In this document: piece by piece, positions 1 through 64,000 of the stretch
How positions within the stretch are numbered: position 1 is the stretch's first letter
Layout: each line of letters starts with the position of its first letter
Assembly: GCF_000348985.1 (NCBI RefSeq)
Contig: NC_035929.1
Span: 248,001-312,000, forward strand
Length of the DNA: 64,000 nucleotides
Source: Huiozyma naganishii CBS 8797
Lineage: Eukaryota > Ascomycota > Saccharomycetes > Saccharomycetales > Saccharomycetaceae
Direction of reading: 5' to 3'
Notes under the pieces: generated by a model
The model's database searches: none
The model's input: only the letters and a program-made list of their open reading frames with translations
Told to the model about the DNA's origin: nothing
Translations under genes and position numbers: made by a program

Positions 1-2
1 CC

Positions 3-2495
3 CATCGAATAGATATATCCCGTGGGTACGCTCCGCTGGGTGGCACTACCGCCGGGCTCGTGTCTCCGCCGAGGCCACAAAGGAGGTACAGTAAGGGAAA
101 TGGCACCGCTGCCACCAGCACCGCTACAACCAACAACCAAGTGGACGACCTCTCGTTGAAACCGGTGTCCTCCGCGACGTATTACCCACACAGATCAAAG
201 AGTTCATCAGGTACAACGGCAGCAGCAGCAGCAGCAGCAGTAGAGGCCATCAATGACCAACTTGATGAACAACAACAACAGCAACAACACATGGATAACA
301 GGCCGCGAGAGGTTTTGGAGCCGCTACGGCTCGACAACAACTCTGGAGAGGATAAAGTCTCTGCCACTGTCGTAGAGAGCAGAACTTCGGGGGAGCCCAC
401 AATTGAGGGTGCGGAGGGTGCACCGGCAGGTAGCGCCTCCGAGCAAGATGTGGACGAGGATGCGGACGAGGAGGACAAGGAGTACCCTCTTGCCGTAGAG
501 TTGAAACCGTTTACAAACAAAGTTGGTGGACACACGGCGATATTCAGGTTTTCCAAGAGGGCAGTGTGTAAGACGCTTGTTAACAGAGAGAACAAATGGT
601 ACGAGACAATGGAGCTGACAAATAACAACTTGCTCAGATTCATGCCAAAGTACATCGGTGTGCTTAACGTGAGACAACATTTCAACTCAAGGGAACACTT
701 CCTAAGCCAGCTTCCAGCGGAACAAGAACGCAGCAAGAAGTCAGACCGGCCACAGTTTTCCCCGAGTTTCGCAGAAAACAGCGAATGTAACCCTTCTACA
801 AACCTTATGGGGGCACCTCTAGAACACATACACTCGTTCCCCACAGAATCGTCGTCCAGACCGATTCCGATGGCGGACCACAGGGGGGACCACCATAAAT
901 CCTTCTATAATGAGAACATGTTGCCAGAGGTATCTATAGACGACAATAAGCATATAATCCCTGACTCCCTCTGGGGCCGCGGATTCCTGTCAACAGGGAA
1001 ATCGGAGTCGTCCTCCCCGAGCTCTGCTCCGGACGACTCGTATTTATCGCCAGAGAACTTCGAGGGCAAGATGGGGGGAAGGAGAGATTCCGGTTCGACG
1101 ATGCTGAACACGAAATTGAGAGATTTGATCATACAGGAGGTGTTCAGACCAGTCCCCTCCAGGAAAAGCTCTACCCACGCTTATAGCAACTCGTCCGTGG
1201 AAGCCCCGATACGAACGATATCTGGGAGGCAGTACCTCAAGAAGAAGATAAGATCATCTTCATCCTCGTCGTATGATGGGAAGAATAGCACGAGGGACAA
1301 CGATGGTAATCGTGACGAGTGTCCCAGGGTTGAAAACGAACGAAGGGACTCCAACATCTCGCTGCGCGAGGTCCAGGAAGCGAAATCGCCGTTACTGCAG
1401 AAACTGAAGAAAGAATCGCTCTCCAATGCCGTGGATGCATCGCATTCAGTGATGGACTTGACGCAGTTCCACAAGAAGGAAAAGATCAGGGAGAAACTGC
1501 TTAATACAGAGGATAAAGTTACTGGGGATAATGACGATGAGGCGCAGAGGAGGACCCCCGATGGCGAATTCGGGAATGTTGGTTCACCACCTCCAATCTC
1601 GCTTGAGTCCATAACACTTGAGGAGCATACAGATACAATTGTCTCGAAATTCATTCTGCTGGAGGATCTCACTCGTAACATGAAACACCCTTGTGCGTTG
1701 GACTTGAAGATGGGGACGAGACAATATGGCGTTGATGCGAGCGCGACGAAGCAACGGTCGCAGAGAATGAAATGCCAGAAGACGACCTCGCGGCGCCTCG
1801 GTGTGCGCATTTGCGGACTCAAAATCTGGAACCAGTCGTACTATATCAAGAGGGACAAGTACTTTGGACGCCGCGTCAAGTGTGGCTGGCAGTTTGTACG
1901 TATCCTGTCCCGGTTCCTGTACGACGGGTCTCACGTGGGCTCGATTGTGAGACATATCCCACATCTGATCAAGAAACTGGACATGTTGGCTGTGGAGGTC
2001 ACCAATTTGAAGGGGTTCCGTCTCTATGGTGCCTCGATTCTGCTGATGTACGACGGCAAAGCGGACACGAAGCAGAGGAAAGTTAAAGTAAACCTAATCG
2101 ACTTCGCGAAATGCGTCACGAGGGACGACGTAGTGGACAATTTGGTCAGCGGATCCTTCAAGATCCCGCCTAAGCATGGCGATCTGGAGGACCTGGGCTT
2201 CGTCAGAGGTGTGAAAAGCTTAAAGTTTTACTTGACCGTGATTTGGAACTACCTGACCATGGACGAGCCGATCGCATACACAGATGAGGACCTGGCGAAC
2301 CTCATCGACAACAGCGCCGAGAGAAAGGGGAAAGAACTGTTTAAACTGCCTTGGGACTGGCTCGATGAGTTTGACAAGGAGTCCGAGGCGGACTTCAACG
2401 ACCCGAACAGCGAGCTACGGAAGAAGTGGCGCAAGTACGAGCTGATCTTCGACGTCGAGCCCCGCTACAACAACGACCAGGATGTCAGCGACTGA
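3..2495 (+). CDS. KCS1: Inositol hexakisphosphate kinase Kcs1 (5'-truncated by window edge)
   Basis: Makes inositol pyrophosphates (5-IP7) from IP6 in the cytoplasm. The diagnostic inositol-phosphate-kinase motif PCALDLKMGTRQ (PxxxDxKxG) is encoded near 1688-1723, followed by the conserved RLGVRICGLKIW stretch and a C-terminal LIDFAK segment near 2097-2111. The N-terminal half is low complexity, with poly-Ala and poly-Gln runs encoded by GCA and CAA repeats (about 217-294). The frame is open to the left edge with no in-frame ATG, so the true start lies outside the window; about 830 codons are visible, against 1050 in S. cerevisiae. It is followed in the same direction by DAD1, as in S. cerevisiae (YDR017C-YDR016C). 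Identification is firm; only the start is unknown. Confidence 0.95.
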   Translation, partial: HRIDISRGYAPLGGTTAGLVSPPRPQRRYSKGNGTAATSTATTNNQVDDLSLKPVSSATYYPHRSKSSSGTTAAAAAAAVEAINDQLDEQQQQQQHMDNRPREVLEPLRLDNNSGEDKVSATVVESRTSGEPTIEGAEGAPAGSASEQDVDEDADEEDKEYPLAVELKPFTNKVGGHTAIFRFSKRAVCKTLVNRENKWYETMELTNNNLLRFMPKYIGVLNVRQHFNSREHFLSQLPAEQERSKKSDRPQFSPSFAENSECNPSTNLMGAPLEHIHSFPTESSSRPIPMADHRGDHHKSFYNENMLPEVSIDDNKHIIPDSLWGRGFLSTGKSESSSPSSAPDDSYLSPENFEGKMGGRRDSGSTMLNTKLRDLIIQEVFRPVPSRKSSTHAYSNSSVEAPIRTISGRQYLKKKIRSSSSSSYDGKNSTRDNDGNRDECPRVENERRDSNISLREVQEAKSPLLQKLKKESLSNAVDASHSVMDLTQFHKKEKIREKLLNTEDKVTGDNDDEAQRRTPDGEFGNVGSPPPISLESITLEEHTDTIVSKFILLEDLTRNMKHPCALDLKMGTRQYGVDASATKQRSQRMKCQKTTSRRLGVRICGLKIWNQSYYIKRDKYFGRRVKCGWQFVRILSRFLYDGSHVGSIVRHIPHLIKKLDMLAVEVTNLKGFRLYGASILLMYDGKADTKQRKVKVNLIDFAKCVTRDDVVDNLVSGSFKIPPKHGDLEDLGFVRGVKSLKFYLTVIWNYLTMDEPIAYTDEDLANLIDNSAERKGKELFKLPWDWLDEFDKESEADFNDPNSELRKKWRKYELIFDVEPRYNNDQDVSD
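217..294. repeat. GCA and CAA trinucleotide microsatellites inside KCS1
   Basis: Runs of GCA (poly-Ala, about 217-240) and CAA/CAG (poly-Gln, about 269-288) lie in the disordered N-terminal region of Kcs1. They are in frame and probably variable in length between strains. Confidence 0.8.
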
Positions 2496-2660
2496 GGCAA
2501 GCAACGCCATCATCTGTATATTCCTTTGCATATCCATACATTCAGATATAATACATATACTATTAAATCGGTCAATTGAAAAGACAACATATGCACATTA
2601 AAACAAGACGGCTGTTCAATGGGGGCAGTCAACGCGTTGCTGTCTTGAGGGATTAGAGGG

Positions 2661-3011
2661 ATGGATACTGCCTCGCAGAGCAAAACGGTGAACTCCAGTG
2701 CTTTGAAGGGCGGATCGCTGCCCGGGCTTGGAGCCGGAGACAAGTACTTTCTGGAGCAGCGCAGTTTCATATTGGAAGACATAAACACAACCATGGATTC
2801 AATTCTGAATGGGCTTAATCAGCTGAATATATCGCTAGAGAACTCAATTGCCGTTGGGAAGGAGTTTGAATCCGTCACGAATCTGTGGAAGACTTTCTAC
2901 AACGAGCAGGACAGCATATTGGATGGCGATGATGACGAAGAAGAAGACGAGGACGAGGAGGACGAAAATGCGAATGTGACGAAGAGCCCAGGAAAGGACT
3001 CTGATCTGTGA
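2661..3011 (+). CDS. DAD1: DASH/Dam1 complex subunit Dad1
   Basis: Subunit of the ten-protein DASH (Dam1) ring that couples kinetochores to spindle microtubules. The core DKYFLEQRSFILEDINTTM, then a stretch containing LNGLNQLNISLENSIAVG and LWKTFY, is the hallmark of Dad1. The protein is 116 residues, against 94 in S. cerevisiae. The extra length comes from a Ser/Gly-rich N-terminus and a very acidic tail (D/E run near 2925-2970). The ATG at 2661 is the first in frame. It follows KCS1 by 165 bp in the same orientation, matching YDR016C-YDR017C. Confidence 0.95.
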   Translation: MDTASQSKTVNSSALKGGSLPGLGAGDKYFLEQRSFILEDINTTMDSILNGLNQLNISLENSIAVGKEFESVTNLWKTFYNEQDSILDGDDDEEEDEDEEDENANVTKSPGKDSDL

Positions 3012-3163
3012 AGGGTGCAAAGATATCCCGTGGGTTGTGTATTAATAGATAGCTAGTTGTGCGTACGTAGTGGTGGTAACTGCGATTTAGGCGAATGCAA
3101 AATATGATACGAATATAGGCGATTAGGTGTGTCTGTGTGTTTTAGTACGAGCAGATGGCTGAG

Positions 3164-3745
3164 CTACCCTCTGGAGGACTGCTCTTGCTTCACCTCTACT
3201 CGTTTCGTGTGCAGGCTTGGTATGTGGTGGCCAGATTCTCTCGAAAGGCCCGCTTTATACTGTACTTTGTTCGAATCGACATCGTACAACTCTCTGTTCG
3301 TCTTGTAGATCAGTTCCTTCAGGGATTTGTGCACCTCACGAGGTAGCGCTGTGGTCACGTAGGCGGTCCCACTAGTATCTGGTGATGATGTCTGTGGGGA
3401 GTCCTCCTCTTGTGAAAGGTATGGAGATTCTCTTCCGGTGACGCAAGGGCTCTCTGCGTCAGCGGCAGTGGCGCCTATACCATTGCTGGAATCAATTTCC
3501 TTGCTAACTTCCTCGTCGCACTCTGAAATAGTGGTGTCTACGGAACCATGAACGTCTGACTCACCACCACCGTACTGTGTCTGGTAGGGTGCTGAGTTCT
3601 CGCCGGCCGCAGAAGCCAGGTCTAGCAGATCCAGGCTGCCAAGTTTGAAGTTGATTTTCTCCAGTTCCACGGGGACAGATGTAACGGCCCGCCGAGAATA
3701 CCTCCTTACGGGCACCGTCACTGCCATGGTTCTACTTCTTCTCAT
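3164..3745 (-). CDS. HED1: Probable Hed1 (meiotic Rad51 regulator), called by position
   Basis: A 193-residue frame, starting ATG at 3745 (a second in-frame ATG lies at 3727). It has an Arg-rich N-terminus (PVRRYSRRAV), a Ser/Thr/Glu-rich disordered middle, and a more conserved-looking segment REVHKSLKELIYKTNRELYD. I do not recognise a domain. The assignment rests on position: it lies exactly where HED1 lies in S. cerevisiae, between DAD1 and RAD61, in the RAD61 orientation, with similar length (162 residues there). Hed1 restrains Rad51 during Dmc1-dependent meiotic recombination, and the Dmc1 accessory gene MEI5 is also present in this window. Alternative: a fast-evolving lineage-specific protein. 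Confidence 0.5.
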   Translation of the reverse strand: MRRSRTMAVTVPVRRYSRRAVTSVPVELEKINFKLGSLDLLDLASAAGENSAPYQTQYGGGESDVHGSVDTTISECDEEVSKEIDSSNGIGATAADAESPCVTGRESPYLSQEEDSPQTSSPDTSGTAYVTTALPREVHKSLKELIYKTNRELYDVDSNKVQYKAGLSRESGHHIPSLHTKRVEVKQEQSSRG

Positions 3746-4072
3746 CGTGCTCCAGGGGGATCCAATACCAAAACTCCGAAAGAACTTGCGCTCAGTTAAA
3801 CTGCGAAGAAGTAGTTAAATAGGCCCTTCCTTCCGACACAACAAACGATAAGGATGAGAAACTTGATGTTGTAACTCCCTTTCAGTTTATCAGCACCAGT
3901 GAACACTCTCCCAGCGGTTTGGTCGAGTTCACAAAGCCTCCCCTTCCTGCCAAGACATGTCATTGCTGCATTTCATTAATTATTGATTTGACTTCAAAAC
4001 GTCATTAGGATCTTGCAGTTGTTCAGTAAGAAACGAGCATGGTGGTTAATACAGCACATACACCCTCTCAAG
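3746..4072. other. Intergenic, HED1-position gene / FEX promoters
   Basis: Divergent promoter region of about 330 bp. Apart from the overlapping upstream reading frame at 4039-4140, I see no gene or repeat in it. Confidence 0.5.
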
Positions 4073-4140
4073 ATGACTACTACCGCGATGAGGATACCGC
4101 GGATGAACAAGCAGGCGTCGGACGGCACGAGCACGGATGA
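4039..4140 (+). promoter_or_regulatory. Upstream ORF overlapping the FEX start codon
   Basis: An ATG at 4039 opens a 33-codon frame, out of frame with FEX, that ends at TGA 4138-4140, beyond the FEX ATG at 4073. Ribosomes starting at the first ATG would bypass FEX, so this could dampen its translation. It matters only if the transcript starts upstream of 4039, which cannot be seen here. Confidence 0.4.
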
Positions 4141-5287
4141 TCTGGAGCGAACTGGAGGTCAGGGACAGAACAGTGTTCAAAGAGCAGTCCACAACGATGC
4201 TGCGATGGCAACGTCACTGTGGAAGAAGTGGATGACACGGGACAGTAAAGTGCACTTTCTTCTTGTTTTTAGCACGGGGTCCATTCTTGGGACGTATGTA
4301 AGAGTCGGTATTGAGGCGTTGACCAAATACAAGTACTCCTTCACGGCAGAGGGATCGTCGCTGTGGCCGAACTTCGTTGCATGTCTGCTGATGGGCGCGC
4401 TGCAGATCCTTAACGGTCCGGAAAATTCATGGTTTACGGAGTGTCCATACCTGTACACAGGGCTCACCACCGGATTCTGCGGTGCCTGCTCGTCGTATTC
4501 TAGTATGGTACTCGAAATGATGCACTACTCGACAAGCCTGAATAGAATCAACATCAACGAGCACGTCAAGTTGCCCAACAGAGCGTATGGGATCATGGAG
4601 TTTCTATCGGTGTTATTGAGCCACCTCTTTATATCATTTGGTGCTTATATCTGGGGAAGAGCGCTGGCAGAGCAGTTGGCTGCCGCAGTCACCACCAGCA
4701 GAGATAGCGAAAAGTCGGAAGACAGCTCCGACACCCCTCATCCAACTCCTGTTGTCGCGCACCACACAGTGTTGAAATACGTCAAATGGCTCAACATGGT
4801 GTTTGCGGCAGCGACAATCCCTCTAATCGCGTTGCTCATCGTGCTAGCCTGTGTCTACAACAATTACTCTAGAGCCGTATGGACGCTACCGCCGTTATTC
4901 GGCATATTCGGTTCCCTGCTGCGTCACCACCTATCGCTGTCATTCAATTCAGGCAACGTGAGATTCCCGCATGGGACCTTTATTGCGAACCAGCTTGGTG
5001 TTATCCTGATCTGCGTGTTTGATATGGTCCAGCGCGGTAAGAAAAATGGACACAGCAACACCCCCATTATTACATCTGTCACCGCATGCCGAGTAGTATC
5101 AGCACTGTCCAATGGGTTTTGCGGCTGTCTGAGCACTTTGAGTACATTCATGAACGAGGGCTACCGGTTAGGCTTCCGGGGTAGTCTCTTTTATTATTCC
5201 GTTTCTTTCGGCGTCTCATACATCGTGTGCATTATTATGTTGGGATCCCTAGCCTGGTCGAGAGGGTTGACGGTACCCGTTTGTTAG
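4073..5287 (+). CDS. FEX1: Fluoride export protein (FEX/CrcB family)
   Basis: Plasma-membrane fluoride channel that protects cells from environmental fluoride. Two CrcB-type halves are present. The first has TGFCGACSSYSSMVLEM and KLPNRAYGIMEFLSVL (about residues 125-185); the second has GTFIANQLG and NGFCGCLSTLSTFMNEGY (about 300-365). Both GFCG(x)-S-S/T signatures of the fluoride path are therefore intact, and about eight or nine membrane segments are visible. The protein is 404 residues, against 375 in S. cerevisiae; the extra residues are a soluble N-terminus. The ATG at 4073 is the first in frame. In S. cerevisiae FEX genes are subtelomeric, whereas here the gene sits between HED1 and RAD61 in an otherwise conserved block. 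Confidence 0.93.
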   Translation: MTTTAMRIPRMNKQASDGTSTDDLERTGGQGQNSVQRAVHNDAAMATSLWKKWMTRDSKVHFLLVFSTGSILGTYVRVGIEALTKYKYSFTAEGSSLWPNFVACLLMGALQILNGPENSWFTECPYLYTGLTTGFCGACSSYSSMVLEMMHYSTSLNRININEHVKLPNRAYGIMEFLSVLLSHLFISFGAYIWGRALAEQLAAAVTTSRDSEKSEDSSDTPHPTPVVAHHTVLKYVKWLNMVFAAATIPLIALLIVLACVYNNYSRAVWTLPPLFGIFGSLLRHHLSLSFNSGNVRFPHGTFIANQLGVILICVFDMVQRGKKNGHSNTPIITSVTACRVVSALSNGFCGCLSTLSTFMNEGYRLGFRGSLFYYSVSFGVSYIVCIIMLGSLAWSRGLTVPVC

Positions 5288-5429
5288 ATCAATAATTGTA
5301 CAAGTGTTCAAAATGGATGTTACTGTTCCTGTCAACGTCCTCGTTGATTCTTCATCATGTTGGATATACATATATATATATATACATAATTCATAATACA
5401 TCTCCAAATTTAGTTGTTCGGGTGCAGAG

Positions 5430-7157
5430 TCAGAAGCAGAGTTTCCCTAGTGCGTATTCTACTTTGCTCGATACGCTTTTGTTGTCCTTTGCTATAATCT
5501 TTAGAGAGTGTAGTTCTTGTCGAAGCAACTCTTGAAGGGAAGGTGTTGTAGGGTGCACGGACAATGATTTAATGGACACAAGGCTGACTGTAAGCGCAAA
5601 TAATCCCACAAGAAACTTATCGGCCCCCTGTTTCTGTAGCCCGCTCAGTATTTGCGGGACTTTCGACCATTGCTCTATTTTTATCCCTATGTCACAATAA
5701 TCCAGGACGTTGAGACACAACGCCAATTGGCACACGTTGGTTTTTTGTTGTTCGATAGTAGATTCTCCGTCCAGCAGATCCGCGACTATCAAACTGAACG
5801 TCGGGAGAGCAATCTGATCGGCGAGCTGCGGGGTCATTTTAAACTCCTCTAGCAATCGATTCGTCAAGAGAATGAACCCCTGCGAGTAGTAAGGGTTGGC
5901 ATACCCTGTGGGGAGATTTTTGGTAAAAACTTCCAGAAGGAAATTGAACGTGCTGCTGTCGTTGATAGTGCAATCGAGAAGGATGTTTGATAAAGTGGAG
6001 TATGTTTTCACCAGGGTATCTTCCCTCTCTGGGTGCTCCGAAACAAAGACCAATATGTTCCTTTGTAGCTCGCTTCCCAGGGAGACCTCCTTATGGTAAT
6101 ACTGAAGTAAGTCCAATGCTAAATCCAAACTGGTGTCAAAATGTGATTTTGAGTAGAACTCGTTGTAGTTCATTAACACCATCTTGCTTGTCTTTTTCTT
6201 CTTATTCTTTGCTGGCCCGTTTGGTTTACTGTAATTGTTACTGAGCCGAGTGATGAGTTGGGAAAATGTGGGCCAAGATCGGATCTCGGTAGGCCTCAAT
6301 TTCAATTCACTTAAGAGCGTGCCCTTTAAAAAATCAAGCTCTGGCGAAGGCGCGTCCTCATTGAAACACAACCCCCATATATCGTTTGCGTGGTGTTTGG
6401 ACAGATACTCTTTGAACAAATTGTCCCTACGGATGGACAAATTTACATTTAAAAGTCTCTCCGCGTGGCTAATGCAGTCGGTGAGCAAGAACTCGAGATC
6501 CTGCCTGTATTTCAACGAATGACCCAGATTCCTGAGTTCATGAAAACTGTTGGCACCAAATGAGTTGTCCGGCTTTCCCTCGTCCTCACCCTCTTGTTCC
6601 GAACCATCCCCAAATTCGTCATCCCTCTTCACGAGTATCGTCCTAGTGTTATTGTACATTTTCTTATCATGTGCCTCCGGCGTACCTTTGTACTTCACCT
6701 CAGCGGTTGTTGCCGATTCAGTGGTACCTTCGAGAAACTTATCTAAAAAACTGGATTCTCCCTCTTGAAGCTGCTGTTCCCATTGCGACGCCGTCCTCCT
6801 CTGCACTCCATCTAGGAAGCTTTCCACGGACAATTCGAGCTCCTGCACACCACCATCATTGCGCGCGGCAAGAGTCTCCTCATCTGGCGAATCTTCCCCC
6901 ACGAGAGTCGCTGTTCGTTTCCTCCTCCTCCTCCCACGATTTACCCGCGTGTGCCGCCCGTTCCCAGGGTCTAAGAAACCAAACACGTCGTCATTCTCTC
7001 TCTGTGGCTTATCGCGGGATGGCGCCACATCGCGCTGTTCGCTCTCATCGTCGCTGCTGAATTGCGATTGCGATTGTTCCCCCGTCATATGCTGTCCACG
7101 GCCCCGCTGCACCTCATGAAACACCCGCGGTTTGCTTACTCTCCCATACACTTTCAT
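5430..7157 (-). CDS. RAD61: Cohesin release factor Rad61/Wpl1 (WAPL family)
   Basis: Yeast WAPL, which opens the Smc3-Scc1 gate of cohesin with Pds5 and limits acetylation-independent cohesion. The protein is 575 residues (647 in S. cerevisiae). The N-terminus MKVYGRVSKPR resembles the short basic start of Rad61, and is followed by a disordered Ser/Glu-rich region to about residue 200. The rest is helical and WAPL-like (for example NILLDCTINDSSTFNFLLEV and CLNVLDYCDIGIKIEQWSKV). Position agrees: the neighbours in this block are HED1 and PSF1, as in S. cerevisiae (YDR014W). It is divergent from PSF1 here, whereas the two are codirectional in S. cerevisiae. Confidence 0.88.
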   Translation of the reverse strand: MKVYGRVSKPRVFHEVQRGRGQHMTGEQSQSQFSSDDESEQRDVAPSRDKPQRENDDVFGFLDPGNGRHTRVNRGRRRRKRTATLVGEDSPDEETLAARNDGGVQELELSVESFLDGVQRRTASQWEQQLQEGESSFLDKFLEGTTESATTAEVKYKGTPEAHDKKMYNNTRTILVKRDDEFGDGSEQEGEDEGKPDNSFGANSFHELRNLGHSLKYRQDLEFLLTDCISHAERLLNVNLSIRRDNLFKEYLSKHHANDIWGLCFNEDAPSPELDFLKGTLLSELKLRPTEIRSWPTFSQLITRLSNNYSKPNGPAKNKKKKTSKMVLMNYNEFYSKSHFDTSLDLALDLLQYYHKEVSLGSELQRNILVFVSEHPEREDTLVKTYSTLSNILLDCTINDSSTFNFLLEVFTKNLPTGYANPYYSQGFILLTNRLLEEFKMTPQLADQIALPTFSLIVADLLDGESTIEQQKTNVCQLALCLNVLDYCDIGIKIEQWSKVPQILSGLQKQGADKFLVGLFALTVSLVSIKSLSVHPTTPSLQELLRQELHSLKIIAKDNKSVSSKVEYALGKLCF

Positions 7158-7249
7158 CGGGGAGGAGTTGGGTTGGGTGACTGTCCCCTCAACTGTCCGA
7201 TACTTTGCTATCCATCGTTAACTGTGTATCTTTCAAATTCAATTAGTGA

Positions 7250-7255
7250 ACGCGT
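7250..7255. promoter_or_regulatory. MluI cell-cycle box (MBF site) between RAD61 and PSF1
   Basis: A single perfect ACGCGT lies in the shared promoter, 92 bp upstream of the PSF1 ATG. MBF sites of this sequence drive G1/S transcription of replication and cohesion genes in budding yeasts, which suits both flanking genes. One 6-bp site is weak evidence on its own. Confidence 0.4.
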
Positions 7256-7341
7256 TTGTGGTCAACTAGAGCAAAGACGAGTCGCGTAGAGGGCAGAAGA
7301 GCAACAACAGGTAGTAGTCTGTGTCTACAAGTAGCAGCACA

Positions 7342-7977
7342 ATGTACGGGGATCTCGGGAACAAACTGATCATTGAGGCCAAACGGACTCAGCAGTTGCA
7401 ATCGCGGCGGAACGGTATCCGTGACGGTACCGCGAACGTGTCCATCCCGCAGTACAACGACGCACTCGTGCGTGGAATCATTGCAGAGGTTGAACAAATA
7501 CGTGAGAGTGGTGCCGGTGGTGATGCAGCTGCTGGCCAATGTGCACATTTTGTCAATCTACTGTGTTTGGAGAGAAACAAGAGGTGTCTTTTGAGTTACC
7601 ACAAGATGAGGAGCGAGATCATGGACGGGATGGCGTGGGCGGGCACTGCAGGAGACGTGCTCAGCGGTGGCGGCGGTGCCACGGACAGCACGCTCTCTGA
7701 CCAATTGGGCAACCTGTCACACAGTGAGCAAAGTTACCTTCAACAGTACACGGACCTGCTGACGCAGATGAAGAGTGCCCCCGCGTTCGCGGATATCGAT
7801 CTTGCCGGGTCGCTGACCCCCCCGAGCGATATCTTTATTGACGTGCGGGTGCTGAAGGATGCCGGTGAGATCCAGACGGAGTACGGCACTTTCAATCTCG
7901 TCAAAGACTCGCAATTCTACGTGCGGCAAAGTGATGTCGAAAGCCTCATTCAACAGGGATACCTCCAGAAGATCTAA
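7342..7977 (+). CDS. PSF1: GINS complex subunit Psf1
   Basis: Subunit of GINS, which with Cdc45 and Mcm2-7 forms the CMG replicative helicase. The N-terminus MYGDLGNKLIIEAKRTQQLQ, the LERNKRCLLSYHK segment (about residues 77-89), and the C-terminal small domain (VRVLKDAGEIQTEYG, LVKDSQFYVRQSDVESLIQQGYL) are typical of Psf1. Length is 211 residues (208 in S. cerevisiae). The ATG at 7342 gives the conserved start. It keeps RAD61 as neighbour but is inverted relative to the S. cerevisiae block, and it is the last gene before a transposon-marked breakpoint. Confidence 0.95.
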   Translation: MYGDLGNKLIIEAKRTQQLQSRRNGIRDGTANVSIPQYNDALVRGIIAEVEQIRESGAGGDAAAGQCAHFVNLLCLERNKRCLLSYHKMRSEIMDGMAWAGTAGDVLSGGGGATDSTLSDQLGNLSHSEQSYLQQYTDLLTQMKSAPAFADIDLAGSLTPPSDIFIDVRVLKDAGEIQTEYGTFNLVKDSQFYVRQSDVESLIQQGYLQKI

Positions 7978-7993
7978 CCCAATTAAACAGCCA

Positions 7994-8033
7994 GCATCAG
8001 GGCATCGGGACATCAGGACATCAGGGCACCAGG
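7994..8033. repeat. 8-bp minisatellite, five units
   Basis: Five tandem imperfect copies of RCATCAGG (units at 7994, 8002, 8010, 8018 and 8026) lie directly after the PSF1 stop, at the edge of the transposon-derived region. Confidence 0.7.
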
Positions 8034-8093
8034 ATAAAGAACCAGGGCATCGCAGCGGTGTTAAAACTTTCCATTTCGTCAAAAGCGATACTA

Positions 8094-8247
8094 CACGTGA
8101 TACCGAATTTAGCATATCACATGATACGAGCTGCCCGTGACATAAAGCTGTACCACGTGTATTTCACGTGATATTAAAATTCGTGAAATGTGATATTGAA
8201 TCTCCACCACGTGACACCGAAACTTGTCCCACGTGACACGCCATGTG
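8094..8247. repeat. CACGTG-rich cluster at the left edge of the hAT remnant
   Basis: Five CACGTG hexamers (8094, 8154, 8165, 8208, 8230) plus CACATG (8118) and CATGTG (8242) occur in about 150 bp. Several belong to a longer unit of the form CACGTGAYACCGAA (8094 and 8208). hAT elements commonly carry short subterminal repeats bound by their transposase, so these may be such repeats. They could also act as E-boxes for bHLH factors. Confidence 0.5.
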
Positions 8248-8508
8248 ACTAGACCTGGTGCGGAATTGAAAATTGATCTTGAAACAGAGGTTATATGCTC
8301 ATCTGAAAGAATGTTGGATGATGTTCCCAAAAATATTCTTTTATATTGTCCCGACCCAGAAGGAAATGTCTACCTACATCAATTATTAAAAGGCACCTTT
8401 TTAGTGTGGAGACGCGATCAGGTTATATAAGCTGGCAATTATCAGAGGACCATTGATAGCTTCAAACCAGTTTCTCCATCTGTCCCTGATGAGGAACAAT
8501 CGACGCTT

Positions 8509-10918
8509 GTGGATAGCGTTGGCACCGGAAATCCTGAGAAGGATACTTTGACTGCTTCTTCCGACGACGCAGCGGGTATGGAGTATAAATGTCTACAAAA
8601 CACCACACTTGCTACAGCATATTTGGACATCCTATTTGATAATCGAAAGAACTCGAACCTGTACAAGTTTTTTTATGTTGAACTGGAGGATAAATCCAGG
8701 GTTTGTCAATTTTACAATAAATTAAACAACACGATCTGCCACGAGTTAATAACTTTTGAAGATAAGAAAAGACAACAGAAATATCCTTCAAGAACTTCTC
8801 AATATCATATAACTGGAAAACATGGTACTCATGTTAAAGATGTTTCTGAGGTTCTTTTGCACTTGTGTCCATCACGACCAAACGTTGAACGCCTGAGAAA
8901 AAAACTGAATTTGCAAGGGACAAAGAAAAGTCCAGCAAACTTTGGATAGCTTTATTGAAAGGGCTGTCCAAAGGAAAGTCAAAAGTAGTGCTAAACCTGA
9001 TGACGTGTTCGACGAATTTGTCTCATTGGCTGTGGTGTTAGGACTGAGCTATTCCGTTTTTGACTCTAGATTCATTAAGCTCATTGTGGGCAGGCGCTTG
9101 CCAGAATGTAAGAATTTGTTTGGTAGAAAAAAGGTCTCGAACCATATCAGTGCATCTGGCGCGATGGTGAGAGAGCAGCTCCGTAAGCTCTTTGATACCT
9201 ATAACAAATACTTGGTACCTCAGCGTGTGCAAACAAATGGTCTACTGAGTGCAAACATTCCTGATATTATTTATCAACGTTTTAACGTTTTGAAGAAAGT
9301 CAAATTGCCTTGGGTATCTATGGAAACCGATGGCTGGACATCAAACAAGGGCACCGATTGTATCAGTGTCACGATCAATCTAGTTACCGGTAATATGGAT
9401 AAAGCTTGCTTTCCGATTTACTTTTCAGAAGTTGAAACAAAAGAAAAGCAGGAGCTAACAGAAACCTTGCTTTCGTTGATAAAAATGTTTTCTCTATCAA
9501 AATTGCTCACATCCTGTTGCACGGATAATGCTGCTTCCGTGATAGGAGCAACAGATTCGTTAAAAGGAGACGAGCAATTCTTTTTTTTCAACTCTCACAA
9601 CGGTTGTGCGGTACACCAAATTCAACTGTTCGTGAGAGCTTTAATCGATGATATTATTGAGAACCTGCAAACAGCTACAGAAAATACAGGTTCAGAAAAT
9701 GATGAAGAGGATCTTGAATCGTTTCCTAATATCTGCTCAGTGGATATTGTCCAGCGTCTAATGGCACTGACCAAGAAATTGAGAAAATAGTTTCACTTTT
9801 AAGAAAGTGAAGGACTGTGTGGAGACACTACCGCCGTCGTATTGTAACACCAGGTGGAACTTGACTTTTGTGAAGCCGACGTTTCAACTGCTAAAATTCT
9901 CTATAAAGGTTTCACACCGTACGAATCGTTAACGAAAATATTATCTTTAAACAAGCCCGCTAGTATTTGCTTCTTTCCATTACTGCTATTTTGTAGAGAG
10001 ATGTCATCGGTTTGTCCTAGTGGATTAAGTGATCTCTTGAGAAGACCGGTCGAACTTCAAAAGTTCAAAGCGAAGTATGAAAAGTACTACGCAAGAGCCT
10101 GTGATTCTACCTACATTCATATGTTGAGTGCGTTGTTTCATCATGATGCTGTGAAAGTTTTTAAAATCTCCCAAAAGCATTGCGTTGATGTATATTCTGA
10201 ACTGACCAACATTGCATTCAAAATAATGAATTTTGAGATAATTGAAAATGGAGATGAGAGCAGTGAAACAGAAGATAATGGATCCACCGATGAACGTTAT
10301 GATTTTATGAAAATGAAAGAGGTGAAAGGAATTTTCGCTGACGACGGTCGGTCTAATATGGCATTAACGGTCAAGGACTTTAAAAGAGTTTTGAGGGAAC
10401 ACTTGCTCAAAGAAATAAAAGGGTTTAGGCAATTCTGGGAGTCTGTATGCGAGGTAACGGTAATGCGTCTGGCGCATGAGATGAAGGTAAAGATTTGAAT
10501 TTTGAAGTTTTGTGATTTCGAATTGTTGCCCGAAAGTAATAGCGAATTTCACACTGCTGATGTATTTTCTTTCAGAACATTGCTTTCCTGGGATATCATA
10601 TGACAGTACCTGAATGAAACGAGGTCCAATTTGAGTGATTCGACCGTTGCGGTTTCCAACCACAGTATTTTGCCAAGCATTCTGGATTACCTTCTCAGTA
10701 TCAACGTTACTTCTGTCAACAGCGAACGGGGCTTCAGCAAACTGAAAACCATATACAATGATAAACGGCATTCTTTGAGCGATGAAAGTGCTGATAATGA
10801 ATTGCTCATAAGCAGCACGATCAACTCATTGAATCTCGAACTGTCTGTTGAAGAAATTGAAGACATAGGGCTAAAGAATCTTCTGGACCGCAATTGTAAA
10901 TACCGTGTTCATTTCTAG
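8509..10918 (+). pseudogene. Degenerate hAT-family transposase
   Basis: Remains of one hAT transposase broken by frameshifts and stops. The segment to 8949 shifts frame at about 8942. The next frame ends in TAG at 9788-9790. A short stretch in the alternative frame (about 9792-9900) carries the CNTRWNLTF motif, and further pieces are open at 9854-10498 and 10631-10918. Conserved parts are visible in order: METDGWTS (first catalytic Asp), CTDNAASV (second Asp), NGCAVHQIQLFVRALID, the RW motif, and the C-terminal dimerisation block NSERGFSKLK with the catalytic Glu. hAT families (Rover, Roamer) and a domesticated hAT gene (KAT1) are known in Saccharomycetaceae; which is closest is not resolved. 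Terminal repeats and an 8-bp target duplication could not be identified. Confidence 0.85.
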
Positions 10919-11306
10919 AAAGTAAAAGCCAGTGATAGCCATAATATACGATTGACAGTACTGCTGTAGCACTTGAAATGCAAGGTCTGTACAAAAGGTA
11001 TATAGATAATAGTGCCGGGATCCAGTCCCGCACCAGGTCTACCCTTCTGTTTACTGTGTAGTTTGCGAATTCGTTCTCGTATTGGTCCTCCTCTGTTATC
11101 ATTCCAGTGTTGTCCCACCATGTGAAATTTCACGTGACCGTCTGAAAATTTTTCTTCCTTTCTGCCCAACTGAAAAAAATGAAGAATTCGATGCCTCTCT
11201 TTTGAGGACGCGGTTTGGAGCTGCTGGCAGATTGATCACATAGGGTCCCTCTGAATCCGTCCCCCTCTCCCACAGCCAGCGTAGATCGGTTGCTTTCACG
11301 GGATCA
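10919..11306. other. Right flank of hAT remnant and CDS1 promoter
   Basis: No gene seen. It contains a GC-rich hairpin at about 11014-11035 (arms GTGC-GGGA / TCCC-GCAC) and the inositol-type elements listed separately. The exact transposon end is not visible. Confidence 0.45.
11119..11136. promoter_or_regulatory. Palindromic inositol/choline response element (UAS-INO) of CDS1
   Basis: CATGTGAAAT at 11119-11128 is a perfect UAS-INO consensus for Ino2-Ino4. It overlaps a second copy on the opposite strand (CACGTGAAAT, 11127-11136), making an 18-bp dyad about 170 bp before the CDS1 ATG. S. cerevisiae CDS1 is repressed by inositol, so conservation of the site is plausible. Confidence 0.65.
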
Positions 11307-12647
11307 ATGGCTAGTAACTCGGGTTCTGCAGATTTGCGGACGGCGAAGAAGGTCTCTGCTGCGGAGAAACGGTCCCAGAAGAAGGGCGGGGCGGCCAACG
11401 GTAACGGTACCGGGAATGGCAATGACAACGGCGTTGCCCCAGTTTCCGAGAAGGAGAAAAAGAAATACAATTTCTTTGTGCGTACGGTGTGGACCCTGGT
11501 GATGATCTGTGGGTTTTTCGTAACGCTGGCGTCTGGGCACATATGGTGTGTGCTGCTGGTGGTGTACTGTCAGGTGGCCACGTTCAGAGAGTGCATTGGT
11601 GTTACGACACTCTCGTCACGCGAGAAGAAGCTGCCGTTGACGCGCACGCTCAACTGGTACATGCTGTTCACAACGATCTACTACCTGGACAGCCAGGAGT
11701 TTTACCAGTTCTTCGGACCCTCCTTCTTAGAGTACAAAGTGCTCAGCATCATTAGATCGAACCACGGGTTCATCTGCTACTGCGCTTACCTGTTCGGGTT
11801 CGTCATCTTTGTCAGCTCGTTGCGGAAGGGCCACCTCAAGTTTCAAATGGGGTCGCTGTGCATTACACACATGGCGCTGCTGTTCATTGTGTTCCAGGGC
11901 CACCTGATTATCAAAAATATCCTTAACGGGCTGTTCTGGTTCCTATTGCCCTGTGGGCTCGTCATCGTGAACGATATCTTCGCGTACCTGTGCGGGATCA
12001 CTTTCGGCAAGACCAAACTGATTGAGATCTCGCCCAAGAAGACTCTGGAGGGGTTTATGGGTGCATGGTTCTTTACAGCGCTTGCTTCAGTCATCTTGAC
12101 ACGGTTGTTGTCACCATACACTTACCTGACGTGCCCAACGAAGGATTTGAAGACGAACTTCTTTTCCGCGCTGACGTGTGAGTTGAACCCAGTCTTCCTA
12201 CCGCAGACGTACAAACTGCCCCTCGTGTTCTTCGAGGAGAAATTTGGAATCAGTTCCATCACGATCAAGCCAATCTACTTCCATGCGTTGAATCTCGCCA
12301 CGTTCGCGTCGCTGTTCGCGCCCTTTGGAGGGTTCTTTGCTTCAGGGCTCAAGAGGGCCTTCAAAGTGAAGGACTTTGGACACTCGATCCCAGGGCACGG
12401 CGGGATCACAGATAGAGTGGACTGCCAGTTTCTGATGGGATCCTTTGCAAACTTATACTACGAAACGTTCATCTCCGAGAACAGGATAACTGTGGAGACT
12501 GTCCTGTCCACAATACTTATGAACCTGAACGAGAGAGAGATCCTGCAACTGGTTGCCACATTGCTGGACACTCTCAAGAAAAGAGACGTCTTGAACGTTG
12601 AAAAGTTACAAACAGCCAAGGACATGCTTGATACGATAGTGCATTGA
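11307..12647 (+). CDS. CDS1: Phosphatidate cytidylyltransferase (CDP-diacylglycerol synthase)
   Basis: Makes CDP-diacylglycerol from CTP and phosphatidic acid in the ER, the branch point to phosphatidylserine, phosphatidylinositol and cardiolipin. Several membrane spans follow a basic N-terminus (residues 1-55). The family signature is present near residues 355-385 (KDFGHSIPGHGGITDRVDCQ), preceded by ISPKKTLEGFMGAW. Length is 446 residues (457 in S. cerevisiae, YBR029C). The ATG at 11307 is the first in frame. Neighbours do not match the S. cerevisiae locus, so synteny is broken on both sides. Confidence 0.96.
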   Translation: MASNSGSADLRTAKKVSAAEKRSQKKGGAANGNGTGNGNDNGVAPVSEKEKKKYNFFVRTVWTLVMICGFFVTLASGHIWCVLLVVYCQVATFRECIGVTTLSSREKKLPLTRTLNWYMLFTTIYYLDSQEFYQFFGPSFLEYKVLSIIRSNHGFICYCAYLFGFVIFVSSLRKGHLKFQMGSLCITHMALLFIVFQGHLIIKNILNGLFWFLLPCGLVIVNDIFAYLCGITFGKTKLIEISPKKTLEGFMGAWFFTALASVILTRLLSPYTYLTCPTKDLKTNFFSALTCELNPVFLPQTYKLPLVFFEEKFGISSITIKPIYFHALNLATFASLFAPFGGFFASGLKRAFKVKDFGHSIPGHGGITDRVDCQFLMGSFANLYYETFISENRITVETVLSTILMNLNEREILQLVATLLDTLKKRDVLNVEKLQTAKDMLDTIVH

Positions 12648-12939
12648 CTTAAGAGATGGTATATAGAAGGGGAGAAATTTTTTGTTAAGCCGAGGCGCAA
12701 TTCTCAATCTTGTTAGTATAGATATTTATAGGTATCTTTGTATAGTATAACCCACTCCCAGATAAATCTGCAACTATCTTGCTCTTTCTTTATGGTGATA
12801 AATCAAAAAAGTAGTAATAATAAAGGGTCTTACTCAAATATACAAGGTATACTGCAAAGAAAACAACCCTCTCAAGTATAATAGGCGGCTAAGAGAAGTA
12901 CACACGTCGAGTGTTTCTCTGTACGGGTCTCCTGTGTGT

Positions 12940-13620
12940 TCAGGCAGAACGCCTATGGAAATCAATAGGCTCGATCGTGTCAATATTGTCCAAGAGACCA
13001 TTCAAGTATTTGGCGTCCTTTGCAAAAGTTTCCTCCGTGGCGTTGTCCACGTCGTACATGACGTACGATGGCAACACGGTCAACCCAATGAACTTCAACG
13101 TCCCACGGGTGATGGGGAGCAATAGGTCGTTCATGGGCACATGGATACTCTTCCCCGTCGATGGCTCCTTTTTGATCGCGGCGGTTAGCACCAGCATCGC
13201 CTTCCGTCCGATCAAAGTACTGTTCTTCAACTTGTCGTCCTCCGGTGTACCGTACGCAAACCCACCGGAAAACACTCTGTCGAACCAGCCCTTTAAGATT
13301 GCTGGGACACTGAACCACCACAGAGGAGACTGGAAGAGAACAAAATCAGCCCACATCAGGTTTGCCTGTGCCTCCTTTACATCATCCGTAAATGCGTCTG
13401 CAGCGGCAGCGGCAATTGAAGCATCGATGCCCTTTAAACGAGAACCTTTCTCGAAGTTAAGGAAATCGTCCTCGGTGACGGTAGCTTTGAACCCCTGCTT
13501 GTACAAATCCGCGACTCTCACTTCGTGGCCTTGGGAAGTCAGGTGCTCCACCATGCTCTTCAGCAAAGAGCCACCGTACGATCTGCTCTCGGGATGTGCA
13601 AACACTATAAAGATTTTCAT
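12940..13620 (-). CDS. Flavodoxin-fold NAD(P)H quinone oxidoreductase-like protein
   Basis: A 226-residue protein of the Flavodoxin_2 (NQO1/MdaB/YwrO) family. Features in order: KIFIVFAHPESRSYGGSLL (FMN phosphate-binding start), a middle segment containing MWADFVLFQSPLWWFSVPAILKGWFDRVF (about residues 88-116), then GGFAYG. Members reduce quinones or other acceptors with NAD(P)H and bound FAD or FMN in the cytosol. It is not the S. cerevisiae Lot6 family, and I recall no clear S. cerevisiae orthologue. It is convergent with CDS1. Substrate unknown. Acquisition from bacteria is possible but cannot be judged without a tree. Confidence 0.85.
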   Translation of the reverse strand: MKIFIVFAHPESRSYGGSLLKSMVEHLTSQGHEVRVADLYKQGFKATVTEDDFLNFEKGSRLKGIDASIAAAAADAFTDDVKEAQANLMWADFVLFQSPLWWFSVPAILKGWFDRVFSGGFAYGTPEDDKLKNSTLIGRKAMLVLTAAIKKEPSTGKSIHVPMNDLLLPITRGTLKFIGLTVLPSYVMYDVDNATEETFAKDAKYLNGLLDNIDTIEPIDFHRRSA

Positions 13621-14629
13621 TATGCTTAGTTGGAACTATGTGATGTGAGGGGAGACAATTGCACTATAAATTTGATACGTCTTTTTGGTCTCAACTCCTC
13701 AAACTTACAGAGGGATGATCAAATCCTGGGATAACACTACTGGGGTGCATTGGAAGTGCTTATATATTCTAGGATGGTGCAATTGGTAGCGGTGGTGACC
13801 CCTCTAAACAGTAACATTCATTTCCGCTTAGTCAGAAACTGTGAAAATGTGTTATTACGGGGGAAACAGTTGCTATTGTCATTACGCAAACCTGCAGCTG
13901 GGGCTCAACATAACGAGATGACCACACGGCGCATTGCGTACTTCCAACAATAAAACCGGCAGTTGGTGCCTCCTTTTCCCAAATACTCATTATCGTTTTT
14001 CGGGGGAAGTATGCGTCAGTAGCTATACGGTAGCATGTGAATGTGGCGGTCGAGCATGGAGTGTCACAAACAATTGCCCCGGGTTAACATTGAAACCCCA
14101 GTGTGTCATACGTGCATGTACAAAATGCAATGAGCTAGTGGCTCGTTTAGCTAGTATCGTTATGTTCAGTGCGCCAACAGGAGTTGTCCGATTCTGACCA
14201 ACTTGTTACTAGCATTGCACTATACATTCAGGAACACACCTATATTGTGGTTGTTTCAACTGGGAATTCCAACAGAGTAACGCCACTAATAGCTGTCGTA
14301 TACAGAATGTAGAACTGAGAGAAAGTCTCGAGATACAAACTTGCAAATGTGTGGGAAACGGCAATATTGCTTCCAATGAGATGCATGTGAAACTCAGCAC
14401 AGGTTCATTGCGCTGCAGAAAATGGGCATGTGAACTGGTAAAAAAACTCCTATTGCTACTATGACGTTCTCTGCTCAGAGTCGCTAATCGAAGAATTTAA
14501 GTGAATATTATGTGCCATGACTAATACGACCAGACAAACACACCTGGGTGGTAAAGAAAAATGCACGCTCATACTTGCAATGGTTATTTAGAACGAAATT
14601 GCTCCTCTGAAATCAGTAGCTCGACGGTT
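13621..14629. other. Gene-poor interval upstream of solo LTR and tRNA-Gly
   Basis: About 1 kb with only short, low-quality reading frames (longest about 87 codons, without recognisable features). It contains the promoter of the quinone reductase-like gene. No convincing gene or repeat seen. Confidence 0.5.
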
Positions 14630-14874
14630 TGTTGAGGAAACTGGAGGAAGCGGGTTCTCTTAACTACGGACAACAAAAACGTTGTTGTTGCCGAGCAGCA
14701 ACAGTGCCGTGGCCCCTTCATTTCAAAAATTAACCTTATTACACTACCAATCATTCTGTTATGAGACAACGTCTTTGAAAGACCAGTTACGCTGCCCAAT
14801 GCTCTGTGATGGGTTGAGTATCTCCTGCTAATCAAGAATATACTTGGGAGTCCTAAGATCACGTGACCTCAACA
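14630..14874. mobile_element. Solo LTR-like element next to tRNA-Gly
   Basis: A 245-bp interval begins TGTTGAGG and ends CCTCAACA, an exact 8-bp inverted terminal repeat with canonical TG...CA ends. It ends 9 bp before a tRNA gene, the preferred landing zone of several yeast Ty elements. Flanking 5-mers (CGGTT and TGTTT) do not match perfectly, so either the target duplication has decayed or the call is wrong. Its interior does not resemble the LTRs at 60.7 and 63.7 kb. Orientation unknown. Confidence 0.6.
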
Positions 14875-14883
14875 TGTTTTCAA

Positions 14884-14954
14884 GCGCAAGTGGTTTAGTG
14901 GTAAAATCCAACGTTGCCATCGTTGGGCCCCCGGTTCGATTCCGGGCTTGCGCA
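14884..14954 (+). tRNA. tRNA-Gly (anticodon GCC)
   Basis: A 71-nt cloverleaf without intron. The 7-bp acceptor stem is GCGCAAG with CTTGCGC, plus discriminator A. The D arm contains TGGTTTAGTGG (A box), the anticodon loop TTGCCAT places GCC at 14916-14918, and the T arm is CCGGTTCGATTCCGG (B box). A T-rich terminator (TATTTTTTAAT) follows. The CCA end is not encoded, as in other eukaryotes. Confidence 0.97.
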
Positions 14955-15139
14955 TATTTTTTAATATTGCAACTACCTGAAATTTAACCGTTATAAGATA
15001 AACTAGCAACTTGTAACGGTTACTAACAAAATGATATTTAACGAGTTTGATATATGATGACTTTTCTTTTTTGTTTTGCCTCTTGGCTATATTCTTATGT
15101 ATGACTTGGTGGTTTTGTTTCTGCCTTCTTTCGGTCTGT

Positions 15140-16699
15140 CTATTGCTTCTTCCTTAGTTTCCTTTTAGCGTAGTCCAAGACTTGAGAGTTCCCCTCTTGT
15201 GAGACGAACAGTTTCCTCTTTTTGTCCTCGGACCAGAGCATCACGCCAATATCTTGTGCATATTTCTTTAGGATGTTGTATTCGGCATTACTTTCGAAGT
15301 CTGAGTACAACGAACCCTCGAACGCCATCACTCTGTCCTTCTCGAGCTGCCATAGTTTGATCTGGTCTACAACCGTGGGCGGCAGGATTTGCAGTGGGTC
15401 CTTGCAGTTCTGATCCAGCTCTCTTTTCTTCTCAAGTTGAGCCTCCGCTAACCTTCGCATTTGCGGGTGCGCATGTGTCTCCAAGTATGCTATGATCTGC
15501 TCCGCAGTGATACCATTGTCTAGCGCATTTATGATCGATCTCTTCGTTATCTGGCCTGTGACCATGTTGATAAACCTTGACTTCAGGTGAACGAACAGAC
15601 TCAATATAGCAATTTGCAGTGGTGAATTCGAGTAAGAGTATACTTTGAAGTTCGTTTCCACGATCAGTACACCGTCTTGGACCTCTTGCGACTGTGTCCC
15701 GACTTGGTCCAGCTCCGCAGTGTCGTTATTCGCTTTATCCGTGGCGCTCTTGTTTGTGCTAGACGTGTCTTCTTTGTTTTGGCTTAGAACGGTGTTCATG
15801 GCACCGGATGCTGTTCTCAGGACGGTCTTCGAGTCAGAGGTCAACATGATAGCCAGGCTTGTCGGGTAAAAGACGTTCGAGGTTGAGTTCTTTTGGAACA
15901 CGATACCGTAGTCTCTCATATCCTTTATCATAATCCTTTGTGTTTCGCTGAGACCCTCCGTGCTGTAAGCTTTGCCCACTTCAAGCGCGCCCAACATGAA
16001 GATAAAGTTCAACACGTCGACGGCGTCCATTTGTAAGCTCTCTGACATCTTCAAGTATTGCAAAAGAAGTGTCCAGATCTGTGAGTTGATCTCCTGTAGC
16101 AGAAACTGGAACCCCTCATTGGTGATCTTGAACGCCCCAGTCGCCTCTGATTCCTCCATTAGTTTACTGTGTTTCAACAAATTCAGTACGTTGCTCGACG
16201 GAACTTCAGACATCGGTGTCCCCACCATAAAATGCAATATCGTCTCCCACTTGTTCGCAGAGTACTCATCCAGCAGCCGCATATTGAGCACCCCTGTCCT
16301 CAGATCCTCATCATCGTTCACCACCGTCCCGAACGAATTACTCACCTCACCTCCTGTCAGGGCGTTTCTGAAACTGTCCCTGAACGTTGGGTTCAAACCT
16401 ATCATCAACTGGCCGGCCCCCTTTGTCGGGATGATCAGATGCAACGATTTCATCGACTTGATCGCCTCTTGGAACTGTATTTTACCGTTGGCCTTGACCC
16501 ACCTGTCCAGGTCCCTCAGCGACACATCGTTGTCATTGAAGACCATTGACATAATGAAAAACTTAGCTAGCTGTGGTAGTAGTCTATAGATAGCCAGACA
16601 TGTCGCTGGAGACTCATAGAGTCTCGTTTGGACCTGTTGCGGGATTTCCTCCAGGTACTGGTTCACGGAATGCTTTAGTACATTTGCAGTCAGACTCAT
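15140..16699 (-). CDS. TFB2: TFIIH core subunit Tfb2 (p52)
   Basis: Subunit of the TFIIH core that stimulates the Ssl2/XPB ATPase in RNA polymerase II initiation and nucleotide excision repair. The N-terminus LKHSVNQYLEEIPQQVQTRL and SPATCLAIYRLLPQLAKFF is nearly invariant in yeast Tfb2, as is NALTGGEVSNSFG. The C-terminal Tfb2C region (about residues 440-515) ends in a Lys/Arg-rich tail. Length is 519 residues (513 in S. cerevisiae). It lies 225 bp from MEI5 in the same orientation, matching YPL122C-YPL121C. Confidence 0.96.
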   Translation of the reverse strand: MSLTANVLKHSVNQYLEEIPQQVQTRLYESPATCLAIYRLLPQLAKFFIMSMVFNDNDVSLRDLDRWVKANGKIQFQEAIKSMKSLHLIIPTKGAGQLMIGLNPTFRDSFRNALTGGEVSNSFGTVVNDDEDLRTGVLNMRLLDEYSANKWETILHFMVGTPMSEVPSSNVLNLLKHSKLMEESEATGAFKITNEGFQFLLQEINSQIWTLLLQYLKMSESLQMDAVDVLNFIFMLGALEVGKAYSTEGLSETQRIMIKDMRDYGIVFQKNSTSNVFYPTSLAIMLTSDSKTVLRTASGAMNTVLSQNKEDTSSTNKSATDKANNDTAELDQVGTQSQEVQDGVLIVETNFKVYSYSNSPLQIAILSLFVHLKSRFINMVTGQITKRSIINALDNGITAEQIIAYLETHAHPQMRRLAEAQLEKKRELDQNCKDPLQILPPTVVDQIKLWQLEKDRVMAFEGSLYSDFESNAEYNILKKYAQDIGVMLWSEDKKRKLFVSQEGNSQVLDYAKRKLRKKQ

Positions 16700-16924
16700 G
16701 ATGTTTCACGCTCGATGGATAGCACAAGTAACACGCGTTGGCAAACCTTGTATTTTCCCCGCTCTCGTCTGATGCAAAACTTGTGTGGTCTCTGATCCTT
16801 GTTCCTCTTCTTCAGTGCAGCTCATCAGACGGTTCTTTTGTCCATTTTTTTGGGGCTATGAAAAGTTTCAATGTTTTAAAGGCTCCAACCCTTCGAAGAG
16901 CGAGAGTGCAGGCAGTTAGTTACA

Positions 16925-17659
16925 CTACTGCTCGGCCGGGGCATCGAAGACCAGCGAATAGTCCACATTCAACCTCTTGCACATCTCTCTCATGTCCATT
17001 TGCTGCGAGGACTTAGACACTTGGTCGAGCTGTGCGTCCAATTGAGCAAACTGTTTCGTTTTATACTGCTCGAACTCGCTCTTCTTGCCGTCCAGTGTCT
17101 CCCTGTACTCTTCTTTGAGGTCCTCGGGGAGCCCGTTAAACTCCTCTGACTCGAGCACGCTCTCCATCTCGTCCTCGAACCCGTTGTCCAGCCGGTACTC
17201 CAGCTGCCGCTTCTCCCTCTCAAGTTCTTTCCGCCTAAACTCCTCGTATCCACCCAGCCTGTCGATCTTGCCCAGCACGCTGTTCAGCAGATACGACACA
17301 GCACCCTGGGCGATAGCCCTCCATTTATCAATCAGCGCTCGCGTCTCAGCCTCCACCTCGGGACTCTCCATGACTTTGATCGCGTCTTGCAACTCCTTCG
17401 TCTTCCGTGAGTACGCAGCCGTTTGTCTGTCCAACTCAGCGACCAGCTTTCCTACCTCCTTGTACAACACAGCGCTCTCTATACTGGACCCATCCGGCGG
17501 GGGGACCCTCTTGGAGACCCTCCCAACGGCATCACTTGATCCAGCACCTTTCCTCCTCGCAAGTGGACTCCGAAACGGTGTCCTCACTTTAGCTACTGCA
17601 GCACTGGCACCCTTCCCAGCAACGGGGGAGCTGTCCCCAATCAAAGTAGTCTCGTCCAT
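16925..17659 (-). CDS. MEI5: Meiotic recombination accessory factor Mei5 (Sfr1 family)
   Basis: With Sae3 it forms a complex that loads Dmc1 on RPA-coated single-stranded DNA in meiosis. The protein is 244 residues (222 in S. cerevisiae). It has a disordered basic N-terminus containing TPFRSPLARRK, typical of Sfr1/Mei5, then a long coiled coil (about 60-220) and a C-terminal MCKRLNVDYSLVFD motif. Its place between TFB2 and VPS30 is the YPL121C position. A GCCGCC core resembling part of the Ume6 URS1 site occurs 47 bp upstream (17706-17711), weak support for meiotic control. Divergent from VPS30. Confidence 0.9.
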   Translation of the reverse strand: MDETTLIGDSSPVAGKGASAAVAKVRTPFRSPLARRKGAGSSDAVGRVSKRVPPPDGSSIESAVLYKEVGKLVAELDRQTAAYSRKTKELQDAIKVMESPEVEAETRALIDKWRAIAQGAVSYLLNSVLGKIDRLGGYEEFRRKELEREKRQLEYRLDNGFEDEMESVLESEEFNGLPEDLKEEYRETLDGKKSEFEQYKTKQFAQLDAQLDQVSKSSQQMDMREMCKRLNVDYSLVFDAPAEQ

Positions 17660-17772
17660 TGCCCTCCAGCGTCCTAGAGAGAGATGTTCTGGTCCCTTCT
17701 TCTTTGCCGCCCATCCACTGTTAACGATCTTTTAAAACGAATTCTTGTCAAAGAGTCCCTTCTTTGAGGACG

Positions 17773-19476
17773 ATGGAATGTGAGTTGTACTTGGATGGGG
17801 GGCCTGTCGGTGGGGATCTCGTTGTTTTGGTGAGGATGGACAACGTATTGAAATGTCAGAACTGTCGCTTGCCCCTGCAACTGGACACGTCGTTGCTGGA
17901 TCTGAGCGTTTCGCAGAGGGACCTCATATTGAGCAGTCTGAGGGATCATGCTGTGGACAGTGGGGATCCTGGGAGGAGCAGGATACCGCGGGACAGGCTC
18001 CGGATGGTTGGGCAGGTGAGTTCCCATGAGGAGGTCAATGCACTGCTGCGAGGTGGCGCGGAGTTGAACTCTTACGTGGATTTGGGTGGGGGTGCAGGTG
18101 CAGGTGCAAGTGCAAGTGCAAACGCAGGGCACGGGAGGATGTACGAGGAGGATGACGAGGATGACGATGACAATGCGTTGAGGGGTGAGCGGAAGGGTAC
18201 GAGCAGCAGGGACAGTGGACACGGGTCCGATGCGTCGCGGGGTCGCGGGTTGGCCACGGAGAGAACACTCTCGACTCAAGTTTCTGCCCTATCCAATATC
18301 TTCAACATCTTGTCCGCAAAGAGTACGGTCGACTACCCTGTGTGTCAGGACTGCTGCCAGAATGTGGTGAATCGGTTGAAGATGGAGTACGAGGAGGCAC
18401 TCAACGAGAACAAGACTTACACGGATTTCTTGAATAGACTGGAGACACAGCAGACAAAAGCAAACGACCCGCCTAATGGCACAGATGCAGAAACTTCTAA
18501 GCATGCAGAAGAGATGGACCGTTTGGATTGTGAGGAGGTGGGACTACTAGAGCAACTGAAAGAGCTGGAGACGGAGGATACGAAATTGGATTCTCAGATT
18601 CAACAGCTGGAGGCGGAGCTTGCCGCAAAGCACAAACTTGATCAAGAGAAAGTACGGCTCGCAAACATGGAGGATCTGAGGCAGATGGAGCTTTTCAAAG
18701 AATTGAACAGTATGCAGACGCAATACGAGCTGGCTCTCGACAGCCTGGACACTCTGAGAAAGACGAACATATACCACGAAACTTTCAAAATATCGCATAA
18801 TGGACCCTTTGGCACGATCAACGGGCTACGACTCGGGTCTGTGCCGGAGACTCCGGTGTCGTGGAGAGAGATCAACGCTGCACTGGGCCAAGTGGTACTC
18901 TTGCTAAGCACGATCTCGGTCGGACTCAATTGCAAGATAAAAAATTACAGACTACAACCCATGGGGTCCTTCTCCAAAGTGTTGAAGCTCGACGATACAA
19001 CGCAGGAATGGATCCCATTTGAAGCTTACCACAACGAGAAGTTCAACATCACCAAGATTTTCCGCAGAGAGACAAATTTCGATAAAGCCATGGTGTGTCT
19101 CTTAGAGGTTGTCGGACAGATATTCAAATGCATCGAGTCCATGAGCCAAAAAACCGATGGCACGGCCCATTCAATGGAGATTGATGAACAGGGTCAACAA
19201 TCCGTGCACTCGCACCCGCTGGGGGACAATCAGGCATCGGGCCCCAGCAGCAACATTCCGATCAGGAGAGCGCCTACGGGTAACAATTTTCAAGAACTCC
19301 CCTACAGTATAGTTAAGGACAGTATCAATAATCTCACTGTGAAGCTGTTTGGGAACGAGCCCACTTTGAAGTGGACCACAGCGATGAAATTCCTTCTAAC
19401 AAACGTCAAGTGGTTACTCGCATTTTCGTCGAGCAGGTTAAACTTGATACAAGCGCCACAAGACGATGAGAGCTGA
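17773..19476 (+). CDS. VPS30: Autophagy and vacuolar sorting protein Vps30/Atg6 (Beclin 1)
   Basis: Subunit of both Vps34 phosphatidylinositol 3-kinase complexes (autophagy and endosome sorting). A CxxC near the N-terminus (VLKCQNCRLPLQ) pairs with YPVCQDCCQ after a disordered acidic linker. A coiled coil follows (about 200-320), then the BARA domain (about 330-565) with YHETFKISHNGPFGTINGLR and WTTAMKFLLTNVKWLL, the membrane-binding aromatic stretch. The first in-frame ATG is 17773, giving 567 residues (557 in S. cerevisiae, YPL120W). Neighbours MEI5 and DBP1 agree. Confidence 0.96.
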   Translation: MECELYLDGGPVGGDLVVLVRMDNVLKCQNCRLPLQLDTSLLDLSVSQRDLILSSLRDHAVDSGDPGRSRIPRDRLRMVGQVSSHEEVNALLRGGAELNSYVDLGGGAGAGASASANAGHGRMYEEDDEDDDDNALRGERKGTSSRDSGHGSDASRGRGLATERTLSTQVSALSNIFNILSAKSTVDYPVCQDCCQNVVNRLKMEYEEALNENKTYTDFLNRLETQQTKANDPPNGTDAETSKHAEEMDRLDCEEVGLLEQLKELETEDTKLDSQIQQLEAELAAKHKLDQEKVRLANMEDLRQMELFKELNSMQTQYELALDSLDTLRKTNIYHETFKISHNGPFGTINGLRLGSVPETPVSWREINAALGQVVLLLSTISVGLNCKIKNYRLQPMGSFSKVLKLDDTTQEWIPFEAYHNEKFNITKIFRRETNFDKAMVCLLEVVGQIFKCIESMSQKTDGTAHSMEIDEQGQQSVHSHPLGDNQASGPSSNIPIRRAPTGNNFQELPYSIVKDSINNLTVKLFGNEPTLKWTTAMKFLLTNVKWLLAFSSSRLNLIQAPQDDES

Positions 19477-19708
19477 CCAGCTGGGAAAGAAAACTGGAGT
19501 CGCAGCATCGACGTTGATTTTATACATGTATATTTGGATCTGTGATCTACGTATAATTCTGGCCATAAATTTTTACTGGTAGTCGCAATCGAATCCGCCT
19601 TTGGAACGAGTGCGAGGTGAGGAATATATTGTTGGTCCTGTAGCAATAGCTTACTCTAAAGCAACAGCAAACAGTCGTCCAGGGGAAGGCGAAAAAACTC
19701 TTGAGCCA

Positions 19709-21661
<1,953 letters not shown>

Positions 21662-21706
21662 TTATATTCTTATATCATCAACAACTCTTTACAGTGCATT
21701 GAACCC

Positions 21707-22807
21707 ATGAGAGGACGACAACGACGAGCCACGATGTCCCGGATGTCGGACCTGTTAAGGAACACGCGGCTGGCGCAGCTGTCCCGTTCCGGCGGTGGTC
21801 AGTTGTCCTTCACGAAGCGGGGGCAGCACTTCCCGACGCACCAGATAGTCGCTACGACCCCGGCGTCGCACGCGAGGGAGGAGTGGGGGTTGAAGGGCAC
21901 GGTACCCAAGCGGTTGCTGCGGTCGCGGTACTTGGTAGTGGACGCCCTGGATACAGCGGAGCGGATGCCGTCTCTGGAGATGCTGGGTGGCGTGCAGTGG
22001 AACCGGATCAGGTTCCAGGAGTTCGGGGTCGTGCCAAGTGTCCCCCTGGGCCAGAGCAACCCTCTGTTTGGAGATAGTACCACCACAGCAGCACCAGGGA
22101 ACATGCAGTTGTATGGTCTGTCGCAGGTGGTGCCGAATGCGAGTATGCTGCGAAGGTTGCGGCCGCAGTTCAAGGCGTGGTTGCTGGAGAGAGATCCTCA
22201 CGCCTTGCAACGGCGGCGGTTCAATGCGTTGGAACTGAAGGAGAAGGCCGTGGAGTTTCTGCAGGAGCAGTTATCCACGGTCGGAACTCGTGGTAGGTCC
22301 CGCCCCGTAGACCGCGGTCTTGTAGGTAGCGGCGGGCTGTCGTACGGTGTGCGCGGGCGGTTGCAGAACACGCCGCGTGGGGTTGTACAGCGGTCGATTG
22401 TTCCTGGGCGGATCCTGAACGACCAACTACGTCCCCAGCACACAAGCGGGGGTGCCAGTGGCGGTAGCGGCGGCGACACGATGTGCCACGCTGCGCTGGG
22501 CGGGTTCTTTGCCTCTGCACAGTTCAAGAACGGGTCTAAGATCAGTTACGGGTTGGGCAGTTTCATCCGTGAGCTGGTGTTGCCCTTCGAGGTGCGGTCT
22601 GTGTCCGTTGCGCGGGACGGGAAAGTGCGGATCACCGCGTCAAGCATCACTCAGTTGCGTGGCCACCGTGCTGCTGCAGGGCACGCCTCTGCGAGGGGGG
22701 AGCCGCGCAATTCGAGGAGTTCATCGACGACGAAGGCGACACGGCAACAGTCCCGGGAGACCGTGAACGAGTTGCTGTTGCAATTGGAGAACAACGGCAA
22801 GAACTAG
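21707..22807 (+). CDS. MRP51: Mitochondrial small-subunit ribosomal protein Mrp51 (bS1m)
   Basis: Mitoribosome small-subunit protein required for translation of COX1, COX2 and COX3 mRNAs in S. cerevisiae. Recognised by the start region LLRNTRLAQLSR, the conserved QWNRIRFQEFGVVPSVPLGQ block, and position between DBP1 and IDI1 (YPL118W). Length is 366 residues from the ATG at 21707 (344 in S. cerevisiae). ATGs at 21734 and 21743 are credible alternatives, because the conserved mitochondrial N-terminus begins near there. Divergent from DBP1 across about 130 bp. Confidence 0.9.
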   Translation: MRGRQRRATMSRMSDLLRNTRLAQLSRSGGGQLSFTKRGQHFPTHQIVATTPASHAREEWGLKGTVPKRLLRSRYLVVDALDTAERMPSLEMLGGVQWNRIRFQEFGVVPSVPLGQSNPLFGDSTTTAAPGNMQLYGLSQVVPNASMLRRLRPQFKAWLLERDPHALQRRRFNALELKEKAVEFLQEQLSTVGTRGRSRPVDRGLVGSGGLSYGVRGRLQNTPRGVVQRSIVPGRILNDQLRPQHTSGGASGGSGGDTMCHAALGGFFASAQFKNGSKISYGLGSFIRELVLPFEVRSVSVARDGKVRITASSITQLRGHRAAAGHASARGEPRNSRSSSTTKATRQQSRETVNELLLQLENNGKN

Positions 22808-22872
22808 GAATGCTTGTCTCATATATATGCTTGTACATAATAAATACTAAAGACGTTACAATATGAGGCGGA

Positions 22873-23748
22873 TCACAGCATTCTATAAACGTTGCTGTCG
22901 TTCTCGAACTGTTCGATGTTGTCCAATGCACCCCACCACTTGAACAAGTAGTGTTTACAAATGATCTTGAACCAAGGTGTGAAGTGTTGGTTTTCCGTGT
23001 CCGCCAGCATGGCTTTGAACTCGGACAGGCCGATCCACTTGTACTCCTCCACCTCGTTGACGTTCGCGTTCACGGTGAGTTCCTGACCCTCGCGGACTTT
23101 GTACACGAAGATATAGTCAATCTCGTGTTCCCCCCAAGGGTTGTCGTCACCCCCACAGGGGGCCATGTAGTGGATTCTGTTTAGGAAATGGAACGACCCA
23201 CGCGTGGCGACCTCCTGTGGTGGTATCCCCAATTCGTGTTCCAGTTTCCTCACACACGCAGTCTGTGCCCCCTCAACACCGTCCATCTCATCCTCAACAC
23301 AAAGTGGGTGAGAACAACAAGTGTTGGTCCAAAGCATGGGGAAAGTGATCTTCTCGCTAGCACGTCTCTGCAACAGCAACTCGCCTCTGCTGTTAAACAA
23401 GAAGCAGGAGAACGCACGGTGCAGCAACCCCTTCGCGATGTTCTCCATGCGGTGACAAGCACGTTTCGTCCCTGCACCAACAACGGTATCATCCCAGTCA
23501 ACGACAATGCAGTTCTCCGCCATCAACCGCACTTGCTCCTCATCGAGCCCCCTGAACTCCGTGGCGGCACCAGGCTGTGCCAACAGCGTGGACACATCAC
23601 TGGCCTTCGAGTTGGGTCTCTGTGCCAACGGAATCACATCCGTGGGGAACTCCTCCAGGATCGTCTCGGGCGTCAGGGACTCCACGAGCGCGCTGTACCC
23701 GCGGGCCTCAACTTCAGTAGCAGTAGCAGTAGCAGTAGAAACGGTCAT
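22873..23748 (-). CDS. IDI1: Isopentenyl-diphosphate delta-isomerase
   Basis: Interconverts IPP and DMAPP in the sterol/isoprenoid pathway. Nudix-fold type I isomerase with catalytic Cys in TNTCCSHPL, the metal-binding RAFSCFLFN and [10 protein letters not shown] segments, and catalytic Glu in the EHELGIP region. Length is 291 residues (288 in S. cerevisiae, YPL117C). An AGTAGC repeat near 23713-23739 encodes an alternating Thr/Ala N-terminal tract. Convergent with MRP51, with 65 bp between stop codons. Confidence 0.97.
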
Positions 23749-24281
23749 TTGGGCGTGTCCCCTCTGTAGCTGTCCTCAACATCTCCCCGTCGTCTCATCG
23801 TCTGCTTTTAAATCGAATTAAAACTTGAAGAAGAAGAAGAAGCGGTAACTCCGGGAGACCGTATTGAAGTTATCGGGTGACCACTTCACCGTTGGTGTCG
23901 TTGTACTCGGGCGATGGTGATGTGTACAGGGCCCCCGCGGAGAAGTCTGTGCCTCTCCACCAGGTCACCGTGACGAACGGACTGCCCGTCGCCCGCTCAA
24001 CGGGCCGTCTTATCTACAGGGTACCTCCTAACCAGAGGACCATTGAAACCAGCCCAGTCCAGCTCAGTTCAGCTCAACCCAGATCAGTATAATTAGTAGA
24101 GTAGAGTAGAGTACCTGTGTATGCCACTAGTAGTAGTAGTAGTAGTAGTAGTAGTGTCACCCGGCCGTCGTCTGCTTCTCGGCGGTTGTTTGATTCAGTT
24201 CTTGTTGATGCTGTTGACGCTGCTGTTGATGATGGGGACTGGTGTTTGGAGGGCACAGGAGGGGTGTAGACGGCCCTGTGG
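23749..24281. other. Intergenic, IDI1 / GEA promoter region with TAG microsatellite
   Basis: About 530 bp between divergent genes. A TAG trinucleotide array of about ten units lies at 24127-24155, within 130 bp of the GEA start. No additional gene seen. Confidence 0.6.
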
Positions 24282-27200
24282 ATGATCATGGGCGGTATAG
24301 AGACGGTCGTGGTTGGGCCCGCAGCGGTGGACCCGGTGGCGGTCGTCGCGAAGGAGTGTGTCACGCTGGCGACGGCCATGCGGAAGTACAGTAAGTTGCA
24401 ATCGCAGTCTGGGGTCGCGGTGCTGTTGCTCGGTGGGAGTACCGGTGGGGAACTTGCCATGGGAGAGGTGTTGGGTGGTGGCGGTGTCAGTGAACGCGGT
24501 GGCAACAGCAGCGTTGCTGCTGTTGCCGCTCCAGCTGCATCGCGGTCACGCAACGACCCTCTCGTCGCTGGGTTCATCCAGCTCAGACATATCCTCAACA
24601 AGAGACGCTCCCTCGAGGACGTCGACTCCCTCACGCTGTGGCAGCCGTTCCTTCTCGTTGTGAAAACCGCATCTGTCTCAGGGTACATTACGTGTCTCGC
24701 ATTGGACGCGCTGTCCAGATTCGTACGGTTGCAAGTCGTGCACAGTGGGTCTCGAAACCATGTGGCCGCCGTGCGAGAATTAGTAGCTGCTCTAACACAT
24801 TGCAAATTTACACCCTCGCAGCAACAGAGTGACGACGCGGTGCTCTGTAAAGTTGTCTTGCTGTTGGAGCACACACTGTGTGCGTCACAGTTGGGACACT
24901 GCGTCTCGGATACGGGCGTTTACGACGCGCTGCAGACACTCATGTCCATCGCGTGCAACACTAGACGCGCAGAGGTGCTGCGCAGGACTGCAGAGACAGC
25001 TACTGTAGGGGTCACACTAAGAGTGTTCGCTTGCCTGAGGGATAACGCGGCAACGGAACTCACAGCACAGAAATACATCAGTGACGAGAGTTACTCGAGG
25101 GATAGGTTGCAAGATGATATGGTGGGACCGGGGGTGCAGGCTAGTCCGGAGAGCCCGCAGGGCTCAACGGACGGCGACTCAACGCAGTCGGGTGAACCAG
25201 TGCCGGAGCAAACTGAGGAGGAGGAGACTGTGCCGGAGGATGTGTCGGAGACCGTACCGGCCTCCGACGCCTCCACATCCACTCCCGCTGAACCAAACTA
25301 CGGCCTGCCCGTCGCAAAACAACAACTCACTCTCTTACTCTCTCTCATCACACCGGAAAACAGCGCCAAACACACAAACTCGGCGCGGATCTTCGCGCTC
25401 CAACTCATAAACACAATCATAGAATGCGTTGGAGACAAGTTCCCGCTCCACCCGCGCCTCTTCAGTCTCATCTCAGACCCTATCTTCAAATGCATCCTCT
25501 TCACCATTCAAAACACAACAAAGTTATCCCTCCTACAAGCCACTTTGCAACTGTTCACTACTCTAGTAATCATCTTGGGGAACCACCTCTCAATGCAAAT
25601 GGAAATGACCCTCAATTGCATCTTTAACATCCTGCTGGATGGCGCCGTGGGGGACAGCCAGCAACAACAACAACAAAAGACAGCGGGCGCTAAACCAAGA
25701 GACCCAGCTTTGAAGGAACTCCTCATCGAACAGATATCCATCCTTTGGACTCGCTCCCCATCTTTCTTTACCTCCATCTTCGTCTCCTTCGATTGCAACC
25801 TCGACAGGGCAGACCTCGCGTTGAACTTCTTGAAAATGCTTTCGAAACTCGCAATGCCAGAGGCAGCGCTTTCAACGACAGAAAACGTGCCACCCATTTG
25901 CCTCGAGGGGCTCGTCTCTCTCGTGGACGATATGTACGCCCGAATGCAGATGGTCCCCAAGGAGACCTTTGAAACGCAGCGGGGGGAGAGTAAGATCCTC
26001 AAACAAAGAGAACGCAAGACAGAGTTCATTAGCTGCGCACGCGCGTTCAACGAAAAACCAAAGAGGGGGGTGCCCCTGCTCATCGAGCGCGGGTTCATAG
26101 AGTCCGACTCTGAGGAACACATCGCCAAATTCTTGTTTGAGAACAATAGCCGCATGAACAAGAAGACTATAGGGTTGCTGCTCTGCGACCCGAAACAGGG
26201 CTCGCTACTGCGGAAGTTCATGAACTTGTTCGACTTCAAGGGACTGAGAGTAGACGAGGCGATCAGAATCTTGCTCACTAAATTCAGACTCCCCGGTGAA
26301 TCGCAACAGATCGAAAGAATTATAGAGGCCTTCTCAAGCAGATACTCGGAAAGCCAGGACGAGCCGGACCTGCCAGACCCAGCTGCGGGTGATGAGACCC
26401 CAGTGCAGCCGGACGCGGACTCCGTATTCCTTTTGAGTTACTCCATCATTATGCTGAACACAGACCTCCACAACCCGCAGGTCAAGGAACACATGTCCTT
26501 TGAGGATTACTCGAGCAACCTACGCGGCGGTTACAACTCGGAGGACTTCCCGCACTGGTACCTGGACAAGATCTACTGCTCCATCAGGGACAAAGAGATC
26601 GTCATGCCCGAGGAACACCACGGCAACGAAAGATGGTTCGAAGACGCATGGAACAATCTCATCTCCTCGACAACGGTCATGACGGAGATCCAGAGAGAAA
26701 ACGTTAATGCAATTGATAAATTGAGCGCCGCAGAACTGCTCAGGTTTGACAGAGCAGTGTTCAGGTGTATCGGTAACTCCATCGTCAACACTTTTTTCAA
26801 GATATACGTCATCGCCAGCGACGACCACATCACGACACGGATGCTGACTAGCCTCGACAGGTGCTCGTACATTTCTGAGTACTTCACCTTCAAACGCCTG
26901 TACAACGACATCATTCTCAACATTGGGAAATTTACCACCATTGTCAGCAGTAATCCGCTAGGCACGCAGGGCAACCAGACTGATCAAGCGGATGACGAAG
27001 AGATCCCTCTTGTAGAGATAAGCCTGAACGGCGGGTCACGCGAGGCAAAAGTGCCCGTGAGCAACCTGGCGGTCAGAATGGGCAGATCCTTCAGGGCACA
27101 AGTGTGCACGTTGATCTTCTTCCGCATACTCAAGAGAACGAAGAACGCGCAGTTGATCAGCACAGAGACATACATGGAGGTGGTCAAAATCCTGCGTATT

Positions 27201-28739
27201 TTGTTTGAGAACCTGCTGATAAACCCAGACGTTTTCTTGGACTTGCAACAGACTTTGAAGATTGGGAACCTGCTCAAGCCAACTCCAGATGTTGCACTAA
27301 CAAAACACACGGAAAACAGGGGTCTGTTCTCGACTTTTGCGTCGTATTTGAAAGGTGATGAGGAGCCCACAGAGGAGGAAATCGATTTCTCGTTCAAGGC
27401 GCTTTCCTGCGTCGAAAACAGTAAAGTGACCTCCTCGATCTTCGGCAACGAACGCATTATGACCTCCACGCTTGCTAAAAGTCTGATAGACTCGATCGAC
27501 GTGAAGAAGACGGATGAAAACGCGAGGTTCTTTGAGGCGGAGTTGCTTTTCCTAGTGGAGAGCGCTGTAGCGTTGGTCCTTGTTTGCAAAGACGAAAAGG
27601 AACTGCCACAGCTTGTCCTGGACAAGCTGTTTGAATTGTCCGAGCTCAGTGGCGTCACACGGCGGACGAACCGCCGGTTGTTGACGTACGAGCTTCTGCT
27701 AATCTCTGTCTCGGATTTCTCTAAGGAGAACGTTTCCTTCCTGATCAACGACCAGTTGCTGAACAAAACGGATATCTTCAATGAGAAGTACTTCAACACG
27801 CCGCAAGGTGGGGAACTGATCAACAGGGTGTTGCAGCTGACCAACATAGCCAACTACAGCGAGTACATCTTAAGAGAGGAGAACTACTGGAAATTCTTGA
27901 GGCGGATTGCCGCGATGGTGGAGCGAACGGAGGTTGTCTTCGAGTACATCAAGAGGAACGTCGTTGAGGAGAACCACCTGTGCGACGAGCAAATCTTCAT
28001 GTTGGTGCTCGGACTGCTCGATGAGATTTCTTCGATAGGCGCCGTCGGCAGCCGGTGGGAGCAAGAGTACAGCAGGTCCGTGAAGAGCGGGCACAAGATC
28101 GGGCAAGAAAACCCGTACCAGCACATCATCGGCGTCTCCTTGAAGTCGATCAGCTTGACAGCACACTTACTGGAGAACGACTTGCTGAACAAAGGGGAAG
28201 TCATTGCCGTGATACAGGCTCTAGCGCATCAGTGCATGAACCCATGCGAGCAACTGAACTCGTATGCTTTGAAGACGATGGAGTTGTCCCTCACTGAGAC
28301 GCTCGATTTCTCCAGCTGTAAGCTCGGCACATTGGAAGACGCGATAGAGGAAGGGTTGTTGAGCATCCTGGACATCAAGGACGCGGGCGCAAGTTGCAAC
28401 GTGCCCCTGTTTGACATCCTGAGAGTGACTGCGAACGTGTACATATACTACTTGAAGAAGGGTGTTTCCACGAACGACACGTACCTGAGGATCCTCAATT
28501 TCTTCAACGCGTACGTGGAGAACCCACAGGTTGAGACGCTGCTACAGCAACTGATCTTGCAGAAGAAGGCAGTAGAGAGGGGCGACGTGGTGGTGGAACC
28601 CGTGGAACCCGTGGAACCCGTGGACCTTATGGAACCCGTATCGGATACTACCGGTGTAGCTACTGAAGCGCTGCATCCGAGCGAAGAAGAACCAATGTAC
28701 GTACAAGAGCAAGAGGGGACTACAGGGACCCCCGAATAG
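24282..28739 (+). CDS. GEA2: Arf guanine nucleotide exchange factor, GEA1/GEA2 (GBF) family
   Basis: Sec7-domain exchange factor that activates Arf1 at the early Golgi for COPI transport. The order is typical: DCB (about 1-200), HUS (about 330-560, with ISILWTRSPSFFTSIFVSFD), and the Sec7 domain (about 590-800), where the catalytic glutamate lies in FRLPGESQQIERIIEAF and is followed by SVFLLSYSIIMLNTDLHNPQ. HDS regions follow. Length is 1485 residues (about 1410 in S. cerevisiae). The tail has a short VEP repeat. GEA1 and GEA2 are duplicates in S. cerevisiae; the symbol GEA2 rests on URA3 being the next gene (YEL022W-YEL021W). The ATG at 24282 is preferred; 24288 is an in-frame alternative. 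Confidence 0.93.
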   Translation: MIMGGIETVVVGPAAVDPVAVVAKECVTLATAMRKYSKLQSQSGVAVLLLGGSTGGELAMGEVLGGGGVSERGGNSSVAAVAAPAASRSRNDPLVAGFIQLRHILNKRRSLEDVDSLTLWQPFLLVVKTASVSGYITCLALDALSRFVRLQVVHSGSRNHVAAVRELVAALTHCKFTPSQQQSDDAVLCKVVLLLEHTLCASQLGHCVSDTGVYDALQTLMSIACNTRRAEVLRRTAETATVGVTLRVFACLRDNAATELTAQKYISDESYSRDRLQDDMVGPGVQASPESPQGSTDGDSTQSGEPVPEQTEEEETVPEDVSETVPASDASTSTPAEPNYGLPVAKQQLTLLLSLITPENSAKHTNSARIFALQLINTIIECVGDKFPLHPRLFSLISDPIFKCILFTIQNTTKLSLLQATLQLFTTLVIILGNHLSMQMEMTLNCIFNILLDGAVGDSQQQQQQKTAGAKPRDPALKELLIEQISILWTRSPSFFTSIFVSFDCNLDRADLALNFLKMLSKLAMPEAALSTTENVPPICLEGLVSLVDDMYARMQMVPKETFETQRGESKILKQRERKTEFISCARAFNEKPKRGVPLLIERGFIESDSEEHIAKFLFENNSRMNKKTIGLLLCDPKQGSLLRKFMNLFDFKGLRVDEAIRILLTKFRLPGESQQIERIIEAFSSRYSESQDEPDLPDPAAGDETPVQPDADSVFLLSYSIIMLNTDLHNPQVKEHMSFEDYSSNLRGGYNSEDFPHWYLDKIYCSIRDKEIVMPEEHHGNERWFEDAWNNLISSTTVMTEIQRENVNAIDKLSAAELLRFDRAVFRCIGNSIVNTFFKIYVIASDDHITTRMLTSLDRCSYISEYFTFKRLYNDIILNIGKFTTIVSSNPLGTQGNQTDQADDEEIPLVEISLNGGSREAKVPVSNLAVRMGRSFRAQVCTLIFFRILKRTKNAQLISTETYMEVVKILRILFENLLINPDVFLDLQQTLKIGNLLKPTPDVALTKHTENRGLFSTFASYLKGDEEPTEEEIDFSFKALSCVENSKVTSSIFGNERIMTSTLAKSLIDSIDVKKTDENARFFEAELLFLVESAVALVLVCKDEKELPQLVLDKLFELSELSGVTRRTNRRLLTYELLLISVSDFSKENVSFLINDQLLNKTDIFNEKYFNTPQGGELINRVLQLTNIANYSEYILREENYWKFLRRIAAMVERTEVVFEYIKRNVVEENHLCDEQIFMLVLGLLDEISSIGAVGSRWEQEYSRSVKSGHKIGQENPYQHIIGVSLKSISLTAHLLENDLLNKGEVIAVIQALAHQCMNPCEQLNSYALKTMELSLTETLDFSSCKLGTLEDAIEEGLLSILDIKDAGASCNVPLFDILRVTANVYIYYLKKGVSTNDTYLRILNFFNAYVENPQVETLLQQLILQKKAVERGDVVVEPVEPVEPVDLMEPVSDTTGVATEALHPSEEEPMYVQEQEGTTGTPE

Positions 28740-28825
28740 AGTCACAAACACACACATATATACACATACACGACTAGGCATAGATAGATCTATAGAAAGC
28801 GACCTCTCGTTACTTCCATCTCTTC

Positions 28826-28841
28826 TTCGGCGATGACCGAA
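28826..28841. promoter_or_regulatory. Ppr1 binding site upstream of URA3
   Basis: TTCGGCGATGACCGAA contains CGG-N6-CCG, the exact spacing recognised by the zinc-cluster activator Ppr1 at S. cerevisiae URA3 and URA1. It lies 124 bp upstream of the URA3 ATG, and a TATAAA follows at 28881-28886. This predicts induction by pyrimidine starvation. Confidence 0.75.
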
Positions 28842-28964
28842 AGTTCTTGTCTCAATCGAAAAAGAGGACTCCCATTTGAGTATAAATTTGACGGTTGATG
28901 CGATGATGGCCAGCGTTGCGGGACATTGCTGTGTCGGTAGATCTTCGCCATCCCCCATCCCGCA

Positions 28965-29783
28965 ATGAGTAACGGTATGGCGTTTGCTACGTACGAGGAG
29001 AGAGCGTCGGTGCACGCGAGTCCCGTTGCCTCGAAGCTGCTGCGGATCATGGCCTCCAAGAAGACGAACCTGTGTGCGTCGCTTGACGTGCGCACGACTG
29101 CGGAGCTGCTCTCGCTGGTGGACCAAGTGGGTCCCTACATTTGTCTTTTGAAGACTCATGTGGACATCCTGGACGATTTCTCGATGGAGGGGACGGTGAA
29201 GCCCTTGAAGGAGCTTGCTGCGAAGTACAACTTCTTGATCTTCGAGGACCGGAAATTCGCGGACATCGGGAACACGGTGAAGTTGCAGTACTCCTCCGGT
29301 GTGTACAAGATCGTGCAGTGGGCGGACATCACGAACGCGCACGGTGTCACCGGTAGTGGGATTGTGAAAGGTTTGAAGGAGGCCGCCCAGGAGAACAGTG
29401 ACGAACCGCGTGGGTTGCTGATGCTTGCGGAATTGTCCTCGAAGGGTTCACTTGCACACGGGGAGTACACCACTGGCACTGTAGAGATTGCGAAAACGGA
29501 CAAGCAGTTTGTGTTCGGGTTCATTGCGCAGAGGGGCATGGGCGGGAGAGACGAAGGTTTCGACTGGCTGATCATGACGCCCGGTGTTGGGCTGGACGAT
29601 AAGGGCGATGCCCTTGGACAGCAGTACAGGACCGTGGACGACGTGGTCTCCACGGGCTCGGACATCATCATTGTCGGCAGAGGACTGTTTGGCAAGGGCA
29701 GGGACCCAACCGCCGAGAGCAGACGCTACAGAGACGCTGGGTGGGACGCGTACTTGAAGAGATGCAACGCTGCAAGCAACTAA
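28965..29783 (+). CDS. URA3: Orotidine-5'-phosphate decarboxylase
   Basis: Last step of UMP synthesis, converting OMP to UMP. The catalytic [11 protein letters not shown] motif is present (about residues 94-104), with DVRTT (substrate Asp) upstream and the C-terminal phosphate-binding segment IIVGRGLFG. Length is 272 residues (267 in S. cerevisiae). The ATG at 28965 is the first in frame and gives an N-terminus like those of related yeasts. It lies between GEA2 and TIM9 exactly as in S. cerevisiae (YEL021W). Confidence 0.98.
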
Positions 29784-29994
29784 GTACAGATAGAGTATAG
29801 TAGAACGTGAGTAGCAAGGTCATCATGTGCATCGCTTCTTTTACCCGAACAATGACGTCTTTTAATTAGTGAAAAATTTCTCGAAGTCGAAGTCGAAGTT
29901 GGAGCTTGAAGAGACGGTGAGTGTGATTCAAAGGAGCCCTTTTATTGCTGCAGTGCATACCCCCCCCTCCCTCAGACGGCAGTATCAGCACACG

Positions 29995-30258
29995 ATGGAC
30001 GCACTAAACGGCAAGGAGCAGCAGGAGTTCCAGAAACTGGTGGAGCAGAAGCAGATGAAGGACTTCATGCGGTTGTACTCGAACCTCGTGGAGCGGTGCT
30101 TCATGGACTGTGTGAACGACTTCACGTCGTCCAAACTGACGAACAAAGAGCAGAGCTGCATCATGAAGTGTTCTGAGAAGTTCCTGAAGCACAGCGAGCG
30201 TGTCGGCCAGCGGTTCCAAGAGCAAAACGCCGCGATGGGCCAAGGCCTGAACCGTTAA
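29995..30258 (+). CDS. TIM9: Mitochondrial intermembrane-space chaperone Tim9
   Basis: Small TIM protein that with Tim10 escorts hydrophobic precursors across the intermembrane space. Two CX3C motifs are visible (CFMDC and CIMKC, about residues 35-39 and 59-63), with [20 protein letters not shown] at the start. Length is 87 residues, as in S. cerevisiae (YEL020W-A). The frame is open upstream of 29995 but has no ATG there. Short gene between URA3 and PXP1, matching synteny. Confidence 0.96.
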
Positions 30259-31177
30259 AGCGGTGTCCACCTCTACAAACCCCCTTAACAGGCGCAGCTC
30301 CCAGTATACATTACATATCACACACATATATACCAAGATAAAGAGAGCCCCAACTCGTGTACATAATAAGAGATGTCTTAACTCCCCATATAAAAAAAAT
30401 GTAGGTGTGAAGCAACGGCAATAATCGGTATCGGGTTCACTAGTGCAACAGAAGTTACACGAGCGTCCTACGATTGCACTCAACAGACTTCGAGAGTTCT
30501 GTCCCACAACAGAACAGACTCCCGAGTCAAACGGGTTTACAACCGCTGCCATTCCCATCACAGTGCCCACGAAGCCACCGGCCCGTTCAGCACCGTGTAG
30601 ATTTCTGATAGCAACGTCTTCCACCCCCACTAAGGCCTCCTCTGCAACCCAATTGCTTGGCACAAGAGAGACCGCAACCAACAGAGCGGCCCGGTGTCCC
30701 CGGTGCCGTCCTCACGGATATGTTTCACTCTTTTATAGGCGGGCCTCTCTCTCACTGCAGAAAAGTGTTGCGGGGGGAAGTGCAGGACCTGGAAGGGAAC
30801 TGCTATACCGCTGTGTTCCACCGAATTTCCCACCTGAGATCGGGCTTGAAGACTGAGCTTCCTTGTGTAAACAGGTTTCTAGATCGTAGGAGGTGCCACT
30901 GCTTCACGGGTTCGAACGCTGGAAACGCGCTGCGGCGGGTCTGTGAGTCGGGTTTTCGTCCATGTTGTGTGGTGATATATAACCGGGGGAAGTTTTCCCT
31001 CGCTTCAATGTGGCTCTCTCTCAAGAGACTAGCGATCTTAAGAGGATTGTAGCACAAGAGGGAGCGGTACATTTAATGGGCTTTTCTCTCCACGTGGACT
31101 CAGATTCTTTAGGAATCACCACAGAACCACAACGGTTCAGCGTTCGGTCATTTTTTTAGGAGATTGTGCAGCTTAAT
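30259..31177. other. Gene-poor interval between TIM9 and PXP1
   Basis: About 920 bp. Reading frames of up to about 137 codons on several strands overlap one another and show no recognisable features. S. cerevisiae has no gene here. A sequence resembling a tRNA B box (30907-30917) lacks a matching cloverleaf. TIM9 and PXP1 are convergent across it, so it needs no promoter; why it is so long is unexplained. Confidence 0.5.
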
Positions 31178-32860
31178 TCACATCCGGGGCTTGTTCTGCC
31201 AGGCGAATGCGACTTGTGTGCTGGACCCGTGCTCGATAATCACGTTCAGCACCGTTGTGATGTTGGCTCTTGCATCGCGTAGTGCCTGGGTGAACCGGGA
31301 CGTAAGCTCCTCGCCGGTAGTCACCAGGTGCGCCCGGCACCCGAGCCCGCGCGCCATGACGTCGTACCGGCACTGCTCGCTCAGTTTCGTAGACAATCCA
31401 ACGCCGTTCCCGTGGTATATCCCGGAATTGTTCATGATCATCACGACGACGCCCACCTGGAACCGCACGAGCGTTTCGAGCTCCATCCCGGAGAAACCGA
31501 ACGCAGAGTCGCCCTGGATCAGCACGACGTCCCTTGCCGCGCCAGAAGACAGCTTCGCGGCCATTGCGTACCCGAGACCAACACCCATCGTCGCGTTGGT
31601 CCCCGCGTCGAGCCTCGAAAAGGGTGTAGACGCGGGGAACGACACCCGCGCCTTGTCCATCGTGTTGGCGCCCTCAGTGACGAGAACAGTACGGTCTTGC
31701 TCCAGAAGCGGTCTGATTATCCCGTACACACGGTTGTAGTTGAGTACATGGGGCGGTGAGGACTCCTCGGGAACGGCGTGTTCTGAATCCCGCAACCGCT
31801 GCTCGTTCTTGTGGATCTTCTCTTGTATGCTGGAAGACAACCCTCCGTAGCGGTAGTCCCCCCCACCAGCGGACCGTAGTTCGTTGGAGAGTGCCTCCAC
31901 TGTGTACTCGATGTCCCCGAAGAGGGAGAGGCCCGCGTGGTACTGGTTGTTCTGGCCCAATGTCTCGCCGTTGCTGTCGCACTGTATGAACACCGCGTTC
32001 GGGTTCCACTTGGGCGGTCCCGCGTAGTGCAGGATCCAGTTCAGTCTCGCACCCATGATCAACACGATGCCCGCGTGCGCCAAAGCGTACGACCGAGCAC
32101 TAGAGACGTTCAACTCGTGCTCATCAGGGACAACACCCTTGCCCATCGGTGTTGGAAGGAACGGGAAATTGAACTCATCGATGAACCGCCGTACTGCGGC
32201 AAATGCACCCTGCGAACCCTTCCCAACAACCACCAACACCTTCTTGTCCCGGTTCTCCAGTATCAAACTCGCTACTCTCTTGACCGTATGCGGGTCCGGA
32301 GAACACTTTATGGGCTGCGGCACGGGCGGTAGCAACCCGGGAGTCCCGGCACAGACCGCTTGAGTCTCGATCAGATTACCGGGGATATCGACGTACGTGA
32401 CTCCCTTCGTCCCCTGGAGCGCAATATTGTACGCGCTGAACAGGACGTGGTCGACGTTCCCCTCGGTGAGCTTACCACTGAACTTGACGTACGGTTTCAA
32501 CAGTGAAATTTGGTCCAGTTCTTGGAATGCTCCCCTGTACTGGTCGTGGCCGTGGTCGTTACTGCCGGCGAGGACGATGAGGGGCCACCTGTTGTTGATG
32601 GAGTTATACACTCCGGCGAGCGAGTGGATCAACCCGGGGCCCCCAACAACGAGCAACACACCGGGTTTCCCAGTTAAGTAACCATACGCAGACGCAGCGT
32701 ACGAAGCGGACTGCTCATTCCTACAGGACACAAACCTGATCCCATGGGTAATGAACTCGTTGGCAAGCGTCACAATAGGGATCCCTACTATCCCAAACAC
32801 GAGGTCCACTTCATAGTGTCTCAGCACAGTGGTGATTCTTTCAGTGATAGTAACAGACAT
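31178..32860 (-). CDS. PXP1: Peroxisomal thiamine-diphosphate-dependent enzyme Pxp1 (oxalyl/2-hydroxyacyl-CoA lyase-like)
   Basis: ThDP-dependent enzyme of the oxalyl-CoA decarboxylase / 2-hydroxyacyl-CoA lyase group, a peroxisomal matrix protein in S. cerevisiae. The cofactor-activating Glu lies in SCRNEQSASYAASAYGYLTG (about residue 48). The ThDP/Mg motif runs from QGDSAFGFSGMELET to IMNNSG (about 445-480). Length is 560 residues, equal to S. cerevisiae YEL020C. It ends in PRM, at best a weak PTS1, so peroxisomal targeting should be confirmed. Substrate not established. Located between TIM9 and MMS21 as expected. Confidence 0.94.
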   Translation of the reverse strand: MSVTITERITTVLRHYEVDLVFGIVGIPIVTLANEFITHGIRFVSCRNEQSASYAASAYGYLTGKPGVLLVVGGPGLIHSLAGVYNSINNRWPLIVLAGSNDHGHDQYRGAFQELDQISLLKPYVKFSGKLTEGNVDHVLFSAYNIALQGTKGVTYVDIPGNLIETQAVCAGTPGLLPPVPQPIKCSPDPHTVKRVASLILENRDKKVLVVVGKGSQGAFAAVRRFIDEFNFPFLPTPMGKGVVPDEHELNVSSARSYALAHAGIVLIMGARLNWILHYAGPPKWNPNAVFIQCDSNGETLGQNNQYHAGLSLFGDIEYTVEALSNELRSAGGGDYRYGGLSSSIQEKIHKNEQRLRDSEHAVPEESSPPHVLNYNRVYGIIRPLLEQDRTVLVTEGANTMDKARVSFPASTPFSRLDAGTNATMGVGLGYAMAAKLSSGAARDVVLIQGDSAFGFSGMELETLVRFQVGVVVMIMNNSGIYHGNGVGLSTKLSEQCRYDVMARGLGCRAHLVTTGEELTSRFTQALRDARANITTVLNVIIEHGSSTQVAFAWQNKPRM

Positions 32861-33111
32861 CTCGGCAGTGTGTCAAGAGTCTCAGTCTTGTTCAAGCGGA
32901 ACACTCCTAGAATCTCTGTCCCTGCATCAAGTACAACCGTTGTGTGTGGGGGGACCGTCTGAAATACAATTAAATCCGGAATTGGACTCAAATTGTTCAG
33001 GTCATCGCTGGGACGTGAACTTCGTTGGGCGTATGTAAATATCATGCGTGTGTGTTTATGTGTATTATACAATGGTGGGAGAGGGATGGACAGTTAAGGG
33101 ATGGCAATCCC

Positions 33112-33936
33112 TCACAGAACGTCCAGTTCATCTCCCGCGGGCTCTGTATCTTTCCTTTCCCTCAACACTCGGGCTATCTTGCAACGGAAGGCCATTATGG
33201 GATCCGGTTCAAAATCTTTCAGCATGAGCATCTTGCTGCACGCCCCCTGCGGGCAGTTCTTCGATTCGTTGCGTCCCCCAAAATAGCTTGTCAGTCCGAC
33301 TTTGTCGAAGACGTGACCGCACTGCTTCGATATCATCGGATGCTCGAACTCCCTGACTGTGATCGGACAGATCAGCTCGATGTTACCACCGTTGATCTGT
33401 AAATCGTCTGTATCTGCTGTGTCAATGTCATCCGGTATTATTGCCGTGGGGTCCTTCCACAAATGAGGTAAGAGCTTCAACATTACATTGAAGTTGGACT
33501 TCTTCTTGGTGGTTGTAGCAACGGGGTCCTCCTCCCCCTTGGCGAACCTCTCGTGATAGAGTTCCAGTAGGTTTGGTGCGGTCAACTCCCCGCTCTGGTA
33601 CTTTTTCCAAGTGTCGAAGGTCACCTTTTCGCACTTGGCGGACTCCTCCTTGTATTCCCTCTTCAAATCAGTCAGTTTTTGCGATAGAGTCTCAGACTTC
33701 TCCTTCTGTTTCGTGAATTCGCGGTAGCTGTCTCCGAGGTCCGCTACCAGTTTGTCGATATCGACACTCCTATTACTGGAATCGATTATTTGGTCCAACG
33801 TCTCCTGGAACTCCTTCTCGACAGAGGTCACGCTCGTCGAGATATCTTTGACCTCTATGTCGTGGAAGTATCTGAGCGCCTGTGGATGCAACGGCAGGCA
33901 CTCTGTAGTATTGTTGTCCGCTCTTGTCCTGGGCAT
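33112..33936 (-). CDS. MMS21: SUMO E3 ligase Mms21/Nse2 of the Smc5/6 complex
   Basis: SP-RING SUMO ligase docked on Smc5, acting in DNA repair and chromosome segregation. The N-terminal helical part contains LPLHPQALRYFHD. The SP-RING spans about residues 185-245, with IELICPITVREFEHPMISK, CGHVF and CPQGAC supplying the Cys/His ligands. It ends in DVL, like the S. cerevisiae protein. The start at 33936 (274 residues) best fits the family (267 in S. cerevisiae). An ATG at 33972 in the same frame would add 12 residues. Position agrees with YEL019C. Confidence 0.95.
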   Translation of the reverse strand: MPRTRADNNTTECLPLHPQALRYFHDIEVKDISTSVTSVEKEFQETLDQIIDSSNRSVDIDKLVADLGDSYREFTKQKEKSETLSQKLTDLKREYKEESAKCEKVTFDTWKKYQSGELTAPNLLELYHERFAKGEEDPVATTTKKKSNFNVMLKLLPHLWKDPTAIIPDDIDTADTDDLQINGGNIELICPITVREFEHPMISKQCGHVFDKVGLTSYFGGRNESKNCPQGACSKMLMLKDFEPDPIMAFRCKIARVLRERKDTEPAGDELDVL

Positions 33937-34118
33937 GGCGTGTGCTTTTCTGGGGCTCCGCTCATCGCCCATCAACTTTTATAGCGCTCTCTCTCGTTAT
34001 AGTTGTTTTTTATTTGATGAAGTTGAAGAGGTCGATTGAGGTTAAGAACACAGCTCTCTGTATTGCTGTTGGCTCTTCCTGTTGCGTGATTTTGGAGTGA
34101 GCTTCCCGCAGTGCGGTC

Positions 34119-35129
34119 ATGGACAGCGTAGTGAAGGAATTGATTGTGTTGCAGGTGATCTACGCTCTGATTGTCCCCCGGGTTGAAGACGTGGACAGAA
34201 GCAGAGAGGAAAGCATCGGCAGCTTCAGTTCTGGGAATTCGGGCATCTTCTCTGGCAAGAACGGCAACAGCACTTTGTCTATGGGGAACAGTAGTGGCAG
34301 TGTTAGTTCCTCCTCTTCGAGTGGCCTGAATCTCTCTGACAACAGGATGATCAGCAGCAACATCAAGTTGTCGCTGGTCAAATTGACGAACGAGATCCAA
34401 AACAGTCTGCTGATCAACCAGCTGATGGATATTAGCAAGGAGGCCAAGTTGAACATTAAGGACATTTTGACAATAATCAAGGACTTGTTCCCCCTGCAGA
34501 GGACAATTCTCGTTGACGGACAGCTTAGCTTCCATAATTTGAAGGTCAAGGATTTAAAGAGCCAGATAGTGTTCAAGTACGAAGAGTTCAAGAGGCGACA
34601 GTGTGCCACAATCGAGGCACTGGACGACCGGATCCTCGAGCTGAGGAAAGTCGCGTCGCTGGACACAAGAAATGCACCTCACACAACACCGTCTCCGACG
34701 AACTCCACGCAGCAGCAACAACAGCACGCACATTCGTTTAGTTCCCCGTTGCTTCCTGGATCGGCCGCCTCATCTGCATCGCAAAGACCGGCGCAGGCGG
34801 TCAACAAGGACCCGAAGAGAGAAAAGCTGTTACAGCTGTACAGGGACACTGTGCTGAACAAACTGCAAGCAAAGACGAAGATCCTCGATAAGTTGTACCT
34901 GTCCTTGAATTACACGGAGATGGACAAGATCGTGTACCACTTGATCGAGCTAGAGAAGATCAAGAAGACTACACCCGTGAGCGTGCACCACTTGCAATTG
35001 ATCCTGCAGAAGAGCGTCACGGACGGCATAATGTCGCACCCGACGGGGGACACTACTTGGGAAACCGCACGACAACTACAACTGGAGCTCGACGACACAG
35101 TCCAGTTCATGAGAAGGGCCCTGGAGTGA
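34119..35129 (+). CDS. EAF5: NuA4 histone acetyltransferase subunit Eaf5
   Basis: Subunit of the Eaf5/7/3 (TINTIN) module of the NuA4 acetyltransferase. Recognised by MDSVVKELIVLQVIYALI at the N-terminus, the block KLVRxTNEIQNSLLINQLMDI-like helix near residues 85-105, and position between MMS21 (divergent) and GTT3 (YEL018W). Length is 336 residues (279 in S. cerevisiae); the extra length is Ser- and Gln/His-rich linker (about 30-65 and 195-235). ATG at 34119. Confidence 0.88.
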   Translation: MDSVVKELIVLQVIYALIVPRVEDVDRSREESIGSFSSGNSGIFSGKNGNSTLSMGNSSGSVSSSSSSGLNLSDNRMISSNIKLSLVKLTNEIQNSLLINQLMDISKEAKLNIKDILTIIKDLFPLQRTILVDGQLSFHNLKVKDLKSQIVFKYEEFKRRQCATIEALDDRILELRKVASLDTRNAPHTTPSPTNSTQQQQQHAHSFSSPLLPGSAASSASQRPAQAVNKDPKREKLLQLYRDTVLNKLQAKTKILDKLYLSLNYTEMDKIVYHLIELEKIKKTTPVSVHHLQLILQKSVTDGIMSHPTGDTTWETARQLQLELDDTVQFMRRALE

Positions 35130-35418
35130 TCCCACGAGCTGCCATAGCTGGGGCCCTGCCCCAGAACCAAACACGCCTGCTGCTACCCAAAGGGGAAACG
35201 TCAAAACATGGAAGCCGTAACACAAAAAAGCGACGAATTTCAAAATTTGATAAACTTTTGTGGGAGCGAGGGCTCAGGGAAGGGTTGGTTTGTTTGTTGG
35301 TTGATCCTGCACTTACGAGTCCCGTGTACTGGCTGACCAAGTGTGTTATTCTTTCTAGGTTGCTAGATTTCTTTCCCTTTTTTTAGCTGGTTACAAAAGT
35401 ATCTCCTGGTGGTGCGAG

Positions 35419-36351
35419 ATGAGTGGTAAACCTTATTCGTTCAAACGTTGGAAAAAAGTGGAACTGTTGGATTTGACAAACAAGTTGAAGCTAGGGGATA
35501 TTCCTACTAGTGTCAAGAAAGATGAACTGATTGAGCTTGTTGAGAACCACCTTTATTCCATGGAGGGGAGACTCGACGGGCTAGAGTACCCTGAGTTGAA
35601 AGCATTTTACGATATCTACCCCTTTGAAAGTAGTATGACAGATGACACTGAGGCGGCTGGTGATGTCAAATTGGAGTCCGATTTGAACTCGAAGATGTTG
35701 GACTCAGGGGTAAACTCTGAGGGGGACGCGGATGGGGACGTGGATGCCATGGACGGTATGTCCGAGGTCACGTCCTCTTCCAACAACTTGGATACGGACA
35801 CGAAAAACTACAACAACTTGTATTTTGGAGCCGACGGTACTGGAGAACAGGAAAGTGGATTCCAATTCAAGTTGCACGAATGTTTCACTGATATTGTGGG
35901 TAAAACAAAGGAGTACAACGAAAACGTCCAGGATTTCTTATCCGATTTGTCGACAATAACGTTCCTTTTCTACCTGGTAGAATTTGGGTTTCTGCTATGT
36001 AATACTATCGACAACACCTCATTTGTTGAATACTCTGATCTGTTCACGACTATTGCCCTGTGGTGGCTCCTTTACGTTATAATCCCCGTTTTCACAAGCT
36101 ACTACTTCAATTTTGTGCGCTACGACTTCGATATTCAGTTTGACCCAATGACGCTTAACATCATGAAGGCCTTTGTCTCTTTGGTGGTTTTGAATTTGAA
36201 GAAAGCGGAAAAGCAACTGTCCTTCTTTGAATTAGGAATATCCAAGAAAGATTGTGTATTGCAGCATCTAAACTTGATCGACGGTGCGCTAGGTCAATTA
36301 CCGTTGATCTGTGCAATCGCTGGGTGTGTGCTAGCAATCTACGTGCTATGA
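35419..36351 (+). CDS. GTT3: Gtt3-like nuclear-periphery membrane protein with SAP-like N-terminus
   Basis: Membrane protein of unknown mechanism; S. cerevisiae Gtt3 (YEL017W) has been linked to glutathione metabolism. The N-terminus SFKRWKKVELLDLTNKL, then DELIELVENHL, resembles a SAP motif. An acidic disordered stretch follows (about 75-145), then a membrane domain with hydrophobic segments around 178-195, 207-228 and 293-310. Length is 310 residues (337 in S. cerevisiae). It is the last gene of the GC-rich left part of the window. Confidence 0.9.
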   Translation: MSGKPYSFKRWKKVELLDLTNKLKLGDIPTSVKKDELIELVENHLYSMEGRLDGLEYPELKAFYDIYPFESSMTDDTEAAGDVKLESDLNSKMLDSGVNSEGDADGDVDAMDGMSEVTSSSNNLDTDTKNYNNLYFGADGTGEQESGFQFKLHECFTDIVGKTKEYNENVQDFLSDLSTITFLFYLVEFGFLLCNTIDNTSFVEYSDLFTTIALWWLLYVIIPVFTSYYFNFVRYDFDIQFDPMTLNIMKAFVSLVVLNLKKAEKQLSFFELGISKKDCVLQHLNLIDGALGQLPLICAIAGCVLAIYVL

Positions 36352-38646
36352 AGGCAGTTTTTTAGAGCATGGGATCGAATAAGAGTCCGATTTGTCACAC
36401 TCCTATAGGGGTGTCTACGCTTTCTTCTGGTTTCCTGCTCCTTGTTTGAATTTCTTTCTTCTTGGTCCCCACATTCCACGCCTATGGACTCCGGAGCAGT
36501 TAGACTTTTTTTGTTACCGACGTTTTTGTTATATCTCGTTGTAAATCTGACATGCGTCCATAGATTCATAATAATTGATGTATTAGTAGTACTGTTTTAT
36601 CTAAGAAAATATTTCCTTTGGTTTAGCTTCAAGTACAGATCGAGCCTGTGTATCCGAGAAGTTTCTTGCCAGATCTGAGTTGGGAGGCAACGGATTCCTA
36701 TGTAAGACTACGTACTCAACAACACGTACGACTTTTTCACGAGTTCCAATGATGGTGAAAATTGTTGAGCCCAAGAAATATCGGTGGTGTTGTAGCCCCT
36801 CACCCTTGTAAGGGTAGTGCTTAATAACTAGCTATGGTAAAGTCATGATCTGAGTTCACTAACTCTTGATTGTTAAGTGTATTCACATGCGGGTCTCTAA
36901 AAAGCAAATCAGTGTTTTGCCAGGACTACCAGCAGCCATTTCGTGAGAGGCATAATCTGGTATGAAGTTAATATAGACTAAGACACTGCCCATTTTGTGA
37001 TACTAGTAACAATGCCCTGCTATCAGACTTTGATACTAATTAGAAGTCCTCCTCATGACTTCTGTGTAACTCTGACAGACAATAAAATAAAACTGTGAGT
37101 CAAAACTTGGGGGGTAATCATTAGATATCTCTGAGTTTAGGTACTCACTTGTGTGTTATGTATCAAACCAAGGTTTTACGTTCTTTTCGGGTTCGGACTT
37201 ACAAAGCTATAGTAATTTATTTAATGAGTTGCGCATTATTATCCATTTAAATGTTTTTGAATAGGACTTGGTTATTAGAAGTACACAAAAAACTGGGAGA
37301 ATAAAATGTAACTGTATTCCTGTTTTCAACTTGTGACTCACTACTGTATGTATGTATAGGTGTAGTGAATAACCCCCGTACATGCTTAAGTTACCTTATC
37401 CCGAACGCATATAAACTTACAATGTATTTGCTCCAAAATCTTACAAGATAATTTTCTGAATGCCAGATAAGCACACCACTGTCACAATTGCTACAATTAG
37501 GTACATCATGAACGTAATTTATTTGTTTTTTCTTTCTTGCTAAACTTTGCAATGACCGACTTTAACTCTTACATCAGTAAACTGGTCTCAAAAAACTTTG
37601 CAGTAACTCTGGCTATTCATCTGTTCACCGAATTGATGTTAGGATGCATAATCTTCTGTTAAAGAACTATGGAAGTCTTACACTCATAATCAAGTAAATT
37701 GCCCCTTTGTATTCCATGTACAGCTCAAACCAGAGCGTTTAACGGTAACTTCGCCTTTCCGGGACCATCGTCCTGGTATAATTGTAAGGTCATCTAGACC
37801 AACCACAGCTACTGGACTCAACACAGGAGGGGTCTACAGATAATAAGGGTTATGGTGGCACTAAGTATATGGAACGGTTCAATTCGCTTGGCCCATCTTT
37901 TCTCGGTTTCGTACCTTATTGGTCACAAAAGAAGGGGTAGGGTTACTTCTAGAAATAGACTGACAGTGGCATCCACTATGCCATAACAATGCATGAGCCT
38001 TGATTCCCACTATTATTCTATGAGAGGGTACGGTATACCAACGGCTTAGCTGATGGATATGCCTCATTAAGGGTTTATTTCCTCTTTTAGAAAAAGGTCC
38101 TTAATAGCTGCATAACAATAGCTCCACGACTGCTTAACGACTGACAGTTCAGCGTCCGATAGAAGACCCATGAATAGTCACTGTCGCAGGTTCCGCATTG
38201 ACTGCTATGATTGTGTCATAATTGTGTCGTTTAGGACCGGTTCAGCTTGCAGTGAGTAGACTATTGTGTTTTCCATTTTTGCTATTATTTGCGAATAAAC
38301 GTACGATAATCAGGGTCCATTGTGAATACTCAGAAGCATGTATTGTGTACCGGTTGCAAAGCGGGAACGTACTGGAGTGTTCTGAATTGGGTCAGTTAAA
38401 GTGGTGAGATTATAGCGGTCTGCTATTATTTGCTGAAAAATCGTACGATGATCAGGGTCCTCATTGCCGAGTGACATGGCGCCCCCTCTTTTACTCGTGC
38501 TTGTAATAGTTCAAAATATTTTGTATAAGAGGGCAGGCTATTTCTGACATCCCTCATCCAGTCCATACATCTTCTCATCTTTCTTCCCTATCCTCAAGTA
38601 TTCATTACCAGCGAGTACCAAAATCAACTAAACAGCAGTTACAATA
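36352..38646. other. 2.3-kb gene-poor interval at the NPP2 position
   Basis: AT-richer than the left 36 kb. No reading frame above about 80 codons, no tRNA and no LTR ends with paired TG...CA recognised. In S. cerevisiae this slot holds NPP2 (YEL016C); no remnant of a nucleotide pyrophosphatase is visible by eye. The last 370 bp contain a duplicated promoter-like element and a TATA-like TGTATAAGA (about 38522). Confidence 0.55.
38281..38466 (+). repeat. Duplicated ~40-bp element in the promoter of the 38647 gene
   Basis: Two imperfect direct copies (38281-38322 and 38422-38466) share GCTATTATTTGC, then CGTACGAT(A/G)ATCAGGGTCC, then ATTG. The second contains the palindrome TCGTACGA. They lie about 365 and 225 bp before the downstream ATG, a layout expected of paired activator sites. 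Confidence 0.65.
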
Positions 38647-39318
38647 ATGAGATTCACTAATATAATTCAAGGTCTACTTGTCCTGTCTGGACTACAAGCG
38701 GTTCAAGGCAAATGGTACAGGCCAAAGCAGCACATAAGAGACTCCTACCAAGAAGCTATCTCTAATATGCTGGATAAATTGGCACCTTATTCCACTGGTG
38801 AATTTAGGGATGAGGTTGCCAACATCACAGCACAAAGTTCCGAGGTTCTGAAAACTTATGGAGACTTTGTGTTTCCTCTCCCAATTGTGGAGGGAATCCT
38901 GGCCAACAAGATGAAACTATTAGAGGCCCATCCTGAGAATGTTACAACAATCTTGAATAACATCCAAGATGGGCTTCAGTTTGCCATCGAAACAACTCCA
39001 GACTTTTACCTGGAGAAAGTTAAAGAGTACATAAAGGGTAAATTAAAACTACATGAACTTCTGCCCTCAGACTACTTTGAAAGTGGAGAGTTAGAAGAAA
39101 TTGGCTCTCCGATGGAGTTTTTAACATTGGCAAGGACGCCAAGGCACCCGAGACTGGAATCGTTTCTCAGGGGACTCATAGCAGTGATGGCCCTGTTAGG
39201 CGGGGCAATGGCGCTGTGCGGGTCACTGGGGAAATACCAGTGCAAGATGATTTTAATGGTCACGGCATTGACAATTCTAGTTTGGTCCTTACACCTTCGC
39301 AGAGAGTTTGGTGTGTAG
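38647..39318 (+). CDS. Unrecognised secretory-pathway protein with two C-terminal membrane segments
   Basis: A 223-residue protein I do not recognise. It has a clear signal peptide (residues 1-20, hydrophobic core IIQGLLVLSG). A lumenal region of about 150 residues follows with two N-glycosylation sequons (N59, N98) and an amphipathic, helical look. Two hydrophobic segments near the C-terminus (about 175-193 and 200-216) have Cys191 and Cys199 between them, and a short basic tail follows. ATG at 38647 is well placed after a TATA-like element at about 38522. It stands at the locus where S. cerevisiae has NPP2 but shows no similarity to a phosphodiesterase. Codon use is AT-richer than in the left part of the window. 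Confidence 0.75.
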   Translation: MRFTNIIQGLLVLSGLQAVQGKWYRPKQHIRDSYQEAISNMLDKLAPYSTGEFRDEVANITAQSSEVLKTYGDFVFPLPIVEGILANKMKLLEAHPENVTTILNNIQDGLQFAIETTPDFYLEKVKEYIKGKLKLHELLPSDYFESGELEEIGSPMEFLTLARTPRHPRLESFLRGLIAVMALLGGAMALCGSLGKYQCKMILMVTALTILVWSLHLRREFGV

Positions 39319-40029
39319 CTTGTAAATATTTACGTACATCCTTGGCGTGTTCTGTACCTCATATATTCCTTAGATAGAAATACCCCCCTGCATTTACAAA
39401 ACTGACTGTTCACACATTGTACTTACAACAGTACGTGTGTAAGCAATAAGTAATGGGTAGCAAAGATTCCACTGTCCTTTGGCCTCTGTCTCTAGCTCTT
39501 TCAGGTAGAGATTACATGGTTCATTCTAAAAACTTTCTGATTCTGACAGTATGGACCTATCCAAGATAAGCTACAGAGTTGTTGGCTGCGTTATTACTTT
39601 ATTGTATGTGCCTTACTAGGACATGAGGGCGTAGCACCGAACAGGTTACGTAGGTTGAACTAACTGCAAGCAATTTACTATCCTTACCTGTAGAAAGTAG
39701 AAAGAAACTGGAAAGAGATTTCTTTTGAACTAAACCAAACATCTCCAATTTTGTATTTGAATTACATAGAGCTGAAGAATACACCGCGGAAAGCCCCATA
39801 TATTAGGAGCTGCTATTTCGCACTATTTTGTTTTCAAGCGGTTAAACATTTTTGTGTCACAAAAAGCTGACTTTTCAAAAATATTAAGGCATTTTTTAAG
39901 AGTTCACAAACATATTCAACTCTTAAGAACGCTTCCCTTCACTTCCCTTCCAGTATTACTTCTATTTTTTAAACATATCACCACCCGTACTACCCAGAAA
40001 TCACAGTGCGACACACCTCAAAATTATTT
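39319..40029. other. Intergenic, between the two unrecognised genes
   Basis: About 710 bp, AT-rich, no credible gene. It contains the promoter of the following gene. Confidence 0.5.
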
Positions 40030-41664
40030 ATGAAGTTTACCTCAGTTTTTAAGCAGACCAAAGAAGCCGTCAAAGAACGGTTTGTTAACCTGGCCAAGAA
40101 GGAAAAGAAAGAAGTTTTTAAACTGGACGTTTCATTTTATGTCCGTCCAACAGGCTGTAATATCTGTAATGGAATCATTCCACATTGTTGTTGTGACTTG
40201 CTACAAAAAGTGAACAGTGGTGACATAGAAGCTGATGAGAACCTTATTGCCTATCTGCATGAGCAGGAATTGATCAGATGTAGCATACTTGAACAACAAG
40301 AGAGAGAAAGCTGCGAAACTATCACGAACGACAGTGAAGAGGTAATGAGTATTCAATCTTCCATGAATTGGAGGTACAACTCGGAAACTTCCTCAAGTGT
40401 TGAATCTCCGGTCACTGCCACGATCAACCCATTATACGTTGTACCGTTGATTCCGGAGGTCTCTTCAAAAAAAGAATTGATGAACGAGCGATTGAAACGC
40501 TCTGTTGAAAAGACCCTGAACAAATCTGTTAATCGCCTCTCCGTAAACGTCAAGACCCATGAACCATTTATCGTTATGCCAACCGCCTCAGTAGTCCCTA
40601 CAATTAACTTTGACCCAACAGTCATGTCAAGCCCAAGCGCAAAAGCTCACATACCCAACGAGCAAGTAACCGCAAAAAAAGAGCCTACCACCAGCCCCAA
40701 CTTGGTGTGCGAGCTCCCAGTATCACCGGAGCAACAGCAGCTGTGGGGTCAGAGTTCAGAAAGCTACAGAAAAGGTAAGGACAAGAACGGCAGCAACGAT
40801 AAAATGGACAAAACGCATACACCCAAAATTCTAACGAAATCGGAGTTGAGTTACTGGCAGAAGGCAAGCAACCTTGCAAGGCTTGAATACACAAAGTGCA
40901 GAGAGATAGTAACTGATCTTAAGATTGGTTGTGAAGAGTATCGCAAAAAAAACTCTAACAAGACAACAACTAGAGCTAAAGCTAGTGCAAAAGTCAAGGG
41001 ACTGTTCAAAAAGGTTTTACACTGTAAGTTTCCTGCCAAGGGTGCTACATCTTCCAAACACAACCCTGGTGAAGTGCAATGTTGTGGCTTTAATGGGCTG
41101 GCAACTGCAATGGTCAGATACGAAGATGCATTGGCACGCGAGAAGAATACATGCCGCAAATACAAGCGTTCCCTTCACAATTCCGTCTGGTTCGACGAGC
41201 TTATAAGACAAAACATTAATGCGAACCAGCACGACAGCAATGCGTCAGATGTTATCAAGACCGAGCTTAACGGTGTGACAGAGCGAATGTATAACGAAAT
41301 GGCTCTGATCATGAAGTGTCAAAAGAACAACCTCACCGTGATGGTCAGGTTGGGCAAGTGTATCAACTACGGATACGGTTTAAAACTGGAATACGAAAGT
41401 ACCACGGATCCGGTTGAGCGGGAAAAGCTCGCAGTGCATTGCCAGGTGTACAATGACAAGGTAGCCAAACACTTTCACCAACATCTGGATAACTTGGAGA
41501 AACTGCAGAAGGATTACAAAGATGAGGTGGTCTGTTTCTCTCGGCTCATCGGACAGAAGGCGGGACTCTACCGCCGCATGTATGAATCGGACTGCCGCTC
41601 TCACCTGAAAGTTAAAATGAAAGAAGAGGTTGCCTGGGTACAGTGTTTGTACGTCAGACCCTAA
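40030..41664 (+). CDS. Unrecognised 544-residue protein with Cys-rich N-terminus and helical C-terminus
   Basis: I do not recognise this protein. From ATG 40030 it has a basic helix (residues 1-32), then a cysteine cluster (C43, C46, C53, C54, C55 in TGCNICNGIIPHCCC) that could bind zinc or be acylated. A Ser/Thr/Pro-rich middle (about 100-270) follows. The C-terminal part (about 275-544) is rich in Lys, Glu and Leu and mostly helical, with further cysteines (for example CRKYKR, CINYGYG). No signal peptide or membrane span. The all-helical C-terminal half might be a BAR-like or coiled-coil module, but that is a guess. It is in the same orientation as the 38647 gene and EDC3. Confidence 0.75.
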   Translation: MKFTSVFKQTKEAVKERFVNLAKKEKKEVFKLDVSFYVRPTGCNICNGIIPHCCCDLLQKVNSGDIEADENLIAYLHEQELIRCSILEQQERESCETITNDSEEVMSIQSSMNWRYNSETSSSVESPVTATINPLYVVPLIPEVSSKKELMNERLKRSVEKTLNKSVNRLSVNVKTHEPFIVMPTASVVPTINFDPTVMSSPSAKAHIPNEQVTAKKEPTTSPNLVCELPVSPEQQQLWGQSSESYRKGKDKNGSNDKMDKTHTPKILTKSELSYWQKASNLARLEYTKCREIVTDLKIGCEEYRKKNSNKTTTRAKASAKVKGLFKKVLHCKFPAKGATSSKHNPGEVQCCGFNGLATAMVRYEDALAREKNTCRKYKRSLHNSVWFDELIRQNINANQHDSNASDVIKTELNGVTERMYNEMALIMKCQKNNLTVMVRLGKCINYGYGLKLEYESTTDPVEREKLAVHCQVYNDKVAKHFHQHLDNLEKLQKDYKDEVVCFSRLIGQKAGLYRRMYESDCRSHLKVKMKEEVAWVQCLYVRP

Positions 41665-42847
41665 ACGGCACGTTTCACATCAGCTTGTGAACTAGGCAAC
41701 ATAATTGCCCGCTCTCTAAAGCATTGCATAAACTGGCGCATTACCGGCACCATGACCATTATACTAATATTCGAATAGCTTATCAAAAATACTCGCAATT
41801 TTAATTAGCCCTCGTATAGCTTCTCCTTCGTACCATCTACAGGATTTGGGAGTCGTCTATTAAATAATCACTAGTGTTATTCCTAACCTTGTGAAAGATA
41901 CCACTTTCAATAGACAGTTTTGTTGCAAATGACTCAAACGACGAAAATCTCCCGTCACCGCTAAAGTCAAGTTTACGTCAATAAAAGAAATACTCATAGC
42001 TTGGTATGAGATTATTAACCTGACTGGACACGATTAGGTAGACTTGGAAAAGCTCCTTTCCATTTACAATAACCCAAAATAATGTCGAGAACGTCGAATA
42101 GCGGGAACAAAGCAAATTCACTGCTCCCGGCATAATAAGGCATATCAAAGTGTACTCTCTATTCCTATAAAAATGACAGCGAATTGCTCTTTGTCAAAGA
42201 TATGTATATTTCTAGTGAATATACAGAAGCTCTCCCACAGACACAATTGTGCATTAGTTTGCTCGCTTGATTCTTTTATCGGCTACTGGGAAAAGTAAGG
42301 GACTTCCTTCGTCAGCATAATGGATGTGGGTGTTTACACACATCTTATCTAACTACTTGGAAAAAACTGTCATAGAATAAGTACAATAAAATGGTACATT
42401 GAAACTACTGCCTGATCCCTACTTTAAAGCTGTTACAGAGCAGGTTTAGCTCAACGTTATATATGTGTCATAGTTTCTAGTATACTACTGCTGCCGTTTT
42501 CTGAGTTTATATTAAAATTTTAGGCTAATGGTATAAAAAAAATGTTTCTATAAAAGCTGTTTCAACTAAGTACCAATAGCCCACCCTTGAATATGCTAAA
42601 TGTATTCAAGCTACAACGTTTAGCAGCAGACCGGAAGATCTGTTACTAGAAGCGAGGATGCCATATAAGATGCACCCAATACCGGGTAAATTGTCCGGTA
42701 CCGTTGTGGGTTTCTCGAAAATGAATTTTGATGAAAAATTGAAACTGTTACGACCACAATGGGACAGCAGTAAAGCCCCTCCCCACACCCTTCTCCTTCT
42801 ATCTACTAGTGCACCCTACTGTTCAATAAGTGTAATATAGGAGGAGT
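41665..42847. other. 1.2-kb interval upstream of EDC3
   Basis: AT-rich, without recognisable genes or repeats, apart from a 60-codon upstream frame at 42658-42840. Confidence 0.5.
42658..42840 (+). promoter_or_regulatory. Possible upstream ORF of EDC3
   Basis: A 60-codon frame from ATG 42658 stops (TAG 42838-42840) seven bases before the EDC3 ATG. The peptide is not recognised. It could be a chance frame or a translational control element if the EDC3 leader is long. Confidence 0.3.
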
Positions 42848-44617
42848 ATGCCGCAGCATTCACAGTTTATTGATTTTGGTGTAGAGCTAGAATTGAAGGA
42901 TGGGAAGAAGATTATTGGTAAGATCAGTAAGGCATCAACAAAAGGGCTATCGCTATACGACGTTGAGTTCGGTGATGGTACCTTGTCTCCATCCTTTAAA
43001 GTGAGAGCATCAAGACTGAAGGACCTACGGGTTCTTAGTGTTGCAAACAAAAAGAACAACGGTAACGGTCCGAACATCAATAACAACAACAATAACGCAA
43101 CGAGAAAGAACAAGAATGGCAGTGGCCAGAATAATGTGCATGTGAATGGCAATACGATAGAGTGGCAAGGTGATGACGTTAAGATGATCAAAGAGCAAGA
43201 AGATTTTGATTTCCAAGGTAACTTGAATATGTTCAACAAAAAGGATGTCTTTGCCAAACTGAGAGAGCAGGACGAAATTGACCCATCGAATAGACTAGTT
43301 TCACACAATAGGAAACAAAGTGGGACTTCCTCTCCTTTCAAGGAAAAGTATGATATTGATGAGATGGTTATTCCAAATGCCAAGGATGATTCTTGGAATA
43401 AAATCACTGGGCAGAAGCCTGAAGGGAAGCAGTATGACAACGTTAAAAGTGGTTCCGAATCAGAAAAGGCTACTGAAGAGTATGACTCAGACGTTGAGTC
43501 GGACTCTCCCGACACACAATTGGAACATTTGCCAGTCACAAACTCCATAAATATAACACATCTCCTTCATTCAGCCGTTGAGGGCGACGAGAAGAGTAAA
43601 AGCCAGGAAGAACTACTATCAAAATTGCAAAAAATGATTATCAGTCAAACAAGTCAAAATAGCAAGACACCTCGGTCTATGCCATTCAACCTCACGCTTA
43701 AAAATAAGAAAACCAAACAATCGATTCCAATGGCCACACCGGTTCAACTTCTGGAGATGGAAAGGTTAGCACAGGAGAATTTTGACATTTCAATCAACTC
43801 TCTCAACGATATTTTTGCGTTGAATTCATCATACTTTATCAAACAGAAACTGGGAGGTGGTTTGAGATTGACCTCGGGAAACTCTAATCCGGAACCGCTA
43901 GTGGTCATATTCGCATGCGATTCAAACAGATCGGGCTTGAAGGCACTGACTTTAGGTAGATTCCTTTGTCAGAATCTACAAGTGCGTGTAATCACTCTGT
44001 TCACTAGTGCAAACACATATCACCAGAACGAGAAGACTAGTAACCGTGGCAGTCGTAGCAACCGTGTCAAGGGAAGCAACAGCGATGACAATTCGGATGA
44101 TGACGATGCTGCTATCAAGAGAAGTACAGACATGTTTGTTAAATGCGGTGGGAAAGTGGTCAACTCATTGGCAGCACTAGACAACATTTTAAAGAAGCTG
44201 AACAGTCCGATCGAATTGATCGTTGATGCTATGCAAGGGTTCGACTGTAATTTAATTGACTTTGATAATAACCAAAGAAGAATCACGGATATGGTAACAT
44301 GGTGTAACGACATGATAGCGAGAAGGAATATAAAGATTGTTTCTATTGATATCCCATCTGGGTACGATGGTGGCTCAGGGTTACAAAACTTTACTGTGGC
44401 TCTGAATAGGGTGGACTACATATTGTGTTCGTACACCTGGCCATTGACCAGCCTCCACGCTTTGAAGAACGTCATCAAGTGTCAGGAGACGGAAGAAACA
44501 GTTATCATGGTGGACTGTGGGTTCCCAAAGAACGTCTACCTGCAAAGAAACTCCCTACGCAAATTCCACAACGTCGACACATTTGTGAACCGTGGATCCA
44601 TCGCTTTGACTTTGTAA
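42848..44617 (+). CDS. EDC3: Enhancer of mRNA decapping Edc3
   Basis: P-body scaffold that stimulates the Dcp1-Dcp2 decapping enzyme. Divergent LSm domain at residues about 5-62 (FGVELELKDGKKIIGKI, FKVRASRLKDLRVL). The FDF motif region follows (DFDFQGNLNMFNKKDVFAKL, about 118-138), then PMATPVQLLEME and the C-terminal YjeF_N dimerisation domain (about 300-585, with VVIFACDSNRSGLKALTLGR and VDAMQGFDCNL). Length is 589 residues (551 in S. cerevisiae, YEL015W). VAC8 follows in the same orientation, as in S. cerevisiae. Confidence 0.96.
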   Translation: MPQHSQFIDFGVELELKDGKKIIGKISKASTKGLSLYDVEFGDGTLSPSFKVRASRLKDLRVLSVANKKNNGNGPNINNNNNNATRKNKNGSGQNNVHVNGNTIEWQGDDVKMIKEQEDFDFQGNLNMFNKKDVFAKLREQDEIDPSNRLVSHNRKQSGTSSPFKEKYDIDEMVIPNAKDDSWNKITGQKPEGKQYDNVKSGSESEKATEEYDSDVESDSPDTQLEHLPVTNSINITHLLHSAVEGDEKSKSQEELLSKLQKMIISQTSQNSKTPRSMPFNLTLKNKKTKQSIPMATPVQLLEMERLAQENFDISINSLNDIFALNSSYFIKQKLGGGLRLTSGNSNPEPLVVIFACDSNRSGLKALTLGRFLCQNLQVRVITLFTSANTYHQNEKTSNRGSRSNRVKGSNSDDNSDDDDAAIKRSTDMFVKCGGKVVNSLAALDNILKKLNSPIELIVDAMQGFDCNLIDFDNNQRRITDMVTWCNDMIARRNIKIVSIDIPSGYDGGSGLQNFTVALNRVDYILCSYTWPLTSLHALKNVIKCQETEETVIMVDCGFPKNVYLQRNSLRKFHNVDTFVNRGSIALTL

Positions 44618-45260
44618 TATGTACACTAAAAAGAATACTGTAATTTTTTTTTTCCTCACCTTCGAAATGTTACGAGTTACCAGCTTGATCGACTGCTTCC
44701 GAGACCAGTCTGTCAGTCGGAACCACAACAGTACCACCCATGTAGCCATCGAGTGTGTACCTTGATCGCCTGTTTTTTGAGCACGTGACAAGGGGAAGCT
44801 AAGAAAAATTTTCGAAATTTTCGGAAAAAAAAAAGTTAAAAATTTGTTTTATCCAATTTGTACAAGAGACAAGGGTGTGAACCTTGGACGACCCAAATTT
44901 GTATCGTTTCTTCAGTACCTTTTGGGGATAGTAGACTAGGCGCCCTCTTTCACTAGGTTGGTGACTTTTATTGATTTGTGCGGCATCTAATTGGGACAGA
45001 TAAGTGCCTTTACGGTCTTCGTTTTTTGTTGTTGTTGTTTTTTAGTGGTTTCTTTTGCAATTGATAGGGGAAACAAGGCAGTGCACTTGACTAGATAAGT
45101 GGCACGAAAGCATCAAGTACTTTACAAGGAAGAACGTTTGGCGTTTTTATTATTGGTGGGGTTTTGAAGAAGTAATTTGTAATATTTACCGTGAACAGAA
45201 ACGCGTTGAAACCAGATAGGTTTATCGCTTGTTAAGGTATAGGAAAAAAAGGGGATTACC
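44618..45260. other. Intergenic, EDC3 / VAC8 promoter
   Basis: About 640 bp with poly-T and poly-A tracts and one CACGTGAC (44782-44789), a possible Cbf1 or bHLH site. No gene seen. Confidence 0.5.
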
Positions 45261-47087
45261 ATGGGTTCGTGTTGTAGTTGCTTCAAGGAACCTGCTACAG
45301 GGTCTTTATCCTCAGGCTCACATGTGGGTGGTGTTGGCGATTCTGGCGAGGACTCCAATATCATGCCGATAGCGGATAATGAAAGAGAAGCCGTTACGTC
45401 TTTACTGGGTTACCTAGAAGATAAGGACAACTTGGATTTCTACTCCGGTGGGCCGTTAAAGTCGTTGACCACTTTAGTTTACTCCGATAATTTGAACCTA
45501 CAGAGAAGTGCAGCTTTGGCGTTTGCAGAGATTACTGAAAAGTACGTGAAACAAGTTTCCAGGGACGTGTTAGAGCCAATCCTTATTTTATTGCAGAGTA
45601 ACGACCCTCAGATTCAAGTTGCTGCCTGCGCTGCTTTAGGAAATCTTGCGGTGAACAATGAGAACAAACTACTGATTGTGGAAATGGGTGGGTTGGAGCC
45701 CTTAATCAACCAAATGCTGGGAGATAACGTTGAAGTGCAGTGCAATGCAGTTGGCTGCATCACCAACTTGGCTACAAGAGATGATAATAAACACAAGATT
45801 GCTACTTCTGGCGCACTGGTTCCCTTAACCAAACTAGCCAAGTCGAAACATATTAGAGTACAAAGAAACGCAACGGGTGCATTATTGAACATGACGCATT
45901 CCGAGGAAAACAGACGGGAATTGGTCAATGCTGGCGCTGTTCCAGCACTCGTTTCTCTACTATCCTCACCCGATCCTGATGTGCAGTATTACTGTACCAC
46001 AGCGCTCTCGAACATCGCAGTTGATGAATCGAATAGGCAGAAACTGTCGCATACGGAACCAAGGTTGGTTTCGAAATTGGTGACCCTTATGGATTCACCA
46101 TCCTCAAGAGTCAAGTGTCAGGCCACACTAGCTTTAAGGAATTTAGCTTCAGATACCAGCTACCAATTGGAAATTGTAAGGGCCGGCGGACTACCCCATT
46201 TGGTAAAACTAATCAAGAGTGATTCGATTCCCCTGGTACTAGCCAGCGTTGCTTGTATCAGAAATATATCGATCCACCCACTTAATGAGGGGTTGATAGT
46301 CGATGCAGGGTTTTTGAAACCTTTGGTACAGTTATTAGATTACAAGGATTCGGAGGAAATTCAGTGCCACGCTGTATCTACCCTAAGAAATCTAGCTGCC
46401 TCTTCCGAGAAGAACCGCAAAGAGTTTTTTGAGAGTGGTGCCGTTGAGAAATGTAAAGAGCTGGCCTTGAACTCTCCAATCAGTGTTCAAAGTGAAATAT
46501 CGGCATGTTTTGCTATCCTTGCCTTGGCCGATGTATCAAAGCTAGACCTATTGAACGCGAACATCCTCGATGCGTTGATTCCAATGACTCTTTCGCCTAA
46601 CCAAGAAGTTTCAGGAAACTCTGCTGCTGCATTGGCCAATTTATGTTCTAGGATCAGTAACTACACGAAAGTTATTGAGTGTTGGACACAACCAAGCTAT
46701 GGTATCCGCGGGTTCCTAATCAGATTTTTACAAAGCGACTACGCAACTTTTGAACACATCGCTTTGTGGACCATTCTGCAACTATTGGAGAGCCATAATG
46801 TCAAAGTCTTAGAGTTGGTTAAGAAAGAGGACCAATTAATTGCTGACGTCAAAAAGATGGCTACAATCACTAACGAGAGGCTACAAAGGCCTGGTATCGA
46901 TGTAACAGGCCATGGAAATAGCAACGGTGCTAATGCTACTACGAATAATGGAGGCCAGGGTTCATATGACGAGGCCTCTGCGAACAACGAGGAGATGGGT
47001 GGAAACTCGAGAGCTTCAGACTCCGCCGAAGATGCAAGTTTGGAATTGTATAATATTACCCAGCAAATTTTAGAGTTTCTAAACTAA
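45261..47087 (+). CDS. VAC8: Vacuolar armadillo-repeat protein Vac8
   Basis: Vacuole membrane scaffold for vacuole inheritance (Vac17), nucleus-vacuole junctions (Nvj1), the Cvt pathway (Atg13) and fusion. The N-terminus MGSCCSCF supplies Gly2 for myristoylation and Cys4, Cys5 and Cys7 for palmitoylation. About eleven to twelve armadillo repeats follow (about 40-520; for example [20 protein letters not shown] and [20 protein letters not shown]). The C-terminus is Asn/Gly/Ser-rich and ends in a short helix. Length is 608 residues (578 in S. cerevisiae, YEL013W). Confidence 0.98.
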
Positions 47088-47315
47088 TATATATCTAACA
47101 AATCAACAACTAAACATGAGGTATCTACCATCCCACAGCAAAAGGTAACCATTAGTTGTACACACTATGTGAAGTATATTGGGTTCCCTTTTTACTTTCT
47201 GGAACGTGTTGAACAAGTATTGCACAGCAAATCTACATGGAATGAATAAATAACAGCTAATGAAACATTAGAATATATATTTGGAAGAGCAATGCAAGTA
47301 AATATGCATATTGCT

Positions 47316-48734
47316 TCAAGTACTCAACGAGTGAATCTTTTTCAGGACGACTTCCAAGTCCTCATTTGATAGCTTATCAGAGTTGATACCATGACACACA
47401 ATGTTATGTTCGGAAAGACTTCCCCAATCCATTTGAATATCTCCTCCAGTAAGGTATATTATATCCGTAATGAAGCAATCCCATTTCAAGTTTTTCAAAG
47501 TTGAAGCGACAATGCCTCTAGTCTGCCTGTAATTCATCACGGCTCTAGTCATCGACTCTACCACCATTTTGACATAATGGTACGCGTCATGACCAAAAGT
47601 TTCCCGGTCATACTTGTTGTTGATTATAAGGATTTTATGCTTCTTGGGGCAGTCTAAGATCGTGCTGGCAATGTTCCCCAGTATAATGATTGGCATAAGA
47701 CTCGTCATCAGAGAGCCGATGGAGTACACTATCATGTCTGCTTCCTTAATCTTGGACACGGCCCTTGAGTTACCTAATGGTTTGATCTCTTCTCCGTACG
47801 GGTTGATGTAGAGAATTCTTCTGATTGGTGCTGGCAACATTTCATCAGAATCACACTTATCGAAATGCAGTTGCGAGTTTTTCAACTCCGGTAAGATATA
47901 AATTGGGTTAGCGTACTCTTCCTCCTCTTCCGTTTCTGCGCCCCCTTGCTCTTCCACCATGGAGTTTTCTGCAGATGGTCCAATGGCAATGGTGCCGCCC
48001 TTATTCATGCCGTCCATGTAGTTAGACCCGGCATTAAGAGAGTTTTCGAACAAGTCCTGTTCTTCGTTCATCAAAGTTCCGTGTCTAGATGCGGCACGAT
48101 TGACGGAAGGTTTTGAAGGATGAGAGATTTGCGACTGTCCTGTTATGACGTCGCCGTTGGTCAGCAATGCGGAGATGTGATGCGTGTGACTTGTGTTGAT
48201 GCAGGGGATGACGTTTACCTTTGGATTACACCTCCCAATCCTCATCATCAACTCGATGGATGCGTCAAGGCTACCCAAGAACAACCTGGCTCCAGTCAAA
48301 AACAGGTTACCGATCGAGGCCTTCTCAAACTTGAACCTGTTGGCGTAACTCTTTGATTTTTTAAGTAGCTCCGAGTTTATGTGGATAATAAAGGCTCTAC
48401 ACATCTCTTTGACCTCTTGGGGGACCGCTTTCCATACCTGGTGTGTCCCCTCCACTATTTCATTCCACTCCCTTTTAGCCTCGTGACAGTCTTCCGACAA
48501 CCTGTACCCAAAGACAATGACCAGTTTCTCGTCCTCCAAGAGGCGTACAATTCTGGATCTGATATCACCAATAGCGGGACCGCCCAGGACCCTTAATATC
48601 TCGCTCGTGGACCCACCATTATCCGAGATAGGTAAAACGTACGTCAGTTCATGACCTTTAGAGACTGTCAAATTGTAGAAACTGGGAGTCAACGAGTTTG
48701 TAGCAGTGCCGCCCGAAAATACGACTAAGTTCAT
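47316..48734 (-). CDS. YNL011C: CofD/YvcK-like protein, orthologue of S. cerevisiae YNL011C
   Basis: Fungal member of the CofD/UPF0052 superfamily (2-phospho-L-lactate transferase fold); biochemical role in yeast unknown. Diagnostic VVFSGGTATNSLTPSF at the N-terminus, LPISDNGGSTSEILRVLGG (nucleotide-binding loop), ASIGNLFLTGARLFLGSLDA, and YSIGSLMTSLMPI. The start at ATG 48734 (473 residues) gives the family N-terminus, against 444 in S. cerevisiae. The frame stays open to about 48926 without strong support. It is divergent from PYP1, matching YNL011C-YNL010W. An acidic insert (about 275-345) accounts for the extra length. Confidence 0.93.
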   Translation of the reverse strand: MNLVVFSGGTATNSLTPSFYNLTVSKGHELTYVLPISDNGGSTSEILRVLGGPAIGDIRSRIVRLLEDEKLVIVFGYRLSEDCHEAKREWNEIVEGTHQVWKAVPQEVKEMCRAFIIHINSELLKKSKSYANRFKFEKASIGNLFLTGARLFLGSLDASIELMMRIGRCNPKVNVIPCINTSHTHHISALLTNGDVITGQSQISHPSKPSVNRAASRHGTLMNEEQDLFENSLNAGSNYMDGMNKGGTIAIGPSAENSMVEEQGGAETEEEEEYANPIYILPELKNSQLHFDKCDSDEMLPAPIRRILYINPYGEEIKPLGNSRAVSKIKEADMIVYSIGSLMTSLMPIIILGNIASTILDCPKKHKILIINNKYDRETFGHDAYHYVKMVVESMTRAVMNYRQTRGIVASTLKNLKWDCFITDIIYLTGGDIQMDWGSLSEHNIVCHGINSDKLSNEDLEVVLKKIHSLST

Positions 48735-49473
48735 ATTATGAGTGGAGAATGCGGGAAGGAATGTGTATATGCAAAGTAAACGTTTCTTGCTCTTGTTTTC
48801 ACTACTAGTACTCCTATTCTTGCTCGAGCTCCTGGCAAATATCCCACTTTGATGTTTTCCTGTGTTCTCCCCGTTTCTTGTTGCAGTGTCTAGGCGATAG
48901 TAATCAATATTTCCCGCTGTAACCAATTATTTATACGAAAAGCAGAGAAGAGGATATGAAATGTACACGTTACCTATACTCTGTAAAGTGCTACGAGTTA
49001 CTACGTGTCACCTGCAAGAGAAGAGGCAGGCCCGGAACACTGCCGTCCGTCAAAAGTAGTAAACAACAAGGAACAGCGAGATCGGTTCCACAAAAAATGT
49101 CTTGAAAAAAAGTGCCACGAGTTGCAGCGAGAGATGGAAGCGAAGATGGTGAAGACGTGTTCACAGCGGGGGGAANAACGTGGCGCGGCGCTCCCACGCT
49201 GGAGTACCAGACGGTAGCTTTGAGCCTATCGGAGAGGGGTACATGGGAAAGGGCAGAGACCCAACTGCTCAAGTAACAACACGATGACTCGATGACACAA
49301 ATTCTCGACACGTTTTGCGACAGAACAAAGAAAAAAACTGAACAAATCTGAGTTTTCCTTCGAGAAAAGAAGAAAAAGCATTCTCGACGTTGCGTTTGAC
49401 AACTCTCACTGTTTCTCTCGCTGGTTGCTGCTTGGATAACAGAACAGCAGGATCAGACACTCACGCAAAAATA
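48735..49473. other. Intergenic, YNL011C / PYP1 divergent promoter
   Basis: About 740 bp without a credible gene. One base is ambiguous (n at 49176). Short TTC/GAA alternations near 49310-49385 resemble partial heat-shock elements but do not form a clear array. Confidence 0.5.
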
Positions 49474-50199
49474 ATGGTCAAAGCAGTTATCTTCACCGAT
49501 TTCGACGGGACCGTCACATGGCAGGACTCTAACGATTACCTAACCGACACAGAGGGTTTTGGTAAGGAGGAGAGATTGAGGATTTTTGAAGGTGTTCTTG
49601 ACGGGACAACCACTTTCAGAGATGGGTTCGAGCGCATGATTAACTCGATTAAAACCCCATTGCCAGAGAACTTGCAGATTTTGGAGAAACATATCCAATT
49701 AGATCCAGGTTTCAAGAAAACTTTTGAGTGGGCACAGGAAAACGGTGTCCCCCTGATCGTCGTTTCCAGTGGTATGAACCCGATCATCAAGCATCTTTTG
49801 ACCTCGATGGTCGGCGAGGACTCCATTGATAAAATTGATATCATCGCCAACGACGTCGAGTTGGACGCGGACCAGAAGATGAAGATCATTTACAGGGACG
49901 ACACACCATTCGGACACGACAAATCGCAGTCCATCAACAAGTACAAAGCTGAGTTCGAGAAGGACTTGAAGGACAACGAGGAGAGACCCGTCTACTTCTA
50001 CTGCGGTGACGGTATCTCTGATTTGAGCGCCGCCAAAGAGTGCGACTTGCTGTTTGCCAAAAGAGGCAAAGACCTCGTCACATTCTGTAGGAGACAGAAC
50101 GTCCCATACCACGAGTTCGACACTTTCAGCGATATCCTGGAAAACATGCAATTTGTTCTCAAAGGTGAAAAGACCGTCAAAGAATTGATGCAAAATTGA
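49474..50199 (+). CDS. PYP1: HAD-family phosphatase Pyp1 (YNL010W)
   Basis: Cytosolic haloacid-dehalogenase phosphatase of the phosphoserine-phosphatase-like group; S. cerevisiae Pyp1 acts on small polyol or sugar phosphates. The four HAD motifs are visible: DFDGTVT (residues about 10-16), VVSSGM (about 106-111), a lysine in the following helix, and CGDGISDLSAAK (about 176-187). Length is 241 residues, equal to S. cerevisiae YNL010W, when started at ATG 49474; an open stretch upstream lacks an ATG in context. Neighbours YNL011C and IDP3 match. Confidence 0.93.
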   Translation: MVKAVIFTDFDGTVTWQDSNDYLTDTEGFGKEERLRIFEGVLDGTTTFRDGFERMINSIKTPLPENLQILEKHIQLDPGFKKTFEWAQENGVPLIVVSSGMNPIIKHLLTSMVGEDSIDKIDIIANDVELDADQKMKIIYRDDTPFGHDKSQSINKYKAEFEKDLKDNEERPVYFYCGDGISDLSAAKECDLLFAKRGKDLVTFCRRQNVPYHEFDTFSDILENMQFVLKGEKTVKELMQN

Positions 50200-50480
50200 G
50201 AGAAATCATAGTACCAGTGATATTATCACGTTGGTTCCCACCAGTATAGATGTTGATACGTATATAAGTGCCCTCCCCTCTTTATAAGTTGAATCGAACA
50301 GACGTTAAGTACAACTTTAATATTGACGGAGTGGTGGGGAAATAAGAGATATAGAAAAAAAGGCAGACTTCAAGAAAAGTCTGATATTTAAAGGGTTCCC
50401 TCTTTTAACATAGGAATACTCCAACTAACACGTTTCTTGTCTGTTCGTGATGCAGCACGAGACCGTTTGCCACGTCAATA

Positions 50481-51755
50481 ATGGGATTCAAAAGGGTGAA
50501 GGTTAAAAATGCGGTGGTCGAGATGGACGGTGACGAAATGGCGAGGGTGATGTGGCATCTGATCAAGAAACAGCTGGTGTTGCCCTATTTGGATATCGAG
50601 ATAAAGTACTTCGACCTTGCCATTCAAGTGAGGGATAAAACGGAGGACCAAATCACGGTCGATTCTGCACGGGCAGCTTTGAAGCACAAAGTAGCAGTGA
50701 AGTGTGCTACTATCACTCCCGATGAGGCACGGATGAAGGAATTCCATCTGAAAAAGATGTGGAAATCGCCCAACGGAACCATTAGAAACATACTGCAGGG
50801 TACTGTGTTCAGAGAGCCTATTGTGATTCCTTGCGTCCCCAGGTTGATACCAAATTGGGATAAGCCTATTATCATAGGCAGACATGCATTTGGCGACCAG
50901 TATAAGGCAACAGACTTGAAGATACCAGGTCCTGGGAAGATGTCGTTGGTATTTCAACCAAAACATAATCCAGGGGAGAAGAAAGAGTGGGAAGTCTTTG
51001 ACTTTCCCAAGAATGGCGGTGTGACAATGGCTATGTATAACACCACAGGCTCAATAGAGAGTTTTGCTAAATCGTCCTTTGAACTTGCCTTGAAGAGGAA
51101 ACTCCCCCTGTTTTTTGCAACTAAGAACACAATTCTGAAGGAGTACGATGGGCTCTTCAAAGATATATTCGAAAAGCTTTACAAGGACCATTATAAAACG
51201 AAATTTGAGGAATTGGGGATCACATTTGAACATCGTTTGATTGATGACATGGTTGCCCAGATGCTGAAATCCAACGGTGGATTCATTCTCTCGCTGAAAA
51301 ACTATGATGGCGACGTCCAATCGGATATAGTCGCACAAGGGTTCGGGTCTCTTGGTTTGATGACCTCCATGTTGGTTACTCCAGATGACAGTGTGTTTGA
51401 GAGTGAAGCTGCGCACGGCACTGTGACTAGGCATTTTAGAAAGTACCAGAAAGGTGAAGAAACATCCACGAATTCTACTGCGTCAATATTTGCTTGGTCA
51501 AGAGGCCTACTTCAAAGGGGTAAACTCGATGGGAACCAGAATTTAATGCGATTCGCTCAGTGTTTGGAGAGATCCACCATTGATACAGTTCAAATTGATC
51601 GGATAATGACGAAAGATATCGCGCTCGCACTGGGGAGAACGGACAGAGCAGCGTACGTGACCACAGAACAGTTTATTGACGCCGTAAAGAACCGCTTGAA
51701 CAGGACACTTCAGAATTGGGAAGGTCAAAAAACCGGTCGTGACTCAAAGCTATAA
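50481..51755 (+). CDS. IDP3: Peroxisomal NADP-dependent isocitrate dehydrogenase Idp3
   Basis: Oxidises isocitrate to 2-oxoglutarate and supplies peroxisomal NADPH for beta-oxidation of unsaturated fatty acids. Conserved segments [14 protein letters not shown], the [12 protein letters not shown] and [10 protein letters not shown] substrate loop, and [11 protein letters not shown] with [18 protein letters not shown]. It ends in SKL, a canonical PTS1, and has no mitochondrial presequence, which separates it from Idp1 and Idp2. Length is 424 residues (420 in S. cerevisiae, YNL009W). Located between PYP1 and SIS1; ASI3 (YNL008C), which lies there in S. cerevisiae, is absent. Confidence 0.96.
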
Positions 51756-52013
51756 CTCCTCCCCCCACTGAAGATTACGCTTGGAAAAGAATAGAAATAT
51801 TAAGAGGTTATTATACACAAAAGGTCTATATATACTGTGTTATGTTCCTTCCACTTTGTGTTTCTTTACATTAGTCGGACTTCATGGTACGAGGGAAATT
51901 GCATGCACTTTTCTTTTTAGTTTTATTTATGATCATTCACAGTGGGCGTACAATGGACGAGCTATCCCAATCTCAATTGTAAACTACCCTCAATACGGTA
52001 TGCTTTTTCTCAC

Positions 52014-53105
52014 TTAGAAATTCGCGGCGATGGCTTGTCTTTGCGCATCGTTCAGCGAAATTGGATAGTCGATCTTGAAACGCACAACCAAGTCACCCCT
52101 TTGGGAGGGCATCTTAGGCATTGGCATACCTTGACCTGGGTACCTGGACGTCTCTGTGGGTTGCACGGGTGAGCTTCTCGATAGGGGCAAAGTTCTACCA
52201 TCTATTGTTTGAATAGTCTTGGAGAACCCCAGTAGAGACTCCTTGAATGTGAGAGGGAGGGTGTACTCTAGGTCATCGCCGTTTCTCTTGTACAGTGGAT
52301 GTGTCTTCTCTTGGATGACGAATTGTAGTGTCTTTCTACCCCCAGTACGTGGGTTGTAATCACCGTGGTTCTTATAAGTAACCTTTGTACCTGCCTTCCA
52401 GCCCGCTTTCAATTGAATGTCAATTTGAACTTTTTCTTGAGCACCGCCTGGACCCTTTCTACCGACTTTGAACGATTTCTTTTTACCTTCAAAAAGATCC
52501 TCCAGGGAGACGGGCAAATGTACTTGAACAACCTCCTCCTGTGGTGGTGGTGAAGCGGAGGTAGATCTGAATCCACCTGGCATACCACCGCCCATACCAC
52601 CAGGCATACCACCAGGCATTCCACCGGGCATGCCACCACCCATACCGCCTGGCATCCCCCCGAAACTACTGTATGAGCTGGTGCCCGCACCACCTGATGG
52701 GAAACTCTGGAAGGAGTACCCACCGTCGTCCCCAAATGGCGAGGCACCACCACCGGCACCTCCACCGAAGAATTGAGAGAATATGTTGAAGGCATCCTCG
52801 TTAGAGAACGAGTGTGCAAAACCGGCACCACCACCTGGCGCACCGCCGGCACCGGGTCCTCCGGCACCAAACGATGGACCACCTTGTCTGGCAGCCTCCA
52901 GCCCGTACTGGTCATAAATCTCTCTCTTCTGCTTATCATTCAGAATCTCAAAGGCCTCAGAGATCTCTTTGAACTTCTCAGTGTCACCAGTGGGTTTATC
53001 TGGATGGTATTTCAAGGCAGACTTCCTGTAACCCTTTTTCAACTCCTGCTCGTTCGCGGTAGGAGATACTCCTAAAAGATCATAAAGTTTCGTCTCTTTG
53101 ACCAT
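52014..53105 (-). CDS. SIS1: Essential Hsp40 co-chaperone Sis1
   Basis: Class B J-protein that activates cytosolic Hsp70, acts in prion propagation and titrates Hsp70 away from Hsf1. J domain at residues 1-70, starting [15 protein letters not shown] and with the HPD tripeptide in KYHPDKP. A G/F region (about 75-120) and a G/M region follow with tandem GGMPG repeats (about 150-185). The two beta-sandwich substrate domains begin with [24 protein letters not shown]. Length is 363 residues (352 in S. cerevisiae, YNL007C). A heat-shock element lies upstream. Confidence 0.97.
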
Positions 53106-53563
53106 GTTCTCTTCTTTAGTTTCTTGCTGTAAACTTATCTATTAACAGAGTTGTGTAGATACCAAAGGGAAACTAATCACAATTACAATCACAATCCCTC
53201 TATATATATATGTCGACTGAGGAATGTGCAAGAAAAAAAGAGAATCAAGATGTACAAGAACTACAATTACCAACCCCCGTCTCAAGTAGAAGATCCCTTC
53301 GGGAACCCCCCAAACACCGCTGGCTAACAGTCCCAACTTCTGATGTTCTTCTCAAATGCTTTAAATATCAAGAAAACGAGAGAAAAAGACGGAACTTGAA
53401 CCCGTTTTCTAGAAAGTTCGAGAAAATGCAGTTTTGAATGAAAAGTTGATATTTTGCAGAGGCAGAGGTTTACCAGCTGATACTGTCAGATTGAGCTCGG
53501 GCAGGCCTGGGATTGTAGGAGGGCGGCTATTCAGATACTTCGGTAGGGTCTGTTGTCGCTTCG
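53106..53563. other. Divergent promoter of SIS1 and LST8
   Basis: About 460 bp with a perfect heat-shock element. A 75-codon frame (53210-53437) overlaps this element and is probably fortuitous. A GGCGGCTA resembling part of URS1 lies just before LST8 (about 53521). Confidence 0.5.
53407..53424. promoter_or_regulatory. Heat-shock element (Hsf1 site) upstream of SIS1
   Basis: TTCTAGAAAGTTCGAGAA comprises four alternating TTC/GAA units with exact 2-bp spacing, a canonical trimer-binding Hsf1 site. It lies about 300 bp upstream of SIS1, a known Hsf1 target, and about 140 bp upstream of LST8. Confidence 0.8.
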
Positions 53564-54475
53564 ATGTCCGTCATACTGGTTTCTGCCGGGTATGACCACA
53601 CGATCAGGTTTTGGGAGGCGCTCACTGGGGTCTGTTCGAGGACGATCCAGCATTCTGACTCGCAGGTTAACCGGTTGGAGATCACCAACGATAAGAAACT
53701 GTTGGCGGCCGCGGGTCACCAGAACGTGAGGTTGTATGATATACGTACCACGAATCCGAACCCTGTGGCGTCGTTTGAAGGGCACAAGGGGAACGTCACG
53801 TCGCTGTCCTTCCAACAGGACAACAAGTGGATGGTTTCTTCGAGTGAGGACGGAACGATTAAAGTGTGGGACGTTAGGTCGCCGTCGATCCCGAGAAACT
53901 ACAAACACAACGCCCCGGTCAACGAAGTGGTCATCCATCCGAACCAGGGAGAACTGATCTCGTGCGATAGGGACGGTAATATCCGTATCTGGGACCTCGG
54001 TGAGAACCAGTGCACGCACCAATTGACTCCAGAAGACGATATACCGTTGCAATCTATATCTGTGGCCAGTGATGGGTCCATGTTGGTTGCGGCCAATACA
54101 AAAGGGAACTGTTTTGTGTGGGAAATGCCAAACCACACGGATGCGTCCAATTTGAAACCCGTGACCAAGTTTAAAGCGCACAACGACTACATTACGAGGA
54201 TACTTCTCTCCTCGGACGTGAAACATTTGGCAACGTGCTCTGCAGACCATACAACAAGGGTTTGGTCCATTGATAACAACTTCAAGCTCGAGTCAACTTT
54301 GGACGGCCATCAGAGGTGGGTCTGGGATTGTGCGTTTAGTGCCGATAGTGCATACCTCGTGACAGCGTCATCAGATCATTACGTCAGACTATGGGATCTG
54401 TCCACGAGGGAAGTTGTAAGACAGTATGGTGGTCACCACAAGGGTGTTGTTTGCGTTGCATTAAACGACGTGTGA
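53564..54475 (+). CDS. LST8: TOR complex subunit Lst8 (WD40 propeller)
   Basis: Subunit of TORC1 and TORC2 that binds the Tor kinase domain. The protein is a seven-bladed WD40 propeller with nearly no extensions: MSVILVSAGYDHTIRFWEALTG at blade 1, then SSSEDGTIKVWDVR, SCDRDGNIRIWDLG, CSADHTTRVWSID and ASSDHYVRLWDLS. Length is 303 residues, identical to S. cerevisiae (YNL006W). SIS1 is the divergent neighbour, as in S. cerevisiae; on the other side MRP7 has been replaced by PET8. Confidence 0.98.
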   Translation: MSVILVSAGYDHTIRFWEALTGVCSRTIQHSDSQVNRLEITNDKKLLAAAGHQNVRLYDIRTTNPNPVASFEGHKGNVTSLSFQQDNKWMVSSSEDGTIKVWDVRSPSIPRNYKHNAPVNEVVIHPNQGELISCDRDGNIRIWDLGENQCTHQLTPEDDIPLQSISVASDGSMLVAANTKGNCFVWEMPNHTDASNLKPVTKFKAHNDYITRILLSSDVKHLATCSADHTTRVWSIDNNFKLESTLDGHQRWVWDCAFSADSAYLVTASSDHYVRLWDLSTREVVRQYGGHHKGVVCVALNDV

Positions 54476-55318
54476 TTCTTGTTTGGTCATTTTTAGCAGT
54501 CACAAGAGAGGAAACCTAGTTGAAAGGATATCCTAGATTCCTATGTTGCTACAGTTGCTGTCGGTCTTGTACGTGCAAGCTACCATACGGCCCTTCAAAT
54601 TACAAGTACAATGGATATTTTGGTAGAAACGACCCCCCATATTGTTACATACTGATTGGTACGGGTTTCTAATGGTTTAGATACTGGGGATTGGAGGACA
54701 AGAAGGGAAGCACTTTGGTTTACTACAGATATTAACAAAGCGATACCTGTATAGTTTTCGGTCATGGCAGCAATACATTGACTTAGTGAATAGACAGGCA
54801 ATGTATGCAGCTATGTCAGAGCAGTTCTCTCCCCAAGAAAGAAACCAACTCGCACCATGGCGTTGTCTTGCAATTCACTACTTAAATGGGAGACAGCAAC
54901 TCTAAAGTACAAGAACATGTTGGGTAGATCATTTAATTATAACAATGGTAGATGGCTACGGTATACTCTTTTCTTGAAACTACATTCACAGAAATGTCAA
55001 TTGTGTACTGAAGGGCCGATATAAGTTCGACTAGCTCACTGCCAAACACTCAAGGGGTATTGTATAAAGATCCGCTATCAAAACTTCAGCGGGCTTAGAA
55101 CAGCAAATTATTTAGATCCAAGGATGTGAGCAACCGTTTCGAAGTCTTCACTATGCCACAACCTACCATACAGCATTTTTCTATTATTGCTGTTGTTTTT
55201 TTCTGAAACTTTTGTTCGATTGTTTGCGAGTTAGAGTCTTCGATCTTGGACATAGCAGTCAACTAGTCAGCAAGTCAATTGGCTTCCCCCAATAGAGTCC
55301 AATTGGCACAGTTAAATA
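54476..55318. other. Intergenic between LST8 and PET8
   Basis: About 840 bp at a local rearrangement point (MRP7 adjoins LST8 in S. cerevisiae). No credible gene, tRNA or repeat recognised. Confidence 0.5.
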
Positions 55319-56146
55319 ATGGCGCTCAACGGGTTTCTTGTCTCGCTGCTCAGCGGAGTTGCCTCGGGTATCTCTACAGATCTCGTGTTCTTCCCGATTG
55401 ATACCTTAAAAACAAGACTACAAGCAAAAGGTGGATTCTTTGCCAATGGTGGTTGCCACAACATATACAGAGGGGTGGGCAGTGCCATTGTGGCGTCTGC
55501 ACCAAGTGCTTCTCTTTTTTTCGTGACCTACGACTCAATGAAGATATACTCCAGGCCATTCTTCGAAAGGCACATACGTTCTGAACAAGGTGCCGACACG
55601 GCGATCCACATGTTTTCATCGTCCATGGGGGAAATAGCTGCGTGTACAGTGAGGGTACCAGCAGAAGTCATTAAACAAAAAACGCAAACAGGGTACACGA
55701 ACTCCTCATACTTAACTTTGAAGCAAATCTTGAAGAACCAAAATGGTGAAGGACTGAGAAGAAATCTGTACAGAGGTTGGTCGACCACTTTGATTAGAGA
55801 GATCCCATTTACATGCATACAGTTCCCCTTATATGAATATCTGAAGAAGAAATGGTCCCAGATGGGTGCTCAGGACGAACGATTACCGCCTTGGAAAGGT
55901 GCTCTCTGCGGTTCAGTGGCAGGCGGTGTAGCTGCTGCGTTGACCACACCACTCGATTTCATAAAGACTAGACTAATGCTAAACTCCAAAACCATACCCG
56001 CGACCCAAATAATCAGCACTATTTGGAAGGAGGAAGGTGGGGCGGTCTTCCTCAGTGGGATAGGACCCAGAACTTTGTGGATAAGTGCCGGTGGGGCCAT
56101 ATTTCTAGGTGTCTACGAGACAGTAAAATACATTCTAGTATCGTAA
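55319..56146 (+). CDS. PET8: Mitochondrial S-adenosylmethionine carrier Pet8
   Basis: Inner-membrane carrier importing S-adenosylmethionine into mitochondria. Three mitochondrial-carrier repeats are visible through PIDTLKTRLQ (about residues 27-36), PAEVIKQKTQ (about 115-124) and PLDFIKTRLM (about 212-221), each a Px[D/E]xx[K/R] signature. Length is 275 residues (284 in S. cerevisiae, YNL003C). It is followed by HRB1, its neighbour in S. cerevisiae, but in a changed relative orientation. Confidence 0.96.
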   Translation: MALNGFLVSLLSGVASGISTDLVFFPIDTLKTRLQAKGGFFANGGCHNIYRGVGSAIVASAPSASLFFVTYDSMKIYSRPFFERHIRSEQGADTAIHMFSSSMGEIAACTVRVPAEVIKQKTQTGYTNSSYLTLKQILKNQNGEGLRRNLYRGWSTTLIREIPFTCIQFPLYEYLKKKWSQMGAQDERLPPWKGALCGSVAGGVAAALTTPLDFIKTRLMLNSKTIPATQIISTIWKEEGGAVFLSGIGPRTLWISAGGAIFLGVYETVKYILVS

Positions 56147-56439
56147 TTGTGCGGATAACCTTGTAGATTATAGAAGTTCGATATGCATTATACAGCCATA
56201 TGTACACTAATTCCCCAGACGTGCATGACACTACCCAGTTTTTTTCAGTCCTTTCTCGAGCGACACTCTATCTCTACGCGGACGTTCGGTACATTGTCCC
56301 GTTTCGAGGGAAAATTGTGAAGAAAAAAAAACGATGGAAAAATGAAATAAAAACAGTGTACCTTTTACGAAGAACGTCAATTCCAGCAGGAAAGACTCCA
56401 TTGCTAATTGCTACTCCGGTTACCTCCCAAAGGCCCAAG

Positions 56440-58099
56440 ATGTCTGGTTTTGACGATAGTACAGAAAATGTATGTTAATCTTATTGCTTTATGCGATTGT
56501 TTGTTTGTTTTTTCAGCTCTTAACTACAAATATTACATGCAAATCCATTTGTTCGCGAGGTGAAGTTGTCGTTATAGTAAACCATGTTTGGGGGAAATGT
56601 TTTTTAGAATGATGATGGCTCTTATTATGTTTTATCATTTAACACAGGAACATCCGTGCTCTTCCCAGAAAAAAAATAGCGGCGTTAATAGTGCGATAAC
56701 TGGAACTACCCCAATTCCACAAATTCAACTTCCCCTCAACTCTGTGCGATGCTGTGCTCGTTAATAATGTTAACTTGTTTTACTAATCTTACCTTTATTT
56801 TGGCCTGTTGCACACGCTGTGCCCACATTTGTTTAATAATAGAAGGATAATCAACGTAACAGATCGAGATCACCAGTACGTCGCCAACATGACGCGGCAG
56901 GTGATTATAGTGAACAAAGAGACTATCGCGAATTCCGTCAAAGAAACGACTATCGAGACAACGGGACGTACGAAAGAAGAAATGACGGTTACGGCCGAAA
57001 CAGGGGTCCACGTCCCAACACCACCGATGGTGGATTTCGCGGAGGCCGAGGGCGTTACGGCAACAGATATGATGATGAATACCAAGGAGGGGGTAGGTTT
57101 GATTCGGCAGCATCTGAAAGGGCACCCAGGAGTAGGTATAACCATGCTAAAGGTGATTACGGTCCTGTGTTGGCCCGGGAGCTAGACAGCACTTACGAAG
57201 AAAAGGTAAATAGAAACTATAGCAAGAGCGTCTTCGTTGGGAATCTCACTTACGAATCTACGCCGGAGGATCTCAGGGATTTTTTCTCACAAGTAGGGGA
57301 TGTTGTCAGAGCAGATATTATCACCTCACGGGGTCATCACAGGGGCATGGGTACTGTAGAATTTACAAATTCTGAAGATGTCGATGAGGCAATCCGTCAA
57401 TTTGACGGTTCGCTATTTATGGAACGTCCCATATTTGTAAGACAAGATAACCCACCCCCAGATTCAGGGCGTAGCAGAGCACCTCCACAAAGAGAGGACA
57501 GAAAGCAACGAGCGTTGAATGATAAGCCCGTCTATCAGGTTACAGTGAAAAATTTACCTCATTCGATAAACTGGCAGGCTTTGAAAGATATGTTCAAAGA
57601 GTGTGGACGAGTACTCAGGGCCGATGTTGAAAAAAACAGTGAGAGATATTCAAATGGGTCAGGGAAAGTCACATTCAGTAATTATGAGGACATGAAACGG
57701 TCGCTTGACAAATACAACGGCTTCAGAATCGAGGGGAACGTTTTGGAGGTGTCTGAGGTAGGGAAGACCTCGGCGAACAGCACGCCAACTGCTGAAAAGG
57801 TCGAACCAGTTGACAAATTCCCGGAAGGGTTTGTCGCTGGAGGAGAGCGGAATAATTACATTTTCTGTAGTAACCTTCCCGCCCCCACTACAAAGGGTGA
57901 TTTATATGACTTGTTTGAAATTATTGGGAAGGTAAACAGAGCAGAATTGCTATATGATGCGGACAAGAACCCAACAGGCGTGGCAATCATTGAATATCAA
58001 AGCATTGACGATGCAGATGTTTGCATTGAAAGATTAGACAAGTACACCTATGGTGGTTGCGATCTTGAAATATCATATGCCAAGAAAGCAGACTCTTGA
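56440..58099 (+). CDS. HRB1: SR-like mRNA-binding protein Hrb1/Gbp2 (two exons)
   Basis: Shuttling SR-like protein that accompanies mRNA during export and quality control. Exon 1 (56440-56469, ten codons) is joined to exon 2 (56843-58099) in phase 0, giving 428 residues. Exon 2 opens with an RS/RGG-type tail (RNRSRSPVRR), then YGPVLARELDSTYEEKVNRN. RRM1 follows (KSVFVGNLTYESTPEDL, RGHHRGMGTVEF), then RRM2 (VTVKNLPHSINWQALKDMF) and RRM3 (IFCSNLPAPTTKGDLYDLF). S. cerevisiae HRB1 also has an intron near its 5' end. The symbol rests on neighbour PET8 (YNL003C); the paralogue GBP2 is the alternative. Confidence 0.92.
56470..56842 (+). other. Spliceosomal intron of HRB1
   Basis: 373-bp intron with donor GTATGT at 56470, a branch-point-like TACTAAT at 56781-56787, and acceptor TAG ending at 56842. 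The branch point departs from TACTAAC in its last base. Reading frames on both sides agree in phase. Confidence 0.85.
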
Positions 58100-58376
58100 T
58101 GTATAGATACGTATGAATATATGTACCCTTATGTATCCACCATCATCATCCCCCTATATATCTCAGATATATCTATATGCATGTATAGTAATTTTTTTAC
58201 CTACTCAAAGGGATCATGGGTACCTGGCAAGGAATTTATCTGGTCCCCCAGCTACAAGGTATTCCTAGTACTTCATTGCTCAAGACAAAGGCCGGAGAGT
58301 TTCGCGGATCCAAGGAATATTGCGGGGAGAGATTGATAATAAAAAAAAAATAGGAATAAAAAAACCAGCCCCAAAA

Positions 58377-58951
58377 ATGCCGATATTTAATAAACTCAAG
58401 AGGATTTACTCGGCTAGAGGTGGCATCTCGCTGATCGCAAGCGGGTTACATAGAGGGAAATCGCTGAACAACTCTCTCCAAATGCTTAGCATCTTTCATC
58501 TGAAACTAGCCTTTTGGCTGGCCACAGTGCTCGGAGTCGGATATTTTGTGTACATCAAAAGAGATCAATTAGGTATGCTTTCATCTCATCTGTTTTAGGA
58601 CTTGCTCCCTTTTTATTTTATACTAACAAACTTTCAGCCTTTGAATGTCGAGAGATCAAAACGAGGATAGGTAAGCTGTTCGGGCGTAGAATTGCTTTAA
58701 ACGATTCGTTCGCAGAAGATGTAGAAAGTGGGTTTCATTCACAGAACTTTGATATTCGTTCTGAGAACGGTGAAGATTCAAGGTCGGGCCTAGATAACGC
58801 AGCCAAGGCCGAGATTAGACGCATAATGAATAATGAAAATCTAACATTTGACAAGGCGAGATTGCGATACACAGAGCGCCAGTTTGGTAAAAATTTGATT
58901 GCACCCGACGGAACACCATTAGACCCCAAAGCGGTCACATTTTCAAAGTAG
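58377..58951 (+). CDS. Small membrane protein, UPF0357/DUF2015-like, two exons
   Basis: Exon 1 58377-58572 and exon 2 58638-58951, joined within a codon, give 169 residues. One membrane segment near residues 42-60 (FWLATVLGVGYFVYIK). The C-terminal motif contains LTFDKARLRYTERQFGKN, then IAPDGTPLDPKAVTF, which I associate with the fungal UPF0357/DUF2015 family (S. cerevisiae YCL012C, also intron-containing); this is from memory and tentative. Function unknown. It sits between HRB1 and MRP7, which are direct neighbours in S. cerevisiae, so it or they have moved. Convergent with MRP7. Confidence 0.75.
58573..58637 (+). other. Spliceosomal intron of the UPF0357-like gene
   Basis: 65-bp intron: donor GTATGC at 58573, perfect branch point TACTAAC at 58621-58627, acceptor CAG ending at 58637 only 10 bases later. 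Joining the flanks restores one frame through GCC across the junction. Confidence 0.9.
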
Positions 58952-59079
58952 AAGACAGTCCTTTCATTCAGGATCCACAATCTCATGGTTTAATCGAGGT
59001 ATTCTGTGCCGAGGGGGCGGTAGGAAGTGGTGGTATATATAAATTACTTTATGTACAGGAATATATATGCGGATAATAA

Positions 59080-60171
59080 TCACAGTCTGCTAAGGAAAGC
59101 TTTAGGTGTTCTATGAATGATGTCGATTTTCTGAGTGCTGTAGTTGAACCGTTTGATGGCAACGGTTTTTTTACCCTTTTGTTCTATAACAGAGTCTGGG
59201 GTCTCTGGAAAGATTGGTTTTAAAAACATTCTTCTGAAACGGACCTCTTCTGCCAAAGTTAGGTATTGGTCGGCATTTTCAAACAGTTTAAACAGTTCCT
59301 TGCAGTCCTTTTCGTCCAACAATGTCTTAGACTTCTCCTTCAATTTTTGAAGTAATTGACTCCGTAACTCTGCCCTACGTTCTTCTGAAATGAATCCACA
59401 CAATTTATTTTTGTTGGTAAATGAGAATGTTTTGTCTACATTTTCACACACCTCCTTGATATCGTTCAGTTTACCCTCGGGTACCTTGCTGTTTGGTTCT
59501 TGAAGTTGGGCATTAATGTCTAAACAATGTCTAGCATAAAATTGGGCATCCTTTATAGCAAACCCATTACGAATACATCTCTTTAACCGAACTAGATAGC
59601 TCGATGCAATCTCTTCCTGGTGAGCGGGCAGATCCATCTTTTCTTGGACAAGTTTCTTATAATCCTCCTTCAGTTCTTTTCTCTTGAGTTCACGCTGTTG
59701 TTGAGCAGCAAGAATAGAGTCTTTCGATAAAAATGTTTTCCGTGGGAGCGATTGTTCCTCCTTTTCCGCTGCCCTTCTGTTATCCAATAATGTGTGCCCA
59801 AAACGTCTCGGAAGTGGATCAAAATGAGGTGTGGGCAGCTTCGCTTCCTTCCCTAAAGCAATACCAATGAACTTCTTCTGTGGGTGAAATGGATTCAAAT
59901 AATACCTTACAAAACCAGGTTCTAACGCAAAGATTGTATGGTCTTTACCAATACCCACATGCTCACCAGGGTAGAACTTTGTACCACGTTGCCGCATCAG
60001 GATTTCCCCCGCATTAACTTGTTGCCCTTCGTACTTCTTGGGACCTAGTCTTCTACCAGCAGAGTCCTTCATAGAAGTCCTAGAACCGGCAGCCCTTTTT
60101 GTAGCAAACCGAACCTGAGTAATAAGAACACCCTTGTGTTTCCCTACGAAACTAGCACAACTGCTCAACAT
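59080..60171 (-). CDS. MRP7: Mitochondrial large-subunit ribosomal protein Mrp7 (bL27m)
   Basis: Mitochondrial bL27. After a short targeting region (about 1-27), the bL27 core is clear: [40 protein letters not shown], and [14 protein letters not shown] (about 25-95). The long helical C-terminal extension (about 110-363) is yeast-specific. Length is 363 residues (371 in S. cerevisiae, YNL005C). ATG at 60171. Confidence 0.96.
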
Positions 60172-60742
60172 TGTATAGGTTCTCCTACTTCAACTGGATG
60201 CTCTTTCAAAATTGGAATACACTATATCTTATGGTTGTATCTCACTTCCGTTTGCCTCGAAGCAACGATGTGTACGGCTAAGTGGTGAAGTGTGGTAAAG
60301 TACGAGTTTCGAGGATTTAATCACAACATCAAAATATTAAAAAAATCTTTGAGAAAAAAAGAAGACTTGAAGATGCTTCGCGGTTTTGCTTTTTTTGGTG
60401 AAATCAAGCACAAGCCAATTGTTATGACTCTCAGAGTAATTGGTAGAGCTTATGAACCCCTGTAAACTACGCGTGTATAACTATGAAAAGATCTTTCAGC
60501 AAGTTGTTAAGTCGAGATTCCCGCAGGTTTTTCTGCACTATATGGCAGACAGGTTGAATAGATGAATATGACATAACCGTTTCCTCAGTATGTCAATGAG
60601 ATAAAACTGACTTGCTGTACCGTCCATGTTCCTGATTATCACTTGGTTTTGTTTAGTATTGAGCGATTGTGAGAAGGAAAAAAAGCTTTGGTTATCGACT
60701 TTTAAGTTATTCCTTATAATTTACCTAAACAACCCAATAAAG
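60172..60742. other. Intergenic between MRP7 and the left LTR repeat
   Basis: About 570 bp, AT-rich; contains the MRP7 promoter. No gene recognised. The five bases just before the repeat are TAAAG (60738-60742). Confidence 0.5.
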
Positions 60743-61061
60743 TGTCAAATCAGAGATATATTTCTCTTGTCTCCACTGATGCAAAAACCTATTTCTTAGA
60801 GACTGCTATATAAGAAACGGTTTTATGCAAAGGGTTGTTGTCGAGGTAATCTTCTTGCAGGTTTACACAACACGCTATGTACCTTTAATAGAACTGAGCT
60901 TGCAAGTAACGGCTGCAGGGACTCTACTGGTTCCTACATCAGCAGCCGGTTGGGACTGTTGGGTTGTTCCAACCCAATAGGCATATCTGATGCTTCATAG
61001 AGTGACGTATCCGTCACTAATACATCAGATATTCCCACAGAAGGACATCTAGAATTCAACA
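60743..61061. mobile_element. LTR-like repeat R1 (left copy)
   Basis: Begins TGTCAAATCAG and ends AATTCAACA, with canonical TG...CA ends. It aligns along its length, in direct orientation, with 63718-64000. Shared blocks include TTTACACAAC, ACGGCTGCAGGGAC, CTACTGGTT and CAGAAGGAC. Right flank is AGTGC (61062-61066). The copies differ by many substitutions and small indels, so they are old or were recombined from different parents. Confidence 0.8.
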
Positions 61062-61270
61062 AGTGCAGCTGCAACCGCAGCTGGAGCAGTTGTCACCACA
61101 ATTTGTTGAGGAGCAGTCACAGTTTGCGTAGTTGCCTCTTTGCTCTGCATGTACTCCTGGACCGCCTTCTGAAATATTGCCAGTAGTGCTGGATCCACAG
61201 GTGTGTCCGTAGGAGTAGCAGTATCAACGGGGTTATTTTCGTATACGGGCTGTGTATCGTTGCCCGTTTT
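61062..61270 (-). pseudogene. Retrotransposon gag fragment, upstream (N-terminal) part
   Basis: Minus-strand frame open from after a TAA at 61271-61273 into the R1 repeat. It encodes a Thr/Pro/Val/Ala-rich stretch with a helical segment LLAIFQKAVQEYMQSKE, typical of a yeast Ty Gag N-terminal region. No start codon remains. Further right (about 61298-61360) the sequence resembles the interior of the LTR-like repeats, perhaps this element's own LTR. Its reading frame continues into the fragment at 62967-63717 if the repeat and one AGTGC copy are disregarded. Confidence 0.6.
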
Positions 61271-61415
61271 TTACAGACGTTGACTCTCCTTCAAAAAGAA
61301 TTGATACAAAAGGATATCGTTGAAATAATTCTCTTGCAGCTCTGCATATTACTTTTATCAAGCTTCCACTAAATAGCAACTTGCATTCATGAATTGCATA
61401 TAGACAAACAGGGTC

Positions 61416-62354
61416 ATGTCTCAGCGTTTATTCCTCACGTTGGTAAATATTATTGCCGCAGCTGCGTTTGATACGGCTGCCAATTTGGAGGCCCCAGTAG
61501 AATTTGGACTTATTGATATTGGGAACGTCAGCTTCAGTGCAGATCCCCGATTCACCTCAGGACACTTGACTACGGGTGCGCCGTTAGTAGTGTACCAAGG
61601 TAAAACAGATATCAATACGACACTGTTACCGTACCCAGGGTCTGACTACCAGCCAGATTTGGAGGGCATACAGGCCTTTGTTGATAAGATGAACTCACCA
61701 CACTACGACGGCTTAGCAACACGTGACTACGATTTGGAAGGTGCCCAGTCAGTTACTGTCGCTCAAGTGTTAGACTTGTTGGCCATGGGACGGACAGACC
61801 GTGACAACCTTGGGTACAAACGCGATGACTGTAATAATGGGTACTGGCATAACTTTACCAATAAGTTATTTAGAGCATACAACAGAATAGACGAGAAACT
61901 TGCTTCGAACGTACTACAATTTACATGGTCTTTGGCTACCTCGGTCCTAGGTGAGATGTCTGGTTACATACAGCTGGGTCAACAGTCAGCTGCCAATACC
62001 AAGGCAGCGTCACAACCGCATCAATGTGCAGGGCGCTCTGACTGGCTAAACTATGATGCGTCTGATGGAAAGTGCTATACGTACTGGGTGGGGGTAGCGC
62101 CTTGGACAACCGGTCCGAACTGTGATACTACTGCTCGTGAAGATTTGATGGCATCAGCTTTTGCGTTCGCTTACGAGACTTTGAACCAGGTCAAAGGTAC
62201 GTCCATGTGTGTATCAATGACCCACGATGGTACTTGGCATGCTGATGTACGGATTGCACGGTGGGAGGAAGCTCAATTTTGTGGTATTAACTTATGGAGT
62301 ATTCCGTGTGACGACGCAAATTTTGTTTATGGACCTGGGCATGATGAGTTGTAA
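61416..62354 (+). CDS. Secreted cysteine-containing protein ending in HDEL (killer-toxin-like layout, unproven)
   Basis: A 312-residue intact frame that I do not recognise by sequence. Signal peptide at about 1-18 (hydrophobic LFLTLVNIIAAAAF). Three N-glycosylation sequons (N37, N67, N146). One dibasic KR at 135-136 that Kex2 could cut. Seven cysteines all follow it (139, 204, 220, 236, 265, 289, 298). The chain ends in HDEL, the yeast ER-retrieval signal. Two readings fit: an ER-resident glycoprotein, or a secreted toxin precursor, since the K28 killer toxin family uses a C-terminal HDEL for retrograde entry. It is flanked by retrotransposon pieces and LTR-like repeats. A four-codon upstream ORF (61389) precedes the ATG. 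No immunity gene is evident. Confidence 0.75.
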   Translation: MSQRLFLTLVNIIAAAAFDTAANLEAPVEFGLIDIGNVSFSADPRFTSGHLTTGAPLVVYQGKTDINTTLLPYPGSDYQPDLEGIQAFVDKMNSPHYDGLATRDYDLEGAQSVTVAQVLDLLAMGRTDRDNLGYKRDDCNNGYWHNFTNKLFRAYNRIDEKLASNVLQFTWSLATSVLGEMSGYIQLGQQSAANTKAASQPHQCAGRSDWLNYDASDGKCYTYWVGVAPWTTGPNCDTTAREDLMASAFAFAYETLNQVKGTSMCVSMTHDGTWHADVRIARWEEAQFCGINLWSIPCDDANFVYGPGHDEL

Positions 62355-62816
62355 GCGTTGTAAGCAGATTTGCACCCCCCATACAAATATATAAGTAGAA
62401 GGGAGTTGTGTGTCGTGACTGAGAGCTGTGTAAGTTCGTGGTCAAGAACTGTGTGAGTTCTTGTTACACACATGTAACACGGAACTTTCACAGTTCCAGT
62501 CACGAGACATCGCTCTCAATCACAACCTCTCACAGTTCTCAGTCACGAGACGAACAGCTCTCATACAAGACGCACATCTCTCACTTACGAGATTCAACAC
62601 AAGCCTTCATTCACGAAGCATCCCACAACAACATGCTACAACGCATGAAACACGTAGCAAGATGTTACAACACATGAAACACGTAACAACATGCAACATG
62701 CAAGCTACGTATCTATTACCCAGGGACAGACCCAAGCTAATGCGGTCTGACCCGCTTCACCAATTATTATATAAAGGCCACGGATTCCAGCCTTTGGAAT
62801 CCTCGGCTCACTTCCT
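62355..62816. other. Spacer with inverted and direct repeats
   Basis: About 460 bp after the HDEL gene. CGTGACTGAGAGCTGTG (about 62414-62430) pairs imperfectly with CACAGTTCTCAGTCACG (about 62529-62545). The CAGTCACGAGAC...GCTCTCA unit occurs twice, and ATGAAACACGTA is repeated near 62644 and 62674. No gene recognised on either strand. Confidence 0.55.
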
Positions 62817-62966
62817 TTATATATCTTCTCTTCCTCTATATTCCTTATATAAGAGTTCAACAGTAATCAAATTGTCCGGCAGAGGCCCTATGATGGCGTA
62901 ATCACGATTTTCTTCAATCATAGCATGAGTGCCTAATGTCGGAATAAGGGCGCTGTGGACCTCATC
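62817..62966 (-). pseudogene. Start of a retrotransposon pol-like frame, in frame after the gag stop
   Basis: Directly after the gag TAG (62967-62969) the same frame continues for 49 codons to TAA at 62817-62819, with coding-like content (for example THAMIEENRDYAIIGPLPDN). It looks like the beginning of a Ty pol/protease region. The remainder of pol is missing; the spacer and the HDEL gene lie there instead. Confidence 0.5.
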
Positions 62967-63717
62967 CTATTGTGGACCACTGGATCGGCTGGACTTGTTT
63001 TGGTCATTTCCGTTGGGGTTCTTGTTGTAAACCTTGTTCCCGGTTTTACCACTGTCCGAGAACTTGTCGTAATTTTTCCATTTGTTGGAAGACTGCGCAT
63101 CGCGTTTGCGATGTTTCCCTCTTGGGGTGTCATCGTCCTGTGACCGATTGCGTTTTCCGGTCCACTCCTTTTCGTCGTTCTTCCATGATGACATCATTTC
63201 AACAATTAGCTGACGAAATCCCAGCTCAGCTTTGTTGCGATAGTCCTTTTGGTACGACGTTGGGTGTAATCCAAGGATAAGATATCTCGCCAATTCTTCG
63301 GGCTTCAGCGTCTTGAGGAACGAATCATACACGTCCATAAACTTTTTCAGATCCTTTGAGGACTTAATGGGCTTGCGGACGACGTTCGCGATTTCTCTAA
63401 TGAGATCTACCTGATAGTCGTACGCCACTGCGACACTTTTGATAATGTCGTCAGTGGTTAGTGCGTGCTTCTCTTCCGTAGTCATGTTCTTTATGAACTG
63501 ATGGAACATTTTCAACGCGCTCCCTCGAAAGGAGTTCATTGCCATGGTATAAGGAGACAATTCTAGCACTTTTGCGGGTCCATTAGCTATATCCAGAAAT
63601 GCTGACTTCCATTGACCAAAATCCAATCCTTTTTCTGGTTCTCCGCTGAAGGTGAACCCTTCACGCAAAAATTGTTAGTCTCTCCCTCGCAGTTACGATA
63701 GACGACTCCGCTAGTGC
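62967..63717 (-). pseudogene. Retrotransposon gag fragment, main (C-terminal) part
   Basis: Minus-strand frame (best part 62967-63668) encoding a Gag-like protein. FSGEPEKGLDFGQWKSAF resembles the start of a capsid domain, and it is followed by helical stretches with KPEELARYLILGL. The tail is basic and rich in Lys/Arg/Ser/Asn, like yeast Ty Gag nucleocapsid regions. It has no ATG at the start. Upstream, a one-base frame change in a five-T run (63667-63671) separates it from an open stretch that reaches the right LTR-like repeat at 63717. It ends in TAG. Ty1/copia versus Ty3/gypsy is not resolved. Confidence 0.7.
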
Positions 63718-64000
63718 TGTTGAGATGGGAAATCAGAATATGATCATCTCATACGGACTGTTCTATAAGAAAAGTTTTCATGCAAAGAGCTATTGTCGAG
63801 ATAAACTTCCTATAGCTTTACACAACACTTTATGTAGACTTGAGCCCGCAAGTGACGGCTGCAGGGACCCTACTGGTTTCCACATCTGCAGCCAGTTGGG
63901 GCCGTTGGGCTGTTACAACCCCACAGCCATATATGTCGATCGATTGAGTGATTCTACCATTACTAGCTGTCTCCCACAGAAGGACTTCTAGAATTTAACA
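63718..64000. mobile_element. LTR-like repeat R2 (right copy, reaching the window edge)
   Basis: Begins TGTTGAGATGGG and ends AATTTAACA at the last base of the window; a partner of R1 in direct orientation. Left flank is AGTGC (63713-63717). If sense follows the neighbouring gag, the LTR reads on the minus strand. TATAAG-like sequences occur in both copies on the plus strand, so promoter direction is uncertain. Confidence 0.78.

Follow-up and report, generated by a model that had tools for sequence, protein, structure and literature searches.

The 64,000-nucleotide stretch analysed here (below, the window) comes from Huiozyma (Kazachstania) naganishii CBS 8797 (C8:248001-312000), and close to its right end it reads R1-AGTGC-gagN-X-gagC-AGTGC-R2, where R1 and R2 are LTRs, gagN and gagC are parts of a gag fragment and X is an insert between them. 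The locus is known from one assembly; the genome searched comprised 10,845,821 bp in 13 contigs. Contig C8 was examined also beyond window position 64000, and window positions 58001-64000 were re-identified in a longer extract (L009:1-6000). The features are the following.

59080..60171, minus strand: gene for an L27-type mitochondrial ribosomal protein, the left neighbour (Pfam PF18471, 7.3e-89; PF01016, 8e-32)
60735..61061, plus strand: R1, an R-family LTR of the first subfamily (profile match 60741-61061, profile positions 7-300, E 4.5e-91)
61062..61066, no strand: AGTGC target copy beside R1 (from the sequence)
61062..61267, minus strand: gagN, N-terminal portion of the gag fragment (206 bp, all identical to C8:319155-319360)
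61268..62877, no strand: insert X, composed of an LTR remnant, a secreted-protein gene and LTR2
61294..61355, plus strand: decayed R-family LTR remnant within X (nhmmer E 2.5e-7)
61416..62354, plus strand: 312-codon PF20521 gene in X (PF20521, 9.2e-11)
62473..62845, plus strand: LTR2, a truncated LTR from a family other than R (approximate right edge)
62846..62870, minus strand: fold-back of 25 bp adjoining the gagC junction (from the LTR2-family comparison)
62878..63717, minus strand: gagC, C-terminal part of gag plus sequence reaching the protease region (99.64% over 840 bp to C8:318321-319159)
63713..63717, no strand: AGTGC target copy beside R2 (from the sequence)
63718..64000, plus strand: R2, a complete R-family LTR of the second subfamily (profile positions 1-300, E 1.4e-88)

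The right neighbour is an eRF1-type gene according to Pfam; we take the Saccharomyces cerevisiae names of the two neighbours to be MRP7 (L27-type) and DOM34 (eRF1-type). The inside-out layout put forward in the original prediction is real: both AGTGC copies face inward, and gagN and gagC both lie on the minus strand. The limits given there for R2 (63718-64000) were correct, this being a full-length LTR of the family by profile. For R1, the end at 61061 stood and the start at 60743 did not, as the profile places that edge near 60735. The left end of R1 is badly decayed, with an insertion of about 28 bp near 60755-60782, and its start at 60735 is extrapolated, while the right end is intact. At the gag junctions the LTRs carry TG...CA termini (R2 left, TGTTGAG; R1 right, ...AACA).

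Beyond position 64000 the chromosome reads CATAAGTC, beginning with CATAA. Two alternatives had been predicted for this place, either TAAAG (a copy of 60738-60742, if a resident solo LTR had been entered) or AGTGC followed by gagN (if the locus were a tandem array). CATAA is neither of them, so that both predictions fail; by the terms set beforehand, this refutes them as literally worded. An ongoing tandem array is ruled out, given that CATAA and not AGTGC-gag follows R2. TAAAG is ruled out as a target duplication because, with the left edge of R1 near 60735, the profile alignment puts it inside this LTR. It needs to be mentioned that the TAAAG check was itself ill-posed, the left edge of R1 having been misplaced.

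An LTR insertion in a gag fragment

A genome search with 61062-63717 as the query found an uninterrupted gag copy at C8:318321-319360 (L010:2321-3360), on the same chromosome and about 7 kb from the window locus. In this copy the gagC and gagN matches abut and overlap by exactly AGTGC (C8:319155-319159), present once, so a chance match between the two AGTGC copies of the window is ruled out. The search thus supplied the uninterrupted site that the original prediction had asked for, and it established that both gag pieces belong to one gag family and not to different ones. Over 840 + 206 aligned bases the two loci are separated by three differences, of which two are substitutions and one is a 1-base indel. 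C1 and C2 hold further gag copies, more distantly related, that have the normal order with both parts close together, as read from match coordinates. Together with the uninterrupted copy on C8 they indicate that the normal order is ancestral and the window copy derived.

The uninterrupted copy also bears out the claim that an LTR entered gag with a 5-bp duplication, since AGTGC occurs twice in the window and once there. An R-family LTR inserted in gag and duplicated AGTGC. Among intact-ended R-family copies in general, 7 of 11 have flanking 5-bp sequences that match at 4-5 of 5 positions, compared with 3 of 110 cross-pairs; all four second-subfamily copies in that set of 11, R2 included, score 1 or 2. 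The two sides of R1 agree at 1/5 positions and those of R2 at 1/5, and the left side of R2 agrees with the right side of R1 at 5/5. The target copies thus lie inward between two LTRs, and the locus does not match an ordinary nested solo LTR, in which both copies flank one LTR.

As for the nature of gag, in the uninterrupted copy gag is followed by an aspartyl protease (PF13650, 4e-6), and the relative on C1 shows gag, protease and then an RVT_1 relic; together the two give the Ty3/gypsy order (gag, protease, RVT_1). By this domain order the gag is a Ty3/gypsy-like relic. None of the six RVT_1 places in the genome is on C8. The gagC piece of the window has no Pfam match above the cut-off, and a protein search with it returned a single match, 100% identical across 82% of the query and apparently the window's own C8 sequence. 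The frame break noticed earlier in gag falls in a stretch identical in the window and uninterrupted copies; it is therefore older than the permutation, and gag was already dead.

The R family itself seems to belong elsewhere. In a count in which most loci span only about 1.5 kb per side, the R profile matched 5 of 8 RVT_2 (copia-type) loci, which represent 3 of 6 distinct regions, and none of 7 RVT_1 loci or 3 gag-type loci. This RVT_2 neighbourhood, within short flanks, suggests that the R family is probably Ty1/copia. The gag relics showed no LTRs of their own within these flanks. The original prediction had treated the LTRs and gag as one element; the distribution of the R profile (0/3 gag-type vs 5/8 RVT_2 loci) speaks against this without proving the contrary, and from it we consider that the R LTR and gag probably come from different, nested elements.

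Two LTR subfamilies and the insert X

R1 and R2 belong to one LTR family of about 283-300 bp, with at least 32 genome matches to the R1 query and at least 30 to the R2 query, some of which are pieces of one LTR. Of the R2-query matches, 20 of 30 were taken into the LTR alignment. Contrary to the idea that R1 and R2 are near-copies of one repeat, they are direct repeats from two subfamilies and only 72-74% identical. For the R1 body, identity is 79-83% with seven copies of the first subfamily and 68-75% with seven of the second; for the R2 body it is 75-91% with the second subfamily and 75-77% with the first. Genome searches gave no near-identical copy of either, the best long match being 88% for R1 and 87% for R2.

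That R1 and R2 stand as direct repeats yet come from different subfamilies requires at least one exchange. Such an exchange seems to have left its mark in the tails of the two LTRs. At two sites in its last approximately 15 bp, selected after the alignment had been inspected, R1 has AC, a state found in 0 of 9 copies of its own subfamily and in 3 of 6 of the second, and R2 has TT at the same sites, as do 0 of 6 copies of its own subfamily and 9 of 9 of the first. The nine first-subfamily copies were seven full-length ones plus L067 and L069, and the six second-subfamily copies were L049, L050, L052, L055, L065 and L066; L051, L053 and L054, whose right ends are unalignable, were omitted here and kept in the count of diagnostic columns. 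In that count, over 57 subfamily-diagnostic columns, the state of the other subfamily appears 13 times in R1 and 9 times in R2. Four columns are swapped in both, namely 2 of 3 in the tail and 2 of 54 in the body. The mosaicism of R1 and R2 thus extends beyond the tail. The AC/TT swap is what would be expected from a crossover in the block CCCACAGAAGGAC, common to R1 and R2, and there is moderate support for an LTR-LTR crossover that would have exchanged the tails.

Elsewhere in the genome, insert X matched in a DNA search only a diverged paralogue on C9 (74%) and relatives of LTR2, and its left part, 61268-61589, had no further DNA match in that search. The PF20521 gene encodes a product ending in HDEL and has a paralogue at C9:45458-46333 (KNAG_0I00330, 68%), and one relative of the gene is named 'Secreted protein CSS' (a name incomplete in the record). 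In PMC13211469 the Klus killer toxin is likened to CSS2. By this analogy a toxin-like role for the PF20521 gene of X might be proposed, as a lead and not as a result. The right end of LTR2 is a fold-back: its 25 bp match, in reverse complement, a segment further downstream in the LTR2 family at 96% identity, the best value among the LTR2-family copies compared (L025).

A possible circular intermediate

Relative to the uninterrupted copy the window order is circularly permuted, as in duplications made through a circular intermediate. The uninterrupted copy supports the original prediction here, as the flanks have the arrangement expected from a circle, or from a tandem unit, that was opened at the LTR. 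Passage through one or the other follows from this topology (direct LTRs, an inward duplication and an uninterrupted donor). A free circle that entered a resident LTR would be the most economical version, and we regard it as an even chance that the locus is a dead Ty3/gypsy-like gag fragment recently duplicated and circularly permuted in this way. In this scenario, an R-family LTR element, presumably of the second subfamily (R2-type), entered a gag copy and duplicated AGTGC, as the two junctions and the uninterrupted copy show. The LTR-bearing gag fragment, equivalent to the stretch C8:318321-319360, may then have been joined at both ends to X as a closed circle, which could have formed before or after the LTR insertion. 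Between the L27-type and eRF1-type genes a first-subfamily LTR would already have been resident, and the LTR of the circle would next have crossed over with it near CCCACAGAAGGAC, a 13-bp block in the right end of the LTR; there the circle would have been opened. From such a crossover R1 would emerge as resident body plus inserted tail and R2 as inserted body plus resident tail; it is this tail exchange in R1 and R2 that suggests the crossover step.

Several observations count against the circle. The outer flanks, CAACC to the left of R1 and CATAA to the right of R2, agree at 2/5 positions by eye and do not join as the target duplication of a resident LTR, although the decayed left end of R1 makes this an unfair test. 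It would be unusual for ordinary homologous recombination to act within 13 identical bp when the LTRs as a whole are only about 73% alike. A search of the 2656-bp unit 61062-63717 for the S. cerevisiae ARS consensus gave no hits. Nor does the circle explain where X originally lay or how either X-gag junction arose. The fuller version, in which a composite circle bearing a secreted, possibly killer-toxin-like gene was guided by its LTR into a resident one and left a natural fossil, is put forward only tentatively, at somewhat less than an even chance.

Could the same locus have arisen without a circle? An identical order would result if the unit [gagC-LTR-gagN-X] had been duplicated in tandem on the chromosome and two deletions between LTRs had then taken away the outer gag halves and replaced the outer flanks. 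This would make a resident duplication unnecessary, which fits the CAACC/CATAA mismatch, and solo LTRs produced by LTR-LTR recombination are described in yeast in PMC4751563. On the other hand, this route takes three events against one exchange, the R2 tail would have to derive from another first-subfamily LTR, and no gag residue was found from the L27-type gene to R1 or, in a self-comparison, between R2 and the uninterrupted copy. It is the main rival to the circle, and we consider it unlikely, at perhaps one chance in a handful. The circle would also be unnecessary if a repair fork had jumped among the gag pieces and X in MMBIR-like replicative template switching. Both gag-X junctions lack evident homology, the 25-bp fold-back adjoins the gagC junction, and the uninterrupted copy carries a 63-bp inverted repeat of its own, all of which would suit such a process; still, template jumps alone do not produce two precise LTR ends flanked by the same 5 bp, so that an integration is required in any case, and this explanation seems to us improbable.

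An assembly artefact comes to mind because the two loci repeat each other almost identically, in direct orientation, within 10 kb, so that the 206- and 840-bp repeats could have been mis-joined. By reasoning rather than computation, however, the sole linear path through every junction is R1-n-X-a-R2...a-n (n, 206 bp; a, 840 bp), as assembled, and the alternative path splits off a circle with the eRF1-type gene; a mis-join is for this reason unlikely. As the loci are also told apart by three base differences, and R1 and R2 have no near-identical copies in the genome (best long matches as above), we hold this explanation to be very improbable. Least credible of all is autointegration, the insertion of retrotransposon cDNA in its own gag. 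According to PMC4751563 it yields inverted 2-LTR or truncated 1-LTR circles, and it thus predicts either oppositely oriented pieces or circles that each hold a single gag side, whereas the observed gag pieces share a strand and both target junctions are present. The R-profile counts also favour different elements, and the gene in X is of host type. In its simple form autointegration is rejected on the same-strand gag pieces with both junctions, with the R-profile distribution as a further argument.

The circle reading has partial counterparts elsewhere. PMC3053389 describes a 17-kb Zygosaccharomyces bailii region in wine yeasts that spread via eccDNA, and there too a permuted segment order in a yeast was taken as the sign of a circular intermediate. 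That region shows several insertions, little or no breakpoint similarity and a functional ARS, unlike the H. naganishii locus, which has one insertion, opens at an LTR, is marked by a target duplication and gave no hit to the S. cerevisiae ARS consensus. Ty eccDNA arises by LTR-LTR recombination, and the authors of PMC4751563 speculate that a circle could enter a genomic solo LTR; the likeness lies in the LTR as crossover point between circle and chromosome, and the difference in that those were mostly full-length Ty circles of S. cerevisiae, whereas the unit here is a composite of gag and a gene. The H. naganishii locus is a candidate fossil of Ty-like circle entry into an LTR. In human segmental duplications, as given in PMC7450558, the order A-B/C-D became B-A/D-C and a circle route was proposed. 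Block order is likewise permuted between donor and copy, but the breakpoints there have microhomology and short indels, while LTR termini set the opening in H. naganishii. Nested LTR insertions (for example, PMC6911290) share the LTR in another element's gag and the short target duplication; their flanks stand on both sides of one LTR, and those described here are permuted.

By title and abstract start, in literature that leaves out most subscription journals, we found no earlier report of the signature, which is not proof of its absence, and none on H. naganishii retrotransposons; the species name was likewise absent among the matches listed in the nested-LTR literature. If the circle reading is true, a host gene was moved by a route only speculated for Ty circles, and the inward-facing duplication would be its signature. 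Combined with a nearby uninterrupted copy, it forms a pattern for which any genome can be screened, and such a screen may tell how frequently LTR-bearing circles re-enter chromosomes by the route on which PMC4751563 speculates. As the unit carries a secreted-protein gene, the finding would bear on the spread of such genes.

The PF20521 protein and its surroundings in the insert between the gag pieces

The insert separating the two pieces of the gag relic carries the following features (window coordinates).

61294-61355, R-family LTR remnant, upstream of the PF20521 gene
61416-62354, + strand, PF20521 gene of 312 codons
62410-62454 and 62507-62551, inverted repeat of 45 nt, 73% complementary
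62846-62870, fold-back of 25 bp that makes up the right-hand end of the second-family LTR, just before the junction with the C-terminal gag piece

The protein encoded by the PF20521 gene ends in HDEL, and this tail is likewise C-terminal in its paralogue on contig C9 (P0004, labelled 'Secreted protein CSS...', an incomplete name) and in the relative P0005; P0006 ends in HDELR. An HDELR tail is said to be essential to retrotranslocation of the K28 killer toxin (PMC13211469).

The other copy of the PF20521 gene also has an R-family LTR remnant upstream (L079:1169-1237), and the orientations of the two remnants are opposite. The two arms of the 45-nt inverted repeat flank the point at which the second-family LTR begins on its left.

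Inverted repeats around retroelement sequences

Two loci have inverted flanking repeats.

L010:1764-1826 and 3364-3426, 63-bp inverted repeat, 87%, flanking the uninterrupted gag-protease relic
L045:1301-1541 and 6335-6575 (C12:133101-138375), inverted 241-bp repeats, 94.6% identical

The N-terminal gag copy in the window ends 3 bp short of the 63-bp repeat of L010. Between the 241-bp repeats of L045 lies a copia-type open frame of 1597 codons; around such a frame, LTRs are expected in direct orientation.

Other R-family LTR copies

One more copy lies 535 bp to the right of R2, the right-hand LTR of the window.

L009:6536-6768 (window-equivalent 64536-64768), - strand, third R-family LTR, truncated and inverted

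Two R-family LTRs are present as interleaved pieces at C12:132308-132653 (L045:508-853), an arrangement which suggests that one LTR was inserted within another. The copies at L052 and L063 belong to different subfamilies and are 88% identical across the 150 bp to the right of the LTR; judging from this shared flank, they may be the 5' LTRs of related elements.
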